Below, one piece after another: positions 1 to 64,000 of a DNA stretch of 64,000 nt. Origin of the DNA: Fimbriiglobus ruber (lineage in GTDB: Bacteria; Planctomycetota; Planctomycetia; Gemmatales; Gemmataceae); assembly GCF_002197845.1 (NCBI RefSeq), contig NZ_NIDE01000004.1:682001-746000 (forward strand), in the 5' to 3' direction. The notes under the pieces were generated by a model. It worked only from the letters and a program-made list of their open reading frames with translations. It had not been told where the DNA came from and did not search any database. Within the stretch, counting starts at the first letter, position 1, and each line of letters begins with the position of its first letter. The translations under genes were made by a program, and so were the position numbers.

Positions 1-297
1 TACCCGGGCTTTATCCCACTTGACCCCGGAACCCTCGTTCACCCTCAACCACCGCCCGCGGTTTCCAACCCGTAAGTTGTTCCGAATCCCGAGAATAGTT
101 CGCCGTAGGGTTGACCTTTCGGCCCGATGTCGGGCGCATCAGTAGGCAACTTCATTCCCGACGGATCGTTCGCCCACTTTCCCGAGCTACTCTTTCAGCG
201 GGGAAGACACTGTTCGGCCGCGCGGCGAGTGACCTGCGGCGTGAAAGACGCTATTTTAGTTATGCATTCATACGGACTGCACTAGCGGGATACGTCC
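1..297. other. Window edge and leader of the first kinase gene
   Basis: No complete gene is seen here. On the plus strand, frame 1 is open from base 1 to a TAA at 73-75 and would encode a proline-rich tail of 24 residues. This could be the end of a gene starting outside the window, but it is too short to claim. The rest is the upstream region of the kinase gene at 298. No convincing promoter pair was found. Confidence 0.3.
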
Positions 298-1857
298 ATG
301 TCCGATCCGGCGCCGACGACCTTTCTGCCCGATGGCGCACCGGCCCCACCGAGCGCGACGGGCTCCGAGGCCCATTTGTGGTCGAAGACCCCGTCGTTCT
401 CGCAGCCGGCTCCGTCCGGCTCGGACCGGTTGCCGGCGGAGTGGGGCGAGTACGGCGGCGTCGAGCACGTCGCGGACGGCGGGATGGGCGCCGTCTACAA
501 GGCCCGGAACCGCCGCCTGAACCGCGTCGAGGCGGTCAAGGTGGTGCTGTCCGGCCGATTCGCCGGGACCCGTCAGATCGAGCGGTTCCGGTTCGAGGCC
601 GAGGCCGCCGCCGCCCTCGACCACCCGAACATCGTGCCCGTGTACGGGGTCGGTGAGGTCGGCGGTATTCCTTATTTCGCGATGAAGTGGATCGAGGGCG
701 GGGACCTCGCCCGGTATGCCGCCGGCATCCGCCACGACCCGCGGGCGATCGCCGGGGTAATGGCCAAGGTCGCCCGCGCGGTCAACCACGCGCACCGGAT
801 GGGGATTCTCCACCGCGACCTCAAGCCGTCCAACGTCCTCGTGGACGCCGACGGCGACCCGCACGTCACCGACTTCGGGCTCGCCAAACGTGCCGACGCC
901 AGTGAGGGAATGACGGTCACCGGGGCCGTCGTCGGGACGCCGAGTTACATGGCCCCCGAGCAGGCACGGGGCGACCGGGGGCTCACCACGGCGGTCGACG
1001 TGTACGGGATCGGGGCGATCCTGTACGAGGTCCTGACCGGCCGCCCGCCGTTCACCGGGCGGGCGCTAACGGAAGTCATCAAGCGGGTCGCCGGCGATCC
1101 CCCGATCCGGCCGTCGGACCTCGACCCGGCGGTGAACAGCGACCTCGAAGCCGTCTGCCTCAAGTGCCTGGAGAAAGACCCGCGGGACCGGTACATTTCC
1201 GCCCGGGTGGTGGCCGAAGACCTCGAACGCTGCGCGCGGGGCGAGCCGGTGTCGGTCCGCCCGCCTGGGCTGTGGGAGTGGGCCCAGCGGGAGGTGTCGA
1301 AGACGCCGCCGCACTTCCCCGGGTACGTGTGGGAGGTGAAGATCTGGTTCGGCGCCATCATCGCGGCGAGCCAGACGGGCGTCTTCGCGCTAGCCCGGGC
1401 CGGGTGGGACGTGGCGTGGGTGTGGGGTTCGTTCGTCGGGGCGTGGGCCACCGCCGCGGTCGCGCTCTGGTGGTACATGGCCGCCCGGTTCACCCGCCTC
1501 CCGGCCACCGAGCAGCACTCGGTGATGATCGCGGTCGGGCACATCCTCGCCCAGATCGCGCTGACCGCGGCCGTCCTCCCGTGGACCGGCCCGGCCGATC
1601 TCGCTCTGGCGATCTACCCGGCCATGACGGCGATCAGCGGCTTCTCGTTATTCGTGGTGGGTACGACCCACTGGGGCCGGTTCTACTGGTTCGGGCTGGC
1701 TATCACCGCGCTGGCCCCGGTCTGCGCCGCATGGCCGGCGGCCGGCCCGCTGTTGTACGGGTGGGCGCTGGCGGCGTGCATGTGGTACTGGGCGTACGCG
1801 GTGAAAGTGACGTTCGGCACGGTCCCGCCCGAGGCGGCGGACGGGCTGAACGGGTAA
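298..1857 (+). CDS. Membrane-anchored serine/threonine protein kinase
   Basis: Hanks-type Ser/Thr kinase of 519 residues that should phosphorylate cytoplasmic proteins from the inner face of the membrane. The kinase domain spans about residues 53-315. It has a glycine-rich loop DGGMGAVYKA, the ATP-binding Lys81 in AVKVV, the catalytic loop HRDLKPSN (Asp174), DFG at 192-194 and the activation segment GTPSYMAPE, so all catalytic residues are present. After about residue 345 come roughly six hydrophobic segments with many Trp and Tyr residues, ending near residue 503. No extracellular sensor domain such as PASTA is visible; the membrane part itself may be the sensor. The lipoprotein gene at 1939 follows 81 bp downstream on the same strand and may be co-transcribed. 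The start at 298 has only a weak ribosome site. Confidence 0.93.
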   Translation: MSDPAPTTFLPDGAPAPPSATGSEAHLWSKTPSFSQPAPSGSDRLPAEWGEYGGVEHVADGGMGAVYKARNRRLNRVEAVKVVLSGRFAGTRQIERFRFEAEAAAALDHPNIVPVYGVGEVGGIPYFAMKWIEGGDLARYAAGIRHDPRAIAGVMAKVARAVNHAHRMGILHRDLKPSNVLVDADGDPHVTDFGLAKRADASEGMTVTGAVVGTPSYMAPEQARGDRGLTTAVDVYGIGAILYEVLTGRPPFTGRALTEVIKRVAGDPPIRPSDLDPAVNSDLEAVCLKCLEKDPRDRYISARVVAEDLERCARGEPVSVRPPGLWEWAQREVSKTPPHFPGYVWEVKIWFGAIIAASQTGVFALARAGWDVAWVWGSFVGAWATAAVALWWYMAARFTRLPATEQHSVMIAVGHILAQIALTAAVLPWTGPADLALAIYPAMTAISGFSLFVVGTTHWGRFYWFGLAITALAPVCAAWPAAGPLLYGWALAACMWYWAYAVKVTFGTVPPEAADGLNG

Positions 1858-1938
1858 CTCTGGGACGGTTGGGCTTGCGGAGCGGGCACCGATCTTCCCA
1901 CAATCGGACAGTTCTCCCAACTCGGAAGGAGTCCGATT

Positions 1939-4900
1939 ATGGCCCGAGCCGTCTGGTACCCGACTCTCGTGGCGGGTGTCGCGTTGGTCACGGTCGCCGT
2001 GGCGGGTGGTTGCATTGTCACGCGGACCACGAACCAGCCCGCCTGCACGCCACCCCCCCGCTCCGCCCCGGTTGCGGCGGCCCCGCCCACCACTGCGGCC
2101 GCGTCGCCATATGGACTGCCGCCGACTCCGCCAAGCACGCCGGATGAAACTCCGGACGGCGCCTTGCCCCCTGCGAGCACGGCGACGCGGACCCCACCGG
2201 TCGGACCGAAATCAGGCTCCGAGTCGTCGTTCCTGGGCATGACGGACGTGATCGACCTCACGCGCGACGGCACCAGTGCGGACGCCATCATCGAGCGGAT
2301 TCGCGAGACGAATTCCACGTTCAAGCTGTCCCGCCGCGACGTCGAAGCCCTCCGCGAGGCCAAGGTCGCGGGCTCCGTCATTCAGGAAATGGTCGGCGAA
2401 GGCAAACCCGCACCCGCCGGACCATCGACCGGGGAACCGCCCCTGCCCCGCGCGTCGGCGGAACCGACCCCGCCTCCCGCGCCCGGAAAGCGGACGCTAC
2501 GGCAGCGGATCGCCGGGTTGTTCACGCGGTCGAAGTCCGAGAGCAAGCCGACCCCGGCGAACGGGCCGACCCCGGCACCCGCGACTCAAGCAGCCACGCC
2601 GCCTTCCTCTTCTTATGTGCCCGGCGGTCTGCCAGCAAACCCTCAGTATGGGGCGACTCCGCCCATAGGACTTCCAACCAATCCGCTCTCTTCCGGGCCT
2701 CCACAGGGATACCTGTCACCCGTTCCTTCGTATGTGCCCCAGGGCGCGGTCCCGATCTCCCCGCCCGATGACGGGCCCACTCCCGCACCGACTCCCAAAC
2801 CGAACCGGCGTGTGCCGAGCGGAGTCGCCCCCGCGCCGTTACAAGCGTACCCGTCGGCCGCTCCCACGACTCTGCCTCCGACGGCCCCGACCACTACACC
2901 AGACGACGAACCCACTCCCGCACCGATTACCAAACCGTCGCGGCGCACCCCAAACGGGGCCACCCCTGTACCGGCGCAACCGTACCCGTCTGCCTCTCCG
3001 GAGTACGCTCCTAGAAACATTTCTCCGTCGGCTCCGGCTACCTCATACGACGATGAGCCTGCTCCCGCTCCGGCTTCCAAACCGTCGCGGCGTGTGCCGA
3101 GTGGAGTCGCCCCCGCGGCGCAGCCGCCCCTGTGGGCCGCTCCCGCAACGCTGCCCCCGGCAGCGGCGGCTCCGACCGCCACACCCGACGACGAACCCAC
3201 TCCCGCACCGGCGCCAGTCGCTCCGGCCGTCAAGCCGTCGCGGCGCGCTCCGAACGGGGTTGTACCGCCGACCGAGACGGCAGTCGCGCGGGCTGCCAAA
3301 CCTTCTCGGACCGCCCCAAGCCTGAACACCGAGGCGGCCAATCCCCTGCCGCGCAAGCCGGAAGTGAGTGCCGCGGCGGATTCTCTTTACGTCGTCGAAG
3401 CGCCGGACATTCTGCTGATCAAAGCGCGACACCTGGTTCCGCTCCCCTCATGCACCGTGCAACCCCAGGACGTGTTGCACCTGTCCGTCGCGGACGCCAC
3501 GAAGGAGGGCGCGATCGACGGGCTGTTCACGGTCGACGCGGACGGCACGCTCGACCTCGGGGAGAACTTCGGCGGCCCGGCCAAGGTGGCGAACTTGAAG
3601 TTGAAGGATGTCGAAAAGCTTTTGGCCGACCGCCTGGCAGACACGTTCGAGAACCCGACGGTCACGGTGGGGCTCTCCCAGTCGCGGGGCGCCCAGGAAA
3701 TCCCCGGGCAGCACATCGTCCGCCCAGACGGGACGATTTCTCTCGGGTCGTTCGGTAACGTAAAAGTGACTGGCATGACGCCGCCGAAGATCAAGGCCGC
3801 GATCGAGAAGCAACTGGGCCGGTCCCTGGACAAGCCCGAGATCGAAGTCGAAGTGTCCGCTTGCAACAGCAAATATTATTACGTCGTCACCGATATCTCT
3901 GGGAACGGCGGGCAGATCGTCCGCGTTCCCTCGTCCGGTGGCGAAGCAGTGACGGACGTGGTCTCGTCGCTCGGCGGGGCGAAAGCCGTGGTCGCGAAAC
4001 GGATGTGGGTTGCCCGCCAAAGCGGGACCGAGCGCCAAATTCTCCCGGTGGACTGGACGGCGATCACCCGCGGGCAGACGGGTACGAACTACCAACTGCT
4101 GCCCGGCGACCGCCTGTTCATCGTGGGGAAGCCGGCGGCCGAATCGGCCCGCCCCGCCCGGCCGATCACGACCCCACGCGAGACAGCACCCGCGCCGCGG
4201 CGGTCGGGTGGCGAACCGGACCGCGTCGGCCGGCTCATCATCGAAGGAAACACGATTACCGGGCAGCGGGTGATCTTGAACGAAATCGCACTGTACCCCG
4301 GGCAAATCCTCGACTACCTCAAGCTCAAGCAGGCCGAGTCCGCCCTCTCGCGACTCGGCATTTTCGATCGTGATAACCCACCAATGGTCGAAGTCCTGTC
4401 GGCGGATTCCGACGGTGCGTACAAAGACATTCGGGTACGGGTGAAGGAAGCCCGGACCGGAAAGCTGGAGCTGTCCTCGGGCCTGAGTACGGGCACCGGG
4501 CTGTTCGGCCTGATCAGTATCTCCGAGCAAAACTTTGACATCTTTCGATTGCCAGCCAGCTTGGCTGACTTCCTCTCTGGGCACTCCTTCCGGGGCGCAC
4601 GTCAAATCGCCGGAATTGAAATAACAATCGGCACCCGTGCTCAGACCTGCGCGGTCACGCTGCACGAACCCCGGCTGTTCGACGGCCGGTACGGACTAAC
4701 ATTCCGCGCCCACCTTTTCCGTCACTCGGGCGACAAAAATGATGGGGCCGCCGGGTGGGAGGTGGACGCGGAACTACAGCGGAATAAGGTCGCACTCGTG
4801 AACGTGGCGTACGGCTCGCCCGACGGGCTGAACGTCTCGTTTCCGCGTCCCCTCGTCAACACCGCGAGGCAGTTGTACACGGCTATCGATGCCAGGAAGG

Positions 4901-5121
4901 TTTGGGAACGGATGCGGTCCATGGCCGGGAAGTCTTCCACAATGTTTGGCGGCGGCATGACCCTGCCGAGCGCGAAGTACCTCGAACACCTCCCGCAATA
5001 CTTCGCGCCCGATCCCGCGTCCCGGTTGCGACAAATACTCGACACCGCTTCGGAAACCGCCCCCGCCCCACGGCGGGTCAGCGGCTCGGAGCCCGCAGCC
5101 ACTTCGACCAACCTGGACTGA
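1939..5121 (+). CDS. Lipoprotein with polysaccharide-export, POTRA and partial Omp85 domains
   Basis: Protein of 1060 residues with a clear AAGGAG ribosome site before the ATG. It starts with a hydrophobic signal ending in a lipobox-like VAGGC (Cys25), so it is probably an outer-membrane lipoprotein. Residues about 170-480 are Pro/Ala-rich with repeated DDEPTPAP...KPSRR units. Residues about 485-640 resemble a Wza-type Poly_export region followed by an SLBB-like segment (IRPDG-type motifs: VRPDGTISLGSFG). At about 758-825 there is a POTRA-like segment (VGRLIIEGNTITGQ). At about 835-940 follows the beginning of an Omp85/surface-antigen barrel like planctomycete BamA (SEQNFDIFRLP, HEPRLFDGRYGL). 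The rest of the barrel is missing and the tail is not barrel-like. Family calls rest on recognised motifs. The function, perhaps surface polysaccharide or protein export, is inferred. Confidence 0.85.
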   Translation: MARAVWYPTLVAGVALVTVAVAGGCIVTRTTNQPACTPPPRSAPVAAAPPTTAAASPYGLPPTPPSTPDETPDGALPPASTATRTPPVGPKSGSESSFLGMTDVIDLTRDGTSADAIIERIRETNSTFKLSRRDVEALREAKVAGSVIQEMVGEGKPAPAGPSTGEPPLPRASAEPTPPPAPGKRTLRQRIAGLFTRSKSESKPTPANGPTPAPATQAATPPSSSYVPGGLPANPQYGATPPIGLPTNPLSSGPPQGYLSPVPSYVPQGAVPISPPDDGPTPAPTPKPNRRVPSGVAPAPLQAYPSAAPTTLPPTAPTTTPDDEPTPAPITKPSRRTPNGATPVPAQPYPSASPEYAPRNISPSAPATSYDDEPAPAPASKPSRRVPSGVAPAAQPPLWAAPATLPPAAAAPTATPDDEPTPAPAPVAPAVKPSRRAPNGVVPPTETAVARAAKPSRTAPSLNTEAANPLPRKPEVSAAADSLYVVEAPDILLIKARHLVPLPSCTVQPQDVLHLSVADATKEGAIDGLFTVDADGTLDLGENFGGPAKVANLKLKDVEKLLADRLADTFENPTVTVGLSQSRGAQEIPGQHIVRPDGTISLGSFGNVKVTGMTPPKIKAAIEKQLGRSLDKPEIEVEVSACNSKYYYVVTDISGNGGQIVRVPSSGGEAVTDVVSSLGGAKAVVAKRMWVARQSGTERQILPVDWTAITRGQTGTNYQLLPGDRLFIVGKPAAESARPARPITTPRETAPAPRRSGGEPDRVGRLIIEGNTITGQRVILNEIALYPGQILDYLKLKQAESALSRLGIFDRDNPPMVEVLSADSDGAYKDIRVRVKEARTGKLELSSGLSTGTGLFGLISISEQNFDIFRLPASLADFLSGHSFRGARQIAGIEITIGTRAQTCAVTLHEPRLFDGRYGLTFRAHLFRHSGDKNDGAAGWEVDAELQRNKVALVNVAYGSPDGLNVSFPRPLVNTARQLYTAIDARKVWERMRSMAGKSSTMFGGGMTLPSAKYLEHLPQYFAPDPASRLRQILDTASETAPAPRRVSGSEPAATSTNLD

Positions 5122-5165
5122 GACAATCGCAACACGGCCAGCCTGACCGTGTTACTACGTCCGGT

Positions 5166-5259
5166 TTTGTGCAACTTTGGAGTGCGGCGCTTGACCGCCG
5201 CTTTGGTTTTTAAAATCTTAAAAGCGGCGGTCAAGCGCCGCACTCCAAATTTGCGCAAA
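5166..5259. repeat. Inverted-repeat element, copy 1
   Basis: Two 39-bp arms (5166-5204 and 5221-5259) are inverted copies with two mismatches; the inner 29 bp (5176-5204 and 5221-5249) are perfect. The loop is a short AT-rich stretch. The right arm is nearly identical to that of a second element at 54111-54201, so this is a dispersed palindromic repeat (REP- or MITE-like). It lies between two plus-strand genes and could also act as a transcription terminator or mRNA-stabilising hairpin. Confidence 0.9.
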
Positions 5260-5400
5260 GAGACCGACGCCCCAATCACATCTGGCTTCGAACCCGTCTC
5301 TTTCTCGCACTTCACTCGATTTCTGGTAAATTCGCGAAATCGTTTCCGCCCGTGCCGGCACTAATCATTCGCACGGGACGTTCGCCGGCCAGGAGGGACA

Positions 5401-7437
5401 ATGCCCGACGCCCGGGTACTCGCGCTGCTCCGCACGACCCGCGCGCTGACGACCCCACCGACCGACGGGGTGTCCGACGCCGACCTACTCGCCCGGTTCC
5501 TCGACCGGGGCGACGCGGCCGCGTTCGAGGCACTCGTCCGGCGGCACGGGCCGATGGTCCGCGCCGTCTGCCGGGCCGCGCTCCCGAACCCGGCCGACGC
5601 CGACGACGCGTTTCAGGCGACGTTCCTCATACTCGTCCGTCGGGCGGCCGTCATCAGAGACCGCGGTGCCATCGGCGGATGGCTATACCGGGTCGCGTAC
5701 CGGGCCGCGGGGAAACTCCGCCGGACCAGCCGCGCCACCGGGCCGCTCCCCGCCGACCTGCCCGCTCCCGAACCCGCGGGGGAGCCGTTCGACGTCCGCC
5801 GCGCGGTGGAAGAAGAGGTCGGCCGGCTGCCGGAGAAATACCGGCTCCCGGTCCAGCTCTGCTACGTCGCCGGGCAGACGACCGCGGAGGCGGCAAGGCA
5901 CCTCGGGTGGGCACGGGGGACGGTACTCACCCGGCTGGCGTGGGCGCGGAAGCGATTGCGGAAGCAGTTGAGCGGCCGCGGAATTGCTCCGGCGGTCGGG
6001 GCGGTCGCTGCGCTGATCGGGCGGCAAGCGGCCGGCGGGATCGGGCCGGAATTGGTGTCGAGTACCGTTCGCGCGGCGGTCGTTCTGGCCGCGCGCGGTG
6101 GTCTCGCGGGCCTTGTGACGAATCAAACCATTACCACGACCGAAGGAGTCCTCCGGACTATGGCACTGAACAATCTGAAATGGGTAGCCGGAGTGCTGCT
6201 CGTGGCCGTCGCTTTGACCGGCATCGGCGTGAACCACTGGGCCGCGACGACCGTCTCGGCCGCCGGCCCGCCCGACAAGAAACGAGGGACGACTCCGGCC
6301 GCACCCACGGACGATCCACTCGTTGTCAGCGACCCTCTGCCACCACCGACAGCCAGGGTCGAACCGCCGCCGGCCGAAAAGAGCAAGACCCCGCCCCTCT
6401 CGGTCGGTAAACCGACCGGCACGTGGACCCGCGAGGTCGACACCGAGACGAAAATCTCTCTGACGATTGACGAGGACCGGATTTACGCCACGGCCGAGTT
6501 CACGGAAGGCGGCGAAAAGGTATCCGTCACCATCGACGGGGATTACAGCATTAACAAGGAAAGCGTGCTGTTCGGCGTCATCACCGGGATCGACTGCACA
6601 CTCGGCACCCCAGGAATGTCGCGGATGTACGTCGGCCAGCCGTTCGCGTTCGGATTCCGGACCGACGGCGATCTGCTCTGGGTGAAAGACGTTCGGTTCG
6701 CCACCCTCGGCAAGCCCGACGGGGCGTTCCAACTGGATGCGGTTCTCGACGCCATCGCCGGGCGATACGTCGTGGACAAAACGAATCCGCACCCACAGCG
6801 GCCCAAGCCGGCCAAGTCCGCAACCCCACGGGCGCGCCGCTTACAAGGGCCGCTACCGTCGGCGAACATTCCGACTCCGACTCCGGACACGGCCCCTTCA
6901 GTCATCGGGGTGCCGGCGAACATTCCGACTCCGATTCCGGACGCGGCCCTTCCAACCCTCACGCCGCCGCCACCGCCGCAAGTGGGCGTTGGTCAGGTCC
7001 CGCCCCAGACTAGTCGCCAAGGAACTGTACGAACATCGGAAGGCCATCCGCCTGCGACGGGCGTTGGTCCGGTCCCGCTCCCGACTTCCGGCCTGCCGCC
7101 GGCTCCGGTGCCGTTGACTCCGGAAACGAGTCCAGTACCGAGTTCGGACCTGAAAAAGGAGCCGCAATCGAGCGTTCCGGCAATACCACCACAAGAGAAG
7201 AATCCGGATTCGCACGCGACGCGGAATGTACCAGCGTTACCGACACCGATTTCGGACAAGAAAGAGGACTCGCCGTCGAGCGTACCGCCAATACTGGGAC
7301 AGGCTCCGAAAACGGAACGGCCGTCGAGCATTCCGACACTCCCGCCATCGAACGCGAACCCGGAACTGGGTTCGCCACGGAGTGCCCCACCAATACCCGG
7401 CTCAAAATCGGACTCCCCGCCCGGCGAACCCAGGTAG
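5401..7437 (+). CDS. ECF sigma factor with membrane segment and long C-terminal domain
   Basis: Sigma-70 family ECF-type factor of 678 residues, far longer than the usual ~190. Region 2 lies at about residues 27-95 (DADDAFQATFLILVRR) and region 4 at about 135-185 (LPEKYRLPVQLCYVAG, then a helix-turn-helix with TTAEAARHLGWARGTV). A transmembrane segment follows at about 262-283 (WVAGVLLVAVALTGIGV). An outside domain of about 120 residues comes next, beginning GTWTREVD and resembling the TIGR03067-type domains seen on planctomycete sigma factors. The Pro/Ser-rich tail contains repeated NIPTP units. The start has an excellent AGGAGG ribosome site. No separate anti-sigma gene is adjacent, so the fused membrane part may control the factor; this is inference. 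Confidence 0.9.
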   Translation: MPDARVLALLRTTRALTTPPTDGVSDADLLARFLDRGDAAAFEALVRRHGPMVRAVCRAALPNPADADDAFQATFLILVRRAAVIRDRGAIGGWLYRVAYRAAGKLRRTSRATGPLPADLPAPEPAGEPFDVRRAVEEEVGRLPEKYRLPVQLCYVAGQTTAEAARHLGWARGTVLTRLAWARKRLRKQLSGRGIAPAVGAVAALIGRQAAGGIGPELVSSTVRAAVVLAARGGLAGLVTNQTITTTEGVLRTMALNNLKWVAGVLLVAVALTGIGVNHWAATTVSAAGPPDKKRGTTPAAPTDDPLVVSDPLPPPTARVEPPPAEKSKTPPLSVGKPTGTWTREVDTETKISLTIDEDRIYATAEFTEGGEKVSVTIDGDYSINKESVLFGVITGIDCTLGTPGMSRMYVGQPFAFGFRTDGDLLWVKDVRFATLGKPDGAFQLDAVLDAIAGRYVVDKTNPHPQRPKPAKSATPRARRLQGPLPSANIPTPTPDTAPSVIGVPANIPTPIPDAALPTLTPPPPPQVGVGQVPPQTSRQGTVRTSEGHPPATGVGPVPLPTSGLPPAPVPLTPETSPVPSSDLKKEPQSSVPAIPPQEKNPDSHATRNVPALPTPISDKKEDSPSSVPPILGQAPKTERPSSIPTLPPSNANPELGSPRSAPPIPGSKSDSPPGEPR

Positions 7438-7497
7438 GTGAACGGCCCGCCGTGCGAGCCGATTCACACGGCGGGCTATCCTGACGCAACCAGGGAT

Positions 7498-8724
7498 TTA
7501 CTTCCCCGCCCAGACCTTGAGCAGTTCGACCACCGTCTTCACGTTCGTCCGCATTTCTTCCAGACAGGTCCATTCCAGCGGCGAGTGCGGGTTGTGTTCG
7601 CCGCACGACAGATTGGGCGTCGGCAAACCCTTGGCCGTGAGCTGGGCTCCGTCGGTGCCGCCGCGGATGCTGAGTTGTTTGGGCTCCAACCCCGTGCGGC
7701 GGACGGCCTCCAGCGCGTACGGCACGGCCCGCGGTTCCTTGTCCATTCCGTCCCGCATGTTGCGGTACTGCTTGACTACCGACACGTCAATCGTCGCCTC
7801 GGGGTACTCGCGGGTGAGATATTGAGCGATCGTCCGGAGCAGCTCGGCTTGCTCGGCGAGCCGGGGCGTCTCGAAGTCGCGGAGTAAGAAGTAGATCTTT
7901 GTCTGTGGCACCCCGCCGTCGATCGTGTACGGGTGCAGGAACCCCTCGCGTTCGGCCGTCGTCTCGGGGGTCAATGTTCGCTTCGGCAGTCGCTCCAGGA
8001 ACATGCCGGCCAGCCGGATCGCGTTGACCATCCGGCCCTTGGCGATCGACGGGTGGATGTTCACGCCGGTGATGGTGACCGTTGCCTTGTCCGCGGAGAA
8101 AGTCTCCCCCTCGACCTCGGCCGTCCCCTGGCCGTCGAGTGTGTAGGCCACGTCCGCGCCGATGTCCGCCGGTTCCAGGTGGAGGACGCCCTTGCCGATC
8201 TCCTCGTCGCATGTGAACACGATCTTCACCACCCCGTGCGGGATCGTCTTGTCTTCCGCCAGGAGCTTGGCCACCTCCATGATGACGGCCACGCCGGCCT
8301 TGTCGTCGGCGCCGAGGAGGGTGGTGCCGTCCGTGGTAATGATCGTCTTGCCGATGAGGTGATTGAGTTCCGGGTTCTCGCTCATCCGGATGACCCGACT
8401 CGTGTCCTTGGGCAGAACGATGTCGCCGCCCGCGTAGTTCGCGTGGATCACCGGGTTCACGCCGTGGCCGGAAAACTCGGGCGACGTGTCGACGTGCGAA
8501 TTCAGGGCGACAACCGGCGCGCCGGGGACGGTCGCGGGGATCGTGGCGTGGACGATGCCGAACTCGGTCTGCCGCGCGTCCGCGTACCCCATCGCCAGCA
8601 ATTCATCGCGGAGCAACTTGGCGAGAACGAGTTGCCCCGGCGTACTCGGGTACGTCGTAGCCCGCTCGTCGGCCTGCGTGTCGATCCGGGCGTAGCGGAG
8701 GAAGCGGTCGAGGAGTGTGTCCAT
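7498..8724 (-). CDS. pepT: Peptidase T (tripeptide aminopeptidase)
   Basis: Cytoplasmic M20-family zinc aminopeptidase that removes the N-terminal residue of tripeptides. The ATG at 8724 gives 408 residues, equal to the usual PepT length; a TTG 15 bp further upstream is less likely. Metal and catalytic residues are all visible in order: NSHVDTSPEF (His77, Asp79), GADDKAG (Asp140), TCDEEIGKG (Glu174/175), LDGQG (Asp197) and the late EHNPHSPLEW histidine. It is transcribed towards the end of the sigma-factor gene. The upstream nth gene lies 48 bp away on the same strand, separated by a short repetitive spacer. Confidence 0.95.
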   Translation of the reverse strand: MDTLLDRFLRYARIDTQADERATTYPSTPGQLVLAKLLRDELLAMGYADARQTEFGIVHATIPATVPGAPVVALNSHVDTSPEFSGHGVNPVIHANYAGGDIVLPKDTSRVIRMSENPELNHLIGKTIITTDGTTLLGADDKAGVAVIMEVAKLLAEDKTIPHGVVKIVFTCDEEIGKGVLHLEPADIGADVAYTLDGQGTAEVEGETFSADKATVTITGVNIHPSIAKGRMVNAIRLAGMFLERLPKRTLTPETTAEREGFLHPYTIDGGVPQTKIYFLLRDFETPRLAEQAELLRTIAQYLTREYPEATIDVSVVKQYRNMRDGMDKEPRAVPYALEAVRRTGLEPKQLSIRGGTDGAQLTAKGLPTPNLSCGEHNPHSPLEWTCLEEMRTNVKTVVELLKVWAGK

Positions 8725-8726
8725 TT

Positions 8727-8768
8727 TTTGAGTCTTCAAGTCTTCAGGTCTTTAAGTCATCAAGTCAC
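8727..8768. repeat. Short near-tandem spacer repeat between nth and pepT
   Basis: The spacer contains four or five imperfect 8-9-bp units of the type AGTCTTCA, AGGTCTTTA, AGTCATCA and AGTCACGA in tandem. It forms no clear hairpin. It may be a slipped-strand simple repeat with no function. Confidence 0.55.
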
Positions 8769-8772
8769 GAAG

Positions 8773-9531
8773 TTATGGGGAAGTTTTACGCGCCCGGGCG
8801 GGTTTTTCACCGCCGGCCGCTTTCCCTTTGCTCACGGCGGTCGTGGGCTTCGCGACCACGCCGACGCGGGGGCAGAGCGAGGCGAGCGTGCAGGCGTCGC
8901 ACTTCGGGCTCCGGGCGAAACAGACGTTGCGGCCGTGGAGAATGAGTTGATGGCTGAACCGCGTCCATTCGGGCTGCGGCACGAGTTTCATCAGGTCGAA
9001 TTCGACCTTCACCGGGTCGGTGTAAGTTGTTAGCCCGAGCCGTCGGCTGAGCCGGCCGACGTGCGTGTCGACCGTGATCCCCGGGATACCGAACCCGTCG
9101 CCGAGAACGACGTTCGCCGTCTTGCGGCCGATCCCGGGGAGTTTCACCAGTTCGTCCAGCGTGCCCGGGACGGCGCCACCGAACTCGGTCACGATAGCGG
9201 TACAAAACGCCTTGATGAACTTCGCCTTGTTCCGGAAGAACCCGGTCGTCTTGATGTACGTCTCGATCTCCGCGACGTCGGCGGCCGCGAAGTCCGCGGC
9301 CGTCGCGAACCGCGCGAACAAGGCCGGCGTGACCATGTTCACCCGCTTGTCCGTACACTGCGCGGACAGGATTGTCGCGACCGCCAGTTGCAACGGGTCG
9401 CCGAAGTGCAAAGCCGTCTTCGTCTCGGCGTACAACTTGCCCAACTCGGCCATAAGCAGCGGGATGCGGACTTTGGCGGACGGGAGCTTCCGCGGGCGGG
9501 GGGTGGCGGGGCGATGTTCTGAAGCCTTCAT
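8773..9531 (-). CDS. nth: Endonuclease III (DNA glycosylase/AP lyase)
   Basis: Base-excision repair enzyme that removes oxidised pyrimidines and nicks abasic sites; 252 residues. It has the helix-hairpin-helix LPGIGRKTANVVLG with the catalytic Lys, and the catalytic Asp in VDTHVGRLSRRLGL. The C-terminal iron-sulfur site has the spacing Cys-x6-Cys-x2-Cys-x5-Cys (CFARSPKCDACTLASLC), exactly as in the family. An N-terminal basic extension of about 25 residues and an Ala/Gly/Lys-rich tail lie outside the conserved core. The pepT gene follows closely. Confidence 0.96.
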   Translation of the reverse strand: MKASEHRPATPRPRKLPSAKVRIPLLMAELGKLYAETKTALHFGDPLQLAVATILSAQCTDKRVNMVTPALFARFATAADFAAADVAEIETYIKTTGFFRNKAKFIKAFCTAIVTEFGGAVPGTLDELVKLPGIGRKTANVVLGDGFGIPGITVDTHVGRLSRRLGLTTYTDPVKVEFDLMKLVPQPEWTRFSHQLILHGRNVCFARSPKCDACTLASLCPRVGVVAKPTTAVSKGKAAGGEKPARARKTSP

Positions 9532-9677
9532 GGAGACAATTCTAGGCGGCCGGCAGCGGGTCGAGTAACAGATGCCACACCCCGATCGCAGTAAAGACTA
9601 TTTGTCTTGATTTGCGGCTCATCGCCGGCGATTCTGACGAGTGCAATCGGCCCCCTCAGATTCGATCGAGGCTTCTC

Positions 9678-10550
9678 ATGCGACGGTCATACTTCATGGG
9701 CTTCGGTCTGCTCCTTGTGTCGGCGTTCGTCCTCTGCTCGGCCGGACCGGGACTCCTCGCGGACGACCCGGCCGCCGAAAAGAAGGAGGTCGGCCTGGCC
9801 CCGCCGACCGTCCAGGAACTGACGGACAAGCGGATGGTGTTCATGAAGTCGGCGCTTTCGCACTTCACGATCCAGGTCGAAAATCGGGCGGAGCCGGCCA
9901 AAGTCGGTGCCCCCTGTCTTCGCTGGACCGATCCGGTCAGCAGTTCCACGGACGGTGTCCTCGCGGTCTACGCCCACAACGGCGGCCGACCGGACGCCGT
10001 CGCACAATTCTTCTTCAACGCCCGGAAAAAGTGGGTCGCCGAGTTCACGATCATCCCCGACGGCGGTGTCACAGTCGTGCGATCGGGCCGCGAGTTCTGG
10101 AAGCCGTCGGAATTCGTCTGCAAGTTCGCCGACCTGCCGCGCTCCCCGGTTCCCGCCACAAAGCCGGCCCTACGCTTGCCGCAGATGCGGGCCATCGCCG
10201 CGGACTTCTCGGTGGTCGATTACTTCGGCGATCCGGCGATCAAGCAGGATTTGCGCCTGCTCCCCCAACCGGTCTACCGCTACTCCGAGGAAGGGAAGAT
10301 CACGGACGGGGCGATGTTCGTCTTCGCCCACGGGACCAACCCCGAGTGCGGCGTGCTGATCGAAGCCTACCAGGACGCCGACGGCGCTCGGTATCGGTAC
10401 GCCGTCGCCCCGATGTCGATCTACCAGTTGCAAGCCCGGTACAAGAACGCCCCGGTCTGGTCCGTCGAACGGCGTCATACCGGCCGCAACGCCCGCTCGT
10501 ACTATGCGGGCGTTTACACCCCCGAAGAGGGGGAATCCTTACCCGAGTGA
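9678..10550 (+). CDS. Secreted hypothetical protein
   Basis: Protein of 290 residues starting at the ATG at 9678, with GAGG a few bases upstream. It begins with a signal peptide (MRRSYFMGFGLLLVSAFVLC...), so it should be exported. The rest is a soluble domain with alternating strands and no catalytic motif I recognise. Phrases such as GVLAVYAHNGGRPDAVAQFF and DGAMFVFAHGTNPECGVLIEA suggest a duplicated beta-rich fold. This layout is common among uncharacterised planctomycete proteins. It is divergent from nth (146-bp gap) and convergent with the sigma-54 activator gene. Function unknown. Confidence 0.8.
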   Translation: MRRSYFMGFGLLLVSAFVLCSAGPGLLADDPAAEKKEVGLAPPTVQELTDKRMVFMKSALSHFTIQVENRAEPAKVGAPCLRWTDPVSSSTDGVLAVYAHNGGRPDAVAQFFFNARKKWVAEFTIIPDGGVTVVRSGREFWKPSEFVCKFADLPRSPVPATKPALRLPQMRAIAADFSVVDYFGDPAIKQDLRLLPQPVYRYSEEGKITDGAMFVFAHGTNPECGVLIEAYQDADGARYRYAVAPMSIYQLQARYKNAPVWSVERRHTGRNARSYYAGVYTPEEGESLPE

Positions 10551-10779
10551 GTTCGCGATCGTTCTTCACCTTCCTGACTCGGGACGTGATCCGCCGAAGC
10601 GATCCTGACCTGCGGATCGATCCTTCCCTTCGACCTCAGACTAACCCCGTACACCGGTGTCTGGGCAGTTTCCAACGTGCCCCCACAAATCGGCTCGGGT
10701 AAACCCGCAAGCTCGAAAGTGCAGTTGCGGCGATGATTTGGAAGGCGGGCGCGATCGCCCGCGGAATGACAAAACCAGA

Positions 10780-12264
10780 TTACCCGGAGGTTCCCACCAC
10801 TTCTTCGGGCGAACCGCCCGCGACCACCCGGTCGACGTTGATTTTCAGATCCTTGAGTTTGTAACGGAGCGTCGAGCGGTTCAGGCCGAGGCGCTCGCTG
10901 GTCTGCCCCAGGTGCCCGCCCGTCAGCTGGAGAACTCGGCGGAAAAGGGTCCGTTCGGCGACCGCGACCACCCGGGCGTGCAAGTCGCTCTCGCCCCGCG
11001 CGATCAAGTCGTCGATCAGCGCGTCGAGCCCGACCCCGGCGGAGTCGGCCGGGGCCGGCGGGTGCGCCGCGTCCGCATGCGTCGCCTCCGAGTGGGGCGT
11101 CTCCTGGCGGGACAAGATGTTCCGCGGCAGCGATTCGGGAAGGATCAGCGTGCCGGTGTTCCGGAGCATCGCTTCCCGGAGTACGCCCTGGAGTTCGCGG
11201 ACGTTCCCGGGCCACGAGTAATCCCGGAGCCACGCCAGGGCGTCCGGGTCGAAGCCCTGGACATTCAGCCCGAGTTCCTGGTTGAATAAGAACAGGAAAT
11301 GGTGAGCCAGTTCGGCGATGTCGTCGATCCGCTCCCGCAGCGGGGGGACGCGGACGGTCAGCCCGCGGAGGCGGTAGAACAGGTCGGCCCGGAACCGCCC
11401 CTCGGAGATCCGTTTTTCCAGATCCTGGTTCGTGGCCGCGATCAGGCGGACCCGCGTCTGGATCGTCTCTCGGCCACCTACCCGTTCGAACTGTTGGTCC
11501 TGAAGTAAACGGAGTACCTTGGCCTGGGCCGCCAGCGGCATGTCCCCGATCTCGTCGAGGAAGATGGTCCCGTCCGCGCACTGCTCGAACTTGCCGATCC
11601 GCTGGCGGTCGGCCCCGGTGAACGCCCCCTTTTCGTGCCCGAACAGTTCGCTCTCGATCAGCGCCTCGGGGAGGGCCGCGCAATTGATCGCCAGGAACGG
11701 GCGGCCGGCCCGCCGGCTGTGGTGGTAAACGGCCCGGGCGACGAGTTCCTTGCCCACCCCGCTCTCGCCCAGGATCAGGACGTTCACGTCCTGGGGGGCG
11801 ACCCGCCCGACCAGCTTGCACATCTCCTGAACGGCCGGCGCCCGCCCGACGATCTGGTCCCGCGGTTCCAGGGACGGGAGGACGGCCGGCACCTGCATCA
11901 GGTACGCCGCCTCGAACGCCCGCCGGAGGATCTCGGTCACACGCCCGAAGTCCACGGGCTTGATCAGGTAGTCGAACGCCCCCTGCTTCATCGCCTCGAT
12001 CGCGGTCGTGGTGGTGCCGTGGGCGGTGATGAAGATCACCGGCTGCTTCGGGGCGATCGCCCGGATGGCCTCGAACGCTTGGAGGCCGCTCCCGTCCGGG
12101 AGTTGCAAATCGAGGACGACGACCTCCGGCTTCTCGGCGCGGAACGTCCGCACGCCGTCGGCCACGGTTCCGGCGGTGATCACCCGCCGGTCGTCGCCGC
12201 CGAATACGCGGGTGAACGAGTAGCAGACACTGGGTTCGTCGTCGATCACGAGGAGAGTGGGCAC
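10780..12264 (-). CDS. NtrC-family sigma-54-dependent response regulator
   Basis: Transcription activator of 494 residues. The receiver domain is at about 1-120 (LLVIDDEPS, phospho-acceptor Asp in VVLDLQLPDGSG, conserved Lys in YLIKPVDF). The AAA+ domain is at about 140-380 with Walker A GESGVGKELVA, the sigma-54-contacting GAFTGA loop and Walker B GTIFLDEIGDM. A Fis-type helix-turn-helix closes the protein (TSERLGLNRSTLRYKLKDL). It starts with GTG one base after the stop of the histidine kinase gene, so the two are translationally coupled. As last gene of the RND operon it probably controls the operon; a matching sigma-54-type promoter is seen at 23285-23300. Confidence 0.95.
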   Translation of the reverse strand: MPTLLVIDDEPSVCYSFTRVFGGDDRRVITAGTVADGVRTFRAEKPEVVVLDLQLPDGSGLQAFEAIRAIAPKQPVIFITAHGTTTTAIEAMKQGAFDYLIKPVDFGRVTEILRRAFEAAYLMQVPAVLPSLEPRDQIVGRAPAVQEMCKLVGRVAPQDVNVLILGESGVGKELVARAVYHHSRRAGRPFLAINCAALPEALIESELFGHEKGAFTGADRQRIGKFEQCADGTIFLDEIGDMPLAAQAKVLRLLQDQQFERVGGRETIQTRVRLIAATNQDLEKRISEGRFRADLFYRLRGLTVRVPPLRERIDDIAELAHHFLFLFNQELGLNVQGFDPDALAWLRDYSWPGNVRELQGVLREAMLRNTGTLILPESLPRNILSRQETPHSEATHADAAHPPAPADSAGVGLDALIDDLIARGESDLHARVVAVAERTLFRRVLQLTGGHLGQTSERLGLNRSTLRYKLKDLKINVDRVVAGGSPEEVVGTSG

Positions 12265-12265
12265 G

Positions 12266-13765
12266 TCACGGAACTCCGGTCGGGGCCAGGGACGCGGCGG
12301 GGAGAGTGACCTCGAAACAGGCTCCGCCGCCGGGCCGGTTGGCCGCCGTCAGGGTGCCTCCGTGGGCGTTCACGATGCGACGGGATACGCTCAAACCGAG
12401 CCCGGTCCCGGTCGGCTTGGTGCTGACGAATGGCGTGAACAGGCGGTCCGCGACGGCCGGGTCGACGCCCGGGCCGCTGTCGGTCACGGTCAGCCGTAAG
12501 CCTTGCAGGGGACCGTCCCGCCGGAGGCGGACGTCGAGCGTGCCCCCGCCGGGCATGGCGTCCAGGGCGTTCAGGAACAGGTTCAGGATCACGCCCTTGA
12601 ACTGGTCGGCGTCGAGGTTCGCCGTCACCGGTTCGTTCGGCAAATCGAGGTTGAGCGACACCGACTGTCCCGCGCCTCGGGCTTTCACCAGATCGGTAAC
12701 TTGGTGGACGATCTCGGACACGTTACCGGGCCGCGGGTCGGCATCCCGCGGGCGGGCAAAGTCTAGTAGTGCCTCAATCTTCCGCTCCAACCGCCCGGCC
12801 TCGTCGTGGATGACCTGGAGGTCGGTGTCGGTCAGACCCCGACCGCTCCGTTGGTGCATGGCCGCCCCGACCAGGAGCTTGATGCTCGTGAGCGGGTTGC
12901 GGACCTCGTGGGCCAACCCCGCCGCGAGCTGTCCGACCGCGGCGAGTTGTTCCGCCCGCAAGGCTTCTCGCTCCTGTTGTTGGAGCTGGTCGACCACTCC
13001 GCGGACGCTCGCCAACAGCCGCTCGACCTGTTTTTCCATCCCCGGGAGGTCGCGCCCCTCGGTCGACACGCGGACGGACGCCACCTCGCGGTCGAGGTGG
13101 GCGTGGACGTCCTGCAGGCTCACACTCAGGCGGGTGATTGAGCGGTTCAGACCCCAAGCGACGCCGAACCCGCCGATCAACCCGCCGGCCGCCCCCATTA
13201 CCCCGAGCAGGATCATCCCGACCCGGGACCGGTCGCCGTCCCGGGAACTGTCGTCGGCCGTCTCCTGCATCGCCCGCCGGTTAATGTCGAGCAGGTGGCC
13301 ACACGGGGCGACGACGTGCCGGATCGGGTGGGCGTCGGACCACGCGAGGTACGTCGTCCGGTCGGGGCCGGGCGGCTTGCGGGCCGACGCCTCCAGTTCG
13401 GTCCGGTACTGGACGTACCCCGCCTCGATCGCCCGGATGATTTCCTGCTCCTCCGCGGTCCCCGCGGAGGAGCGCAGGAGGGCGAGCGTCGCCTCGAAAT
13501 CGTTTTGGTCTTTTTCGAGCTTGCCCCACCGCTCGGGGGACATGTCCATGATGTAAACGAGGCTGTGGAACCGCATGAACCGCAGGTACGTTTCGAGATC
13601 CTGGGCCGCGTCCAACCGCTTGACGTGTTCGGAAACGATCTTGTCCCGGCCGGCCTGCAGGTGGTTGATCGAGCGGATGCCGAGCAGGCTGGTCGCGAGC
13701 ATCGTCAGCGCCACTAGCAGTGCCGGCGCCGTCACCTGGAGCATCACACGCCGCTTCAAGACCAC
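12266..13765 (-). CDS. Membrane sensor histidine kinase
   Basis: Sensor kinase for the adjacent NtrC-type regulator. I choose the GTG at 13765 (499 residues) because GGAGGTGA lies just before it; the frame stays open upstream to 13924. Domains: a TM segment near the N-terminus (ALLVALTMLATSLLGI), a periplasmic helical sensor of about 130 residues like four-helix-bundle chemoreceptor domains, a second TM (MILLGVMGAAGGLIGGF), a HAMP-like linker, then HisKA with the H-box GLAHEVRNPLTSIK. HATPase_c follows with N-box LNLFLNALDAM, DSGPGVDP and GTGLGLSVSRRI. It lies 140 bp after the second RND pump in the same operon. The signal sensed is unknown. Confidence 0.93.
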   Translation of the reverse strand: MVLKRRVMLQVTAPALLVALTMLATSLLGIRSINHLQAGRDKIVSEHVKRLDAAQDLETYLRFMRFHSLVYIMDMSPERWGKLEKDQNDFEATLALLRSSAGTAEEQEIIRAIEAGYVQYRTELEASARKPPGPDRTTYLAWSDAHPIRHVVAPCGHLLDINRRAMQETADDSSRDGDRSRVGMILLGVMGAAGGLIGGFGVAWGLNRSITRLSVSLQDVHAHLDREVASVRVSTEGRDLPGMEKQVERLLASVRGVVDQLQQQEREALRAEQLAAVGQLAAGLAHEVRNPLTSIKLLVGAAMHQRSGRGLTDTDLQVIHDEAGRLERKIEALLDFARPRDADPRPGNVSEIVHQVTDLVKARGAGQSVSLNLDLPNEPVTANLDADQFKGVILNLFLNALDAMPGGGTLDVRLRRDGPLQGLRLTVTDSGPGVDPAVADRLFTPFVSTKPTGTGLGLSVSRRIVNAHGGTLTAANRPGGGACFEVTLPAASLAPTGVP

Positions 13766-13904
13766 GGGCTCACCTCCGGGCGGAGCGGGCTCTCGCACGC
13801 CGGTCCCCGCCGGCGCCAACGAGCGCCTGGCGCGGGAGTCAGGGAAAAAGGTCGATAGTTTCACCTTAACCCCGCCACTCTTTCTGGCCAAGGGCGGACT
13901 CGTT

Positions 13905-16900
13905 TCATTCGGCCTCGTACACAACCCCGTCCGACTTGTGGACCCGGGGCCGCGCGACGGGCAGTTCCTCCGGGGGCGGCCCGGCCGGATCTCCGACCGG
14001 GCCGTGAACCGGGCCGGTCGGCGCGTGGCCGTTGCCGTTCACCGCGCCGTGGGAGTGGTGGGGCGAATGAACCAGGGCGACGGGCAATTCTCCGGCGACC
14101 GCGTGGCCGTTACCGTTGCCGTTCACCCCGTGGTGCGAAACGTGGCTCGGGTCGACGGGGGCCTCGACGTCGGCGGGCCAGCTCGGGGTCAGCGGGGCCA
14201 CGGTTGCGGGCTCCGACTTCCCGAACCACTGAATCACATAATAGAACGCCGGCGTCAGGAAGATGCCGAACATCGTCACCCCGAGCATCCCGCTGAACAC
14301 GGCGATCCCGAGCGACTGCCGCATTTCGGCCCCGGCGCCATGGGCGTACACCAGTGGGACGACGCCGAAGATGAACGCGAACGACGTCATCACGATCGGC
14401 CGCAGGCGGAGCCGGCTGGCCTCGATGGTCGCCTCCTTGATGGTGGCCCCGGCGTCCTGCCGCTGCTTGGCAAATTCGACGATCAGGATCGCGTTCTTGC
14501 ACGCGAGGCCGACGAGGACGACGAACCCGATCTGGGTGAAGATGGTGACTTCGATCCCCGCCAACTCCACCCCGAGGACCGAGCAGAGCAAACACATCGG
14601 GACGACCAGGATGACCGCCAGCGGCAGCTTCCAGCTCTCGTACTGGGCCGCCAGAACGAGGAAGACGAACGCGACGGCCAGGGCGAAGAAGTACATCGCC
14701 TGATCCCCGGCCTGATTCTGCAAGTACCCCAGCTCGGTCCAGTCGGTCTGCATGCCGAGCGGGAGTTCCTTATTGGCCGCGTCTTCCATCAGTCGCATGG
14801 CCTTGGCCGACCCGGTCCCCGGTCCCGGGTTGCCGATGACGTTGGCGGCCGCGTACATGTTGTACCGCATGACCACCACCGGCCCGCTCACGTCCCGCAC
14901 GGTCATGACCGTCCCGAGCCGGACCATCTGGCCCTGGATGTTGCGGACCTGAAGTTGGAGGATGTCGTCCGTAGTCACCCGGAACTTCTGGTCGGCCTGA
15001 ACGTTCACCTGCCAGGTCCGGCCGAACTCGTTGAAGTTGTTGACGTAGTACGACCCGAGGTAGACCTGGAGGGTGTTGAAGATGTCGTTCACCTGGACGC
15101 CCAGGGTGCGGCACTTGTCCCGGTTCAGTTCCAGGTAGAGCCACGGGGTGTCGGACCCGGACCCGTTGAACACCCCTTCCAGGCCGGGGGTGTTGTTCCC
15201 CCGGTCGACGATCCGGTCGCTGACCGACTTGAGGGTGGCCGCGCTGACGTCGCCCCGGCCCAGGATGACCAGGTTGAACCCCCCGGTCGTGCCCAGGCCG
15301 TCGACCGGCGGGGCCCCGAACGTCGTGACGATCGCCTCGTCGACCTCTTTCTTACACCGGGCCTGGATCGCGGCCGCGACCGCGTCGGCCCCGGACGCGT
15401 CGTCCCGCCGCTTGGAGAACGGCTTCAGCATCACGTACATCGACCCGAGGTTCGGGGCGTTGGCGTTCAGGATCACCGACCGGCCGGAGATGCCGAGCGT
15501 GTGCTCGACCCCGGTCGCCTCCCGGGCAATCGTCTCGATCCGCTTCATCACCGCCTCGGTCCGCTCGACCGAGGCCGAGTCCGGCAACTGGACGTTGACG
15601 ATCAGGTAGCCCTTGTCCTGCTGCGGGATGAACCCCGTCGGCGTGCGGACGAACTGGAAGTACGTGGCGACCAGCAGGCCGCCGTAAATGAGCAGGACGA
15701 CCAGCGCCAGGCGGACGACCGTTCGGACGCCGAAGCCGTACAGGTCGGTCAGTTTGTCGAAGCCGCGGTTGAACCAGCGGAAGAACCCGCCGAGGACGGC
15801 GTTCACCGGGCGGATCACCACCAACCCGAGGAGCGCCCCGACGACCACGCCCGGCAGGCCGAAGACCGCGACGTCGGTCCCGAACTCGGTCCACGTCTGG
15901 GCGTGGCTCTCGTCGACCGGGCGCGGGGGGACGATGCCGGCGAGCCATTCCTTGACCGGGCCGACCATCAGGTCCGGGCCGAACCGGTACGTCAGGATGC
16001 CGGTGATGACGGCGAAGATCCACCACGGGAGGGCTTCCCGCTTGTAGTGCGCGTGGCCGTGGGCGTTGGGTTCGGACTTGAAGATCAACACGGCCCGGGA
16101 CGGCGTCATCGTCAGGGCGTTGATGGCCGAGATGATCGTCGAGACGGCGATGGTCACGGCGAACTGGCGGAAGAACTGGCCGGTCATCCCGCCCAGGAAG
16201 CAGCACGGGACGAACACCGCGCTGAGGACCAGCGTGATCGCCAGAACGGGGCCGGTGATCTCCTCCATCGCCTTGATCGTGGCCGTCCGCGGGTCGAGGC
16301 CGGTCGCCATCTGTCGCTCGATGTTTTCCAACACGACGATCGCGTCGTCGACCACAATCCCGATTGCCAGGACCAGGCCGAACAGGGTCAGGTTGTTGAG
16401 CGTGAACCCCATCAGGGCCATGACCGCGAACGTGCCGATGAGGGACACCGGCACGTCGATCATCGGCAGGATCATGGCCCGCCAGTCTTGCAGGAAGAGC
16501 AGGACCACGATCGCGACCAGGATGACCGCGTCGCGGAGGGTGTTGAACACCTCGTCGACGGACTCGCGGATGAACGGGGTGGTGTCGTAGACGATCTTGT
16601 AGTCGAGCCCGTCCGGGAACCGCTTCTTCAGTTCCTCCATTTTCTTGTACACCCCGTCCGCCGTCTCCAGGGCGTTCGACCCGGGCAGGGCGTACACGGA
16701 GAGGGCGACGGACGGCTTGCCGTCGAGGGTACACGACTGGTCGTACTGCTGGGCGCCGCGCTCGACCCGGGCCACGTCCCGGAGGCGGACGAGCGCGGTG
16801 GTCGGGCCGTTGATATCGTTGGCCGTAGCCCCCCCGCCGGCCACCGCGGCGGTGGCCGTGGCCCCGCCGGTCGACATCGAGCTGGCCGCCCCGCCGTCCG

Positions 16901-17669
16901 CGGAGCCTTTAATGATGATGTCCGCGAACTGGTCCGGGTCGACGAGTCGGCCCTGGGTGGTGATGGTGAGCTGGAACTGCTGGCCGGTGGGCGTCGGCCG
17001 CTGGCCGATCGACCCGGCCGCCACCTGGATGTTCTGCTGGGAGATCGCCGTCACCACGTCCATCCCGCTGACCCCGAGGCCGGCCAGTTTGTCGGCGTTG
17101 AGCCAGGCCCGCAGACTGTAGTCCCGCTGGCCCAGGTACGACACCCCGGCCACCCCGGGCAACCGGCCGAGTTCGTCCCGGACGTCGATCGTCGCGTAGT
17201 TGCTCAAGAAGAGGTCGTCGTACCGGCCGTCCGGCGAGATCAGGTTAACGATCATCAGGGTGTTCGGCGACTGCTTCTTGACCGTGATCCCCTCGTTCTG
17301 GACGAGGGCCGGGATGACCGGCAGCGCGAGCGAGACGCGGTTCTGGACCAGCACCTGGGCCATGTCCGAGTCCATGCCCTGCTTGAACGTGACCGTCAGC
17401 GCGTACGCCCCGTCGTTGGTACACCGGGACGACATGTACATCATGCCCTCGACCCCGCTGACCTGCTCCTCGATCGGGGCGGCCACCGTGTCCTGCACGA
17501 CGCCCGCGTTCGCCCCCGGGTAGAGGGCGGTCACGAGGACGGTCGGGGGCGTCACGTCCGGGTACTGGGCGACCGGGAGGGCGAATACGGCGACGCCCCC
17601 GGCCAGGGTGATCACGACCGAGATCACGGTGGCGAAAATCGGGCGGTCGACGAAGAATCGTGCGAGCAC
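13905..17669 (-). CDS. RND efflux pump, inner-membrane subunit (second of tandem pair)
   Basis: HAE1/AcrB-type proton-driven pump of 1254 residues, about 200 longer than AcrB. It starts MLARFFVDRPIFATVISVV, typical for the family. TM4 carries the proton-relay pair Asp-Asp in IGIVVDDAIVVLENIE (near residue 440), and TM10 the matching Lys in GLACKNAILIVEFAK (near 1058), so transport chemistry looks intact. Extra length comes from a Gly/Ala/Ser/Thr-rich insertion around residues 250-290 in the periplasmic porter region, an extra loop near residues 555-620 and a His/Asn/Gly/Pro-rich cytoplasmic tail. Only 3 bp separate it from the preceding pump gene. With the adaptor it should expel drugs, metals or lipophilic compounds; the substrate is unknown. 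No outer-membrane TolC-like gene is nearby. Confidence 0.95.
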   Translation of the reverse strand: MLARFFVDRPIFATVISVVITLAGGVAVFALPVAQYPDVTPPTVLVTALYPGANAGVVQDTVAAPIEEQVSGVEGMMYMSSRCTNDGAYALTVTFKQGMDSDMAQVLVQNRVSLALPVIPALVQNEGITVKKQSPNTLMIVNLISPDGRYDDLFLSNYATIDVRDELGRLPGVAGVSYLGQRDYSLRAWLNADKLAGLGVSGMDVVTAISQQNIQVAAGSIGQRPTPTGQQFQLTITTQGRLVDPDQFADIIIKGSADGGAASSMSTGGATATAAVAGGGATANDINGPTTALVRLRDVARVERGAQQYDQSCTLDGKPSVALSVYALPGSNALETADGVYKKMEELKKRFPDGLDYKIVYDTTPFIRESVDEVFNTLRDAVILVAIVVLLFLQDWRAMILPMIDVPVSLIGTFAVMALMGFTLNNLTLFGLVLAIGIVVDDAIVVLENIERQMATGLDPRTATIKAMEEITGPVLAITLVLSAVFVPCCFLGGMTGQFFRQFAVTIAVSTIISAINALTMTPSRAVLIFKSEPNAHGHAHYKREALPWWIFAVITGILTYRFGPDLMVGPVKEWLAGIVPPRPVDESHAQTWTEFGTDVAVFGLPGVVVGALLGLVVIRPVNAVLGGFFRWFNRGFDKLTDLYGFGVRTVVRLALVVLLIYGGLLVATYFQFVRTPTGFIPQQDKGYLIVNVQLPDSASVERTEAVMKRIETIAREATGVEHTLGISGRSVILNANAPNLGSMYVMLKPFSKRRDDASGADAVAAAIQARCKKEVDEAIVTTFGAPPVDGLGTTGGFNLVILGRGDVSAATLKSVSDRIVDRGNNTPGLEGVFNGSGSDTPWLYLELNRDKCRTLGVQVNDIFNTLQVYLGSYYVNNFNEFGRTWQVNVQADQKFRVTTDDILQLQVRNIQGQMVRLGTVMTVRDVSGPVVVMRYNMYAAANVIGNPGPGTGSAKAMRLMEDAANKELPLGMQTDWTELGYLQNQAGDQAMYFFALAVAFVFLVLAAQYESWKLPLAVILVVPMCLLCSVLGVELAGIEVTIFTQIGFVVLVGLACKNAILIVEFAKQRQDAGATIKEATIEASRLRLRPIVMTSFAFIFGVVPLVYAHGAGAEMRQSLGIAVFSGMLGVTMFGIFLTPAFYYVIQWFGKSEPATVAPLTPSWPADVEAPVDPSHVSHHGVNGNGNGHAVAGELPVALVHSPHHSHGAVNGNGHAPTGPVHGPVGDPAGPPPEELPVARPRVHKSDGVVYEAE

Positions 17670-17672
17670 CGG

Positions 17673-20600
17673 TTACGCTCCTTCACGAGGCGTGCGGGTC
17701 CAGATACGGGAAGCCAACCTGCGGGGCGGCGACGGTTGGTCGCCCCGGGCGCGGGCGGTGATGCCGCGGACGGCCCAGATGATCACGAGGCCGAGGGCGC
17801 AGCCGACTGCGGCCGCGACGTACGGCTGGACGGCGGCCACCCCGACGCGGGAGAACGAGTACCCGGCCCCCGCCCCCAGGCCGGCCCCGGTCAGGTACGA
17901 ACTAAAGGCTCGCACCTCCGGGTTCTTAAAGAACGGCGTTTCGCTCAACCCTTGCACGACGTAAAACGCGACCGGGGTCAGGAAGATCCCGAACATCGTC
18001 ACCCCGAGCATCCCGCTGAACACGGCGACCCCGAGCGACCGCCGCATCTCGGCCCCGGCCCCGGACGCGACGACCAGGGGGAGGACGCCGAAGATGAACG
18101 CGAACGAGGTCATGAAGATCGGCCGCAGGCGGAGCCGGCTGGCCTCCTTCGTGGCCTCGTACCGCGACTTCCCTTCGAGCCGCATCTGCCGGGCGAACTC
18201 AACGATCAGGATCGCGTTTTTACACGCCAGGCCGACGAGGACGACGAGCCCGATCTGCACGAAGATGTTCACGTCCCGTCCGGTGTACAGAATGCCGGAC
18301 ACCGAAAAAAGCATGCAGAGGGGGACGACCAGGATGACGGCGAGCGGTAGGGCCCAACTCTCGTACAGGGCCGCGAGGGCGAGGAAGACGCTGATGACCG
18401 CCAGTACGAACACGTAGATCGCCGTGTTCCCGGACCGGATCTGCATGAACATCAGCTCGGTCCACTCGATGCTCATGGTCAGCGGCAGGGTCTCCTCCGC
18501 GAGCTTGTTGATCGACTCGATCGCCGTCCCGTCGCTTTCCCCGGGTTGGACGTTCCCGACGATGGCGGCGGCCGTGTACAGGTTGTACCGCGTGACCGAG
18601 ATCGGCCCGCCGATCTCCTTAATCTTCACCAGGGTTCCGAGCGGGACCATCTGCCCGGCCTTGTTCCGCACCTGGAACAGGTTGATGTCTTCCATCTTGT
18701 TGCGGAACTCGCCGTCCGCCTGGACGGTCACCTGCCAGTGCCGGCCGAACTGGTTGTAGCTGTTCACGTACAGCGACCCGAGGAACATGTCGAGCGTCTG
18801 GTTGACGTCGTCGAGCGAGACCCCGAGGGAGGCGACCTTGGTGCGGTCGATGTCCAGGTACAGCTGCGGGTTCCGGGGCCGGAACTGGGTGGTCGCGCTG
18901 TTCAGCGTGGGCAGTTCCTTGAGCTTGCGGATCAGGTCGTCCATCCGGGCGGCGAGGGCGGACACGCCGACCCCGCCGCGGTCCTCGACCATGAACTTGA
19001 ACCCGCCGGCCGACCCGATCCCGGGGACCGGGGCGGCCCCGTTCACGATGACGTTCGCGTTCGGGACGCGGGCCTTCCACTGCTTGCGGAGTTTGGCCAT
19101 GATCGCCGTGTCCCGCAGTTCCGGCGACTGCCGCTGATCGAACGGCTTGAGGATGACGAACATGGTCGCGTAATTCGGGCTGTTCGCCTGGAGGACGAAC
19201 GACATCCCGGCGGTGCTGATTGTGTGCGCCACCCCGGGGGTCTCGCGGCAGATCTGTTCGACGAGCAGGAGTTCCTCGCCGCACCGCTCCAGGGACGCCG
19301 CGTCTTGCAGCTGGATCGTGACCATGAGCCGGCCCTGGTCCTGCTGCGGGATGAACCCGGTCGGGGCTTGTTTGACGACCCCCACGGTCAGGACGAGAAG
19401 GCCGACGTACGAGACGACCACCAGACCGCTGAGCCGGCAGAGCCGGCCGACGCCCCAGGCGTACACGTTGACGCCGAGCCCGAACACCTTGTTGAAGAGC
19501 CAGAAGAACCACCCGAGGCCGTAGTGCATGACCCACCCGATCGGGTCCCGGCGGTAGACCCCGCGGGGCCGGAGGAGGATGGCCGCCAGGGCCGGGCTCA
19601 GGGTCAGCGAGTTGAGGGCCGAGAAGGCGGTCGAGACGGCGATGGTGACGGCGAACTGGCGGAAGAACTGGCCGGTGATCCCGGTGATGAACGCGCACGG
19701 GACGAACACCGCGGACAGTACCAGGGCGATCGCGATGACCGGCCCCGTCACCTCGTCCATCGCCCGCCGGGCCGCCTCCTTGGGTGCGAGCCCGTGCTCC
19801 ATCCACCGCTCGACGTTTTCGACGACGACGATCGCGTCGTCGACCACGATCCCGATCGCCAGGACCAGGCCGAAGAGGGAGATGTTATTGAGGGTGTACC
19901 CGATGGCCATCATGACCGCGAACGTGCCGATGATGGCGACCGGGACGGCGACGAGCGGGATGATGGCCGCCCGCCAGCTTTGGAGGAAGACGAGCATCAC
20001 GATGGCGACCAACCCGACCGCCTCAATGAGCGTCCGGATCACGTCGTTGACCGACTCGCGGACGTACGGCGTCGTGTCGTACGCGATGTTGTAATCGACG
20101 CCGTCCGGGAAGCTCGGTCGGAGCTGCTCCATCTTTTCCCGCACCCGGTCGGCCACGTCGAGGGCGTTGGTCCCCGGGAGCTGGTAGACCCCGAACGACA
20201 CGCACGGCATGCCGTCGAACCAGCACATGGTGTTGTAGTTCTGGGCACCGAGTTCGATCCGGGCGACGTCCTTGAGGCGGACGATGCTCGTCGCGGGGGA
20301 CGGCAGGTCACCGGCCAGTGCGCCGCCCGCGAGCCCGAAAGCCCCGACGGTCCCACCGGCGTTGGTGGAGGATACGGCGGTCGCGCTAGCGCCCGCGCCC
20401 CCGCTCCCGCCGCCACCGGCTGCCCCGGTCAGGGCGGCCGACGGAACCTGACCGGGTCCGGCCGTCGTCGCCCACTCGGCGTGGTCATCCCGGTCGTGGC
20501 CCCGCCCGTGGTCGACACGCCGCCGCCGCTACCGCCGGTCGAGGAAGCAGACGCGGTGCCCGAAGAGGACGACGTACCGGTCCCGCCGACGGCAGACCCA

Positions 20601-21553
20601 CTGACGGTGCTGCTCCCGTTAATTGACCCGCCGCCGTTGATCGAAGACGTGGCGGCCACGGTCGTGTTGCCCGCGGCGGTGGCCGCCACGACCGGGAGGG
20701 CCAGCATCGGGGCGACGGCCGGTCCCGCGCCGCTGGCGGACGGGTCGAGGAGCATGCCGGCCGGCGACAGGGCCGTCGGCTGGCCGCCGATTTTGATGAC
20801 CATCTCGGCGAACTGCTCGGTGTCCTTCAGCCGCCCGAGGGTGTCGAGGGGGAGCTGGAACGACTGGCCGTTGGCCGTGGGCGGCTGCCCGATCCGGCCG
20901 GCCGGGGCGTCCGTGTTTTGGGACATGATCGCGTTCGCGACGTCGACCGCGGTCATGTTGCGGGACGCGAGCTTCTGCGGGTCGAGCCAGGCCCGCATGC
21001 TGTAGTCCCGCTGGCCCATGATGTTGAGGTCCGCCACCCCGTCGACCCGGAGGAGTTCGTCCTTGGCGGCGATCGTGGCGAAGTTGCTCAGGTACTTGTC
21101 GTCGTACCGACCGTCCGGTGAGTAAAAGCTGATCATCAAGAGCAGGTCGGGCGTCTTTTTGCGGACGGTGATGCCCTGGTTCTGGACCGGGCTGGGGAGC
21201 AGGGGCATGGCCAGGGCCACGCGGTTCTGCACCTTGACCAGGGCGGTCTTCAAGTCGGTGCCGATGTCGAACGTGACTGACAGACTGTACGTCCCGTCGT
21301 TCCCGGACTGGGACGACATGTACAGCATGCCCTCGACGCCGTTCACGTACTGCTCGATGGGTGCCCCGACCGTGTCGGCCACTTCCTGGGCGCTGGCCCC
21401 GGGGTAGCTGATGTTGATCACGATCCCGGGCGGGGTGATCCGCGGGTACTGGGCGACCGGCATGTAGACGAGCGCGATGGCGCCGGTCAGGGTGACGATG
21501 GCGGACAGCACCGTGGCGAAGATCGGCCGGTCGATGAAAAACCGCGGAAACAC
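17673..21553 (-). CDS. RND efflux pump (first of tandem pair), frame broken by one base
   Basis: The N-terminal part (21553 to about 20472) begins MFPRFFIDRPIFATVLSAIV; the C-terminal part continues in another frame to 17673. The two join within a Gly/Ser/Thr/Ala-rich linker. Adding one base to the GGG run at 20471-20473 (minus strand) restores a continuous 1293-residue HAE1-type pump. The linker interrupts the same place as in the downstream pump, just before IVRLKDVARIELGAQNYN. The proton-relay Asp pair (IGIVVDDAIVVVENVE) and TM10 Lys (GLACKNAILIVEFAR) are present. Because everything else is well conserved, I read the break as a probable sequencing deletion, but a true mutation cannot be excluded. 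Confidence 0.85.
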
Positions 21554-21679
21554 GGTGGCCTCCCGACAGCGATTGGCAGCAGGGTCAACGAGGCAGGGTG
21601 TTCAAGAAGGGCCGCCGGGACGGCGGTCCCACCACCGAATGAAAGCACTACCGGGGCAGGACATTTCACATTTCAGCCG

Positions 21680-23137
21680 TTAGTTTCCGCCCTTGTCTTT
21701 CTTCTTGCCGCCGCCCGGCCCCTTCGGTGTCTCCGTCCCCGGGGCCGGGGGTTGCGGCTTCTTGCGGGACGGCGTGGGCGCCTCGCCGGTGTTCAGGGTC
21801 GGCATCGGCGACGGCTCGGCCTTGACCTCGACCTTCGGGCGGAGTTGCTGGATGCCGCCGACGACGACCTGGTCGTCCGGATTCAACCCGCTCTCGACGG
21901 CCCGGAGGCCGTCGTCCTGGAGGGCCCCGGTGGTAATCCGCCGGTACTGGACTTTGTTCTCCGAATCGACGACGTAGACGAACTTGAGCCCCTGGTCGGA
22001 CCCGATCGCGCGGTCGATGACGAGCAGCGCCTCGTGGGCTTCGCCCAGCGGCATGCGGATGCGGGCGAACATGCCGGGGATGAGCGAATGCGACCCGCCC
22101 GCCGGGCGGGGGTTGTCGAACAGAGCCCGGACGGCGACGGTCCCGGTCGAGGGATTCACCTGGTTATTGACGAAGTTCAACCGGCCCTTGTGCGGGTACC
22201 CTTCCTCGCCTTCCAGGCCCATCAGGACGGTCACGCCCGTCGTGGTGCCCGCCACGGCCGGGGGAACCGGCGGCGCCGCGCCGGGGGCTCCGCCCGTTCC
22301 CGTCGCCGCGTCCGGCTTCGCGAGGTCGGCGGAGACTTGCGTCTTCTTCGGGGCCGGAGCAGGTGCCGGGTTCAACGTTTTGGTTTGCGACCGATTGATA
22401 CCCTTGACCAGTTTCTGGAACGTCCGCTCTTCCACGTCGAAGTACGCGTACATCGGGTCCATCGAGACGATCGTGGTCAACAGCGTCTGGTCCTGGGTCA
22501 CGAGGTTGCCGAGCGTGTAGTAGTACCGGCTCACCCGCCCGTCGATCGGGGCGGTGACTTTCGTGAACTCCAGGTTCAGTTTGTACATGTCCAGGCTCGC
22601 CTTGGTCGCCTCGACCTGGGCGACCGCCTGGTCGACCGTGGCCTTGTACTGGTCGAGTTCCTGGGCGCTGATGGAACTCTTGAGCGCCAGATACCGATCG
22701 TAGGTCACCTGGGCTAGCTTGAGTTGGGACTTCACGAGGGCGAGTTGCCCTTCGGCCTGATCGAGTTGGGCCTTGTACGGCCGGGGGTCGATCTCGAACA
22801 ACAGGTCGCCCTTCTTGACCTCGGCCCCTTCCTCGAACGGCATCTGGGTCAAATACCCGGTCACCCGGGCGCGGACCGAGACGGACTGAACGCCGTCCGT
22901 CCGCCCGGTGTAATCGACGAAGTCGGTCACGCTCCGCTTGACGGGCTTACTGACCGGCACCGTGGGAGGATCGGACGGGGGAACGGTGTTCGCCTTTTTC
23001 TGACACCCGCCCGACCCGCCCGCCGCGAGGCCGCCCATCGCGACGGCCAGAACGAGGGACCAGAGTCGGGAATTCGCGGCTACGGCTCGAATCCTTCCGC
23101 AACCGTTTACGTGAGGCGATGGGATTTGTGTGAGCAT
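21680..23137 (-). CDS. RND periplasmic adaptor (membrane fusion protein)
   Basis: Membrane-fusion subunit of 485 residues and first gene of the efflux operon. A hydrophobic N-terminal segment (LWSLVLAVAMGGLAAGG) ends at a Cys in GSGGCQKK, consistent with a lipid anchor. Family hallmarks are the lipoyl-like strand VRARVTGYLTQMPFEEGAEVKKGDLLFEIDPRPYKAQ split around a helical hairpin, and the second lipoyl half VTAPIDGRVSRYYYTLGNLV. A Pro/Ala-rich insertion at about residues 255-300 is unusual. The tail is Pro/Lys/Gly-rich. It links the RND pump(s) to an outer-membrane channel that must be encoded elsewhere. The start codon is uncertain because no strong ribosome site precedes 23137. Confidence 0.93.
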   Translation of the reverse strand: MLTQIPSPHVNGCGRIRAVAANSRLWSLVLAVAMGGLAAGGSGGCQKKANTVPPSDPPTVPVSKPVKRSVTDFVDYTGRTDGVQSVSVRARVTGYLTQMPFEEGAEVKKGDLLFEIDPRPYKAQLDQAEGQLALVKSQLKLAQVTYDRYLALKSSISAQELDQYKATVDQAVAQVEATKASLDMYKLNLEFTKVTAPIDGRVSRYYYTLGNLVTQDQTLLTTIVSMDPMYAYFDVEERTFQKLVKGINRSQTKTLNPAPAPAPKKTQVSADLAKPDAATGTGGAPGAAPPVPPAVAGTTTGVTVLMGLEGEEGYPHKGRLNFVNNQVNPSTGTVAVRALFDNPRPAGGSHSLIPGMFARIRMPLGEAHEALLVIDRAIGSDQGLKFVYVVDSENKVQYRRITTGALQDDGLRAVESGLNPDDQVVVGGIQQLRPKVEVKAEPSPMPTLNTGEAPTPSRKKPQPPAPGTETPKGPGGGKKKDKGGN

Positions 23138-23284
23138 GTCAGCGATCCCGTGGGCGTGTTGAGTGACGCGAGGGCAAAGGTTCCGTCGTCCGAGGCGAGT
23201 TCGATGTTGATGACCGAGAGTGCCCGGGTCGGTCGCGGGGCTAAAGTCGGTGGGCGTTCATCAAGATTGTCGACAAGTCACTTT

Positions 23285-23300
23285 AGCAATAAACGCACCA
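23285..23300 (-). promoter_or_regulatory. Candidate sigma-54 (-24/-12) promoter of the RND operon
   Basis: The minus strand reads TGGTGCGTTTATTGCT. Against the consensus TGGCAC-N5-TTGCW it keeps the invariant GG and GC dinucleotides with the exact 10-base spacing and differs at two of the -24 bases. It lies about 148 bp before the adaptor start. The operon itself encodes a sigma-54 activator, which makes the site plausible. It was found by eye and no background frequency was computed. Confidence 0.5.
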
Positions 23301-23414
23301 GTCGGGCAATTTTGCGCGCCGCCCCGTCAAATACCTTTTCCGGTAACGAGTTAAGACGCGAGCCAAATTTGCCCAAGGCGAGCAGTTTTTATTCGGACCA
23401 ACTCAATACCTCGG

Positions 23415-23441
23415 GTTTTTTCCGCCCCTGGCGGAAAAAAC
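23415..23441. promoter_or_regulatory. Perfect palindrome, possible activator site
   Basis: Arms GTTTTTTCCGCC and GGCGGAAAAAAC are perfectly inverted around a 3-base centre. The centre lies about 130-140 bp upstream of the candidate -24/-12 promoter, the usual distance for an NtrC-type enhancer site. As RNA it would form a hairpin whose U-run precedes the GC stem, so it is not a normal terminator on either strand. Its role as a binding site is inference. Confidence 0.4.
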
Positions 23442-23496
23442 GCCGCGCGAGATCTGGTACTGTCGGGACAGAAGCCGCGAGATGGCTCTGTACTCC

Positions 23497-23554
23497 GTTG
23501 GAGTCCCGGCCTCAGCCGGTCCGTAAATACACCGGCTGAAGCCGGGATTCCAAC
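23497..23554. repeat. REP-like hairpin after the nucleoside phosphorylase gene
   Basis: Arms at 23497-23520 and 23531-23554 are 24-bp inverted copies with two mismatches and a 10-base loop. It sits 25 bp beyond the stop of the minus-strand gene at 23579. It could serve as a terminator or mRNA 3' stabiliser, but lacks a T-run. The composition is like dispersed bacterial REP elements; no second copy was noticed in this window. Confidence 0.65.
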
Positions 23555-23578
23555 GCCGACGGTCTCCACTCCATCTAC

Positions 23579-24400
23579 CTACATCCGGGCGACCACCCGC
23601 TGCACCAGCGTTCGCAGTTTGGGTTCGGCTTCGTGAGCCGCGGCGAAGATCTCGTCCAGGCTGACCGGGCGGAGGGCGTCCGGCAGGCACAGGTCGGTCA
23701 CGACCGACAGCCCGAGGACACGCATCTTCGCGTGGACGGCGACGATCACCTCGGGCACCGTGGACATGCCGACCACGTCCGCACCAATAGTCCGGAGGAA
23801 GCGGTACTCGGCCCGCGTTTCGAGGTTCGGCCCCGTAACGGCCACGTACACGCCCTGCTGGACGCCCAGTTTCTCCTCGACGCCGACTTTGTACGCCAGT
23901 TCCAGCAGCTCCCGGTCGTAGGGGTAGCACATGTCTGGGAAGCGGTCGCCGAGCCGGTCATCGTTCGGGCCGGTGAGCGGGTTGACGCCGAGAAGGTTGA
24001 TGTGGTCTTCGATGAGCATGATGTCGGCACGACGGTACTGCGGGTTCATCCCGCCGCAAGCATTGCTCACGATCAACGACTCACAGCCGAGGGCCTTCAT
24101 CACCCGGACGGGAAACGTAACTTCCTGCGGCGTATACCCTTCATAAAGGTGAAATCGCCCCTCCATCGCCACGACCGTCTTGCCCGCCAACTCGCCGCAG
24201 ACGAGTTGGCCCTTGTGGGACGGAGAGGTCGAGCGCGGGAAATAGGGGATGGCTTCGTAAGGGATGGTGGCTTCGGCCTTGATGTCGTCCGCGAGTTTGC
24301 CCAGTCCGGTGCCGAGGATGATCCCGACGGTCGGGCTGCCACGCCATTTCGTGCGGACGGCGGCGGTCGCTTCCTGAATCTGCTCGAACAGCGGCGTCAT
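23579..24400 (-). CDS. Purine nucleoside phosphorylase (PNP family I)
   Basis: Cytoplasmic trimeric-type PNP that splits inosine/guanosine with phosphate to base and ribose-1-phosphate (purine salvage). The ATG at 24400 gives 273 residues, the normal length; the frame is open further upstream but that part looks non-coding. Motifs: ILGTGLGKLADDIK, the phosphate-binding HKGQLVCG, EGRFHLYEGY, VSNACGGMNP, the base-site region TGPNLETRAEYRF and GADVVGMSTVPEVIVA. All are characteristic of the PNP/MTAP family. Within the family MTAP and PNP differ subtly; the Glu in GPNLETRAEYRF and the following Asn-like positions favour PNP, but specificity is not certain. It is divergent from the GNAT gene (191-bp gap). 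Confidence 0.92.
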   Translation of the reverse strand: MTPLFEQIQEATAAVRTKWRGSPTVGIILGTGLGKLADDIKAEATIPYEAIPYFPRSTSPSHKGQLVCGELAGKTVVAMEGRFHLYEGYTPQEVTFPVRVMKALGCESLIVSNACGGMNPQYRRADIMLIEDHINLLGVNPLTGPNDDRLGDRFPDMCYPYDRELLELAYKVGVEEKLGVQQGVYVAVTGPNLETRAEYRFLRTIGADVVGMSTVPEVIVAVHAKMRVLGLSVVTDLCLPDALRPVSLDEIFAAAHEAEPKLRTLVQRVVARM

Positions 24401-24591
24401 GGTGTGGCCCGGAACGGGAGTCGGCGGGAATCTCGGAGAAGATAGGGTAGGCATTCCCGGGCAGACCGGCAGCACGGCGACCCGGCCAGCGAAGACTTCG
24501 CCCTCCCGGGTATCGCGGACAGTCGTTCGACGTGCATAATGCAGAGAGAGCCCGCTGCGGCGGGCCGAAACACACCCAAGGCCAGCTCGTT

Positions 24592-25065
24592 ATGATCCGC
24601 GTGACGCTCGAATCCGAGACCGACGCCCTACTGGACATCGCGCGGGGGACGAACGTCTTCAAACCGATCGAGATCGACGCGCTGAAAGAAGTGCTTGACG
24701 ACTACCACGGCGGCTACCACGAGTACGGCCACCGCGCGGTGACGTTCATTCAGGACGACAAGCCGGTCGGCTTCGCGTACTACGCGCCGACCGCGATGAC
24801 TGACCGGACGTGGCACCTCTACTGGATTTTCGTGGACAAATCGACGCAGGCCCGCGGCATCGGCGCCCAGTTGCTCAAGTATGTCGAGGAGGAGATCATC
24901 AAGGCGGACGGGCGGATCTTCCTGATCGAAACTTCGTCCCTACCGTCCTACGACCTGACCCGCAAGTTCTATCTCAAGTACGGCTACGAACAGGCCGCCG
25001 TGATCCGCGACTTCTTCTCCGACGGCGACGACCAGGTGATCTTCCGCAAGCGGTTGTCCCAGTAA
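24592..25065 (+). CDS. GNAT-family N-acetyltransferase
   Basis: Acetyl-CoA-dependent acetyltransferase of 157 residues starting at the ATG at 24592. The GNAT core is recognisable: strand FAYYAPTAMTDRTWHLYWIFVDKSTQ, then the pyrophosphate-binding motif with ARGIGAQLLKYVEEEI (R/Q-x-x-G-x-G/A type), and the C-terminal strands FYLKYGYEQAAVIRDFFSDGDDQVIFRK. The substrate is unknown; it could be a protein terminus, an amino acid or a small molecule. It is the last normal-composition gene before the AT-rich island that starts right after its stop. Confidence 0.9.
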   Translation: MIRVTLESETDALLDIARGTNVFKPIEIDALKEVLDDYHGGYHEYGHRAVTFIQDDKPVGFAYYAPTAMTDRTWHLYWIFVDKSTQARGIGAQLLKYVEEEIIKADGRIFLIETSSLPSYDLTRKFYLKYGYEQAAVIRDFFSDGDDQVIFRKRLSQ

Positions 25066-25091
25066 ATACATTGATATATATTTGATTAAAT

Positions 25092-25502
25092 TTACTTTTT
25101 TCTCCCAGCGCGAGTACAGATATCTTTTATCTGTTGCGCCCGCCAAAGTTTGTTGTTTCTCGTTCTAATGCCTTGTTTGTTAAGTATTTGCGCAATTTTA
25201 TTGTAAGGATTGCGCATTTGCCTGAATCGCAATATTTTTGCAATTATTTCTGGTTCTCCCTCTCTTTCGCCGTATGGCTTGCGACCTGGCTTACGACGAG
25301 ATTGATCCTCTTCATTATTCTCGTCGTCGTCTGGGTAATTTTCTTCAGGATTTTCTAGCCTTTCCTCAAGCCGTTTTCTGGCCTCCACCTCTCCTTCTAA
25401 CAATTTTAACAGAAACAAAATATCCGGATCTTTGCTCAGCGCTATTCGGCGCAAAACGATCATCTCAGATACAGAGAAATCTGTCAGAACGAATGGGAGC
25501 AT
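25092..25502 (-). CDS. Recombinase-type DNA-binding protein lacking a catalytic domain
   Basis: Up to 136 residues; a later ATG at 25463 would give 123. Residues about 73-130 match the recombinase domain that follows the catalytic part in large serine recombinases: GRKPYG..., then an EIIAKILRFRQMRNPYNKIAQ helix pair, LNKQGIRTRNNKLW and QQIKDICTRAG. The N-terminal half is a charged helix with a run of Asp/Glu/Asn, with no resolvase catalytic Ser motif, so it cannot itself cut DNA. It could be a remnant of a site-specific recombinase or a stand-alone DNA-binding regulator. The codon usage is AT-rich, unlike the neighbours, which suggests transfer. Confidence 0.7.
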   Translation of the reverse strand: MLPFVLTDFSVSEMIVLRRIALSKDPDILFLLKLLEGEVEARKRLEERLENPEENYPDDDENNEEDQSRRKPGRKPYGEREGEPEIIAKILRFRQMRNPYNKIAQILNKQGIRTRNNKLWRAQQIKDICTRAGRKK

Positions 25503-25825
25503 ACGTAACGCCGATCAAAGGTGCGGAGTCTTCAAGAATTATTTCTTTATAGAATTCGGCTGGCGGACGCGCCCACGAGGAATGTCGGTCGACAATTGAA
25601 ATTCTACAAGACGTTAAACATAAATGACTTACGTCGAATCATGACCGACGGCATCGTGTGGTAATCCTTCTCAGTCGGTCCGTCGAAAATCACCGGTGCG
25701 ATCTGCCGGTTAGCCTGTGGTTGTACATGCTTGTCGATCATTGCTCTCGAAAGTTTCGGGATATGACCCAAGCGAAGCAGTTTGCGGTACAGCCGATACA
25801 TGGCTTCAGAGAAGTGAGAAGTGAA
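25503..25825. other. Gene-free stretch inside the AT-rich island
   Basis: Short open frames exist on both strands (for example 25604-25801 on the minus strand), but none has a ribosome site, a recognisable domain or a composition distinct from chance. It may be the joint promoter region of the two flanking small genes. Confidence 0.4.
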
Positions 25826-26023
25826 ATGGCGGCCAGTGAATGGTTAGCGATTGTGGTCCTGATGTTGTTAATTGTTTTATTGTGTCTTGGTTTCCGTTCT
25901 CTGTCACAAGGCAGGAAAACAAAAATCGTAATCAGGTCAAAATTTGGCGAGGCCTCCTTCGAGGCGGATGAACCACCGGCATGGATCAAGCCAAATAAAA
26001 GGAAAAGAAGGAAGCAACGGTAA
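25826..26023 (+). CDS. Small single-pass membrane protein
   Basis: Predicted protein of 65 residues from the ATG at 25826, preceded by GAAGTGAGAAG. Residues 6-24 form one transmembrane helix (WLAIVVLMLLIVLLCLGF), followed by a soluble segment with KTKIVIRSKFGEASFEAD and a strongly basic tail KPNKRKRRKQR. The basic tail suggests the C-terminus stays in the cytoplasm. The segment RSKFGEASFEA resembles short beta-strand tails of small membrane proteins of unknown function. No family is recognised. It lies in the AT-rich island next to the recombinase-like gene. Confidence 0.6.
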   Translation: MAASEWLAIVVLMLLIVLLCLGFRSLSQGRKTKIVIRSKFGEASFEADEPPAWIKPNKRKRRKQR

Positions 26024-26045
26024 AACAATATTTTAATTCGCTAAT

Positions 26046-27779
26046 TCACGCCAGCGGGCGGCCCGTGCGCTCGTTCTTGGCTACTTTCACCCGTGTGGCC
26101 GTGTCGACCACCACCCACCACCGTTTCCAATCCCCGCGGCCGTGGAGGTTCCAGCCCAGGTACGCCCGGAGGAACCGGAGGCGGTCCGAGCGAGTCACGC
26201 GGGGCGAGCCGTAGAAACTCGCGCTGAGCCGCCCGATCTCGGCCGCACGGACGGCGTCCGGCACCGGCTTCCCGGCCGTCACGCCTACCAGGTCGATAAG
26301 GACGGGCTCCGCGGTCGCCAGATGAGTGGCAGCGCCAGCCATCAGGATATTCGGGGCCTTCAAGTCGCGGTGCGAGACCTGTCGATCGTGCATCAGCCGG
26401 ACGAGTCGGCCGAGTCGCTCGGCCCAGTCCCGAGCAACCCGGCGGCGAGCGTCTGGGGCGAGCGCGTCGAGGGCAGCCACAGCTTCGGATAGCTCCAGCG
26501 CGGCCGGGACTTTGTCACAGACAAGGTATCCGGTCAGCGGCATCCCAAAGCGGGTTCGCTGGAAATAGGCGAGCGGGCGGGCCGTCGGCAACCCGCGGTC
26601 GCGGACACCGTTTCCCACGACCCACGACCGCAACGCCGGCGGCGGGCGGAACAGATTCTTGGTGACACCCACCCACGATTTCAGCCGGAGCCGCTTGTAG
26701 ACCACGGCTCGCGGTCCGGTCGGCGATTCCACCGTCAGCTCGGCGACCGTGGAACTTCGCGAGTCCTTGAGCATCACGACGCCGGGCCGGCTGAACACCG
26801 CGTCCGGATCAGCCAGCCAGTCGCGAACCACATCCGGCGGCAGGTCGCGCACGGCGAACCCGGAGGCGGCGCTACCACGGACGCGTTTGGAGTCCCGGTT
26901 GTTGCCCGTATATCGGGCCGTCCGCGCAGTCCAGAAGCGGTTATTCGACTCCTCGGTCGCCCGCTCCAAATCCTTCGCGAGTGCCGCCGCGTCCGTCGGG
27001 CCGCCGACCCGTCTGGTGGCAACGTACGCGAGCCAGAACCGGAGTCGGACCGCGCGCGTCGCCCGGAGTTGGAACCAGCGATTGAGGACGATCAGATTGG
27101 CCCGCGCGTCAGCCCAAGGTAGAGGCGGGCCGAACCGAATGGCGTGTAGGTCGGCGAGAAAAAAACGCGGGGTGCCGGGCGACAGAAACTCGACCAGGAA
27201 GTTGCCCGGGTGTGGGTCCGGGTGGACGACGCCCGCGTCGTGTAGCCCGGCGACGAACGCGGCGAACCCACGGGTTAATTCCCGGCGTCCGGCAACGGCA
27301 GTCGTTGCGAAGGACGTTTCGAGTACGTCGAGGAACGGCACCGCGCCGTCTTGTGCCCGGGTAATCAGGTAGCTGTCGCCCGGGAGCAGGTGGGACGCCG
27401 CTCCCCAAGCGAGCGGTTCGATGGCAGCCACACCACGGTCGCGAAGCAGGCGCGCGTTCTCGAACTCCAAGCGGGCCTTTGCAGGCCGAAGGATCTCGCG
27501 AGCCCACGCCCGTGGGGTCTTGATCCGACAGTGCTTGACGTAAACGCTCCCGCCTGGGAGTTCGACCCGGGCGATGGTCCGCTGGGCGTTCTCTTTGACG
27601 ATTGCCATCCGGCCGCTCGACCGCCAGGCCGCAGGGACCGGCCCGTCGACGCCGAACAGGGTGTCGGCAGCCGGTTCGACCTCCCAGACCAGGCCATCGG
27701 CGGTCGTCACGGTCGGCGGCCGCGACCGCGCCGCCCACCCGACCACGGCGCCAATCTTTCGCAGGAAATGGCTGAACAT
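26046..27779 (-). CDS. Double lipopolysaccharide-kinase-like (WaaP/Kdo kinase) protein
   Basis: Protein of 577 residues with two consecutive kinase-fold units of the WaaP/KdkA type, enzymes that phosphorylate the inner core of lipopolysaccharide. The first unit (about residues 25-290) has VYVKHCRIKTP, FENARLLRDRGV, HPDPHPGNFLVEF and FFLADLHAIRFG. The second (about 320-570) has VVYKRLRLKSW, VRDRGLPTARPLAY, HDRQVSHRDLKAPNILM and VLIDLVGV. The second unit keeps HRDLKAPN and an IDL metal-binding Asp; the first has HPDPHPGN, so both may be active or the first may be modified. Planctomycetes have lipopolysaccharide-like outer layers, so a role there is plausible. It is flanked by the AT island and a minus-strand sigma-like gene. 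Confidence 0.85.
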   Translation of the reverse strand: MFSHFLRKIGAVVGWAARSRPPTVTTADGLVWEVEPAADTLFGVDGPVPAAWRSSGRMAIVKENAQRTIARVELPGGSVYVKHCRIKTPRAWAREILRPAKARLEFENARLLRDRGVAAIEPLAWGAASHLLPGDSYLITRAQDGAVPFLDVLETSFATTAVAGRRELTRGFAAFVAGLHDAGVVHPDPHPGNFLVEFLSPGTPRFFLADLHAIRFGPPLPWADARANLIVLNRWFQLRATRAVRLRFWLAYVATRRVGGPTDAAALAKDLERATEESNNRFWTARTARYTGNNRDSKRVRGSAASGFAVRDLPPDVVRDWLADPDAVFSRPGVVMLKDSRSSTVAELTVESPTGPRAVVYKRLRLKSWVGVTKNLFRPPPALRSWVVGNGVRDRGLPTARPLAYFQRTRFGMPLTGYLVCDKVPAALELSEAVAALDALAPDARRRVARDWAERLGRLVRLMHDRQVSHRDLKAPNILMAGAATHLATAEPVLIDLVGVTAGKPVPDAVRAAEIGRLSASFYGSPRVTRSDRLRFLRAYLGWNLHGRGDWKRWWVVVDTATRVKVAKNERTGRPLA

Positions 27780-27991
27780 GCCCGACCCTGTTTCCGGACC
27801 CCAAGCACGCGCTCACACTGTAACCCGACCCGCCTTGCGGCGATACCGCAGCTTCGGGCAACGGGTTGTGGATAAAATTCGGGGAAGAAATGGTTCGGAT
27901 AAATGCCGAGAGACCTTCGCGGCGCATAGCCACGAGGTCTCTCGGAGAGAATGCCTTAAATGTCTGCCAGCATCGACAAACTCACCCGCGA

Positions 27992-28681
27992 TTATGCGTC
28001 GACGCCCAAATGCGTGCGCAACTTGCGAATCGCCTTGTACTTCTCGTCGCTGACTCGTTCCGGGGTCGTGCCGAGTTCGACGGCGATTTCGGGCACCGCC
28101 CAGCCGCCGGCCGCCAGCTCAACGATTCGCTGTTGGCGCGGACTGAGAACGTCGCGAGCTGCCCGGTCGACGGTTTCCCACTGGTCGCGAACGTGGTCGG
28201 CGGCGCGGTTGCGGTCGTCGGCGTGGTCCGGGGACAGGTCGACGTACCGACGCGCCCGTTGCGTCCGCTTCTTCACGGCGTCGATCGCGCGGAAGAACTC
28301 TCGTCGTTCGTCGCCCTCGGTGTTCAACATCGCCGTCCACTGGCCCTGCGGGACGCGCTCGAGCAACCGGGCGAAGACCTGCTGGGTACAATCGTCCCAC
28401 CGGTCCATCGGCAGCCGGGCGTTCCGCCAGCAGACCTGGCAATATTTGGTGATGTCCTTGACGGCCTCAGGAGTTAAGTCCTGTGGTGCGGTGACGTTAG
28501 CCTGCTTCAGCGGAGCGGTTGGCGCTCCCTTGCTGCCGCCGGCCGTCAGAGCCGTACCGAGGACAACCGCCACCATCATCGACCGCGATCGGGCTGCGGC
28601 CGAGGGGATCATGCTTGTCGGTAACATAGCCATCGGGTTAAAGCCCGTGGGAATGATGCTTGAGGGAATCAAACTCGCCAT
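27992..28681 (-). CDS. Sigma-70-like protein with hydrophobic N-terminus
   Basis: Protein of 229 residues with a GAGGAG ribosome site. The C-terminal part looks like sigma region 4: LSPRQQRIVELAAGGWAVPE followed by IAVELGTTPERVSDEKYKAI and RKLRTHLG, a helix-turn-helix. A region-2-like helix is visible near residue 95 (WDDCTQQVFARLLERV). The N-terminal ~60 residues are Ser/Met/Ala-rich with a hydrophobic stretch (MMVAVVLGTALTAGG) not seen in ordinary ECF factors. This may be an unusual ECF-like sigma factor or a regulator derived from one. The start could lie further in, which would remove the hydrophobic part. Confidence 0.7.
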   Translation of the reverse strand: MASLIPSSIIPTGFNPMAMLPTSMIPSAAARSRSMMVAVVLGTALTAGGSKGAPTAPLKQANVTAPQDLTPEAVKDITKYCQVCWRNARLPMDRWDDCTQQVFARLLERVPQGQWTAMLNTEGDERREFFRAIDAVKKRTQRARRYVDLSPDHADDRNRAADHVRDQWETVDRAARDVLSPRQQRIVELAAGGWAVPEIAVELGTTPERVSDEKYKAIRKLRTHLGVDA

Positions 28682-28944
28682 GGCTCCTCGCTCCCTACGT
28701 CAACACAAGGCATTCCTTCCTAAAGTTATACCAGACAGATCGGTAATCCAATCTCGCTTGACGCCAGTTGAGACCAGCTTCGGGTATAACACCAGCCGAA
28801 TTCTACTCTTGAAACTAAATTTTACCGCCGAAGGGAATCCGGGACCAGTCCAACGGATTCTGTTTGCGGTCTGGGCAGAGTGGACTAGGTTTTCAGCGTG
28901 TGCGGATTTTCTCCGATCCGGTCGCTCAGGAATTTCAGACGGTG

Positions 28945-29829
28945 ATGTCCCTAACAGACGATCCGCTGCCGGACCTGATCCGGACGTTGCGAAACCCGTC
29001 TGCCGACGCCCGGGCGCGGGCCGCACGGGCTCTGGGCCGGCTCGGGTGGTTGGCCCGGGAAGCCCTGCCGTTGCTCGTGAACGCCCTGTCGGACACCGAC
29101 CCTGCCGTCCGCGAAAACGCCGCCCAGGCGGTGGGCCAGATGGGACCGGAGGCACTGCCGCACATCACGGGGATGCTCTCGCACGAAGACAAATACGTCC
29201 GCCGGAATGCGGTCTGGGCACTCGGCAAACTCGGCCCGCTCGCCCGCGGCGTGTGGTCGGAACTCTGCACGACCCTGCGCGACCCCGACCCGCGAACCGC
29301 TTCCGGGGCGGCCCAGGCGCTCGGCAACATGGGGGCGGACGCCGTCGAGGCGATCCCCGCGCTGACGGAAGCCATGCGTGGCACGAACATTGTGCTGTGT
29401 CGGCTGGCCTCCAAGGCGCTCAGCCAGATCGGCCGCCCGGCCTTATCATCCCTGATCGCCCACCTGCGACACCGCGACCCGTTCGTCCGCGGCGAAGCAG
29501 CGCTGGCGCTGGGCTGGATGGGCCCGGCCGCCACGGCGGCGGTTCCCAGCTTAATCGACGCCCTCCGACCGCCGCGGACCACTGCGGCCCTGCGGGCGGG
29601 TCCCGTGTCCGTGGCCACCCGTACACCCACGACGTCCATCTTGAACACCCCGCCGCCGGCTTCCCCGTCCACCGATGACAACAGCCGGGCGTGCGCGGCC
29701 CAGGCGTTGGGGCGAATCGGCCAAGCCGCGTCCGGTGCGATCGAGGCGCTCACCCTCGCTGCGCACGACCCCAACGAGCAAGTTCGCCAGTCCGCGTTGC
29801 AAGCAATCCGCCAGATTCAGACCACGTAA
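28945..29829 (+). CDS. HEAT-repeat protein
   Basis: Protein of 294 residues from the ATG at 28945, consisting almost entirely of HEAT/PBS-lyase-type repeats of ~31-37 residues. Examples are DPLPDLIRTLRNPSADARARAARALGRLG, DTDPAVRENAAQAVGQMGPEA, DKYVRRNAVWALGKLGPLA, DPDPRTASGAAQALGNMGADA and DPFVRGEAALALGWMGPAA. A less regular Pro/Thr-rich loop of about 40 residues interrupts the array near residue 220, and a final repeat ends the protein. Such alpha-solenoids serve as protein-binding scaffolds; the partner is unknown. It is divergent from the sigma-like gene (263-bp gap), so the two may share a control region. Confidence 0.88.
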   Translation: MSLTDDPLPDLIRTLRNPSADARARAARALGRLGWLAREALPLLVNALSDTDPAVRENAAQAVGQMGPEALPHITGMLSHEDKYVRRNAVWALGKLGPLARGVWSELCTTLRDPDPRTASGAAQALGNMGADAVEAIPALTEAMRGTNIVLCRLASKALSQIGRPALSSLIAHLRHRDPFVRGEAALALGWMGPAATAAVPSLIDALRPPRTTAALRAGPVSVATRTPTTSILNTPPPASPSTDDNSRACAAQALGRIGQAASGAIEALTLAAHDPNEQVRQSALQAIRQIQTT

Positions 29830-30155
29830 CGTCGCCCGATAGATCGTTCGGGTAAACGCTTAGGCGTTCGGCAGTAGATAGTTGCCACACTCTACCCAAC
29901 CTGTGGAACTCCTCGTGCCTTGACCGACGTGACGCATTTTTTGCATTTATTGCGCCGAAACCCCTGTTTTAACGCCCGCGTGTTCCCGCGACTGCCGAGC
30001 CGTGGCCGACGTGACGCATTTTTTGCATTTATTGCGCTGAAACCCCTGTTTTGGGGCGGGCGGTTTGCCACGGTTATCGAAGCGAGGCCGTAGGGAAACC
30101 GGCCGAAACTTCGTTTGACAGGGCCAATTAAGGCGCCGCCATCTTTTGGATTGCG
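29830..30155. other. Intergenic region with direct repeats
   Basis: This 326-bp gap between a plus-strand and a minus-strand gene (convergent) holds two 47-bp direct repeats at 29924-29970 and 30006-30052. No gene is supported in it. Confidence 0.6.
29924..30052. repeat. Pair of 47-bp direct repeats
   Basis: Copies at 29924-29970 and 30006-30052 match at 46 of 47 bases, with an 82-bp period and an unrelated 35-bp spacer. The repeat starts CCGACGTGACGC and ends AACCCCTGTTTT. It has an AT-rich core. Two copies are too few for a CRISPR array. It could be a duplicated tail sequence between convergent genes or a recombination site. Confidence 0.9.
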
Positions 30156-30629
30156 CTACGCGATGCCGAGTGCCTTCTTCTTCTCGGCCACGAATGCCAG
30201 GTGATTCGGGATGTGGCGGGTTCCCAGGACGATGACCTGCTCCAGTGTGAGCAAGCCACGTTCGCTGTGGACGCCAACCCGTTGTAGTGCCTCGGCAGGC
30301 AACTGCCGGAGGATACGGGCCATCGACTTTCGGGTGGCCTCGACTACCGCGAGTTCCTCTTCGACGTCGCGCTCGTGATACGCGAGCTGTTTCGCGAACG
30401 CGTTTTCGTCGGCTCCTATCATGAGTGGCTTTTCGAGCGCGATGATCCGCCGAATCCGGTCGGCAATAATCGGGTCGAAATCCGCCAGGTGGCAAACGAC
30501 TTCGAGCGTACTCCACTTCCCGGCGATTGGGCGGGCGAGGAGCTGGTCGCGGGTCATCCCCGCGACCGCAGCGCGGAGTTGCGCGGCTCCAGAGAGGTAA
30601 GCATCGGCCAGTTCGGCGGGTGTGGGCAT
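30156..30629 (-). CDS. DinB-fold protein
   Basis: Protein of 157 residues of the DinB/YfiT four-helix-bundle superfamily, whose members often use a three-histidine metal site and include thiol S-transferases. The three expected histidines are in VCHLADFDPI, in the middle stretch AYHERDVEEEL and in GTRHIPNHLAF near the C-terminus. Start MPTPAELADAYLSGAAQLRAAV is typical. A hairpin terminator of the upstream WD40 gene sits just before this gene, so it is likely transcribed on its own. The substrate is unknown. Confidence 0.88.
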   Translation of the reverse strand: MPTPAELADAYLSGAAQLRAAVAGMTRDQLLARPIAGKWSTLEVVCHLADFDPIIADRIRRIIALEKPLMIGADENAFAKQLAYHERDVEEELAVVEATRKSMARILRQLPAEALQRVGVHSERGLLTLEQVIVLGTRHIPNHLAFVAEKKKALGIA

Positions 30630-30650
30630 GTCGGCTCCGGAAATAAAAAT

Positions 30651-30679
30651 GGGCCGCGGGGAACCCGGTCCCGCGGCCC
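30651..30679 (-). terminator. Intrinsic terminator of the cytochrome c/WD40 gene
   Basis: A perfect 10-bp stem GGGCCGCGGG/CCCGCGGCCC with a 9-base loop. Reading the minus strand, it is followed by ATTTTTATTT, so it fits a Rho-independent terminator for the gene ending at 30740. It lies directly upstream of the DinB-fold gene. Confidence 0.8.
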
Positions 30680-30739
30680 TTCATAATCGTCGGCCGTGCT
30701 TCCTCGGCCGACGAGTCATGAGTCGTTAAACTTGCATAC

Positions 30740-32200
30740 CTACTTCTTCTTCGGATCTTTCGCAGGTTCCTTTTTAGAATCGTCTTTTTTTGGTTCGGCG
30801 TCGGGCGGGAGCATGGCCTTCACGAGCTGCGCGTTCGTCCCGTTGTACAGGCGCACGATCCCTTCTTCCCCCCCGGTCGCCACGACCGCCCCGTCCGGAC
30901 TGACGGCCACGGCGTACATGAAGTCCTTGCCGCCGGTGAAGTTACGCATCGCCCCGCCGTTGTCCGTGTTCCACAGCATGACCCCACTGTCGCCGCTGGC
31001 GGTCAGGAACTGTGCCGTTTTGGGCACGAACACGAGCCGGGTTACCTGCTTCTGGTGGCCCTGGATGTCGCGAATTTTTTCGCCCTTCTCGTAGTCCCAG
31101 ATCTTGATGATGTTGTCGGCCCCGGCGGACGCCAGTTTCTTCCCGTCCGCCGACCAGCCGACGTCCATGACGTGGTGGGTGTGGCCCTCGAACGCCTTCA
31201 CAAATTTCCCGCCCGGCACCTCGAACACCTTCACGAATTTATCGGCTCCGGAGGTCGCGAGCAGTTTGCCGTCCGGGCTGAAACTGACGCCGAAGACGGT
31301 GTCGCTGTGCCCGTTTTTGATGTCGGTGACGACCTTGCCCGTGGCGGCGTCGAGGATCTTGATCTCGCCATCTTCGGTTGGCGCCCCACCGCCGGTCGCG
31401 ATCAGCTTGCCGTCCGGCGAGTACGCGATCGCCACGACGCGGTCCACAAACCCGGTCACGCGCTGGCGGATCGTCCCCTTTTCGGCGTCCCAGAGGTTCA
31501 TCTCCTGAAAACTGCCGGTGGCGAGCGTCTTGCCATCCGGGCTGTAGACCATCGCCTCGACCAGCGACATATGAGCGGCGGCCGCGGGCTTGCCGTCTGG
31601 CGTCTTGAGTTGCGGGTCAACGAACGACTTCTTGAACTCGCCGGTCTTCGCATCGAACAGGTGGACCTGGTTCCCGCGGCCGGCCGCGACCGTCGTCTTG
31701 TCCGGGCTGACGGCGACCGCGCGGACCGGCTTCACGAGAGCCGGCGGCAACCCCAGGACGACCTTCGGCCGGGTCCGCACGTCGTTGACCGGACCTTTGG
31801 CGCCCTGGTCGATCCAGAGCTTGAGGATCGCGACCTCTTCCGGGGTGAGCGGGTTGTTCTCCGACTTCGGCGGCATGACCGGCTTCTTGCGGTGGCTGGC
31901 CATTTGCCAGAGCAAGCTCTCTTCGGCCTTCCCGGCGACGACCGGCGGCCCTTTCTTGCCGCCCTTGATGAGGGCGGCGTGCGTCCCCAGGTCGAACTTC
32001 CCTTCGGTCAAGTTGCCGGCGTGGCAGACCTGGCACTTGTTGGCGAAGATCGGGGCCACGTCTTTTTCGTAAACGATCGGGTCTTTCCGGGTGAGCGGCG
32101 CGATCGCGATCGGCCCGGCCGGGGCGTCTTTCTTTTCGTCGGCCGCGTGCGCCGCCGCCAGACCGACGGTGAGGCATGCGAGCGGGAGAATCCTGCGCAT
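30740..32200 (-). CDS. Planctomycete cytochrome c / WD40-repeat secreted protein
   Basis: Exported protein of 486 residues. The ATG at 32200 is preferred because GGAG precedes it and it gives a clean signal peptide (MRRILPLACLTVGLAAAHA). Residues about 40-135 form a planctomycete-type cytochrome c domain with the heme motif CQVCH and the distal SHRKKPVMPPKSENNPLTPEE loop. From about residue 150 to 465 come six or seven WD40 repeats (SPDKTTVAAGRGNQVHLFD, SPDGKLLATSGADKFVKVF and similar). It probably sits in the periplasm or outer layer as a scaffold with a redox centre. It is second in a two-gene unit with the PPC-domain protein. Confidence 0.9.
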   Translation of the reverse strand: MRRILPLACLTVGLAAAHAADEKKDAPAGPIAIAPLTRKDPIVYEKDVAPIFANKCQVCHAGNLTEGKFDLGTHAALIKGGKKGPPVVAGKAEESLLWQMASHRKKPVMPPKSENNPLTPEEVAILKLWIDQGAKGPVNDVRTRPKVVLGLPPALVKPVRAVAVSPDKTTVAAGRGNQVHLFDAKTGEFKKSFVDPQLKTPDGKPAAAAHMSLVEAMVYSPDGKTLATGSFQEMNLWDAEKGTIRQRVTGFVDRVVAIAYSPDGKLIATGGGAPTEDGEIKILDAATGKVVTDIKNGHSDTVFGVSFSPDGKLLATSGADKFVKVFEVPGGKFVKAFEGHTHHVMDVGWSADGKKLASAGADNIIKIWDYEKGEKIRDIQGHQKQVTRLVFVPKTAQFLTASGDSGVMLWNTDNGGAMRNFTGGKDFMYAVAVSPDGAVVATGGEEGIVRLYNGTNAQLVKAMLPPDAEPKKDDSKKEPAKDPKKK

Positions 32201-32222
32201 GAACAACTCCAATTCAATATTC

Positions 32223-32309
32223 GCCGCAGATACACGCAGATCAGAAGGAGATCAGGAAATCGATTACTCTGCCTTTTCTGATCCGCGTTGATCTGCGTGT
32301 ATCTGCGGC
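32223..32309. repeat. Palindromic intergenic repeat
   Basis: Perfect 21-bp inverted arms (32223-32243 and 32289-32309), with ATCTGCGTGTATCTGCGG as core of the right arm. A shorter inner inverted pair continues the stem with a 2-base bulge. It fills most of the gap between the PPC-domain gene and the WD40 gene, both on the minus strand. It looks like a mobile palindromic repeat; as RNA it could weaken read-through or protect the upstream message. Confidence 0.85.
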
Positions 32310-32316
32310 AAAATGA

Positions 32317-35058
32317 TTATTTGGCCACGTTGAGGTTGAACTTCGTTTCCTGGGTGATCGGGAACTTGCCGTGGACGGTCGCGACGGCGTGGACGATCAC
32401 GTTCGACAACCCGCCGACCTTGGCGTCTTTCGCGACCTCGATCGGGATTTTCACCTCGTCCTTGCCGGCAGGGATCGTCGCCGGCTTCACGGTCACGCCC
32501 GCGGCTTCCTTCGGCAGCGTCACCGTGACGGCGAACTCGCCCGCATAATCGAACTGGCGGTCGACTTTGACCGTCAGTTCGGCCGTCGTGCCGAGTTTGA
32601 GCTGGTTGTTCGCGGGCGGAGTGACAGTCACCTTCGCCAGCGTCAGGGGCAGGACGGTGATCGCGATCGGCAGGGCATACGCCTCGACGTTCGCGGGCGT
32701 CTTCTTGTCCTTCTGGGCCGGGTCGCGGGCGACCTGGATTTGCGTCTCGCCCCGCAGCGCGACGGCATAGGAGCCGGGGGGCGCGGTGGTCTTCACGTCG
32801 ATCGTCACCGGGCTTTCGTTCTTGTCCTTCGCCAGCGGTGGCATGGGCTGCCCGTTGTTCACGCTCACGGGGGCGTTTTGCATGTTCTGCTGCGTGGCCT
32901 CGGCCGAGATGTTGAGTGGGTTGGCGCGGGCCTCTTTCTCCTGCCAGACGATCTTCACCGGCACCGTTAACTTGTCGCCCGGCTTGAGGAAGATTTCTCC
33001 CGCGACTTTGTCCTCTTTCTCTTTGCCGTCCTTGTCCTTGGTCTTGATCTTCGCGTTCGCGAGGTCCGTGGTGAGCCGGAACGCGGCCCGTTCGGTGCGG
33101 ACGGCGAAAATGAGTTCCCGGTCGAGCCGCGTGACCGTCGCGATGTTTTGCTGCTGGCCCGGGATGCCCCACGTGATCGTGGCCGGCCGGGCCTCGCGGA
33201 CGACCGGCTTCCCGCCGATCGTCGCCGTGCATTTGACGGTGATCGGCCCGGTGAATTCCTTCGCCCCGGCCGAGGCCGATAGAACCAGCGTGCCCCACTT
33301 GACCGTGGACCCGACGAAGGCCGGAGCCGCGGTCACGCCGGGGGGCAGGTTCTCGGCCGTCACCACCACGGTGCCGGTGAAGCCGTCGGTCCGATGGACG
33401 AACACGTCGTAAGCCGCTTCGCCGTCCGCCTGGGCCACGACCGTCGCCGGTTGGTCGTGGCTCCGCGCCATGACCACAGCCCGGAAGTCCGGGGCCGCGG
33501 GCGTCACCCGGAGGCGGTACGCACAGCGGGGGCCGTAACTCACGTTCGCGTCGTTACTGCCGACCAGGATCAAGACTTTCCCGTCGGCCGGGGCCGTGAA
33601 TTTGACGACCGGCGGGTCGCTGCTGCGGCTGAAGAACGTGACCGGGTGGAGCGATTCGATGTCGTCGTCCGGGTCGCCGGCGAGTTCCTTGTTTTTGTCG
33701 TCTCGGATGCGCAGGTACAGGTCCGTCAGGCTGCCGATCCGCTCCGCGAGAAGTTCGACGTAGTAGACTTCGCCCTTCTTCGCGGCAAACGAGTAGAAGT
33801 CCCGGTCGTACCGTCGGTCGATCCGTCCGGCGACTTCACACGGGACGGGGATCTCCTCGGCCGTCTCGTACTTGTCGTTCCCGGCTTCTTTCTCGACGTG
33901 AATCTTGGCGTCGGTCAGGAACAGGGGGACGGCGTTCGACGACCCATTTGGGGTGACGAGTCGGTATTCGAAGCCGTCCTGGAGACCCATCGGCGGGGCC
34001 ACCCGACCGTGGAACGACATCCGGTGTCGGGCAGCCGGGTCGGCCGGTGGGGTTACGGTCACGGTCAGCGTTTCGACCGGGCGGCCGTCGACTGCCATTC
34101 CCGGAGCGGGCTTTCCGCCGGGAAGGTTGCGGCCGTACAGGGTCACTTGCGTCGGCTTGCCCGGGTTCACGACCGGCGGGAACACGGCATCGACCCACGG
34201 GCCGGTGCCCACGGTGAGCCGGTAGAAGTAGTCCGGGCCGCCTTGTTGGTAAGCGAACTCACTGACCCGGACGTAGTAATCGCCGTCGGCCGGGAGGGTG
34301 ATGTCAACGAGGGCGTCGGTGTCGTGGTAGTTCCGATTGAGGCCGAGCCGCTTGCCGGCCGGGTCGTAGATCTCGACCAGCGGCCGGGCCCGGCTGTCGA
34401 TCGACGACGCGAGGCAACTCGCCAACACCCGCTGCCCGGCTTTGCCGGAGAAGACCATGTAATCGACGTCGGTCGGCGTGGCGATCGTTCCGTTGATGGT
34501 GGTTCCGAGTTCGATCCGCTGGGCGCGGGGGACGTTTTTATTCGGCATCGCGCCCAACCCGCCGGCCAGGGACATCGTCGGTTCGGGTGACTGGGCCTCG
34601 TCGTTCGGCTCCTGCTCGTCGACCTCGGGGCGGTCGCCGACGACGAACGCCCGCGGGTTACTGACCCCGTGCCCGTTGATCGCCCGCACGTCGTACTGGC
34701 CGACCGGCACGTCCGCCGGGACGGTGACTTTGAACTTCACGGCCGCAAGCGGCGGCCCGCCTTTCTTCCGCCCGCCTTTGCCCTTCATCTCTGTCTTGGC
34801 CTTGGGATCGGCCGCCTTGGGGTCGGTCGGGACGATGACCTCGGCCTTGATCCCGGGGTGGGAGAAGTGAAGTTCCGGCCCGTCGTCGAGGTCGGTCCCG
34901 TTCACGGTGACTTCGATCGTCGTGCCCGCCTGCGCCCCGGCGGGGAACGCGGACGCGATCCGCGGGGCGGGCAGCGAGACCGGGGGCTGTTGCGCGAGGG
35001 CGACGGAGCCGAGCGTGAGCGCGGCCAAGGCCGCCGCGCGGGAGAGCGTCCGGCGCAT
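32317..35058 (-). CDS. Secreted PPC-domain protein
   Basis: Large exported protein of 913 residues; the ATG at 35058 has AGGAG six bases upstream and begins a signal peptide (MRRTLSRAAALAALTLGSVALA). It starts with an IPT/TIG-like beta domain (FPAGAQAGTTIEVTVNGTDLDDG). At least two pre-peptidase C-terminal (PPC) type domains follow, for example ADGDYYVRVSEFAYQQGGPDYFYRLTV and RRYDRDFYSFAAKKGEVYYVELLAERIGS. Several Ig-like all-beta stretches rich in Val/Thr/Lys continue to the end. No protease motif is present. This type is common in planctomycetes beside cytochrome c/WD40 genes and is probably a cell-surface or periplasmic structural protein. Confidence 0.85.
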   Translation of the reverse strand: MRRTLSRAAALAALTLGSVALAQQPPVSLPAPRIASAFPAGAQAGTTIEVTVNGTDLDDGPELHFSHPGIKAEVIVPTDPKAADPKAKTEMKGKGGRKKGGPPLAAVKFKVTVPADVPVGQYDVRAINGHGVSNPRAFVVGDRPEVDEQEPNDEAQSPEPTMSLAGGLGAMPNKNVPRAQRIELGTTINGTIATPTDVDYMVFSGKAGQRVLASCLASSIDSRARPLVEIYDPAGKRLGLNRNYHDTDALVDITLPADGDYYVRVSEFAYQQGGPDYFYRLTVGTGPWVDAVFPPVVNPGKPTQVTLYGRNLPGGKPAPGMAVDGRPVETLTVTVTPPADPAARHRMSFHGRVAPPMGLQDGFEYRLVTPNGSSNAVPLFLTDAKIHVEKEAGNDKYETAEEIPVPCEVAGRIDRRYDRDFYSFAAKKGEVYYVELLAERIGSLTDLYLRIRDDKNKELAGDPDDDIESLHPVTFFSRSSDPPVVKFTAPADGKVLILVGSNDANVSYGPRCAYRLRVTPAAPDFRAVVMARSHDQPATVVAQADGEAAYDVFVHRTDGFTGTVVVTAENLPPGVTAAPAFVGSTVKWGTLVLSASAGAKEFTGPITVKCTATIGGKPVVREARPATITWGIPGQQQNIATVTRLDRELIFAVRTERAAFRLTTDLANAKIKTKDKDGKEKEDKVAGEIFLKPGDKLTVPVKIVWQEKEARANPLNISAEATQQNMQNAPVSVNNGQPMPPLAKDKNESPVTIDVKTTAPPGSYAVALRGETQIQVARDPAQKDKKTPANVEAYALPIAITVLPLTLAKVTVTPPANNQLKLGTTAELTVKVDRQFDYAGEFAVTVTLPKEAAGVTVKPATIPAGKDEVKIPIEVAKDAKVGGLSNVIVHAVATVHGKFPITQETKFNLNVAK

Positions 35059-35323
35059 GGGGAACTCCTGGGGTCGGAGGCGGACGGATTCGACAAAGAT
35101 GCGGGACCGCGGGCGGCCCACAAAATCGGCAGGATGTTAAGATCGTAAACTGCCCGACAGAGCCGGTCAAGGGGCCGGCGCGTTGCTATAACGGGCAAGA
35201 GTGTGGTCGGCGATGAACTTTCGGCGGTCGGGACGAGTTACGCAAGCAAAAGAATCGACCCGGATCGCGTGCCGATCAGAATAAAACCCGGCTCGTTTAT
35301 AGGCTGATTCCCCGAGGAGTTAG

Positions 35324-35968
35324 GTGATGGACACGGCGGCGATCCTGTTCGGGTTTGTACTCGGGGTTGGGTTGACGGCGTTTGTGCTGGCGGTGGCTTT
35401 GGTCGCGCGGGCGGGAAGTCTGGGCCGCGCGATTGAAGGGTTGACGCTGATGGGACGGGCGAACGTCGACCCGGCTTTCGCCACCAAGCTGGCCGAACTC
35501 CTCGGCCTGCCCCCCGCCCCTGCGCCGGCCGCCCCGACAGCCCCCGCCCCCGTCTCCCTCCCGAAAGCACCGCCGCCCCCGCCGAAGCCGACGGGCGAAC
35601 CGCTCCGCCTCCTGTCGCTGCTCCAGACCGAGGCCCGGTTGGTGGACTTCCTGATGGAAGACATCGCGGCCGCGGCCGATCAGCAAATTGGTCAGGCAGT
35701 CCGCGAGATTCACCGCAAGGCCCAGAAGGTTCTCAAGGATCACCTCACGCTCGAAGAAATCCTCGCCGGTGCGGACGGCGACACCGTAACCGTGCAACGC
35801 GGCTTCGACCCGTCGGCGATTCGCGTGATCGGGAACGTGACCGGCCAGCCGCCGTTCACGGGCGAACTCCAACACCCGGGCTGGAAGGTCAAGGAAATGA
35901 ACCTGCCGCCACAGCCGGAAGGGCAGAACCCGTTCGTCATCCAGCCGGCGGAAGTTCAGCTGCCGTGA
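35324..35968 (+). CDS. Hypothetical protein with DUF2760-like region
   Basis: Protein of 214 residues; GAGGAG precedes overlapping GTG (35324) and ATG (35327) starts. One TM helix at residues 4-26 (AAILFGFVLGVGLTAFVLAVALVA), a Pro/Ala linker (about 65-90), then a soluble domain: LRLLSLLQTEARLVDFLMED, IGQAVREIHRKAQKVLKDHL, and a beta end with VTGQPPFTGELQHPGWKVKEMNLP. The order (short helix, membrane segment, conserved 'LLSLLQ.E.RLVDFL.EDI' and 'L.H.GW') resembles the DUF2760 family, known next to Hsp70-type chaperone genes in some bacteria. No chaperone gene is adjacent here. Function unknown. Confidence 0.8.
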   Translation: MMDTAAILFGFVLGVGLTAFVLAVALVARAGSLGRAIEGLTLMGRANVDPAFATKLAELLGLPPAPAPAAPTAPAPVSLPKAPPPPPKPTGEPLRLLSLLQTEARLVDFLMEDIAAAADQQIGQAVREIHRKAQKVLKDHLTLEEILAGADGDTVTVQRGFDPSAIRVIGNVTGQPPFTGELQHPGWKVKEMNLPPQPEGQNPFVIQPAEVQLP

Positions 35969-36181
35969 GCATGGGCGAGGACATCGGGGTGGTTGTGAAT
36001 TCCACCACCTGATTGTCTCGTCGGACGAAAAAGCGGAACTGTGGGGACGCGGTGAGGCCGACACAAGTTCAATGATAACAAGACATTGTTTACTGTTGTG
36101 TTGAGTGAATCGTCTCGAAAATTGGCTGCCGGTCGGCCGTTCCGCTAACCGGAAAACGGCCCTTATTGCGGTCCCGCTGCT

Positions 36182-36370
36182 CTATGCGGGCCGCTTGAAG
36201 AACAAGATGACCGCGTCACCTTCGGCCGTCGGGCTGTGGTACGTGACGGCCGACACCAATTCCCAGCCCTCGGCCCCGAACCGATTCATCGTTCCCCGGT
36301 AATCTTCGTTGACTTCCGGCCTCTCGAAGCCGGTGGCAACGAACTCGACGGTGACGTACTCCCACTTCAT
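36182..36370 (-). CDS. DUF4177-type small protein
   Basis: Protein of 62 residues from the ATG at 36370. It begins MKWEYVTVEF and ends VILFFKRPA with the conserved centre LNRFGAEGWELVSAV-like (here MNRFGAEGWELVSAVTYH), which is typical of the DUF4177 family of small beta-rich proteins. Function unknown. It is separated by 158 bp from the divergent gene at 36529. Confidence 0.82.
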   Translation of the reverse strand: MKWEYVTVEFVATGFERPEVNEDYRGTMNRFGAEGWELVSAVTYHSPTAEGDAVILFFKRPA

Positions 36371-36528
36371 TACGGCCCTCCGAATCGGATGTCGGCACAC
36401 AAGCGAACTAACTGTCGTTACCGGATGGTAGCACCCGACCGGGAGATTGTTGCGCGCTCGGGCGATACAATTTCATATAATACAACATTGGCTCACGTTC
36501 GATCTGCTGCTCGCACCCGGAGTTAACC

Positions 36529-36957
36529 GTGCTCAAAACCGCAGTCGGAAAAGTCACGCGAGCTGCCGTCGATGAGGAAATCGAACATTTGCGGCAGTTC
36601 GTCATCGCGGCACGAAGTTCGGCCGACGTGGAGACGCAGGCGACGGGCTGTCTGGACAGTTTGAACCGATTGTATGAGGAAGATAAAACGCTGTTCTCGG
36701 AAGAAGACGTCCGATGGATCAACGTCCTGCGGGGCTATCTCGCCGTCCGCACCGCCGAACACCAGCCGCGCAAGGCCCATACCAAGAAGGCCAAGCGCAA
36801 AGGGGACCAGCTCGACCACTGCTGGCGGTGTCTGACGCCGATCGACGAGCGGTTCACCGATAACTGCACGACCTGTTCCGCCAAGCCGTACCAGTGGCGG
36901 ATCTGCCCCGTGTGCAAAGCCTGCGGCTGCCAGCGCGCCGGCACCGTCCTGGTGTGA
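36529..36957 (+). CDS. Hypothetical protein with zinc-ribbon-like C-terminus
   Basis: Protein of 142 residues with a GTG start and GGAG seven bases upstream. The N-terminal ~85 residues are helical and charged. The C-terminal part has several paired cysteines (CWRC, CTTC, CPVC, CGC), as in zinc ribbons or small metal-binding domains. It is convergent with the zinc-ribbon coiled-coil gene at 37001, only 43 bp away. No family is recognised. Confidence 0.75.
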   Translation: MLKTAVGKVTRAAVDEEIEHLRQFVIAARSSADVETQATGCLDSLNRLYEEDKTLFSEEDVRWINVLRGYLAVRTAEHQPRKAHTKKAKRKGDQLDHCWRCLTPIDERFTDNCTTCSAKPYQWRICPVCKACGCQRAGTVLV

Positions 36958-37000
36958 CGATACAACCGGCCCAGGCGGCAATGTTCGCCCGGGCCGGTTC

Positions 37001-37708
37001 TTACGAGTCGGCCATGTAAAGCCCGCGGCCGCACTGCGAGCAGCAGATGAACATGCCCCCGGCGATGTTGGTTCGCTGCTGCTCGGTGATCGTCGTGCGA
37101 CACTGCTGGCACCCGCGGCCGACCACCGCGGCAAGCCCGTCCGCCCCATAGGTCTTGATGAGCCGCAGGTATTGACCTTTCATTTCGAGCGGCAGCCGCT
37201 CGTCGTACTTCGCCACTTCCTCCTGCGTCATCTTCTGATCCGCCGTGAGCCGTTCGAGGCGCTCTTTCGCGTCGATTTTGTACTGAGCGAAGTCTTTTTG
37301 GGCGGTCGCCCACTGTGCCTCGACCTCGGGCAATTTCGCGGTGCGCTCTTCGATGTCGGTGATGGTCGTCAGGATCGTGTCTTCGAGCGTTCCCTTCTTG
37401 GTACTCGCGTTGGCGATTTCCGTTTGCTTGGCGTCGAACTCTTTCTTCGAACCGGCGGTGTTCAGGTCCGCCTGAAATTTGGCGAGTTGTTGTTCGACGG
37501 TCTTGAGCGCCCCTTCGTCTTCCTTCTGCTGAAGTTTCAGCTTCTTGATCGCGTCGTAAGCGTCCTTGTGGGCCTGCTCCTCGGCGGCGAGTTTCTGTTC
37601 CTGGATTTTCAACACCCGCGGCCCGAGGTCGATTTCACTCTGGAGTTCGCGGAGGTGTTTTCGGAGCCGGTGCAGTTCCCGCAGAATGGGTGCGATCTTC
37701 TCACTCAT
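37001..37708 (-). CDS. Coiled-coil protein with C-terminal zinc ribbon (CdsZ/DUF164 type)
   Basis: Protein of 235 residues. Residues about 5-185 form a long antiparallel coiled coil rich in Glu/Lys/Gln. The C-terminus has a four-cysteine ribbon (CQQCRT...CCSQCGRG). This is the layout of the zinc-ribbon DUF164/CdsZ family, which is often found next to DNA-replication or rpoD genes and is linked to nucleic-acid related or assembly functions. It lies downstream of rpoD on the same strand, but a strong terminator (37761-37786) separates them. Confidence 0.88.
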   Translation of the reverse strand: MSEKIAPILRELHRLRKHLRELQSEIDLGPRVLKIQEQKLAAEEQAHKDAYDAIKKLKLQQKEDEGALKTVEQQLAKFQADLNTAGSKKEFDAKQTEIANASTKKGTLEDTILTTITDIEERTAKLPEVEAQWATAQKDFAQYKIDAKERLERLTADQKMTQEEVAKYDERLPLEMKGQYLRLIKTYGADGLAAVVGRGCQQCRTTITEQQRTNIAGGMFICCSQCGRGLYMADS

Positions 37709-37760
37709 GGCGAAATGGCCCCTGTGGCGACTTGGGAGACGTTATTGTACCCGGAAAGCC

Positions 37761-37786
37761 AAAAAGCCCACCCGCGGGGGTGGGCT
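37761..37786 (-). terminator. Intrinsic terminator after rpoD
   Basis: Stem AGCCCACCC/GGGTGGGCT (37765-37773 with 37778-37786), 4-base loop, followed on the minus strand by a run of T (AAAAA at 37761-37765 on the plus strand). This is a classical Rho-independent terminator for the sigma-factor gene ending at 37815. Confidence 0.85.
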
Positions 37787-37814
37787 CGGGGCGGCGCGCC
37801 GAGCGCGGCGGGGA

Positions 37815-39491
37815 TTATTTCTTGTTCGTCGTCGTTGTCGTCAGCCCGACATCGAGGAAGCCTTCGAGCTGGCGGCTGCGGACCGGGTGTTGCAGTTTGC
37901 GGACGGCCTTCGCCTCGATCTGCCGGACGCGCTCGCGGGTCACCTTGAAGATGCGGCCGACTTCTTCGAGCGTGTACGTGTACCCGTCGCCCAGGCCGTA
38001 CCGCAGCTTGATGATCTCCCGCTCGCGGTAGGTCAGGGTCTTGAGGACGCCCTCGATCTTGTCCTTCAGCATCTCGTTCGTGGCCGCGTTCACCGGCGAT
38101 TCGACCGAGTCGTCCTCGATGAAGTCGCCGAAGTAGCTGTCTTCGCTTTCGCCGACGGGCCGGTCGAGGCTGATCGGGTGCCGGCTGATCTTGAGGACGC
38201 GCTTCGTCTCCTCGTAACTGATCCCTGCGGCCTTGGCCGTCTCCTCGATGGTCGGCTCGCGGCCCATTTCCTGGAGCAGTTTCTTCGAGACGTTCCGTAG
38301 CTTGCTCATCGTCTCGATCATGTGGACCGGGATGCGGATCGTCCGCGCCTGGTCGGCGATCGCCCGCGTGATCGCCTGCCGAATCCACCACGTCGCATAC
38401 GTACTGAACTTGAACCCGCGGCGGTATTCGTACTTGTCCACCGCCCGCATCAGGCCGGTGTTCCCTTCCTGGATCAAATCGAGAAAGCTCAGGCCGCGGT
38501 TGCGGTACTTCTTGGCAATGCTCACCACGAGCCGCAGGTTGCCCCCCGAGAGTTCCCGCTTGGCCTGCTCGTACTCGGCGAACCGCTGCCGCATGATCTG
38601 GACCCGCTTCCGCAGGCTGGCAGGTTCTTCGAGCGTAATCAGCATGAGGTCGAGTAGTTCTTTTTCTAAGTTGCCCCGTTCTTCTTTGGCCGCGCGGTTG
38701 CCCTTCATCGCGTCGACGGCCCGCTCGAGCTCGTCCATCCGCAGGCTGATCTGCTCCAGCTTCTTCATCAACGGCTGGACTTTCTGGGTCCGGATCGACA
38801 GTTCCTCGACGAGCGTGACCGTCTTCCGCCGCCGCGACTTGAGGCCAGCTCGGAGAGCGTCCTTGTCGCCTTCGGGAGTCCGCTCGTCGATGAGCCGGTT
38901 GAAGTCCTCGACGTTGTGTTCCATCAGCGGTTCGAGCGTCCGCAGGTTGTGCGGCATCCGCTGGAGGATCTTGTCTTTTTCCAGGTTCTCAGTTTGAGAG
39001 ACCTTGATCGTCCGGTCGAACGGGAGATCCCCGGTCTGGACCCGCTTCAGCGTCTCGAACACGTTCCGCAGCGCGTAGTCGCATTCGAGCACTTTGCGGC
39101 GGAACCGCCGGCGGGTGACTTCGATCTTCTGCGCGAGGGAGATTTCCTTGTCCCGCGAGAGCAGCGGGATCTCGCCCATCTGCGTCAGGTACATGCGGAC
39201 CGGGTCGTCGATGTGCCGGCCGTCACCGTCACTGTCTTCAAACGGGATCTCGGCGTCGGCCAGGAGAACCTCGGCGACGAGCGCCTCGGCCGTCTCCCCG
39301 TCCTCTTCGGTGTCGGCCTCGTCGATGACGTTGATCCCGTTCTGCTCGAGCAGTTCGAGGATCTCGCCGAGCCGGTCCGCCTCGGACGTCCCTTCCGGGA
39401 GGGCCTGGTTGACCTCGTCGTAGGTAAGTGATCCGTTCAACTTACCTTTGGCGATGAGGGCCTTGAGCACCTCGTCGTTCTGCCAGTCCAT
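37815..39491 (-). CDS. rpoD: Primary sigma factor (sigma-70/SigA)
   Basis: Main vegetative RNA polymerase sigma factor; the ATG at 39491, after GGGAGGGG, gives 558 residues. Region 1.1 is at about 1-50 ([20 protein letters not shown]), region 1.2 at about 95-125 ([19 protein letters not shown]). Region 2 has [20 protein letters not shown] and [20 protein letters not shown] with RTIRIPVH. Region 3 has [15 protein letters not shown] and region 4 has [18 protein letters not shown] plus the promoter -35 helix [14 protein letters not shown] ~150-residue non-conserved helical insertion separates 1.2 from 2, as in other primary factors. It follows dnaG (165-bp gap), the usual macromolecular-synthesis order. 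Confidence 0.97.
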
Positions 39492-39656
39492 CCCAACCCC
39501 TCCCGTTCGGTCGCCACCGGCCCGGTCGGCCGGGTCGGCGGTGGAAAGGACATTCCGCGGGTCGAGCGCCGGCGGCGGGCGTCGCCCTAACAATCCGTTC
39601 TCCCGAAACCTCGCCCTCGGCTCGGCTGAGCCGTGGGAGAAGCCACACCGCGGTCG

Positions 39657-41516
39657 CTAATTCCGACCCGGTGCTGTTCGACCCATCAAGCGGTACAACA
39701 GTTCGTTGGTTTTGTCCGGGTCGGTCGGCCCGGACGTCAGCTCGGCCTTGACCGCCTTTTGCTCGGTCTCGGCGGTTTGCTCGGCAAACCGTTTTAGCAC
39801 GCGGTCGAGCCACGCGGCCCCTTCTCCCCGTTCGGTCATGTGCCGGCCGACGTTTTGCAAATCCATCGCGGCCCCGGCGAGGTCGGGCCGGTCGATCAAT
39901 CGGACCCGGAGGGCGTCCAGGTCCGGCGTCATGCCGGCCGCATGTAGCGCGTACAGCTCGCTGAGCATCCTACGCAACTCGGCGTGCTTCAGCACCTCGG
40001 GTTTAATCCGCTCGACCGCGACCGGGACGAGGTCGGGGTCGGCGAGCAGCAGTTCCAGGAGCTGCCGCTCGATCATCGGTACGGCCCCGCGGGCCAGGAA
40101 ATCGGCCGGGGCAGTCGTTTGGGGGACGGTACCCGGAGCGGGACCACGGCGGAATGACGGTTGCGGGCGTTCGGCTTCTTGACGGCGGCGGGTCGCCTTC
40201 AATTCGGCAAATCTTGCCCAGACTGTCTCTTGTCGGAGGCCGATGCGGTGGGCGAGGCGGGAGACGATCAGCTCCTGGCGGACCTGCACGGCCTGGCTCG
40301 GGATCGACTGCGCGAGTGCCATCACGCCCAGGATCGTGTCCACGATCCGGCGCTGCCCCTCGACCGTCGTGCCCGCCTCCCGCTCCCACAACTGATTCAA
40401 CTTAAACTCCAGGGCGTCTCGCGCCCCGGCGAGCGCCTGCTTGAACGCCTCCGGGCCGCCCGGGGTGACGAGCAGGTCGCACGGGTCGAGCCCGTCCGGG
40501 AGGGTGGCGATGGCGAGTTCCGCGTCGTGGCCGATGAACAGTTCGAGTGCGCGGTCGACGCCGGAGTTCCCGCCGTCGTCGGCGTCGAACACCAAAACGA
40601 CCTTCGGCACATACCGGCGGAGCTGGGCGACGTGCCGGGCGGTCAGGGCCGTGCCCATCGGCGCGACCACGTTCGCGACTCCGCATTGATGCGCCATCAT
40701 GACATCGGTATATCCCTCGACCACCGCGAGGAAACCCGCGGCCGAACCGGCGTGGCGGGCGAGGTCGAGGCCGTACAAGAGGTCGCTTTTGTTGAAAAGT
40801 GGGGTGTCGGCCGAGTTGTAATACTTCGGACCGCGGGCGGCGAGCGGCGACCCCGGCAGAACCCGCCCCCCGAATCCGACCGCCTGCCCGCGGACATCCC
40901 GGATCGGGAACATCACCCGGTCCCGGAACCTGTCGAAAAACTTGCCGCCCTCGTCGCGGGCGATGAGTAAGCCGATATCGGTCAGCAGGTCGAACGGAAC
41001 CTGTTGTTCGTCGGCCCGCCGGGTCAGCCATTCACCGGAAAGCGGAGCGTAGCCGAGGCCGAACTTCCGAACCGTAGCACCGGAGAGGCGGCGCTGGCCC
41101 AGGTATTCACGGGCTTCTTCGGCCGTCGGGTCGTCCAGTAGGCAGCCGGTGTACTCCTGCTCCGCCCACTTCATGGCGTCGAGCATCCGGGCGCGGGCGT
41201 GGTCGTGCGGGCTCTGGGCGGCCGGGTCGAGGGCAATCCCGGCCCGCCGGGCGAGGAGGTGGAGGGCTTCGGGGAACGCGATCTTTTCGAACTTCATCAC
41301 GAAGTCGAACACGTCCCCGCGGGCGTCACACGACCAGCAGCGGAAATTCTGATAGTGGCGGTCGATCTGGAGGGACGGACGGGTGTCATTGTGGAAGGGA
41401 CAGACGGCCTTCAACGCCTTCCCGGCCGGCAAGACCGGAATATAGGTCGCAATGACATCAACGATGTCGTTGGCGGCCTTAACCTGTTTTTTGAGTTCCA
41501 CCGAAACGGGCGGCAC
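39657..41516 (-). CDS. dnaG: DNA primase
   Basis: Makes RNA primers at the replication fork. The GTG at 41516 is preferred (619 residues); the frame stays open to a GTG at 41540. The N-terminal CHC2 zinc finger has CPFHNDTRPSLQI and FRCWSCDARGDVFDFVM. The core RNA-polymerase basic motif lies in GYAPLSGEWLTRR and RFRDRVMFPIRD. The Toprim domain has VVEGYTDVMMAHQ and LVFDADDGGNSG. The C-terminal DnaB-binding helical region follows (ERQLLELLLADPDLVPV). All expected parts are present. Followed by rpoD; rpsU, the usual first member of this cluster, is not upstream. Confidence 0.96.
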   Translation of the reverse strand: MPPVSVELKKQVKAANDIVDVIATYIPVLPAGKALKAVCPFHNDTRPSLQIDRHYQNFRCWSCDARGDVFDFVMKFEKIAFPEALHLLARRAGIALDPAAQSPHDHARARMLDAMKWAEQEYTGCLLDDPTAEEAREYLGQRRLSGATVRKFGLGYAPLSGEWLTRRADEQQVPFDLLTDIGLLIARDEGGKFFDRFRDRVMFPIRDVRGQAVGFGGRVLPGSPLAARGPKYYNSADTPLFNKSDLLYGLDLARHAGSAAGFLAVVEGYTDVMMAHQCGVANVVAPMGTALTARHVAQLRRYVPKVVLVFDADDGGNSGVDRALELFIGHDAELAIATLPDGLDPCDLLVTPGGPEAFKQALAGARDALEFKLNQLWEREAGTTVEGQRRIVDTILGVMALAQSIPSQAVQVRQELIVSRLAHRIGLRQETVWARFAELKATRRRQEAERPQPSFRRGPAPGTVPQTTAPADFLARGAVPMIERQLLELLLADPDLVPVAVERIKPEVLKHAELRRMLSELYALHAAGMTPDLDALRVRLIDRPDLAGAAMDLQNVGRHMTERGEGAAWLDRVLKRFAEQTAETEQKAVKAELTSGPTDPDKTNELLYRLMGRTAPGRN

Positions 41517-42161
41517 GTGACACCTATGCGGGCCTAGCACGATCCGGACCGGACCGGCGACGGTAAAAACGTCGAACCGGACAGGGCGCTGGCTGGGGGG
41601 TCGAGAGCCGGATCTCTGGGGTTCCGCGGTCTTTGCCTGGCGTGGTCGTGGTCCCGGTCGTCCCGATAACTCGTGTGTGGCAGGCCGGACGGGGTCGCCA
41701 GGTGGAGGTGGCGACGGCGCGTCGGAAAAGCGCTGCGGTGAGTTGGGTGGGAAACCTCGGCCAGTGCCGTGGCAAGGGAAGCCTAGAAGTTCGTCGCACC
41801 AATCCGTTGGTGCATTTTGGATTGTATCCCCTCGGCCGCACCCGTCAAGCGAAGCCCGCCATCCGCCCGGTTCGGTTCCGTAGGGAAAGTTACCCCATCT
41901 TTCGGTCTACCGGGGGTTCGACCTACCAAAAAAACGGCAGCACGCCCCGAATACTACTCTCACCCGGGGGCGCGAACCACACGCCCGGTTCGTTCGGCAC
42001 GCCCGCCCCACCAACAAAAGACGGGACGGGGCGAGCGCCGGACCCGAGTTTTCGCGCCACCCATCGACCATACGATTTTGCCGATTATAATGAGCGAACT
42101 TAGCCCGTGAATTTGGGCGGGCTACACACCCGGCCCCGTGTCACGGGGCCAGGAGGGCGTG
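41517..42161. other. Long intergenic region between dnaG and the SHOCT-like gene
   Basis: About 645 bp between divergent genes with no supportable ORF or recognisable RNA gene. I looked for RNase P, SRP, tmRNA and tRNA signatures and saw none. It contains a possible promoter for the plus-strand gene: TCGACC at 42064-42069 and TATAAT at 42086-42091 with a 16-bp spacer. The remainder could hold an unrecognised small RNA. Confidence 0.4.
42064..42091 (+). promoter_or_regulatory. Putative sigma-70 promoter
   Basis: A perfect -10 box TATAAT (42086-42091) with a near-consensus -35 TCGACC 16 bp upstream. It lies about 70 bp before the start of the SHOCT-like membrane-protein gene. Perfect TATAAT boxes are rare in this GC-rich background. 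Confidence 0.5.
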
Positions 42162-42590
42162 ATGTCCGGGGGTCTCCTCGCCTCGGGTGCGGTTGCCGTT
42201 TTGGGGGCCGCGAACCCGTTCCTTTCCATCGAATTCCTGGTGACCGTCGGCCTCCTCGTCCTCGCCTTGCTGGGCGGCGCCGTCGTGCTTTACATCACCG
42301 ACAACTGGCGGAAGCGGCAGCTCGCGGGCGACAACGAGTCGGTCGAGTCGCTCTCCTCGTTCCGCACGATGTACGACCGCGGCGAACTCTCCGAGTCCGA
42401 ATACCAGGTGATCCGGGACCGCCTCGCGGCCCGCATGAAACAACAAGACCGCGGGACCGGGAAGCCCACGGCGGCGAACGGCGACCCGACCGACGGGGCG
42501 AAATCGCCCGCCCCGGCAGGCGGGGAAAACAGTGCCGGTGGCGCGGCCGGTCCGCCGGCCGCTTCGCCCCCCGGAAGCGAAGTTTCCTGA
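42162..42590 (+). CDS. Membrane protein with SHOCT-like short domain
   Basis: Protein of 142 residues with an ideal AGGAGG ribosome site before the ATG at 42162. A transmembrane segment is at about residues 22-46 (FLVTVGLLVLALLGGAVVLYI). It is followed by a short helical segment LSSFRTMYDRGELSESEYQVIRDRLAARM that matches the SHOCT idea (L..L...G.IT..EY...K..L). The tail is Gly/Pro/Ala-rich and probably disordered. It lies 183 bp before clpX on the same strand. The SHOCT motif usually acts in oligomerisation; the role here is unknown. Confidence 0.8.
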   Translation: MSGGLLASGAVAVLGAANPFLSIEFLVTVGLLVLALLGGAVVLYITDNWRKRQLAGDNESVESLSSFRTMYDRGELSESEYQVIRDRLAARMKQQDRGTGKPTAANGDPTDGAKSPAPAGGENSAGGAAGPPAASPPGSEVS

Positions 42591-42773
42591 ATTCCGTACC
42601 CGGCGCCGCGGGTAGAATCCGCACGCCTACCCCGCGGACGCGGCCCGATCCCCCGGGATTGATCGGTCTCGCGTTCAGTGCCGGGAAATGCGAAGCTATA
42701 GTTTGGACGCAAGCCCCTCCGTGGCGCCGTCCTCAAACAACGTCCTTATTCTCCTTGCTTTCGGGGAACCCGA

Positions 42774-44081
42774 ATGGCTGACCGTACACCCGGCGACAGC
42801 GGGGGCCGGAAACCCCCTGGCGCCGCCGGCCGGAACCGAAATGCGTACTGCTCGTTCTGCCGCCGCAGTCACCGCGACGTCGGCCCCCTCGTGGAAGGGC
42901 CGGGCGACGTCTACATCTGCGGCGAGTGCATCGACCTCTGCCAGTCGATCATCGAACAGGAGCGGAAGCGCCGCGGCCCCGGCAAGGCGTCGGCCGCCAG
43001 CCACATCCCGTCGCCGCGGTCGATCAAGGAGAAGCTGGACCAGTACGTGATCGGCCAGCAGCGGGCCAAGAAGGTGCTGTCGGTCGCCGTCCACAACCAC
43101 TACAAGCGCCTCTCGCTCGACGAGGCGACGCGGTCGGACGTGGAAGTCGAGAAGAGCAACATCCTTCTCATCGGCCCGACCGGGAGCGGCAAGACGCTCC
43201 TCGCCCGGACGCTGGCGAAAGTCCTCGACGTTCCGTTCGCTATCGGCGACGCGACGACCCTGACCGAGGCCGGGTACGTCGGCGAAGACGTCGAGAACCT
43301 GCTGCTGAAGCTCCTGCACGCGGCCGATTTCGACATCGAGGCGGCCCAGCGCGGGATCATTTACATCGACGAAATCGACAAGATCGCCAAAACCAGTCAG
43401 AACGTCAGCATTACCCGCGACGTGTCCGGCGAGGGCGTCCAGCAGGCGCTGCTCAAGATGCTGGAAGGGACGGTTTCCAACGTCCCCCCGCAGGGCGGCC
43501 GCAAGCACCCCGAGCAGCAGTACATCCAGGTCGACACGTCGAACATCCTGTTCATCGTGGGCGGGACGTTCGTCGGGCTGGAAGACATTATCTCGAAGCG
43601 GACCGGCAAGAAGACGATCGGGTTCGGGGCGACGGCCGACTACCGCGACCGGTCGGTCGGCGAACTGCTCTACCAGGTGACGCCGGACGACCTGACCGAG
43701 TTCGGCCTGATCCCGGAATTCATCGGCCGGTTGCCGGTCCTGGCCCCACTCGAACCCCTCGACGAGGACGCACTGGTCCGCATCCTCACCGAGCCGAAGA
43801 ACGCGCTGGTTCGGCAGTACCAGAAGCTGTTCGAGATGGAGGGCGCGGAACTCGACTTTGAACCGGCCGCGCTCCGCGAAATCGCCCGGATGGCCAAGAC
43901 GCGAGATACCGGGGCCCGCGGGCTCCGGGCGATCGTCGAAGAAATTATGCTGGACGTCATGTACGACCTGCCTGAGTTGGAGCAGAAGGGGCGGCACGTC
44001 GTGACCCCGGACGTCATCCGCGGCAAAGGCTCGATGTTCGGTCCGACGCTGGAGAAGCCGGTGGACAAAATGAGCGCGTGA
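42774..44081 (+). CDS. clpX: ATP-dependent Clp protease ATP-binding subunit ClpX
   Basis: AAA+ unfoldase that feeds tagged proteins to ClpP; 435 residues. The N-terminal zinc-binding domain has Cys26, Cys29, Cys49 and Cys52 (YCSFC ... ICGEC). Walker A is [11 protein letters not shown], Walker [12 protein letters not shown], and the ClpP-docking IGF loop is visible in [12 protein letters not shown]. Pore and sensor motifs ([26 protein letters not shown]) are conserved. No clpP gene lies in the window. It is followed by a strong hairpin terminator. Confidence 0.97.
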
Positions 44082-44563
44082 ACCGGGCATTCGGCCGGTG
44101 AACGCGACTGAAAGCCCGCCCGATCTGGGGCGGGCTTTCTGACTTTGATGAAACATGACCGGCGGGGATCCCGCGGCCGTTTCGCCAAACTCGGCCGAAC
44201 CCGCCCGCCGCGCGGTCAAGAGTCTGTATCGCATTTTGGAAGAAGTCGCGGTAACTTGCGCCGCGCGTCGTAAAGTAGTCCTCGGGTTCGGGAAGCACAG
44301 CCTGTCGCGCGTGCGGGCCGCGAGGCGAGGGACACGGCTCCGCGAGCGGTAGTGCTATTTACGCGGACCGATCGGGAACATACGTTAACCGAAACAGAAG
44401 TCCCGGTTGGCGACCCGATTGCTTCGGATTCGCTCTCCAATTGTCCGGTCACTTCGCCGAACTCGATCGCCACGAGTAAACGGCGCGGGTCCGTGCGGTT
44501 TCGTTCGCGCGACCCGATTTAGGATGTTGGCTCACGCGTTGAGCCCTGGCGGAAAACTGACTC
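44082..44563. other. Gap between clpX and the DUF2325 gene
   Basis: It begins with the clpX terminator hairpin. After that about 420 bp remain without a supportable gene: small frames on both strands lack ribosome sites and domains. It presumably holds the promoter of the gene at 44564. Confidence 0.5.
44111..44138 (+). terminator. Terminator hairpin after clpX
   Basis: Perfect 11-bp stem AAAGCCCGCCC/GGGCGGGCTTT (44111-44121 with 44128-44138), 6-base loop, ending in TTTCT. It lies 29 bp past the clpX stop and fits an intrinsic terminator. Confidence 0.85.
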
Positions 44564-46108
44564 ATGCCTGCTTCCCCTGAATTGTTGAACGCCGCCCTTC
44601 CGTTGATATCGCGACTGGCCTCGGTTTTGGATCACAACCCGGGTCTCGGTCGTGACTTGGCCGCGTTCGCCCGTGCTTTCGCGGACTGGGCCGAATCCCT
44701 CCCTTCGGCTACAGCCCCGGCTCCCGCGCCGACCGTGGCGGCCCCGGCACCTCCCCCGCCGGTCGAGGTGCCCGCAAGGCCGGCGTCCCCGCCCGTCCCG
44801 ATTTCCTCCCTCCCGCCTCTGGTTTTTAACTCCGCCCCAGCCGCGCCTCCCATCCACTCGGCCTTGATCGACGAACACCCGGAACTCGGCGTCCTCCCGC
44901 TGCCGGTCCTGGTTCAGCGGTGTCGGGTGAAGGCCGCCGCGGCCCGGCTCGTCGTTCAGCAACTGGCTCCCGGGGCCGGGAACACGACCGCCGAAGAGGA
45001 AGACCTGCGGCGGTGGGCCGACCGCCTCCCCGACTGCTATCTGTGGATGCTCGCCCCGGACCGCCCCTCTACGGCACCGAAACTCTGGTCGGACCTCGAA
45101 GGCGGCTACACGACCGTGGCGGACGCGGCCGAGCTGCTACTCGCCTGGGAAGAGTCCGGGACCGCGCTCGGACCGAAGGTCGGCGAGGAAGTGCTGTCGC
45201 TGGCCGCGGAAGCCCAGTCCACACTCCTGTACGCCGTGGCCGACGTCCGAATGGTCAAGCAGGATTACGAACAGGTTCAGCTTTACATCCACATCCGCGA
45301 GGCGGCCCGCAAGCACCGGCTGTTCGTTCACCGCTATCTCAAGCGAGAGGACCGGACCGACCCCGGGAACTGGCCCCAGGTCGTGCGGCGGATCACGGAG
45401 ACGGCCGCGAAGTTCCGCGCGGCCGAGGACAAGTTCAAGTCCCGGCAGAAGATCCTCGGCAACATTCGCTACAAGCTCCAAAAGTTAGCTGCCCGCCCGG
45501 CGGATTACGCGAGCGAGTGGCCGCGAATCATGCAGCTCATCGACGGCGTGATCGCCGACGGCCTGCCGCCCAGCAACGTGGAGCTCCGCGAGTTTCTGGT
45601 TCCCGTTCTCGACTCCATCCCGGACGATCTGGAAACGACCGAGAACGTCCAGCGGGTGTTCCGCGAGATCGACTCGTACCTCGCCGCCCGCGAGGCCGAG
45701 GGCGAACAGCCGAAGCCCGCGCCCCCGACGGCCGAGGTCGCCGAGGTCGCCCGATTGCTCCGCGGACAGGAACTCGTACTGATCGGTGGCCAAGCCCGGC
45801 CGCAGCACCGCGCCGCCCTCATGCGGGCGCTCGGCGTGGGCGACGTCCGCTGGCTGTCGACGCCGGACCACACGTCGTTCACCGTGTTCGAGCCGGACAT
45901 CGCCCGGCCGGAGGTGGCCGTGGTCGTGCTAGCGATCCGGTGGAGCAACCACTCGTACTCGGAAGTTCAGCAGTTCTGCGCGAAGTACGACAAGCCCCTC
46001 GTCCGCCTGCCGCGCGGGTACAACGCCAACCAGGTGGCCCACGAAATCCTGAGCCAGGCCGGCGACCGGCTCCGCGCCGAAGTCGCGGTCGGCGCGGTCG
46101 GGGATTGA
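44564..46108 (+). CDS. DUF2325-domain protein of unknown function
   Basis: Protein of 514 residues. Residues 1-45 are helical, about 46-100 are Pro/Ala-rich, and about 105-380 are helical and charged (DLRRWADRLPDCYLWMLAP, REAARKHRLFVHRYLKRED). The C-terminal ~110 residues resemble DUF2325: ELVLIGGQARPQHRAAL, then GVGDVRWLSTPDHTSF, VAVVVLAIRWSNHSYSEV and DKPLVRLPRGYNANQ, i.e. a Rossmann-like beta-alpha fold with Gly-Gly and conserved His/Ser. The YhaM-like nuclease gene starts only 35 bp downstream on the same strand, so the two may form an operon. DUF2325 occurs in various bacterial contexts without an established activity. Confidence 0.78.
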   Translation: MPASPELLNAALPLISRLASVLDHNPGLGRDLAAFARAFADWAESLPSATAPAPAPTVAAPAPPPPVEVPARPASPPVPISSLPPLVFNSAPAAPPIHSALIDEHPELGVLPLPVLVQRCRVKAAAARLVVQQLAPGAGNTTAEEEDLRRWADRLPDCYLWMLAPDRPSTAPKLWSDLEGGYTTVADAAELLLAWEESGTALGPKVGEEVLSLAAEAQSTLLYAVADVRMVKQDYEQVQLYIHIREAARKHRLFVHRYLKREDRTDPGNWPQVVRRITETAAKFRAAEDKFKSRQKILGNIRYKLQKLAARPADYASEWPRIMQLIDGVIADGLPPSNVELREFLVPVLDSIPDDLETTENVQRVFREIDSYLAAREAEGEQPKPAPPTAEVAEVARLLRGQELVLIGGQARPQHRAALMRALGVGDVRWLSTPDHTSFTVFEPDIARPEVAVVVLAIRWSNHSYSEVQQFCAKYDKPLVRLPRGYNANQVAHEILSQAGDRLRAEVAVGAVGD

Positions 46109-46143
46109 GTTAACGTCCGCGCTCACCGCCCGCGAGGTCTGCC

Positions 46144-47169
46144 GTGTCGCGCCCGAAACCCAAACCCGCCGTCGTGCCCTTCCATCAACTCCAGCCCGGG
46201 CAAATAGCCGATTCCTTCGCCCTTCTGGCGGAGAAGAAACGCGGGACCACGCGGGACGGGAAGCCGTTTTTCACTTGTCGGTTCCGGGACGCGAAACGGA
46301 CGGCCGAGTGCAAGGTGTGGGCGGACTCGCCGATGTTCGCGAACTGCGAATCCGACTGGCAGGCGGGGACGATTTACAAGTTACGCGGCGTGTTCACCGA
46401 CCACGAGAAGTACGGCCCGCAAGTGGACGTGCAGCAACTCCGCCCGGTCAACGACGAGGACAAAGCCGACGGGTTACGCGAAAGCGACTTCTTCGACCGC
46501 TCGCGGTTCGACTCGGACGAAATGTTCGCGGCTCTCCGGTCGCTCGCCGAGCAGGAAGTGCGCGACGTTCCCCTCCGGCAACTCGTCGTCGGCTTACTCG
46601 ACCAGCACGCGGCGGTTCTCAAGGTACTGCCGGCTACGCACCGCCGGTTCCACGCGTTTCCGGGCGGGTGGCTCGAACACACGCTTTCCGTCACCCGTTC
46701 CTGCGTGTGGCTCGCCGAGAAGTACGCGGCCCACTACCCCGAGCTGACGCCGCCCCTGAACCGCGACCTGATCGTCGCCGGGGCGGTCCTCCACGACATC
46801 GGCCGGGTCGCGGAACTCGCGCCCGGTGTGCCCGGCCAACCGGTCGAACGGACCATCCCGGGCCAGTTGTTCGGGCACATACTCCTCGGCCGCGACATGA
46901 TCCGGGAGGCGGCCCGCGCTGTCCCCGAGTTGAACCCGGAACTGCTCACCCTCCTCGAACACATCGTCGTGACGCACCTCACCCTTCCGGAGTGGGGCTC
47001 GCCGCGACTACCTGCCATCCCGGAAGTCCTCGTCCTCCACCACGCCGACGACCTCGACGCGAAGATGGAACTCTACGCCCGCTGCCTGACCCGCGACGCG
47101 ACCGACGGCCCGTTCACCGAGTTCGACCCCACCCTCAAGAAGCCACTGCTCAAACACCGCGGCGTATAA
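46144..47169 (+). CDS. YhaM-like 3'-5' exoribonuclease (OB fold + HD domain)
   Basis: Protein of 341 residues with a GTG start. Residues about 15-105 form an OB-fold nucleic-acid binding domain (IADSFALLAEKKRGTTRDGK, GKPFFTCRFRDAKR, YKLRGVFTDHEKYG). Residues about 150-310 form an HD phosphohydrolase domain with HAFPGGWLEHTLSV, a metal-binding His-Asp pair in AGAVLHDIGRVAEL, GHILLGRDMI and HIVVTHL, and the last Asp in HHADDLDAKME. This is the layout of Bacillus YhaM and the CMP-binding factor family, which degrade RNA or short oligonucleotides 3' to 5'. Followed by a perfect hairpin at 47175-47202. Confidence 0.92.
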   Translation: MSRPKPKPAVVPFHQLQPGQIADSFALLAEKKRGTTRDGKPFFTCRFRDAKRTAECKVWADSPMFANCESDWQAGTIYKLRGVFTDHEKYGPQVDVQQLRPVNDEDKADGLRESDFFDRSRFDSDEMFAALRSLAEQEVRDVPLRQLVVGLLDQHAAVLKVLPATHRRFHAFPGGWLEHTLSVTRSCVWLAEKYAAHYPELTPPLNRDLIVAGAVLHDIGRVAELAPGVPGQPVERTIPGQLFGHILLGRDMIREAARAVPELNPELLTLLEHIVVTHLTLPEWGSPRLPAIPEVLVLHHADDLDAKMELYARCLTRDATDGPFTEFDPTLKKPLLKHRGV

Positions 47170-47174
47170 AACGA

Positions 47175-47202
47175 CACCGCCCGGGTCACGACCCGGGCGG
47201 TG
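47175..47202. terminator. Bidirectional terminator-like hairpin
   Basis: Perfect 12-bp stem CACCGCCCGGGT/ACCCGGGCGGTG (47175-47186 with 47191-47202) and a 4-base loop, between the convergent ends of the nuclease gene and the DUF1549/DUF1553 gene. There is no clear T-run, so Rho-independent function is likely but not certain. Confidence 0.7.
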
Positions 47203-47228
47203 GAAGGTTGCTCAGTGGGCGGCCTTGC

Positions 47229-49181
47229 TTAGTGGTTCAACATGAACTCGTTCGTGTTGAGCAGCGCCCAGAACACGTCCTGGTAGAACGAAACGTCGTG
47301 GGCTCCGGTCGGCGCGACTTGGCCGGTGATGACCGGGCCTTTCGGCTTCGGGCCGGGTTTACCACCGGGGGCGGGCTTCGTACCAGTCGGCTTGCCGCCG
47401 GGCGACGTCTTGGCGCCGGGCGTCGGGCCTTCAGTCTTCGGGGCTTCGCCCTTGACCAGCGCGCCGTGGAGCATGACGCCCTTGAGTTTCGCTTTCTCTT
47501 CCGGGAACGGACGGCGGTTCAGGGTCATCAGGAACAATTCGTCGAGTACGCCGTCCACGTTCGTCCCGCCGCCCTTGCTGTGCTTCGCGACGGCTTTTTC
47601 GACGGCGTTGGTGCCCTTGGCACTGATCTCGTCGTTCAGTTCCCGGCCGTTCATCATGAGCAGAGCCTGAACGACGGTGCCGTTGAACGTGAGTTCGTTC
47701 CCCTCGTCGTCCCCGAAGTTCCGGACGAGTTTGCCCATCCACGCGTCCCGTTCTTTCCGCTTTTGCTGCGAGTCGGCCGTCAGGCCGGCCCGGGTCGCGG
47801 TCATCAGTGATTCGTACAGCACTTCCGGCGACAACGCCTTGAGCGGCATCCGGGCGAAGTACGGGTCGTACTTCTGGTCGGCGTAGTCTTTCGAGGCAAC
47901 GTGGCTCAGCGAGTACGGCTCGCTGGTGCAGATCCATTCCAGCAACAACTTCGGGGAGTATTTGTACTTGGCGAAGTCGGCGGCCAAGCCGTTGAGCAAC
48001 TCGGGGTGAACGACCTCGTTGTGGCTGCCGAAGTCGTCGATCGACGGCTCTTTGTTCAAGCCCCGACCGAACAGGTGGCCCCAGATCCGGTTGACGAACG
48101 CGCGGCTAAAATTGTCGTGCGAGACGACGTACTGGGCCATGACCTCCCGCCGCGTCTTCGCGCCGCTGCTGGTACTCCCGTTGGCCGCTTGCATGGTCTT
48201 GTTCGGGGACTCGCCCTTTTCGGCTTGGGCGTAATCCTTGAGCATGTTCGGCTTGGAGGCCATGAGCTTCCCGTCACGCTTCTCGTAAAACACGATCCCG
48301 GACTGGTTGATCGTGGTGGAATCGCTGATCTCCAGAACGGCGAGGTTGGCCATCATCTGTTGACCGGGAATGTTCCGCGTCGGGGTGCCGTCCCGGGTCG
48401 TTTGCCGGAGGTAAGCGTTCACGCCCCAGAAGTCGGACTGGATCCATTCCTTGTTGAAGGGGTGGTCGTGACACTGGGTACACTGGGTCTGCAACCCGAG
48501 GAACAGGCGGGTGATACGAGAGGTAGCCGGGACGGCGTCGAACGGCCCGAGTTCGGTCCGCTTTTCGGGCGGGTTATTGTCGCCCAGCTGGTGGGCGATA
48601 AAGTTCACTTCACCGTGCTGGTTCGATTTCCCTGTCGCGGTCAACAGCTGAACCACCATGTCGCGGTACGAACGGTCTTCGCCGAACGCCTTGTACAGCC
48701 AGAGCCCCATCTGCTCACGGTATCGCGCGTCGACGGTGCGACTCATGAGCCACACCGTCCAGATGTGCGACCAGTGCTGGGCGTACTCGGAGGTGTAGTC
48801 GAACACCATCGGCTTGCCGTCGGCCCCCTTGAACGGCGTGCCGCTACTCTTTGGTTTATACGCGCCGTCATACAGCAGTCGTTTGACGAGCTTGGCCCGC
48901 TTGTCCGCGGACTTGTCTTGTTCAAAGTCGATGACTTCTTCCGGCGTGGCGACGCGGCCGATGAGGTCGATGAAGACCCGGCGAATGAACTCGTGGTCGC
49001 TGGCCTTGGCGGCCGGTTTTTTGATCTCGGCGGCCTTCCACCCCTCGGCGATCTTTTCGTTAATGAGGGCCGTCTGTGAGTGGGCAGCGGCGACGGGTGC
49101 GGCGGCGTCGGCGGCGCGGGCGGCCGGGACGCTGGCCGCGAGAAGGCCGGCGGCGAACACCGCGGCGATCAGACGGTTCAT
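47229..49181 (-). CDS. DUF1549/DUF1553 secreted protein
   Basis: Planctomycete-type exported protein of 650 residues with a signal peptide (MNRLIAAVFAAGLLAASVPAARA). The DUF1549 region is at about 40-270: FIRRVFIDLIGRVATPEEV, then QTQCTQCHDHPFNKEWIQSDFWG, which carries a CxxCH motif. The DUF1553 region is at about 340-640: RAFVNRIWGHLFGRGL, DDFGSHNEVVHPELLNGLA, and the usual late part ALLMMNGRELND and FYQDVFWALLNTNEFMLNH. A Pro/Gly/Lys linker sits just before the C-terminus. This family usually occurs together with DUF1501 and cytochrome c proteins; here no DUF1501 gene is adjacent. Function unproven. Confidence 0.92.
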   Translation of the reverse strand: MNRLIAAVFAAGLLAASVPAARAADAAAPVAAAHSQTALINEKIAEGWKAAEIKKPAAKASDHEFIRRVFIDLIGRVATPEEVIDFEQDKSADKRAKLVKRLLYDGAYKPKSSGTPFKGADGKPMVFDYTSEYAQHWSHIWTVWLMSRTVDARYREQMGLWLYKAFGEDRSYRDMVVQLLTATGKSNQHGEVNFIAHQLGDNNPPEKRTELGPFDAVPATSRITRLFLGLQTQCTQCHDHPFNKEWIQSDFWGVNAYLRQTTRDGTPTRNIPGQQMMANLAVLEISDSTTINQSGIVFYEKRDGKLMASKPNMLKDYAQAEKGESPNKTMQAANGSTSSGAKTRREVMAQYVVSHDNFSRAFVNRIWGHLFGRGLNKEPSIDDFGSHNEVVHPELLNGLAADFAKYKYSPKLLLEWICTSEPYSLSHVASKDYADQKYDPYFARMPLKALSPEVLYESLMTATRAGLTADSQQKRKERDAWMGKLVRNFGDDEGNELTFNGTVVQALLMMNGRELNDEISAKGTNAVEKAVAKHSKGGGTNVDGVLDELFLMTLNRRPFPEEKAKLKGVMLHGALVKGEAPKTEGPTPGAKTSPGGKPTGTKPAPGGKPGPKPKGPVITGQVAPTGAHDVSFYQDVFWALLNTNEFMLNH

Positions 49182-49407
49182 TCAACACCCCTCTGGGGAG
49201 TCCGGAAATGTGATATCCTGCCGCAGGTTACGACAGGGCTGTCGGCGAAGAACGGAATACCAGTTACATTCTAAACGGTGCGCGGTGGTCGGGTCTAGAA
49301 CCCGGTGTCAATAAACTCCGGGTATTCGCACGCGACCGCGCCCGCTAATATTGTGACGCGGTCGGACCGCCGGGAGTTCCCGATCTTGCCACGCGGTAAG
49401 GTAGTTC

Positions 49408-49791
49408 ATGAATCTCGACTTGCGCACCATCGCCGAGAACATTCGGCGGACAGCCGACGAAGAATTGCTCGACCGGGTCACGGTCTACCGGGAAGAAATG
49501 GAGCCGGCCGCGGTCGACCTGATCGAGGGCGAACTGGCCCGCCGGGGCTTCCGCCCCGAGGCGATCGCGGAACACGAGCGGTCGCGGCGGGAACAGACGA
49601 TTCTCACCGAGAACGGGATCGTCCGGCGGTGTCACTTCTGCGACCGCCCGGCCGTTTGCCGAGCTTGGGGGTGGCACCGGCTCTGGGAACGGGTGCCGTT
49701 ATTCCCACGCTTTTTCGCCTACTGTGCCGTCCACGCACCCGGCGCAAGTCAGCGTGTGGAAAAAGAATTCGGGCCGGACGACGGCCCGTAA
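49408..49791 (+). CDS. Hypothetical protein with a cysteine cluster
   Basis: Protein of 127 residues with ATG at 49408. It has two parts: a helical N-terminus (LRTIAENIRRTADEELLDRV) and a Cys-rich C-terminal part with CHFCDRPAVC and YCAVHAP, which could bind a metal ion. A conserved-looking segment DLIEGELARRGFRPEAIAEH resembles short C-terminal helices of membrane-linked small planctomycete proteins. No known family. It is divergent from the DUF1549/1553 gene and convergent with the small basic gene at 49821. Confidence 0.72.
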   Translation: MNLDLRTIAENIRRTADEELLDRVTVYREEMEPAAVDLIEGELARRGFRPEAIAEHERSRREQTILTENGIVRRCHFCDRPAVCRAWGWHRLWERVPLFPRFFAYCAVHAPGASQRVEKEFGPDDGP

Positions 49792-49820
49792 TCCGATCGC
49801 ACGCTGTAGATCGCGTCCGC

Positions 49821-50069
49821 TTACTTCTTGGCCAGGAACGCCTTCACTTCGACTTCGGTGATTTGCGTAGCGGGCTTGCCCAGCTTTTCGCTCAGCCAGC
49901 TCTGAACGGCGGGCGTGTACGGGAACTGGCCCTTGCCGACGAGTTCGGTAAACCGCTTGTCGCGGTTGGCGCGCTGTTTGCGCTTCAGGTGGCCGTTTTC
50001 GACGCGGGTAATGCGTCCGTTCGCACGGGCACGGTCCATTCGCGAGGCAGTCGACATCCGGTGAGCCAT
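49821..50069 (-). CDS. Small basic protein
   Basis: Protein of 82 residues from the ATG at 50069. The first half is strongly basic (MDRARANGRITRVENGHLKRKQRANRDKR), which suggests RNA or DNA binding; the second half (PYTPAVQSWLSEKLGKPATQ, EVEVKAFLAKK) looks like a small folded helix-strand unit. It may be a conserved planctomycete small protein, perhaps ribosome- or nucleoid-associated, but I do not recognise the family. Confidence 0.65.
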   Translation of the reverse strand: MAHRMSTASRMDRARANGRITRVENGHLKRKQRANRDKRFTELVGKGQFPYTPAVQSWLSEKLGKPATQITEVEVKAFLAKK

Positions 50070-50175
50070 GACGAGATCCCCTACTCCACTCAACGATATC
50101 GGTTCAATTTGAAGAACAGGTAGTATAGTCCCGCCGCCCGAAACGGGAAGTGCGCGTTGCCGGCAGGAACACAAT

Positions 50176-50220
50176 GAGCCCGGTCCGCGGCGGCACCGAG
50201 TACCGCCGCGGACCGGGCTC
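50176..50220 (-). terminator. Long hairpin after the porin gene
   Basis: Perfect 18-bp stem (50176-50193 with 50203-50220) and a 9-base loop, located 27 bp past the stop of the minus-strand porin gene. There is no T-run, but the position and stability fit transcription termination or mRNA protection. Confidence 0.75.
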
Positions 50221-50247
50221 TGGTTCGAGTCGTGTCCGCTCACCCGA

Positions 50248-51552
50248 TTAGTACGTCAACGTCAGCCCGAAGTTGAACCCGTGCAGCCACAGGTCCGCGT
50301 CGGTGATGCCGTTCGACACCGTCGGGAACTTGGTGCTGTACGTCGGCGAGGTCGGGAGCTGGCTGACGGCGATGTTCGCGTTCAGCTGGTCGCCCGGCCG
50401 GGCCACGTGGTTCAGGTACATGAGCTGGTACCCGGCGAACACGTTCATCCACGACGTCACCTGGAAGCCGAGCTGCAGGTTCAGTTCCGGCAGGACGCCG
50501 AACTTGTTCTGGGTCATCTGGCCGAGGTAGTTGCCGCTCCCGTAGAACCCGCCCGCGGTCGACGTCGGGGCGACGAGCGGACCATTCGTCAGTGTCGTAC
50601 TCCCGTTGACGTTGACCACCTCGCGGACCCCGCCGATCGCGATCTTGCCCGTCAAATCGAGGAACCACCGGCCGGTGGCGTAGCTCATCCGGCCGCCGAC
50701 CTGGCCGCCGTAGAACTGGTTCCGCGTGCTGATCAAATCGTGCGTCGAGACGGAGCCGGACGAGAGGCCGAGCCCGTCGAACGCCGTCACCCCGCCGGGC
50801 AGCAGGGTGCTGGCCGAATAGAGGTTGAGCGACTCGGTCTCCTGGAAGAACCGGAAGCCGGTGATCAGGTCGAACGTCACCGGGCCGCCCTGGGCGAGCC
50901 GGATGAACGGGTTCGTCTCGAACCCCCAGACCTGCATCCCGGCGTTTTGCTCGATGGCCCCGTTGTACGCCCCCGGGGCGGCGATGATCACGGAGTTCTG
51001 CTGCTTGGTGACCGGGTCGTAGAACGGCCGCGCGACGACCATCGATGAGGTCGGCCCGATCCCCTGGGTGTCCGTGACCCGGCCGATGTACATCACGTCG
51101 CCTTCGAACCCGAAGCGGGAGTCGCCGACGAACCCGCCGATCCCGACCTTGATCCCGGACATCGTCCCGTACCCGACACTATCGTTACCCAGCAGGGTGG
51201 TGGTGCCCGCGTTGCCGAGGATGCCGAGGGCCGGCCCGCCGGTCGCCAGCGGGGTGGCGATGTTTGAGTGGTTGGTGAACATCAACAGGTAACTGGCTTC
51301 GGTATAGATGCGGGTCGCCGGCCCGCTGCCACCTCCGCCCGCGCCCCCGCCCCCGCTCGGAAAGAGCGACGCCCCGAGGGCGTCGCCCGTGGTCACGGTA
51401 GTCGGTGCGGACTCGGTAACCGTACCCCCGGGTGGGGCTGTGAGCGAAACGACCGGGGCCGGGGATTGGGTGGTGGTCGGAAGTTGTTGGGCACCCACCT
51501 CACCGGCTGCGACACCCAGGGCCATACTGGCTCCGAGGATGAACTTCTTCAT
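50248..51552 (-). CDS. BBP7-type beta-barrel porin-like outer membrane protein
   Basis: Protein of 434 residues; the ATG at 51552 has GAGGAG before it and starts a signal peptide (MKKFILGASMALGVAAGEVGA). After a Pro/Thr/Gly-rich segment the chain shows alternating beta strands with aromatic ends, such as RIYTEASYLLMFTNHSNIATP, GIKVGIGGFVGDSRFGFEGDVMYIG, GYQLMYLNHVARPGDQLN and the final LWLHGFNFGLTLTY. The 'W..A.YLLW..' start, SGIKVG strand, 'FGGQVG' element and the 'HGF..GL...F/Y' end are as in the planctomycete BBP7 family of putative porins. It should lie in the outer membrane. It is divergent from the acyltransferase gene. Confidence 0.9.
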   Translation of the reverse strand: MKKFILGASMALGVAAGEVGAQQLPTTTQSPAPVVSLTAPPGGTVTESAPTTVTTGDALGASLFPSGGGGAGGGGSGPATRIYTEASYLLMFTNHSNIATPLATGGPALGILGNAGTTTLLGNDSVGYGTMSGIKVGIGGFVGDSRFGFEGDVMYIGRVTDTQGIGPTSSMVVARPFYDPVTKQQNSVIIAAPGAYNGAIEQNAGMQVWGFETNPFIRLAQGGPVTFDLITGFRFFQETESLNLYSASTLLPGGVTAFDGLGLSSGSVSTHDLISTRNQFYGGQVGGRMSYATGRWFLDLTGKIAIGGVREVVNVNGSTTLTNGPLVAPTSTAGGFYGSGNYLGQMTQNKFGVLPELNLQLGFQVTSWMNVFAGYQLMYLNHVARPGDQLNANIAVSQLPTSPTYSTKFPTVSNGITDADLWLHGFNFGLTLTY

Positions 51553-51922
51553 CTGCTCTCCTCGCATCGGACGGATTTCATTCCGGTTGTCGGTGGGGAC
51601 TGGCCGCGAGCCGGAACACACCCCCTAACCCGATCTGCCCATAACATCGGCAACATTCGGCTGCGCAGACGAGCCATTTTTACCCGTTAAATCAACGAAC
51701 CCCGAGTTTCCCACGCAGTCGTTACAACCCGAAATCCCCCAACTTGCCCGGTTGGGTAAAACCGAACACGGGTGCGGCCACGCGGCCAAAAAGCAGAAAA
51801 GGTGCAACTGAATGCTTACCATTCGCTCGTGTTGGGCCGGAGCGTGAACGTCGTGCGCCGTTGACCCCGGTCCACCGCGGCGGTAGAGTGCCGCGCGTCG
51901 ATTCGCGGCGCGAGGGCCGGCT
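51553..51922. other. Divergent intergenic region between porin and acyltransferase genes
   Basis: 370 bp without a supportable gene. It must hold promoters for both flanking genes. I saw no convincing -35/-10 pair. Confidence 0.4.
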
Positions 51923-53044
51923 TTGCGGTTCAACAACATCCAGATCCTGCGAGTGGTCGCGGCCCTCGGGGTCGTGGCGATCCACCTTTCGTATTACGCG
52001 GTCGCCGATTTCCGTGCCGACCTGGAGGCGATGGCTTGGGTCCGCGCGGAGCGTGTTACCGAAGCGTGCGTCCCACTCCTCTTCGCCGTCTCAGGTTTTG
52101 TGCTCACCCACGTTCTGCAGTCGGCTCCGACGGGTCGATATCTGCTCGGCCGCGCGATTCGCATTTACCCCGGTTACTGGCTGGCGATGTTCGTGGCGGC
52201 GTGTCTCAAAAGCAACGGTTTGCCCGGGATCGCGCTGCCGTGGATGGCAGGACGCGTCACGGCACCCGGTTTGTTGTTGCTGCCCGCGGGACAGTCAGGC
52301 GTCGGGTTGCTCCTACTCGGAAGTGAGTGGACGCTGTTCTACGAGATGACGCTGGCTTTCGCGCTCGGGATATTTGCGCTGTTCGGAGCCCGACGAGCGG
52401 TCCCGATCGCGGCCGGGGTGTGGGCAGTGGTGATTGCCGTCCGGATCGCAGTATGGCCTAACATGGCGCTCGATTCGATTCCCCGGTGGGATACGGTACT
52501 CATCTCGGCGTTCAACCTCCCGTTCCTGTTCGGGGTGTTGGCGTACTACCCGCGTAACATTGGCCGCCGGTGGCGGTGGGCCGTTCTTGCCGCGACGGTT
52601 GGGTTCGCCGGATTTGGTATCCCGTGGGTTCCCGCGGGCGAGTTGAGGTACTGTGCGTGGTCAGTGGTAGCCGGCCTGGCGATGTGGCTGGCCGTTCAGT
52701 TCCGGCAGGCCAATGACCGCAACCTCTTCGTCCGACTCGGTGATTTGACTTACGGGCTGTACCTCCTGCATGTGCCCATCATTCTGGGCGTGTTTTTGTT
52801 GCTGCGTAACCGGGAACTGTTTGTCGGTTCGGAAGCCGGTGTCGCGCTCGCGGGTCTCGCGGCCATAGTCGGCGGCTTGTTGTTCGGGTGGGTGGAGTCG
52901 ATCGTCCACGCGCGGCTGCGCCCACTCGCAAAACTGCGCGGTGCGGACATTCGCACGTGGTCGATACGGCAGCGCAGTCGGTTCGGGGCGCGGAGAGACG
53001 TGCCCATTCTCTCACAACCAGTCGCGGACGTCCGCAAGAGTTGA
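51923..53044 (+). CDS. Acyltransferase family 3 membrane protein
   Basis: Integral membrane acyltransferase of 373 residues, start TTG with GAGG upstream. The family's first helix motif is NIQILRVVAALGVVAIHLSY, with the catalytic His in AIHL. It is followed by about ten transmembrane helices (for example LTHVLQSAPTGRYLLGRAIR with the conserved Arg, LLLLGSEWTLFYEMTLAFAL, FLFGVLAYYPRNIG and GDLTYGLYLLHVPIILGVFL). Such enzymes put acetyl or other acyl groups on surface sugars such as O-antigen or exopolysaccharide. The target here is unknown. The 3' end nearly abuts the convergent WD40 gene (16 bp). Confidence 0.9.
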   Translation: MRFNNIQILRVVAALGVVAIHLSYYAVADFRADLEAMAWVRAERVTEACVPLLFAVSGFVLTHVLQSAPTGRYLLGRAIRIYPGYWLAMFVAACLKSNGLPGIALPWMAGRVTAPGLLLLPAGQSGVGLLLLGSEWTLFYEMTLAFALGIFALFGARRAVPIAAGVWAVVIAVRIAVWPNMALDSIPRWDTVLISAFNLPFLFGVLAYYPRNIGRRWRWAVLAATVGFAGFGIPWVPAGELRYCAWSVVAGLAMWLAVQFRQANDRNLFVRLGDLTYGLYLLHVPIILGVFLLLRNRELFVGSEAGVALAGLAAIVGGLLFGWVESIVHARLRPLAKLRGADIRTWSIRQRSRFGARRDVPILSQPVADVRKS

Positions 53045-53060
53045 CGACGCGGCCGGGTCT

Positions 53061-54081
53061 TCAACCCAGATCCCATATCAGTACTTGCCCGTGCCCCGCT
53101 CCTGCCGCACAGGTCAACCCGTCCGGCGCGAACGCGACACTGTGCAAGGGACCGAGGTTCCACGCGAACCGGGCCGTTTCGCGGAACGAGGCGGTGTCGT
53201 AGAAGGTGATCGTGCCGTCTAACGAGGCGGCAGCCAGAGTCTGTCCGTCTGGGTTGTACGCCCAGTCGGTGAACGGGGCATTGGTCCGCAGGTGGGCCAG
53301 TAGGTCGCCGGCCTTCGTGTCCCAGATGGCGATTGTGCCGCCCGCGAGCGCGATCAACTGTTTCCCGCCGCCGCAAACCCAACTGCCCGAACGCCCTCGT
53401 TCCGCCGCTCACGGCTCGGGTGTTCAACGATCCGCAGCGGGGTGTGTCGGATGATGTCGTAGAGCCTGACACCGCCACCGGTTCCCACGGCAACGTACCG
53501 TCCGTCCGGAGAACAGGACAGGCAGTCGGCACCGACTCCGCCGGGATTCGGAAGTGGTATGAGTCGGATTTCGTCTTCCGCTTCATCGTTGAACAGGGCG
53601 GTCAGGTTCCACCCGACAGCCAGTGGAACGGGACGGCACCGGGCCACAGTCCGGCGTACAAGGTTTCTCCGTCCGGACCGAACGCCACACAACTTACGGG
53701 GAGAGGAATCGCGGCGTCACCAGGGTCGTATTCGGGCACCAGGTCGTCGCGGGGCCCCTCCCATCTCAGATCCATTTCCCGGTAGGGTTGGGCCCATGTG
53801 TCGATAAGTTCAACCCGTTCTCCAATATCGTCAACGACAGCCCGCGCGACCATCTCCAGATCGGTACTCACGGCCGGGTCGGGGTATTGCTCCCGCTCTT
53901 CGCCCTCGAATTCCAGGACATTGTCGAGCCGGTCCCGGCGCAGGTCCCACCAATACACCCCGCGGGCGGCCTGCATTTCGCCCACGAACGCGCAGAATAC
54001 CTGCCCGTCTGGTCGATAGCGTAAGCCGCGGACCATGTCCGCGGGTTCGGTCAGGTCAGGATGAAGTTGGAAGACGCGCAT
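53061..54081 (-). CDS. WD40-type protein, reading frame broken twice
   Basis: Three overlapping frames together encode one WD40-like beta-propeller protein of ~340 residues: it starts MRVFQLHPDLTEPADMV, passes into PNPGGVGADCLSCSPDGRYV and ends GHGQVLIWDLG. The breaks are at 53612-53614 and 53378-53380. Each repairs with a single added G in a GGG run (minus strand), giving LSG-WNLTALF and AVG-VCGGGKQLIAL. Seven or so repeats with SPDG/GPDG and WD endings are visible. No signal peptide, so probably cytoplasmic. The breaks are probably sequencing deletions, but a decayed gene is also possible. A palindromic repeat lies directly upstream. Confidence 0.7.
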
Positions 54082-54110
54082 CGGGTTCGTCTGGGAGAAT
54101 CTGGCTGCGC

Positions 54111-54201
54111 TTGCGCAAATTTGGAGTGCGGCGCTTGACCGCCGCTTTTGCTTTTTAAAAACCAAAGCGGCGGTCAAGCGCCGCACTCCAAATTTGCGCA
54201 A
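54111..54201. repeat. Inverted-repeat element, copy 2
   Basis: Perfect 38-bp inverted arms (54111-54148 and 54164-54201) with a short AT-rich loop. The right arm is practically identical to that of the element at 5166-5259. It lies between the WD40 gene start and the end of the isomerase gene, both minus-strand. A dispersed palindromic repeat family is thus present at least twice in 64 kb. Confidence 0.92.
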
Positions 54202-54244
54202 AGTCAGAACGTGTCAATCGTGAACGGTCGACGTTCACCGAACG

Positions 54245-55060
54245 TCATCCGCCCGATCTGATCAGCCGATTTAATGCGGTCATCCCGAGTTCCGCGACCT
54301 GGGAGACCTTCGCCTTCCAGACAACCGGGTTCATCAGTTCGAGCGAAACCCACCCGTCATACCCGATCTCGCGTAGACGACTGACGATCGGCTCCAGGCG
54401 GAAGTCGCCCTCGCCGGGGAACACGCGGTCGGCGTCCGTCATCAGCTCCCTCGGGACGCCGGGGACGTCGCACACCTGGACGTGGGCGAGGGTGGCTGGG
54501 GTGAGCCGGTCGAGGTCTTCGAACTTGCTCGGCCCTTTGTAGTAGTGAAACACGTCCAGGCAGACGCCGACGTTCGGCTCGCCGCACTGTTCGACCAGTG
54601 CCAGGGCGGTATCCAGGGATGAGCAGAACGTGTCCGCCCCGCGGAACTCCAGGCCGAGCCGGACCCCGAAGCCGGCCGCCCACTGCGCGGCCTGCGTCAG
54701 CGAAACCAGCGCCCGCTGGAGTGCCACCGAATCGGGCCGCTGGGCGAAGTCGGCTACAACGAGTAGTGTGCGAATTTCGAACTGCTGGCAGAGGTCGAGG
54801 CGGTGCTTGAAGTGGTCGAAGTGGGCTTTCCGCTGCTCGCCCTGGGAGAGCAGGAGACCGCCCTGGTACGCGGCGGCCGCGAGGACCGTGCCGCGGTCCG
54901 CGAGTTGTTTCCTGGTATCTCCGGCGTCGTGCGTTTGCAGGTGGGTTTCGAGCTTGGTCAGCCACACCTCGATTGCCGGGCAGCCGCCGTCGGCGTACCC
55001 GGCCGCGTCGTCGGCGAAGGTCGCCGAGAGGGTGGTCGCTTGACTGATGCAGGGCTTCAT
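54245..55060 (-). CDS. Sugar phosphate isomerase/epimerase-type TIM-barrel protein
   Basis: Protein of 271 residues of the xylose-isomerase-like TIM-barrel (AP endonuclease 2) superfamily. Segments typical for it are RLGLEFRGADTFCSSLDTAL (Glu metal ligand), VGVCLDVFHYYKGPSKFEDL (Asp-x-x-His ligands), LAHVQVCDVPGVPRELMTDA with Asp, GEGDFRLEPIVSRLREIGYD and WVSLELMNP with the final Glu. These give the expected metal-binding set. The substrate may be a ketose, inositol derivative or hydroxypyruvate; it cannot be told from sequence. It lies 25 bp downstream of the pseudokinase gene on the same strand. Confidence 0.88.
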   Translation of the reverse strand: MKPCISQATTLSATFADDAAGYADGGCPAIEVWLTKLETHLQTHDAGDTRKQLADRGTVLAAAAYQGGLLLSQGEQRKAHFDHFKHRLDLCQQFEIRTLLVVADFAQRPDSVALQRALVSLTQAAQWAAGFGVRLGLEFRGADTFCSSLDTALALVEQCGEPNVGVCLDVFHYYKGPSKFEDLDRLTPATLAHVQVCDVPGVPRELMTDADRVFPGEGDFRLEPIVSRLREIGYDGWVSLELMNPVVWKAKVSQVAELGMTALNRLIRSGG

Positions 55061-55085
55061 GCGCGGGGTCCGTCCGGGGCGGAAA

Positions 55086-56863
55086 TCACTTGGCTACTTT
55101 CTTGGCCTTTTTCGGTGGCGGCGGCTGATCCGAGTCCGAAGAACTCGACCCGCCGGACAAAAAGACCAGCCACAGAATGAGTGCGAGAACCTGCAACCCG
55201 GCCCCGATGCCGATCCACATCCACAAGCTCCCCTTAAACCCTTGTTCCACTTTCTTTCGCTGGGAGCGCGGGGGTGAATTGTCTTCCTCGACGGGCTCCT
55301 CATAAGCGTTCGGGTCGTACCCGGCGTGGGCGTATTCCTGACCGGGGTAGCCGGGTCCGGTGCCGTTAAAGGCTGGATCCGGAGCGGGCCAACCGCCGTG
55401 CGTTGGCGCGGGGTAGGCCGGCGGGGGTTGGAAAGCCTGAGGGGAATACGCCGGGGCCGCGGGATCGACTCCTTGATACGGCACTGCGGCCCAGTCACCT
55501 TCCCCGAACACGGGTGGGAGGGCGTCGGCAGCCGGCTCCATTGGCTCAACGTCAATTTGCGCGACTTCCAGGTGAACGTCGCCCGGCGGCGATGACGGCT
55601 CGGTCCCGTGGTTCGTCGGGCCGTCGGCCGTCACGAGGGAGACGTCGCCGGATTCGCTGTCCCCATCCGCGGGCGGCGGGGCGGTTAAAAGGGTGACGTC
55701 TGCGTCCGGGTTTGGAGCGGCAGACGCATCGGGCGGAGAGACCATCGGGCCGTTCGCGCCGGCGGTCAAATCGGGCGGTGTCGGGGCAGCTGCCGGGGGC
55801 GTCGGTGCGGCCAACGCTTGCGCCAGCCGGTCCACGACGGCGCCGATCGGCGGGCGGGCGGCCGGGTCTTTCGCCATCAATTCCCCGACCAACTCGACCA
55901 CTGCCGCGGGCACGTCCGGGCGGAGAGCGGCGAGTGGGTCGGGGGCAGCCGATCGGACCGCGGCCAGCAAATCGGCGGGGGCGGTCGCGAGGTAAGGCGG
56001 GCGGCCGGTGAGGATGAAGTAGATGGTCGCACCCAAGCCGTAGACGTCTCCGGCCGGCGTCGCATCACCCGCGTCGATCCGCTCGGGGGCAGGTACGCCA
56101 CGTCGTCCGCCGGGATGCCGGCGGCGGCCCACTCCGCGACGGGCGGGCGCACCGGGACGAGGCCGAGGTCGAAAAGCTTGGTCGCCGCCGACGGCGCGGG
56201 GCGGGAGCGCGGGGCGCCATCAGGCCGGGGCTTCGACATGGGCACCAGCGGGCCGGCGAACGTACACGCCGGCCGCACGTACCCGTGAACGACTCCGCGG
56301 TCGTGGGCCGCCCGGAGCGCGGTCGCGATCTGCCTGGCGTATGTCAGGGCCAGCGCGGTCGGCATCGGCCCGATGTCGGTGACCAGAACCCGCAGGTCAC
56401 CCCCGTCGAACGGTTCGAGGGCGATGAAGATGTCGTCCCGGTACACGCCGGCATCGAGTACGTGGGCGAGGTGCGGGTGGGCGACTGCGGCCGCGGTCTG
56501 CGCGCGGCCGATGAACGCGCCCACAGTATCAGCCGGTGCGACCCAGTCGGCCCGAACTCGTCGGAGAACGAGCGGGGTCCGCAAGGACGGGTGCAGCGCC
56601 TTGAACGCGGTTCCGCCGGAGCAGGGGCCGATCTCGTCGAGGATCGGGTATCCGGCAAAGGTCAGGTCGCCCCGTTTGCCGGCGCGGACCAGATCTGCCT
56701 GATAGCGCGTGAGTACGCCCTGTTCGAGGAGGGCGTCGCAGACGGCCCCAAGGTCTTGTTGGGGGACGCCCATTCGGGTGAATAGCTCGTCCACGAGGTC
56801 CGGCTTGAGTAGGCGATTAGCACGGGCCTGATCGAGGAAGGTGGAGACGGAATCGGATGGCAT
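55086..56863 (-). CDS. Predicted pseudokinase with membrane segment, one frame break
   Basis: Ser/Thr-kinase-like protein; the frame breaks at a CCCCC run (56085-56089 on the plus strand as GGGGG). Adding one base restores 592 residues from the ATG at 56863. The kinase fold is visible at about residues 70-360 (LFDLGLVPVRP, GDVYGLGATIYFILTGRPPY), but catalytic residues are lost. The VAIK Lys is replaced in LVLRRV (Arg101/102), the HRDLKPSN loop reads HGYVRPAC (193-200), and the metal site is DLG. It should therefore bind but not phosphorylate. A long Pro/Asp-rich region follows, then a TM helix (WIGIGAGLQVLALILWLVF) and a basic tail. Confidence 0.82.
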
Positions 56864-57027
56864 GAGGCCGCGTCCCGGTGGGCCGGAGTTGAGGTGATAA
56901 AATCTGTCGGTGATTCTAGTCGCACGGGGGGCCGGGACCAAGCGCCGGTCTGTGAGAACGACCGGACTCGCGCCCGGTTCGGCCGGTTATTCCGGTGCCG
57001 CAGTCCGGGAGTGTGGCCGCATCTGAA

Positions 57028-57948
57028 TTACCCCGCTGTCGCGCCGCCCGGATCTTCGCCGTCGTTGGCGAATCCGAGGGCAGCCGCGAACTCGGGCGAC
57101 GGGGAGAGGCGGACCGTGCCGCCCTCGATCTCGATCGAGAGAATCTGCCATTGCCGCCCGCGAACCCAATAGACCTTGTTCGAAATCGGGTAAGGTTCCC
57201 GCGCGTGGTTCTTCTCGGCAAGAATTTTGAGCAAATGGAAATAAGCCACTTTCGCGGGCGAGACCGGCAGGGCGAAGAGCCAGTCGCGCGCGGGGACCGC
57301 GACCAGCCAGCCGCCTGGGCCGGGGTCGCGGAGGTCGCCCAGGACCAGCGCCCGAGCGGCGTCGTAAGAATCGTTAGCGTGCCCGACGAGGACGCCGCTC
57401 TCCGCGTGCAGCTCCCGCAGCCACGTGGACGGCGCAGCTGCCCGGAGGTTCTCCAGGGCGCGGTCGAGCCATTCGCCCGGCGGCCGGGTGGACTTCTCAA
57501 TCATGTCCCGGGTCACGTACGTCATGTACTGTTCGGAATCGATGACCAGACTCGTGACGAGATCTGTCCCCGGGAGCGGCTGGAACCACGGGGCGGTACC
57601 GCCGGCCGGGAACGGCGCACCGATGCGGACGATGAGCCGGTCGGCCACCTCCGCGAGATCGTCCGGGACGCGGATGTCGTTATCCCGTGAAGAAACGATG
57701 ACTTTCAGGAAGTCGCGGATGAGTTCGGGCCAGACGCCGCGGTCGGCGTTTTTCGCCCGCCGGTAGAGATTCGTGAGGCCGAGGGCGTGACTTTTTCCTT
57801 GCGCGGATGTGCAATCCAGACCAGCCTCGTGCCACTTCGTGACCGCGAACCCGAGTGCGTTGAGTTCTTTGGCGACGGCCATCCGAAATCCGCCCGGAAG
57901 GGTCGACCCGCTTCCCGTCCCCGGGTCGTCGAAACCGTCGTCGGCCAT
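57028..57948 (-). CDS. Hypothetical protein (DUF1444-like features)
   Basis: Protein of 306 residues starting at the ATG at 57948, with no signal peptide. It resembles cytoplasmic mixed alpha/beta proteins: DLAEVADRLIVRIGAPF, LPGTDLVTSLVIDSEQYMTYVTRDMIEK, AAPSTWLRELHAESGVLVGHANDSYDAARALVLGDL and a final segment with WLVAVPARDWLFALPVSPAKV. The pattern 'MTYVT.DMI....', 'A..NL......' and 'DSYDAARAL' is similar to that of DUF1444/YtpQ proteins, but I am not certain. It lies 86 bp before the kinase-like gene's unit on the same strand. Function unknown. Confidence 0.75.
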   Translation of the reverse strand: MADDGFDDPGTGSGSTLPGGFRMAVAKELNALGFAVTKWHEAGLDCTSAQGKSHALGLTNLYRRAKNADRGVWPELIRDFLKVIVSSRDNDIRVPDDLAEVADRLIVRIGAPFPAGGTAPWFQPLPGTDLVTSLVIDSEQYMTYVTRDMIEKSTRPPGEWLDRALENLRAAAPSTWLRELHAESGVLVGHANDSYDAARALVLGDLRDPGPGGWLVAVPARDWLFALPVSPAKVAYFHLLKILAEKNHAREPYPISNKVYWVRGRQWQILSIEIEGGTVRLSPSPEFAAALGFANDGEDPGGATAG

Positions 57949-58357
57949 CGCCGTTCCCCTTCACGCGCCTGCCGGAATAGGGTTCGTTTCATCCCGACCC
58001 AGAGTACCAAGGCGGCCACGGGTGGGCCACGCCGGAGCGGTGAGAAACTATTCTTCCCGCGGCCCGGATTGAGGTCTTTCGCCGCTCGGTGTGGGTGGAG
58101 TCGGCGTCCCCGGCAGGTGCGACCTCACCCCCGGCCCCTCTCCTCCGAGAGGAGAGGGGAGCAAGTGGGCGAACGTCACCGACATTGGGAGACGCCGTTT
58201 CCCGAACCGCCGCCACCAATCCGCGACCCGTCTGCTCTTGCTCCCCTCTCCTCTCGGAGGAGAGGGGCCGGGGGTGAGGTCGTCGCTCCCACCCGTCTCC
58301 ACTCGCCGGTACGGAGAAACACCTCATTCCGAACCGCGTCGAGTATATGCCAGTTGG
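57949..58357. other. Intergenic region dominated by a palindromic repeat
   Basis: 409 bp between two minus-strand genes. Its centre is the 46-bp inverted repeat at 58120-58282. Open frames that cross it in several directions are artefacts of the repeat. No gene is supported. Confidence 0.6.
58120..58282. repeat. 46-bp perfect inverted repeat (mobile-element-like)
   Basis: Arms at 58120-58165 and 58237-58282 are perfect inverted copies, each itself containing a small palindrome (CTCTCCTCCGAGAGGAGAG). The unique centre is 71 bp. This purine/pyrimidine-biased motif (CTCACCCCCGGCCCCTCTCC) is a type of dispersed repeat that occurs in many bacterial genomes. The layout of two arms around a short core is like a MITE. 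Confidence 0.85.
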
Positions 58358-60088
58358 TCAATCCAACGGCTTTGTTGGACCTTCGGCGACCGCCATCGGG
58401 ATGCGAAGGATGAACCGGCTGCCGCGTCCCTCGGCGGTTTCGACCAGGACGTCGCCGCCGTGTTCGCGGAGGATCTTGCGGCTCACGGGGAGGCCCAAAC
58501 CGGTGCCCTTCGATCCCTTCGTACTCACGAAGGGCTTAAACATGTCGGCCACACGCTCGGCCGGGATGCCCGGTCCGTTGTCGGTGACTGAGATTTCCGC
58601 ATACGCGCCGCCAGCCGCCAGTTCAGTCGTGACCGTCACCCGCGGGGCCGCGGCCCCTTCGGTGGCGTCCAGGGCGTTGGTCACGATGTTGAGCAGGGCC
58701 CGGTGAATTCCTTCGGGGTCGCACGGGACCAGCGGAAGTCCGACCGCCGGGTGCCATTCGAGGGCGACGCCGCGGTCCGCCGCACGCCCGCGGACCACAT
58801 CAAGGACTTCCTCCGCCAACCCGTTCACGTCGGTCCGCTCGACCGCCGGCTCCCGGTCTTTCGAGTAGCTGAGCATGTCGAGGATGAGTTCGTCGATGCG
58901 GACCTGATTCTTCTCGACCAGCCGCCAGCCCTTGACGAGCAAGGCGCGGTCGTCGTCGGCCAGCCCCATGCGAACCATGTCGCTGCCGAACCGGACGCCC
59001 TGCATGATGTTCTTGATGTGGTGCGAGAGGGCGGCGATCGTCTGTCCGACGGCCGCCAGCCGTTCGGCCTGGACCATCGCCTGGTAGTACCGTGTCTCCT
59101 CGACCGCCAGCCCCGCTTGGTGTGCGATCGCCACGGCCAGGCGCAGGTGGTCCTCACTGAACTTGGACGCGCCCGGCCCTGCGACCGATTCCAGCGGCAG
59201 GGGAAGCGATACGAGGGCGGCCGTCGCGCTGGTATCGAGGAACAGCACGCCGACGGTTTCGTGCCGTCCTTTCATCGGTACGCAGATCACTTCCCGGATT
59301 TGGTGCCGGGCGATGCTTTCGCCGCCGCGGAACCGCTCGTCCGCCCCCGCGTCTGCTACCAGGACGCCCTGGCCGGTCCGGAGGACGTGGTCGACAACCG
59401 TCCGGCTGACCACGAAATCGCCCCCGCTGCTGGACGCCCTCGAGCGGACCGTCTTGGGCATGAGTTCGCCGGTGTCCGGGTCGGAGAGCATGACGCAACC
59501 GTGGTCGGCGTCCGTCGTGCGCACGACCAGATCGGTGATGCGGCCGAGGAGTTCGTCCACGTCGAGGATCTGGCTGACGGCCGACGCCGCCTCATACATG
59601 ACGGCGAGATTCGCCAGCCGCGCGCGGAGCCAGTCGGTCCCGGCCTGGTCCGGGCGGGCGAGGATCTGCTCCCCGACGTCGGCCGCGACGGTACGCAGGA
59701 TGGCGGACGGGTATTCGGTCGTGGGGCGGACGATCAGGCGGGTGCGGTCGTGGGTCGCCGGGGTGGTGTCGAGTTTCTCCCGCGTCTTGATTTCGCTTCC
59801 GTCCGCGGCGTATTGCAGGACCGTGTCGCCGAGTTCGATCCGGTCGCCGGGCCGCAGGTCGATGACCTGAACGTGTCGGCCGTTGACCTGGGTACCGTTC
59901 CCACTTTGAAGATCAAAGAGTTGATACCCGCCACTGATCGTCACCCGCAGTTCGAGGTGCCGCCGCGAGGTCCGGTTGTCGTTCAAGTGGACGGCGTTGC
60001 CGGAGTGCCGGCCGACGGTCACGGTCGGCCCGGTCAGGGGGAACTGCTTGCCGGCGTCTGGGCCGGAAAGGACGATCAGTTTCGGCAC
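58358..60088 (-). CDS. FHA-GAF sensor histidine kinase
   Basis: Cytoplasmic signalling protein of 576 residues with a GTG start. An N-terminal FHA domain (about 20-95) has VGRHSGNAVHLNDNRTSRRH, which binds phospho-threonine. A GAF domain (about 160-330) follows. HisKA is at about 340-405 with H-box LSHHIKNIMQGVRF, and HATPase_c at about 410-560 with NIVTNALDA, DNGPGIPA and GTGLGLPVSRKI. No membrane segment is seen. FHA links it to Ser/Thr kinase signalling, which is abundant in this window; it could connect the two phosphorylation systems. No partner response regulator is adjacent. Confidence 0.94.
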   Translation of the reverse strand: MPKLIVLSGPDAGKQFPLTGPTVTVGRHSGNAVHLNDNRTSRRHLELRVTISGGYQLFDLQSGNGTQVNGRHVQVIDLRPGDRIELGDTVLQYAADGSEIKTREKLDTTPATHDRTRLIVRPTTEYPSAILRTVAADVGEQILARPDQAGTDWLRARLANLAVMYEAASAVSQILDVDELLGRITDLVVRTTDADHGCVMLSDPDTGELMPKTVRSRASSSGGDFVVSRTVVDHVLRTGQGVLVADAGADERFRGGESIARHQIREVICVPMKGRHETVGVLFLDTSATAALVSLPLPLESVAGPGASKFSEDHLRLAVAIAHQAGLAVEETRYYQAMVQAERLAAVGQTIAALSHHIKNIMQGVRFGSDMVRMGLADDDRALLVKGWRLVEKNQVRIDELILDMLSYSKDREPAVERTDVNGLAEEVLDVVRGRAADRGVALEWHPAVGLPLVPCDPEGIHRALLNIVTNALDATEGAAAPRVTVTTELAAGGAYAEISVTDNGPGIPAERVADMFKPFVSTKGSKGTGLGLPVSRKILREHGGDVLVETAEGRGSRFILRIPMAVAEGPTKPLD

Positions 60089-60213
60089 GGCTCCACCCTC
60101 ATCCCCGGGGTGCCCCGGGCGCCCGGGGCTCGCGGTTCGGCGTCGGCGGTATTGTACCGCTATCAGCGCCTCTGACCGGCCCGCTCGTGAATCCCGCGCG
60201 TGACTGGCGAATG

Positions 60214-61089
60214 TCAGGTCTTTTTCCGGGCCGCGAAGAACGCGGCGATGAGCTGCTTTGATTCGTCCGACCCGGCGAGGCGGAGGAACGCTTCCGTTTC
60301 CAGGTTAATGCCTTCCGCGAGCAGTAACCGGACCCCGTCGTTCACACACTTCGTCACTTCGCGGACCGCGGCGGGCATTGTTTGCAGGCTGTCCTCTGGG
60401 GCTTGTGTTGAATCGGGTAAAAGCATGGGCTCGTACTTGAGCCGCCTTTGTCCGTCCCAGGTTTCGGGAGGAAGGTTCAGTAGGAGTTCGGCGGCCGCGT
60501 CGATTAACTGCCCGGATTCGACTTGTCGCAGGACTAGCTTCTGTTCGACTGCCCGGCTCGCGTCGCAGCTTTTCCCGACCCGCAGCATCGCCTTCCCGTG
60601 CTGCAACCCAATCAACCGCGGAAGCCGCTGTGTCCCGCCCCAGCCCGGGATCAGCCCGAGGGTCACTTCCGGCAGGCCGAGTTCGACGCGCGGGTGGGTG
60701 CCGACGAGTCGATAATCACACGCCAACGCGACTTCCAGCCCACCCCCGAGCGCCGCGCCGTCGATCGCTGCGCAAGTGGGGAAGGGGAGTGATTCCAACA
60801 GGAAAAGAACACGGAGGCCGAGGTCGATGAACTGGCGAACGGTCGGATCGTTCGGCCCGGGGAGGCCCGCGAAAAATTTGAGGTCCGCGCCGGCGATGAA
60901 GATACCCGGCTTCGCGCTGGCGATCACGAGGCCGCCCAGGTCGATTCGCGTGCGCAGCGAGATCAACGCGGCTTCAAGTTCGTGCCAGAGGGCGGCGGTG
61001 AGGACGTTCGCCCGGCTTCCAGCTTGGTCCAGTGTCAAAACAGCGACGTTATCGGGGCGAACATCAATGCGGACAGCGGAGTTGGACAT
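60214..61089 (-). CDS. Enoyl-CoA hydratase/isomerase family protein
   Basis: Crotonase-fold protein of 291 residues; the ATG at 61089 fits better than the upstream in-frame one. Oxyanion-hole segments are IFIAGADLKFFAGL and ALGGGLEVALACDYR. Both candidate catalytic glutamates are present (GLEVALACD and GLPEVTLGLIPGWGGTQRLP). It resembles the hydratase half of the fatty-acid oxidation alpha subunit (FadB/FadJ type), but stands alone: the 3-hydroxyacyl-CoA dehydrogenase half is not fused. It could act in beta-oxidation or on other CoA thioesters. Confidence 0.93.
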   Translation of the reverse strand: MSNSAVRIDVRPDNVAVLTLDQAGSRANVLTAALWHELEAALISLRTRIDLGGLVIASAKPGIFIAGADLKFFAGLPGPNDPTVRQFIDLGLRVLFLLESLPFPTCAAIDGAALGGGLEVALACDYRLVGTHPRVELGLPEVTLGLIPGWGGTQRLPRLIGLQHGKAMLRVGKSCDASRAVEQKLVLRQVESGQLIDAAAELLLNLPPETWDGQRRLKYEPMLLPDSTQAPEDSLQTMPAAVREVTKCVNDGVRLLLAEGINLETEAFLRLAGSDESKQLIAAFFAARKKT

Positions 61090-61177
61090 GGCAGCACTCC
61101 GGGCGAGGTATCGCAATATTACCGCTCCGCGGGCGAATCAACGGTAACCATTCTTGCCGATATGGAGGGCCGTAGCC

Positions 61178-61384
61178 GTGGCATTTGTCCTGGAACTCCT
61201 CGTGCAAGTGTTGTTCGAGGGGCTGATCTGGAGTTTTCAGTCGTGGCCCATTTGGGTCGGTGCAACAGTGGTGAGAGCGGGATCGCTCGGGTACGCCCGC
61301 GTCGAAGCGGAGGGGCTGTGCTGGGTCATCGGGATGGCGGTTATGCTGGCGGTCGGCGCGGGGATCATCTTCCTGATTCGATAA
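61178..61384 (+). CDS. Small two-helix membrane protein
   Basis: Protein of 68 residues; the GTG at 61178 is chosen because GGAGGG lies 8 bp upstream. Two hydrophobic helices (VLELLVQVLFEGLIWSF and WVIGMAVMLAVGAGIIFLI) flank a short polar segment (GSLGYARVEAEGLCW). It is convergent with the SGNH/esterase gene, 42 bp away. No family is recognised, but clean start, stop and topology argue for a real gene. Confidence 0.62.
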   Translation: MAFVLELLVQVLFEGLIWSFQSWPIWVGATVVRAGSLGYARVEAEGLCWVIGMAVMLAVGAGIIFLIR

Positions 61385-61426
61385 GCATACGCCGCCCGCA
61401 CGGGAGGTATCTTCAACTTCTCCAAG

Positions 61427-63184
61427 TTACTTCAGCCAGCGGTCGAACCAGGCCAACATTTCCGCCCGCATTTCCGGCGTGTACGTGTGACCGACTTCAG
61501 GGTAGCGAACGCTGCGGAAGCGGTCGGCCGCCCCGATCGTCTGGTACACGCCGCCGGCCTTGGACTCGATGACGCGGATGCCGTCGGCCGGACTGCCGGC
61601 GTCCAGTTCGCCAGTCAGAAACAATACCGGCCGCGGGGCGATCAACGAGACCACCGCCTCCGTGTCGAAGTGTTTGAGCAGGCCATTCACGAAGTAGTAA
61701 ACGCCGTGCTGGCGGAGTTGCCCGTGGCGGATCAAGTTCTCATAGCGGGTCAGGCAGGCTACCCCGACCACGGCCGTGATGCGGTCGTCGACCGCGGCCA
61801 GCCACCAGCTCCGCGTGCTGCCCATGCTGATCCCGGTCGCCCCAATGCGTTTCACGTCGACTTCGGGACGGGAACAGAGGTAGTCGAGGGCGATCTGGTC
61901 GTCGCGGACAAACATCCCCCATAGTGTGCGGCCGAACCAGAGGTGGTACTTGTGCTGGCTGAGTTGCTGCGTGGTGGTCGATTCCGTCGCCCCGGCCGGG
62001 CCATGACCGTTGCGGTCGCCGTACCAGGCCGCGTCCGGGGCGAAGACCACCCAGCCGCGTTTGGCGAACGTGACGCCGAGCGGTTCCGCGCCGCCGTTCG
62101 TGTTCGGGGCGAGCAACTGGCGGTGGTCGAAGCTTGATGAGTGCAGCCAGAGGATCGCCGGGGCGGGGGTCGTCCTCTTTTCGGGCAAGATCAACAGGGC
62201 CGACATCTCGCCGTCCAGTCCGTTGTCGAGCATGATGCGGTCGAGACGAAAACCCGGTCGGATCTCTGCCGAGACGAGCCGCGCTTTTGGTTTGGCCGGG
62301 CGAGTCGGCGTGTCGCCAAGAGCCGCGACGACTTTCGCTTTCACGTCTGGCCGTCGCGTGTTCCAGTTTTCTCGCGACGCGGGCACCGGGAACGTGGGAA
62401 CGGTCATGTTTCGGAACACGTCCGGCACGGCGGCGTCCTGCGCGGCTTCCGCCTTGCGGTAGGCTGTCACTGCGTCGGGGCCGGAAGCCGGGGGCGTGAG
62501 CCGTGGCGGGTTGAAGGCGTAGAGTTGCCGCTTGATGCAGTCGGCCACCGCGTCGGCGAGGCGGTCGTAGCCCGCGGGGGTGTAGTGCGTGCCGTCGGGG
62601 CCGAGCAACGTGTCGGGGCCGCCATCCGCGACGATCCGGTGTAGGTCGTTGACCGGTACGCCCGCGGCCGTCATCGCCCGGATGGCGGCTTCGTTGTACG
62701 TCTTGACATCCGCCTCGGTCCGATCGAACGCGGCTTTTCGGGCGGCGTGTCGGGCGTCAACAATAGGTGTTGTCGACGCGAAGACGACGTGCGGTGTCGC
62801 GCCCTGTAACTTCGCCACGATCTCTTTCAGGTTCTTTTCGTACTTCTCGACGGGCACCTGATACTGCTTCGTTTTCTTGTCGAATTTCAGGTCGTGGAGG
62901 CCGCAGTTGAAATGAACGACCGTCGGTTTGTTGGCGGCCGTCAGCCACTTGTCGAGCCCGGCCAGAGTGGACGGCGTGTCGGCGCAATTCTCTTGTCCTG
63001 GGTGGACGACGGTGGCAATTCCTTCAAGCTTCTTCGCCACCAGCGGGGCGTACCCGATGCGGATGGAATCGCCGAGGAGCAGAACCCGCGGGAGGTCGGC
63101 CGGAGGCTTCTGCGGCTGTTGAGCGCTGGCGAATACGGGAACCAAAAGGACGCCGACGAGGGCGAAGAGAACGTGACGGGTCAT
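61427..63184 (-). CDS. Fused SGNH hydrolase and alpha/beta-hydrolase, secreted
   Basis: Exported protein of 585 residues with signal peptide (MTRHVLFALVGVLLVPVFASA). The N-terminal SGNH/GDSL domain (about 30-215) has LLLGDSIRIGY with the catalytic Ser, HFNCGLHDL with the Asn/Gly blocks and DGTHYTPAGYD with the catalytic Asp-His. The C-terminal alpha/beta hydrolase (about 250-585) resembles acetyl-xylan esterase or dienelactone hydrolase types: ILWLHSSSFDH, nucleophile elbow GATGISMGSTRSWW, LTGELDAGSP (Asp) and EVGHTYTPEM (His). Two esterase folds in one chain suggest removal of acyl groups from polysaccharides outside the cytoplasm. Confidence 0.9.
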   Translation of the reverse strand: MTRHVLFALVGVLLVPVFASAQQPQKPPADLPRVLLLGDSIRIGYAPLVAKKLEGIATVVHPGQENCADTPSTLAGLDKWLTAANKPTVVHFNCGLHDLKFDKKTKQYQVPVEKYEKNLKEIVAKLQGATPHVVFASTTPIVDARHAARKAAFDRTEADVKTYNEAAIRAMTAAGVPVNDLHRIVADGGPDTLLGPDGTHYTPAGYDRLADAVADCIKRQLYAFNPPRLTPPASGPDAVTAYRKAEAAQDAAVPDVFRNMTVPTFPVPASRENWNTRRPDVKAKVVAALGDTPTRPAKPKARLVSAEIRPGFRLDRIMLDNGLDGEMSALLILPEKRTTPAPAILWLHSSSFDHRQLLAPNTNGGAEPLGVTFAKRGWVVFAPDAAWYGDRNGHGPAGATESTTTQQLSQHKYHLWFGRTLWGMFVRDDQIALDYLCSRPEVDVKRIGATGISMGSTRSWWLAAVDDRITAVVGVACLTRYENLIRHGQLRQHGVYYFVNGLLKHFDTEAVVSLIAPRPVLFLTGELDAGSPADGIRVIESKAGGVYQTIGAADRFRSVRYPEVGHTYTPEMRAEMLAWFDRWLK

Positions 63185-63334
63185 GGGCGCCTCGTTGGGG
63201 AAGTGGGATCTTGGCAGGTAGTGGCGTTGTAGGCTGGCGGCTGTGTTCGAGAAAGGTTCCGTTTATCGCCCGGCTCAGCGGTATGACCGGCTCTGAGACG
63301 GTGTCCGCCGCATCCTATGGTTGGCGTATCTTGC

Positions 63335-63760
63335 CTACAGCCCAAGTTCCTGAACGAAACTCGCAAAGTCCGGGGCGATAACGACCCAGTAATTCGGACC
63401 ATTATCACCGGGCCACTCCAGTTGGATCACCCGCGGATTGGCCGGGTCATTCTGGTAGTCGAGCAGGATCGGCGTGTCGGCTCCCAGTCCATAATCTCCG
63501 ATCGCGATTGCCGCTTCGGGCACCAGTTCGTGCAACGCGCCGAACTGGGAATAGAAGTCCTTTCCGCCACTCGCCACGGCTCGCGCTACCGTTTGGAATG
63601 GTGGGGCGAACAGGAAGATGCTCCGAAGTCGGCGGTTCCGATCTTCGGGTACGAATGAGTGGAGGTTCTGCTTTGATGCCTCTATTGCCGTCCGTGGCCA
63701 TCGTCCGTCGTCCAGCATCTCCAGCAAAAGGTTGGGGATCAACAGGCCATCGACGTGCAT
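63335..63760 (-). CDS. SMI1/KNR4-type protein
   Basis: Protein of 141 residues. AGGAGG lies directly before two consecutive ATGs (63763 and 63760); the second has the better spacing. SMI1/KNR4-fold features are the early aromatic/acidic helix, IFLFAPPFQTV, LHELVPEAAIAIGDYGLGADTPILLDY and PRVIQLEWPGDNGPNYWVVIAPDFASFVQEL, ending as the family does. Such proteins often serve as immunity proteins for contact-dependent or polymorphic toxins, but no toxin gene is visible here, so function is open. Confidence 0.8.
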   Translation of the reverse strand: MHVDGLLIPNLLLEMLDDGRWPRTAIEASKQNLHSFVPEDRNRRLRSIFLFAPPFQTVARAVASGGKDFYSQFGALHELVPEAAIAIGDYGLGADTPILLDYQNDPANPRVIQLEWPGDNGPNYWVVIAPDFASFVQELGL

Positions 63761-63889
63761 CATTCCTCCTCAACCAAACGCCCGACTGCGCACTCTTGCA
63801 GGCGAAGTCCGCTTCATCCGACTTCTATGCGTACCACGCCGCATCATCGGGCGAGGGTCGTACGTCTCCGAACCGAGTACCCTGGGCTA

Positions 63890-64000
63890 CTACCTGGAAA
63901 ACAACCGGACGGCTTTCACCGCGTACTGCAATCCGCTGCCGACTGTGGCCACCAGCATCGCGTACAGAAGCAGCGTTTGAACCGGGGTCAGGAACCGCAC
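63890..64000 (-). CDS. C-terminus of a membrane enzyme (possibly phosphatidyltransferase), cut by window edge
   Basis: On the minus strand a frame is open from base 64000 to a TAG at 63890-63892 and encodes 36 residues: FLTPVQTLLLYAMLVATVGS, then GLQYAVKAVRLFSR. A hydrophobic helix followed by a short basic end is like the last helix of CDP-alcohol phosphatidyltransferases such as PgsA. The start lies outside the window, so this is tentative. The codon usage fits the GC-rich coding pattern. Confidence 0.45.
   Translation of the reverse strand: MRFLTPVQTLLLYAMLVATVGSGLQYAVKAVRLFSR

What the first reader, a model, noticed from the sequence alone, without database searches (positions are those of the whole stretch)
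1939..5121. Lipoprotein that joins a Wza-like export domain, a POTRA and a cut-short Omp85 barrel
Seen: lipobox at residue 25, long Pro-rich repeats, Poly_export/SLBB-like region, POTRA-like segment and the opening strands of a planctomycete-BamA-like barrel (SEQNFDIFRLP, HEPRLFDGRYGL) in one chain, with the remaining barrel strands absent. Known: Wza-type export and Omp85 proteins normally belong to separate machines. Inferred: a hybrid outer-envelope export or docking component, or an old fusion. A membrane Ser/Thr kinase gene precedes it, which may regulate it.
Basis: partly seen in the sequence, partly recalled or inferred. Interest (0 to 1): 0.7.

Follow-up and report, generated by a model that had tools for sequence, protein, structure and literature searches.

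The report
Mosaic envelope lipoprotein of dispersed parts
This gene joins, in one open frame, an outer-membrane anchor, a polysaccharide-export ring domain without its membrane-crossing helix, one POTRA domain and a few barrel strands, largely derived from genes that still exist elsewhere in the same genome; it shows how a bacterium built a new envelope protein from spare parts, but it probably cannot form an export pore by itself.

Summary
In detail: window 1939-5121 encodes a 1060-aa lipoprotein with a Poly_export (OPX/Wza-type) region, one POTRA and the opening Omp85 strands; the rest of the barrel is absent. In 94 other Gemmataceae genomes and 16 of related families, OPX and BamA matches lie in separate genes. 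The window's genome keeps both intact donors. The OPX part is sister to its own donor (98/94); the POTRA/strand part falls in the own-lineage BamA clade (92/89); the C-terminus matches a small conserved lipoprotein. So this is a lineage-specific mosaic. The C-terminal helix with which OPX proteins are thought to cross the outer membrane is replaced by a linker plus POTRA. The POTRA keeps 20 of 21 family-conserved positions, the strands 23 of 40. Branch omega is 0.12-0.24: the pieces were under selection, perhaps partly before the fusion. A separate POTRA1-2 fragment with the same divergence suggests a second BamA copy that was broken up. Most likely this is a lipid-anchored periplasmic scaffold that makes no pore. 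Expression and partners are untested.

The parts
1939..5121 (+). whole gene, 1060 aa mosaic lipoprotein
   Evidence: codon-position GC pattern
1939..2013 (+). signal peptide with lipobox, Cys25, then I26 (outer-membrane type by the +2 rule: inference)
   Evidence: pattern match
2233..2403 (+). small domain (about residues 99-155) shared with three other proteins of the genome (37-41% identity)
2404..3363 (+). Pro-rich spacer with imperfect repeats (copies start at 2744, 2879, 3026, 3164)
   Evidence: sequence
3388..4146 (+). Wza/OPX region (Poly_export, two stretches, plus SLBB-like part), about 59% identical to the standalone OPX at G000:C1:1537506-1538411
4147..4203 (+). Pro/Arg linker standing where 17 of 19 family members examined have a conserved C-terminal helix-like tail
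4204..4458 (+). single POTRA, equivalent to the last POTRA of the genome's BamA; 20 of 21 family-conserved positions kept
4459..4722 (+). about five opening Omp85 strands; only 23 of 40 family-conserved positions kept
4723..4950 (+). stretch of uncertain origin, possibly one or two degenerate strands, then low-confidence helix
4951..5088 (+). C-terminal segment shared with a 113-aa lipoprotein (50% identity; 68 bp at 85% DNA identity, 4950-5017)
298..1857 (+). membrane Ser/Thr kinase gene ending 81 bp upstream; possible co-transcription, no functional link shown
5166..5259 (+). palindromic repeat element downstream of the gene; dispersed family in the genome, not part of the protein

Best explanation
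A lineage-specific mosaic gene. Shown: its OPX part, POTRA/strand part and C-terminal segment are related to separate genes that persist in the same genome, and the fused order was found nowhere else among the genomes searched. Shown: the OPX part ends where its family continues into a conserved C-terminal tail, and the barrel part stops after about five of sixteen strands. Inferred: the protein is held in the outer membrane by its lipid; the Pro-rich spacer lets the OPX region reach into the periplasm, where it may still form a ring or join one with the intact OPX; the POTRA is a protein-docking module, perhaps towards an outer-membrane barrel or its clients. It would work like an OPX that cannot cross the membrane itself and depends on another barrel. 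The strand segment is probably a relic. Inferred for its origin: duplicates of the OPX and BamA genes were joined in frame through Pro-rich and linker sequence, and a second BamA copy was broken up, leaving a POTRA1-2 fragment elsewhere.
For: Both intact donors are present in the genome, the OPX next to a Wzc-like protein and an epimerase. The OPX part is sister to its own donor at 98/94, inside the same-genus G001 sequence. The POTRA/strand part sits in the own/G022/G001/G002 group at 92/89 together with G018 and G009. The order is absent in 94 other family genomes and 16 others; a genome-contig scan returned no relative. A conserved C-terminal tail is present in 17 of 19 OPX rows and missing here. 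POTRA positions kept 20/21 against strands 23/40, p 0.0025. Branch omega: OPX part 0.24 (omega 1 rejected at p 0.034); POTRA/strands 0.12 (p about 1e-6). The POTRA1-2 fragment at C14:669030-669539 has dN 0.32 and dS 1.13 against BamA, nearly equal to 0.34 and 1.11 for this gene, and is sister to the own BamA at 93/89. Fold models match BamA/TamA and, at E below 0.001, only Wza/OPX.
Against: No expression, localisation or interaction data exist. The branch omega may partly record evolution before the fusion. dS is near saturation, so dates are loose. The exact place of the POTRA/strand part is weak (89/65) on a long branch. The OPX part has also lost conserved positions (56 of 72 kept), which fits decay. 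Ring formation and docking are not tested at all.
Confidence: 0.55

Rival explanations
1. A chimera that is already decaying and has no selected function; the open frame persists because long open frames are common in GC-rich DNA.
For: Long terminal branches (0.84 against 0.11, and 1.5 against 0.21); 17 of 40 conserved strand positions lost; omega of the OPX part is higher than the family's (p 0.005); spurious long frames occur in such genomes.
Against: Omega is well below 1 on the branch; the POTRA keeps 20 of 21 conserved positions; the codon-position GC pattern is gene-like in the OPX and POTRA parts; signal peptide and ribosome site look intact.
Confidence: 0.27
2. A self-contained composite channel: an OPX-type ring in which each subunit contributes its few BamA-derived strands to one shared barrel, as TolC subunits do with their own strands.
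For: OPX proteins form rings (established for Wza, PMC9603273); AlphaFold predicts several strands with moderate confidence after the POTRA; strand omega is below 1.
Against: Strand positions are eroding; no other genome has it; Foldseek matches are to BamA and TamA segments, not to composite barrels.
Confidence: 0.06
3. A sensor arm of the neighbouring kinase: the lipoprotein reports envelope state to the membrane Ser/Thr kinase encoded just upstream.
For: Same strand and 81 bp apart; the kinase has a Pkinase domain and a hydrophobic C-terminal part.
Against: The C-terminal part of the kinase has only scattered weak relatives, so no conserved linkage can be shown; adjacency alone is weak.
Confidence: 0.08
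4. An assembly or sequencing artefact joining unrelated genes.
For: The combination is unique among the genomes searched.
Against: The parts are 50-60% identical to their donors, not copies of them; the gene lies inside a 1.43-Mb contig.
Confidence: 0.02

Closest known systems
OPX proteins of class 1 (E. coli Wza) and the standalone planctomycete OPX of this genome
   Same: Poly_export and Wza-like fold, lipoprotein, homologous over residues 484-736
   Different: C-terminal tail missing and replaced by linker plus POTRA; the gene is not next to polysaccharide genes
OPX proteins of class 3 (M. xanthus WzaX/S/B) with separate barrel partners (PMC9603273; composite OPX/barrel translocon, PMC9601211)
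   Same: Poly_export/SLBB-like part without a membrane-crossing helix
   Different: Class 3 proteins are short (median 256 aa, PMC9603273) and pair with a separate barrel; this one carries a POTRA and part of a BamA barrel in the same chain
BamA / Omp85
   Same: Last POTRA and first strands, about 56% identical to the genome's BamA
   Different: One POTRA instead of five, about 5 of 16 strands, no C-terminal strands
Single-POTRA BamA copy in another Gemmataceae genome (L112)
   Same: Partial BamA duplicate that begins at the same POTRA (TPDRVGR...)
   Different: Keeps the whole barrel and is not fused to an OPX

Membership tests
OPX class 1 (Wza) | Poly_export domain | tested here: met
   E 9.4e-20, two stretches
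OPX class 1 (Wza) | SLBB domain | tested here: inconclusive
   no Pfam hit; sequence and fold match to Wza extends through that region
OPX class 1 (Wza) | C-terminal outer-membrane helix (Wza_C type) | tested here: not met
   conserved helix-like tail in 17 of 19 relatives, absent here; that this tail is the Wza_C equivalent is inferred from position and pattern
OPX class 3 | Poly_export/SLBB only, no Wza_C or GfcC | tested here: not met
   lacks the tail as class 3 does, but carries additional POTRA and strand domains
OPX class 3 | works with a separate barrel | not testable with these tools
   partner unknown; the two flanking genes are a kinase and a sigma factor
BamA / Omp85 | POTRA repeat(s) before the barrel | tested here: met
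   one POTRA, E 2.5e-6
BamA / Omp85 | complete barrel with C-terminal strands | tested here: not met
   homology ends at residue 928-929; nothing further downstream
outer-membrane lipoprotein | lipobox with non-Asp +2 residue | tested here: met
   pattern match ending at C25, I26 next; lipidation itself not tested

The most novel reading that the evidence does not exclude
A functional OPX ring that has exchanged its own membrane helix for a BamA-derived POTRA and strands, either docking the ring on an outer-membrane barrel machine or forming a composite barrel, and thus a link between polysaccharide export and outer-membrane protein assembly in one chain.
Probability: 0.12. Interest if true: 0.8.

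Novelty: new variant of a known kind. Interest (0 to 1): 0.42.

Why it matters
It is a bacterial gene whose donors can still be read in the same genome: an OPX, a BamA and a small lipoprotein. That makes the origin of a new multi-domain envelope protein traceable. If the protein works, it is a natural test of what an OPX can do without its membrane helix and of POTRA as a movable docking module. Two other proteins of this genome carry a lone POTRA on unrelated N-termini.

Tried and rejected
Searches with the full-length protein over many genomes failed, so the Pro-rich part was left out. A joint alignment of OPX and BamA rows misaligned the two halves and was replaced by separate ones. A more recent origin of the C-terminal segment was tested through synonymous identity: 15/19 against 137/244, p 0.057, not significant. 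Continuation of the barrel after residue 929 was tested: profile score -1.2; the alignment to the own BamA was matched or beaten by 386 of 500 shuffles. An empty site in relatives could not be found because the kinase has no clear syntenic relative. Apparent long frames in G105 and G057 were checked and are ordinary OPX and BamA genes read through upstream. No sigma-70-type promoter was found, which says little in this phylum. Literature searches turned up no report of an OPX-POTRA chain among the titles and passages looked at.

Full report
Observation. The barrel stops: homology to BamA ends at residue 928-929 and no remainder lies downstream in any frame up to window 8000. A weak, non-significant resemblance at about residues 940-962 may be a degenerate strand.

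Donors in the same genome. The genome holds a standalone OPX (C1:1537506-1538411, 55% identical over residues 440-737 and 59% over its core), a full BamA of 828 aa with five POTRAs and an Omp85 domain (C1:725129-727612, about 56% over residues 756-927), and a small 113-aa lipoprotein (C1:1098789-1098926) sharing the C-terminal segment. The OPX lies beside a Wzc-like protein and an epimerase, as expected of a polysaccharide locus. A small domain near the N-terminus recurs in three other proteins of the genome.

Recurrence. In 40 relatives from 37 genera in all, wherever OPX, BamA-like and small-lipoprotein matches were found they lay in separate genes; only the window's genome joins them. The same holds for OPX and BamA in 94 other Gemmataceae genomes; two suspiciously long frames were inspected and are ordinary. 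A scan of genome contigs gave no relative. Limits: the list was cut at its weak end, five genomes had no match at the threshold used, and the two same-genus genomes are only 86-87% complete.

Phylogeny and selection. The OPX part is sister to the own OPX at 98/94, inside the same-genus G001 sequence, on a branch of 0.84 against 0.11. The POTRA/strand part falls in a group of own-lineage and near sequences at 92/89, but its exact place is unsure (89/65) on a branch of 1.5. Synonymous distances are near saturation, and selection before the fusion cannot be separated from selection after it.

What is kept and lost. Of positions conserved in the BamA family, the POTRA keeps 20 of 21 and the strands 23 of 40, while the own BamA keeps 21 of 21 and 34 of 40. 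The OPX part keeps 56 of 72. Seventeen of 19 OPX rows examined continue into a conserved tail (pattern aRvlaPiErlfGftLLG..T) right after the DRxyV motif; here that tail is missing and a Pro/Arg linker leads into the POTRA. By analogy with Wza this tail is the outer-membrane helix; that is an inference from position and pattern, not a Pfam match.

Structure. The OPX part models at mean pLDDT 81 and all ten Foldseek matches with E below 0.001 are Wza/OPX. The POTRA models with pLDDT mostly above 90, the strands at 74-86 and the C-terminus below 50; the listed Foldseek matches are BamA and TamA. TM-scores are modest, and no multimer could be modelled.

A second, broken BamA. A 231-aa frame at C14:669030-669539 holds POTRA1-2 only, 61% identical to the own BamA and sister to it at 93/89. 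Its dN and dS against BamA (0.32, 1.13) nearly equal those of the POTRA/strand part here (0.34, 1.11). The simplest reading is one duplicated BamA whose pieces were separated, but two independent duplications of similar age would look alike.

Mechanism. Best reading: a lipid-anchored periplasmic protein in which an OPX region without membrane helix is joined to a POTRA docking domain. It works like the OPX proteins that need a separate barrel (PMC9603273, PMC9601211), but it is not a member of OPX class 1 or class 3 as defined there, and it is not a BamA. Decay without function is the main rival.

Noticed in passing
G000:C14:669030-669539 (L084, L094): A 231-aa protein with only POTRA1-2 of BamA, same divergence from BamA as the segment in the window gene; possibly another piece of one broken BamA copy.
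   Followed up: partly
G000:C5:520828-520989 (L011, L090) and G000:C14:1173281-1173487 (L009, L087): Two further proteins carry a lone POTRA at the C-terminus of unrelated N-termini, one of them with a probable transmembrane segment.
   Followed up: partly
window 5166-5259: A palindromic element with 39-nt arms; its core pattern has 60 forward and 64 reverse matches in the genome with up to 2 mismatches, mostly in inverted pairs. MITE-like or REP-like.
   Followed up: partly
L112 (G062:C1:4103588-4105712): Tandem BamA genes, the second with one POTRA and a full barrel, beginning at the same PDRVGR point.
   Followed up: no
L007, L073-L081: Small lipoprotein family with the motif GGMTLPSxxYLxHxPQYFxPDP, conserved across Gemmataceae, function unknown.
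   Followed up: no
window 5401-7437: Sigma-70 family (ECF-like) gene with a long Pro-rich C-terminal extension directly downstream.
   Followed up: no
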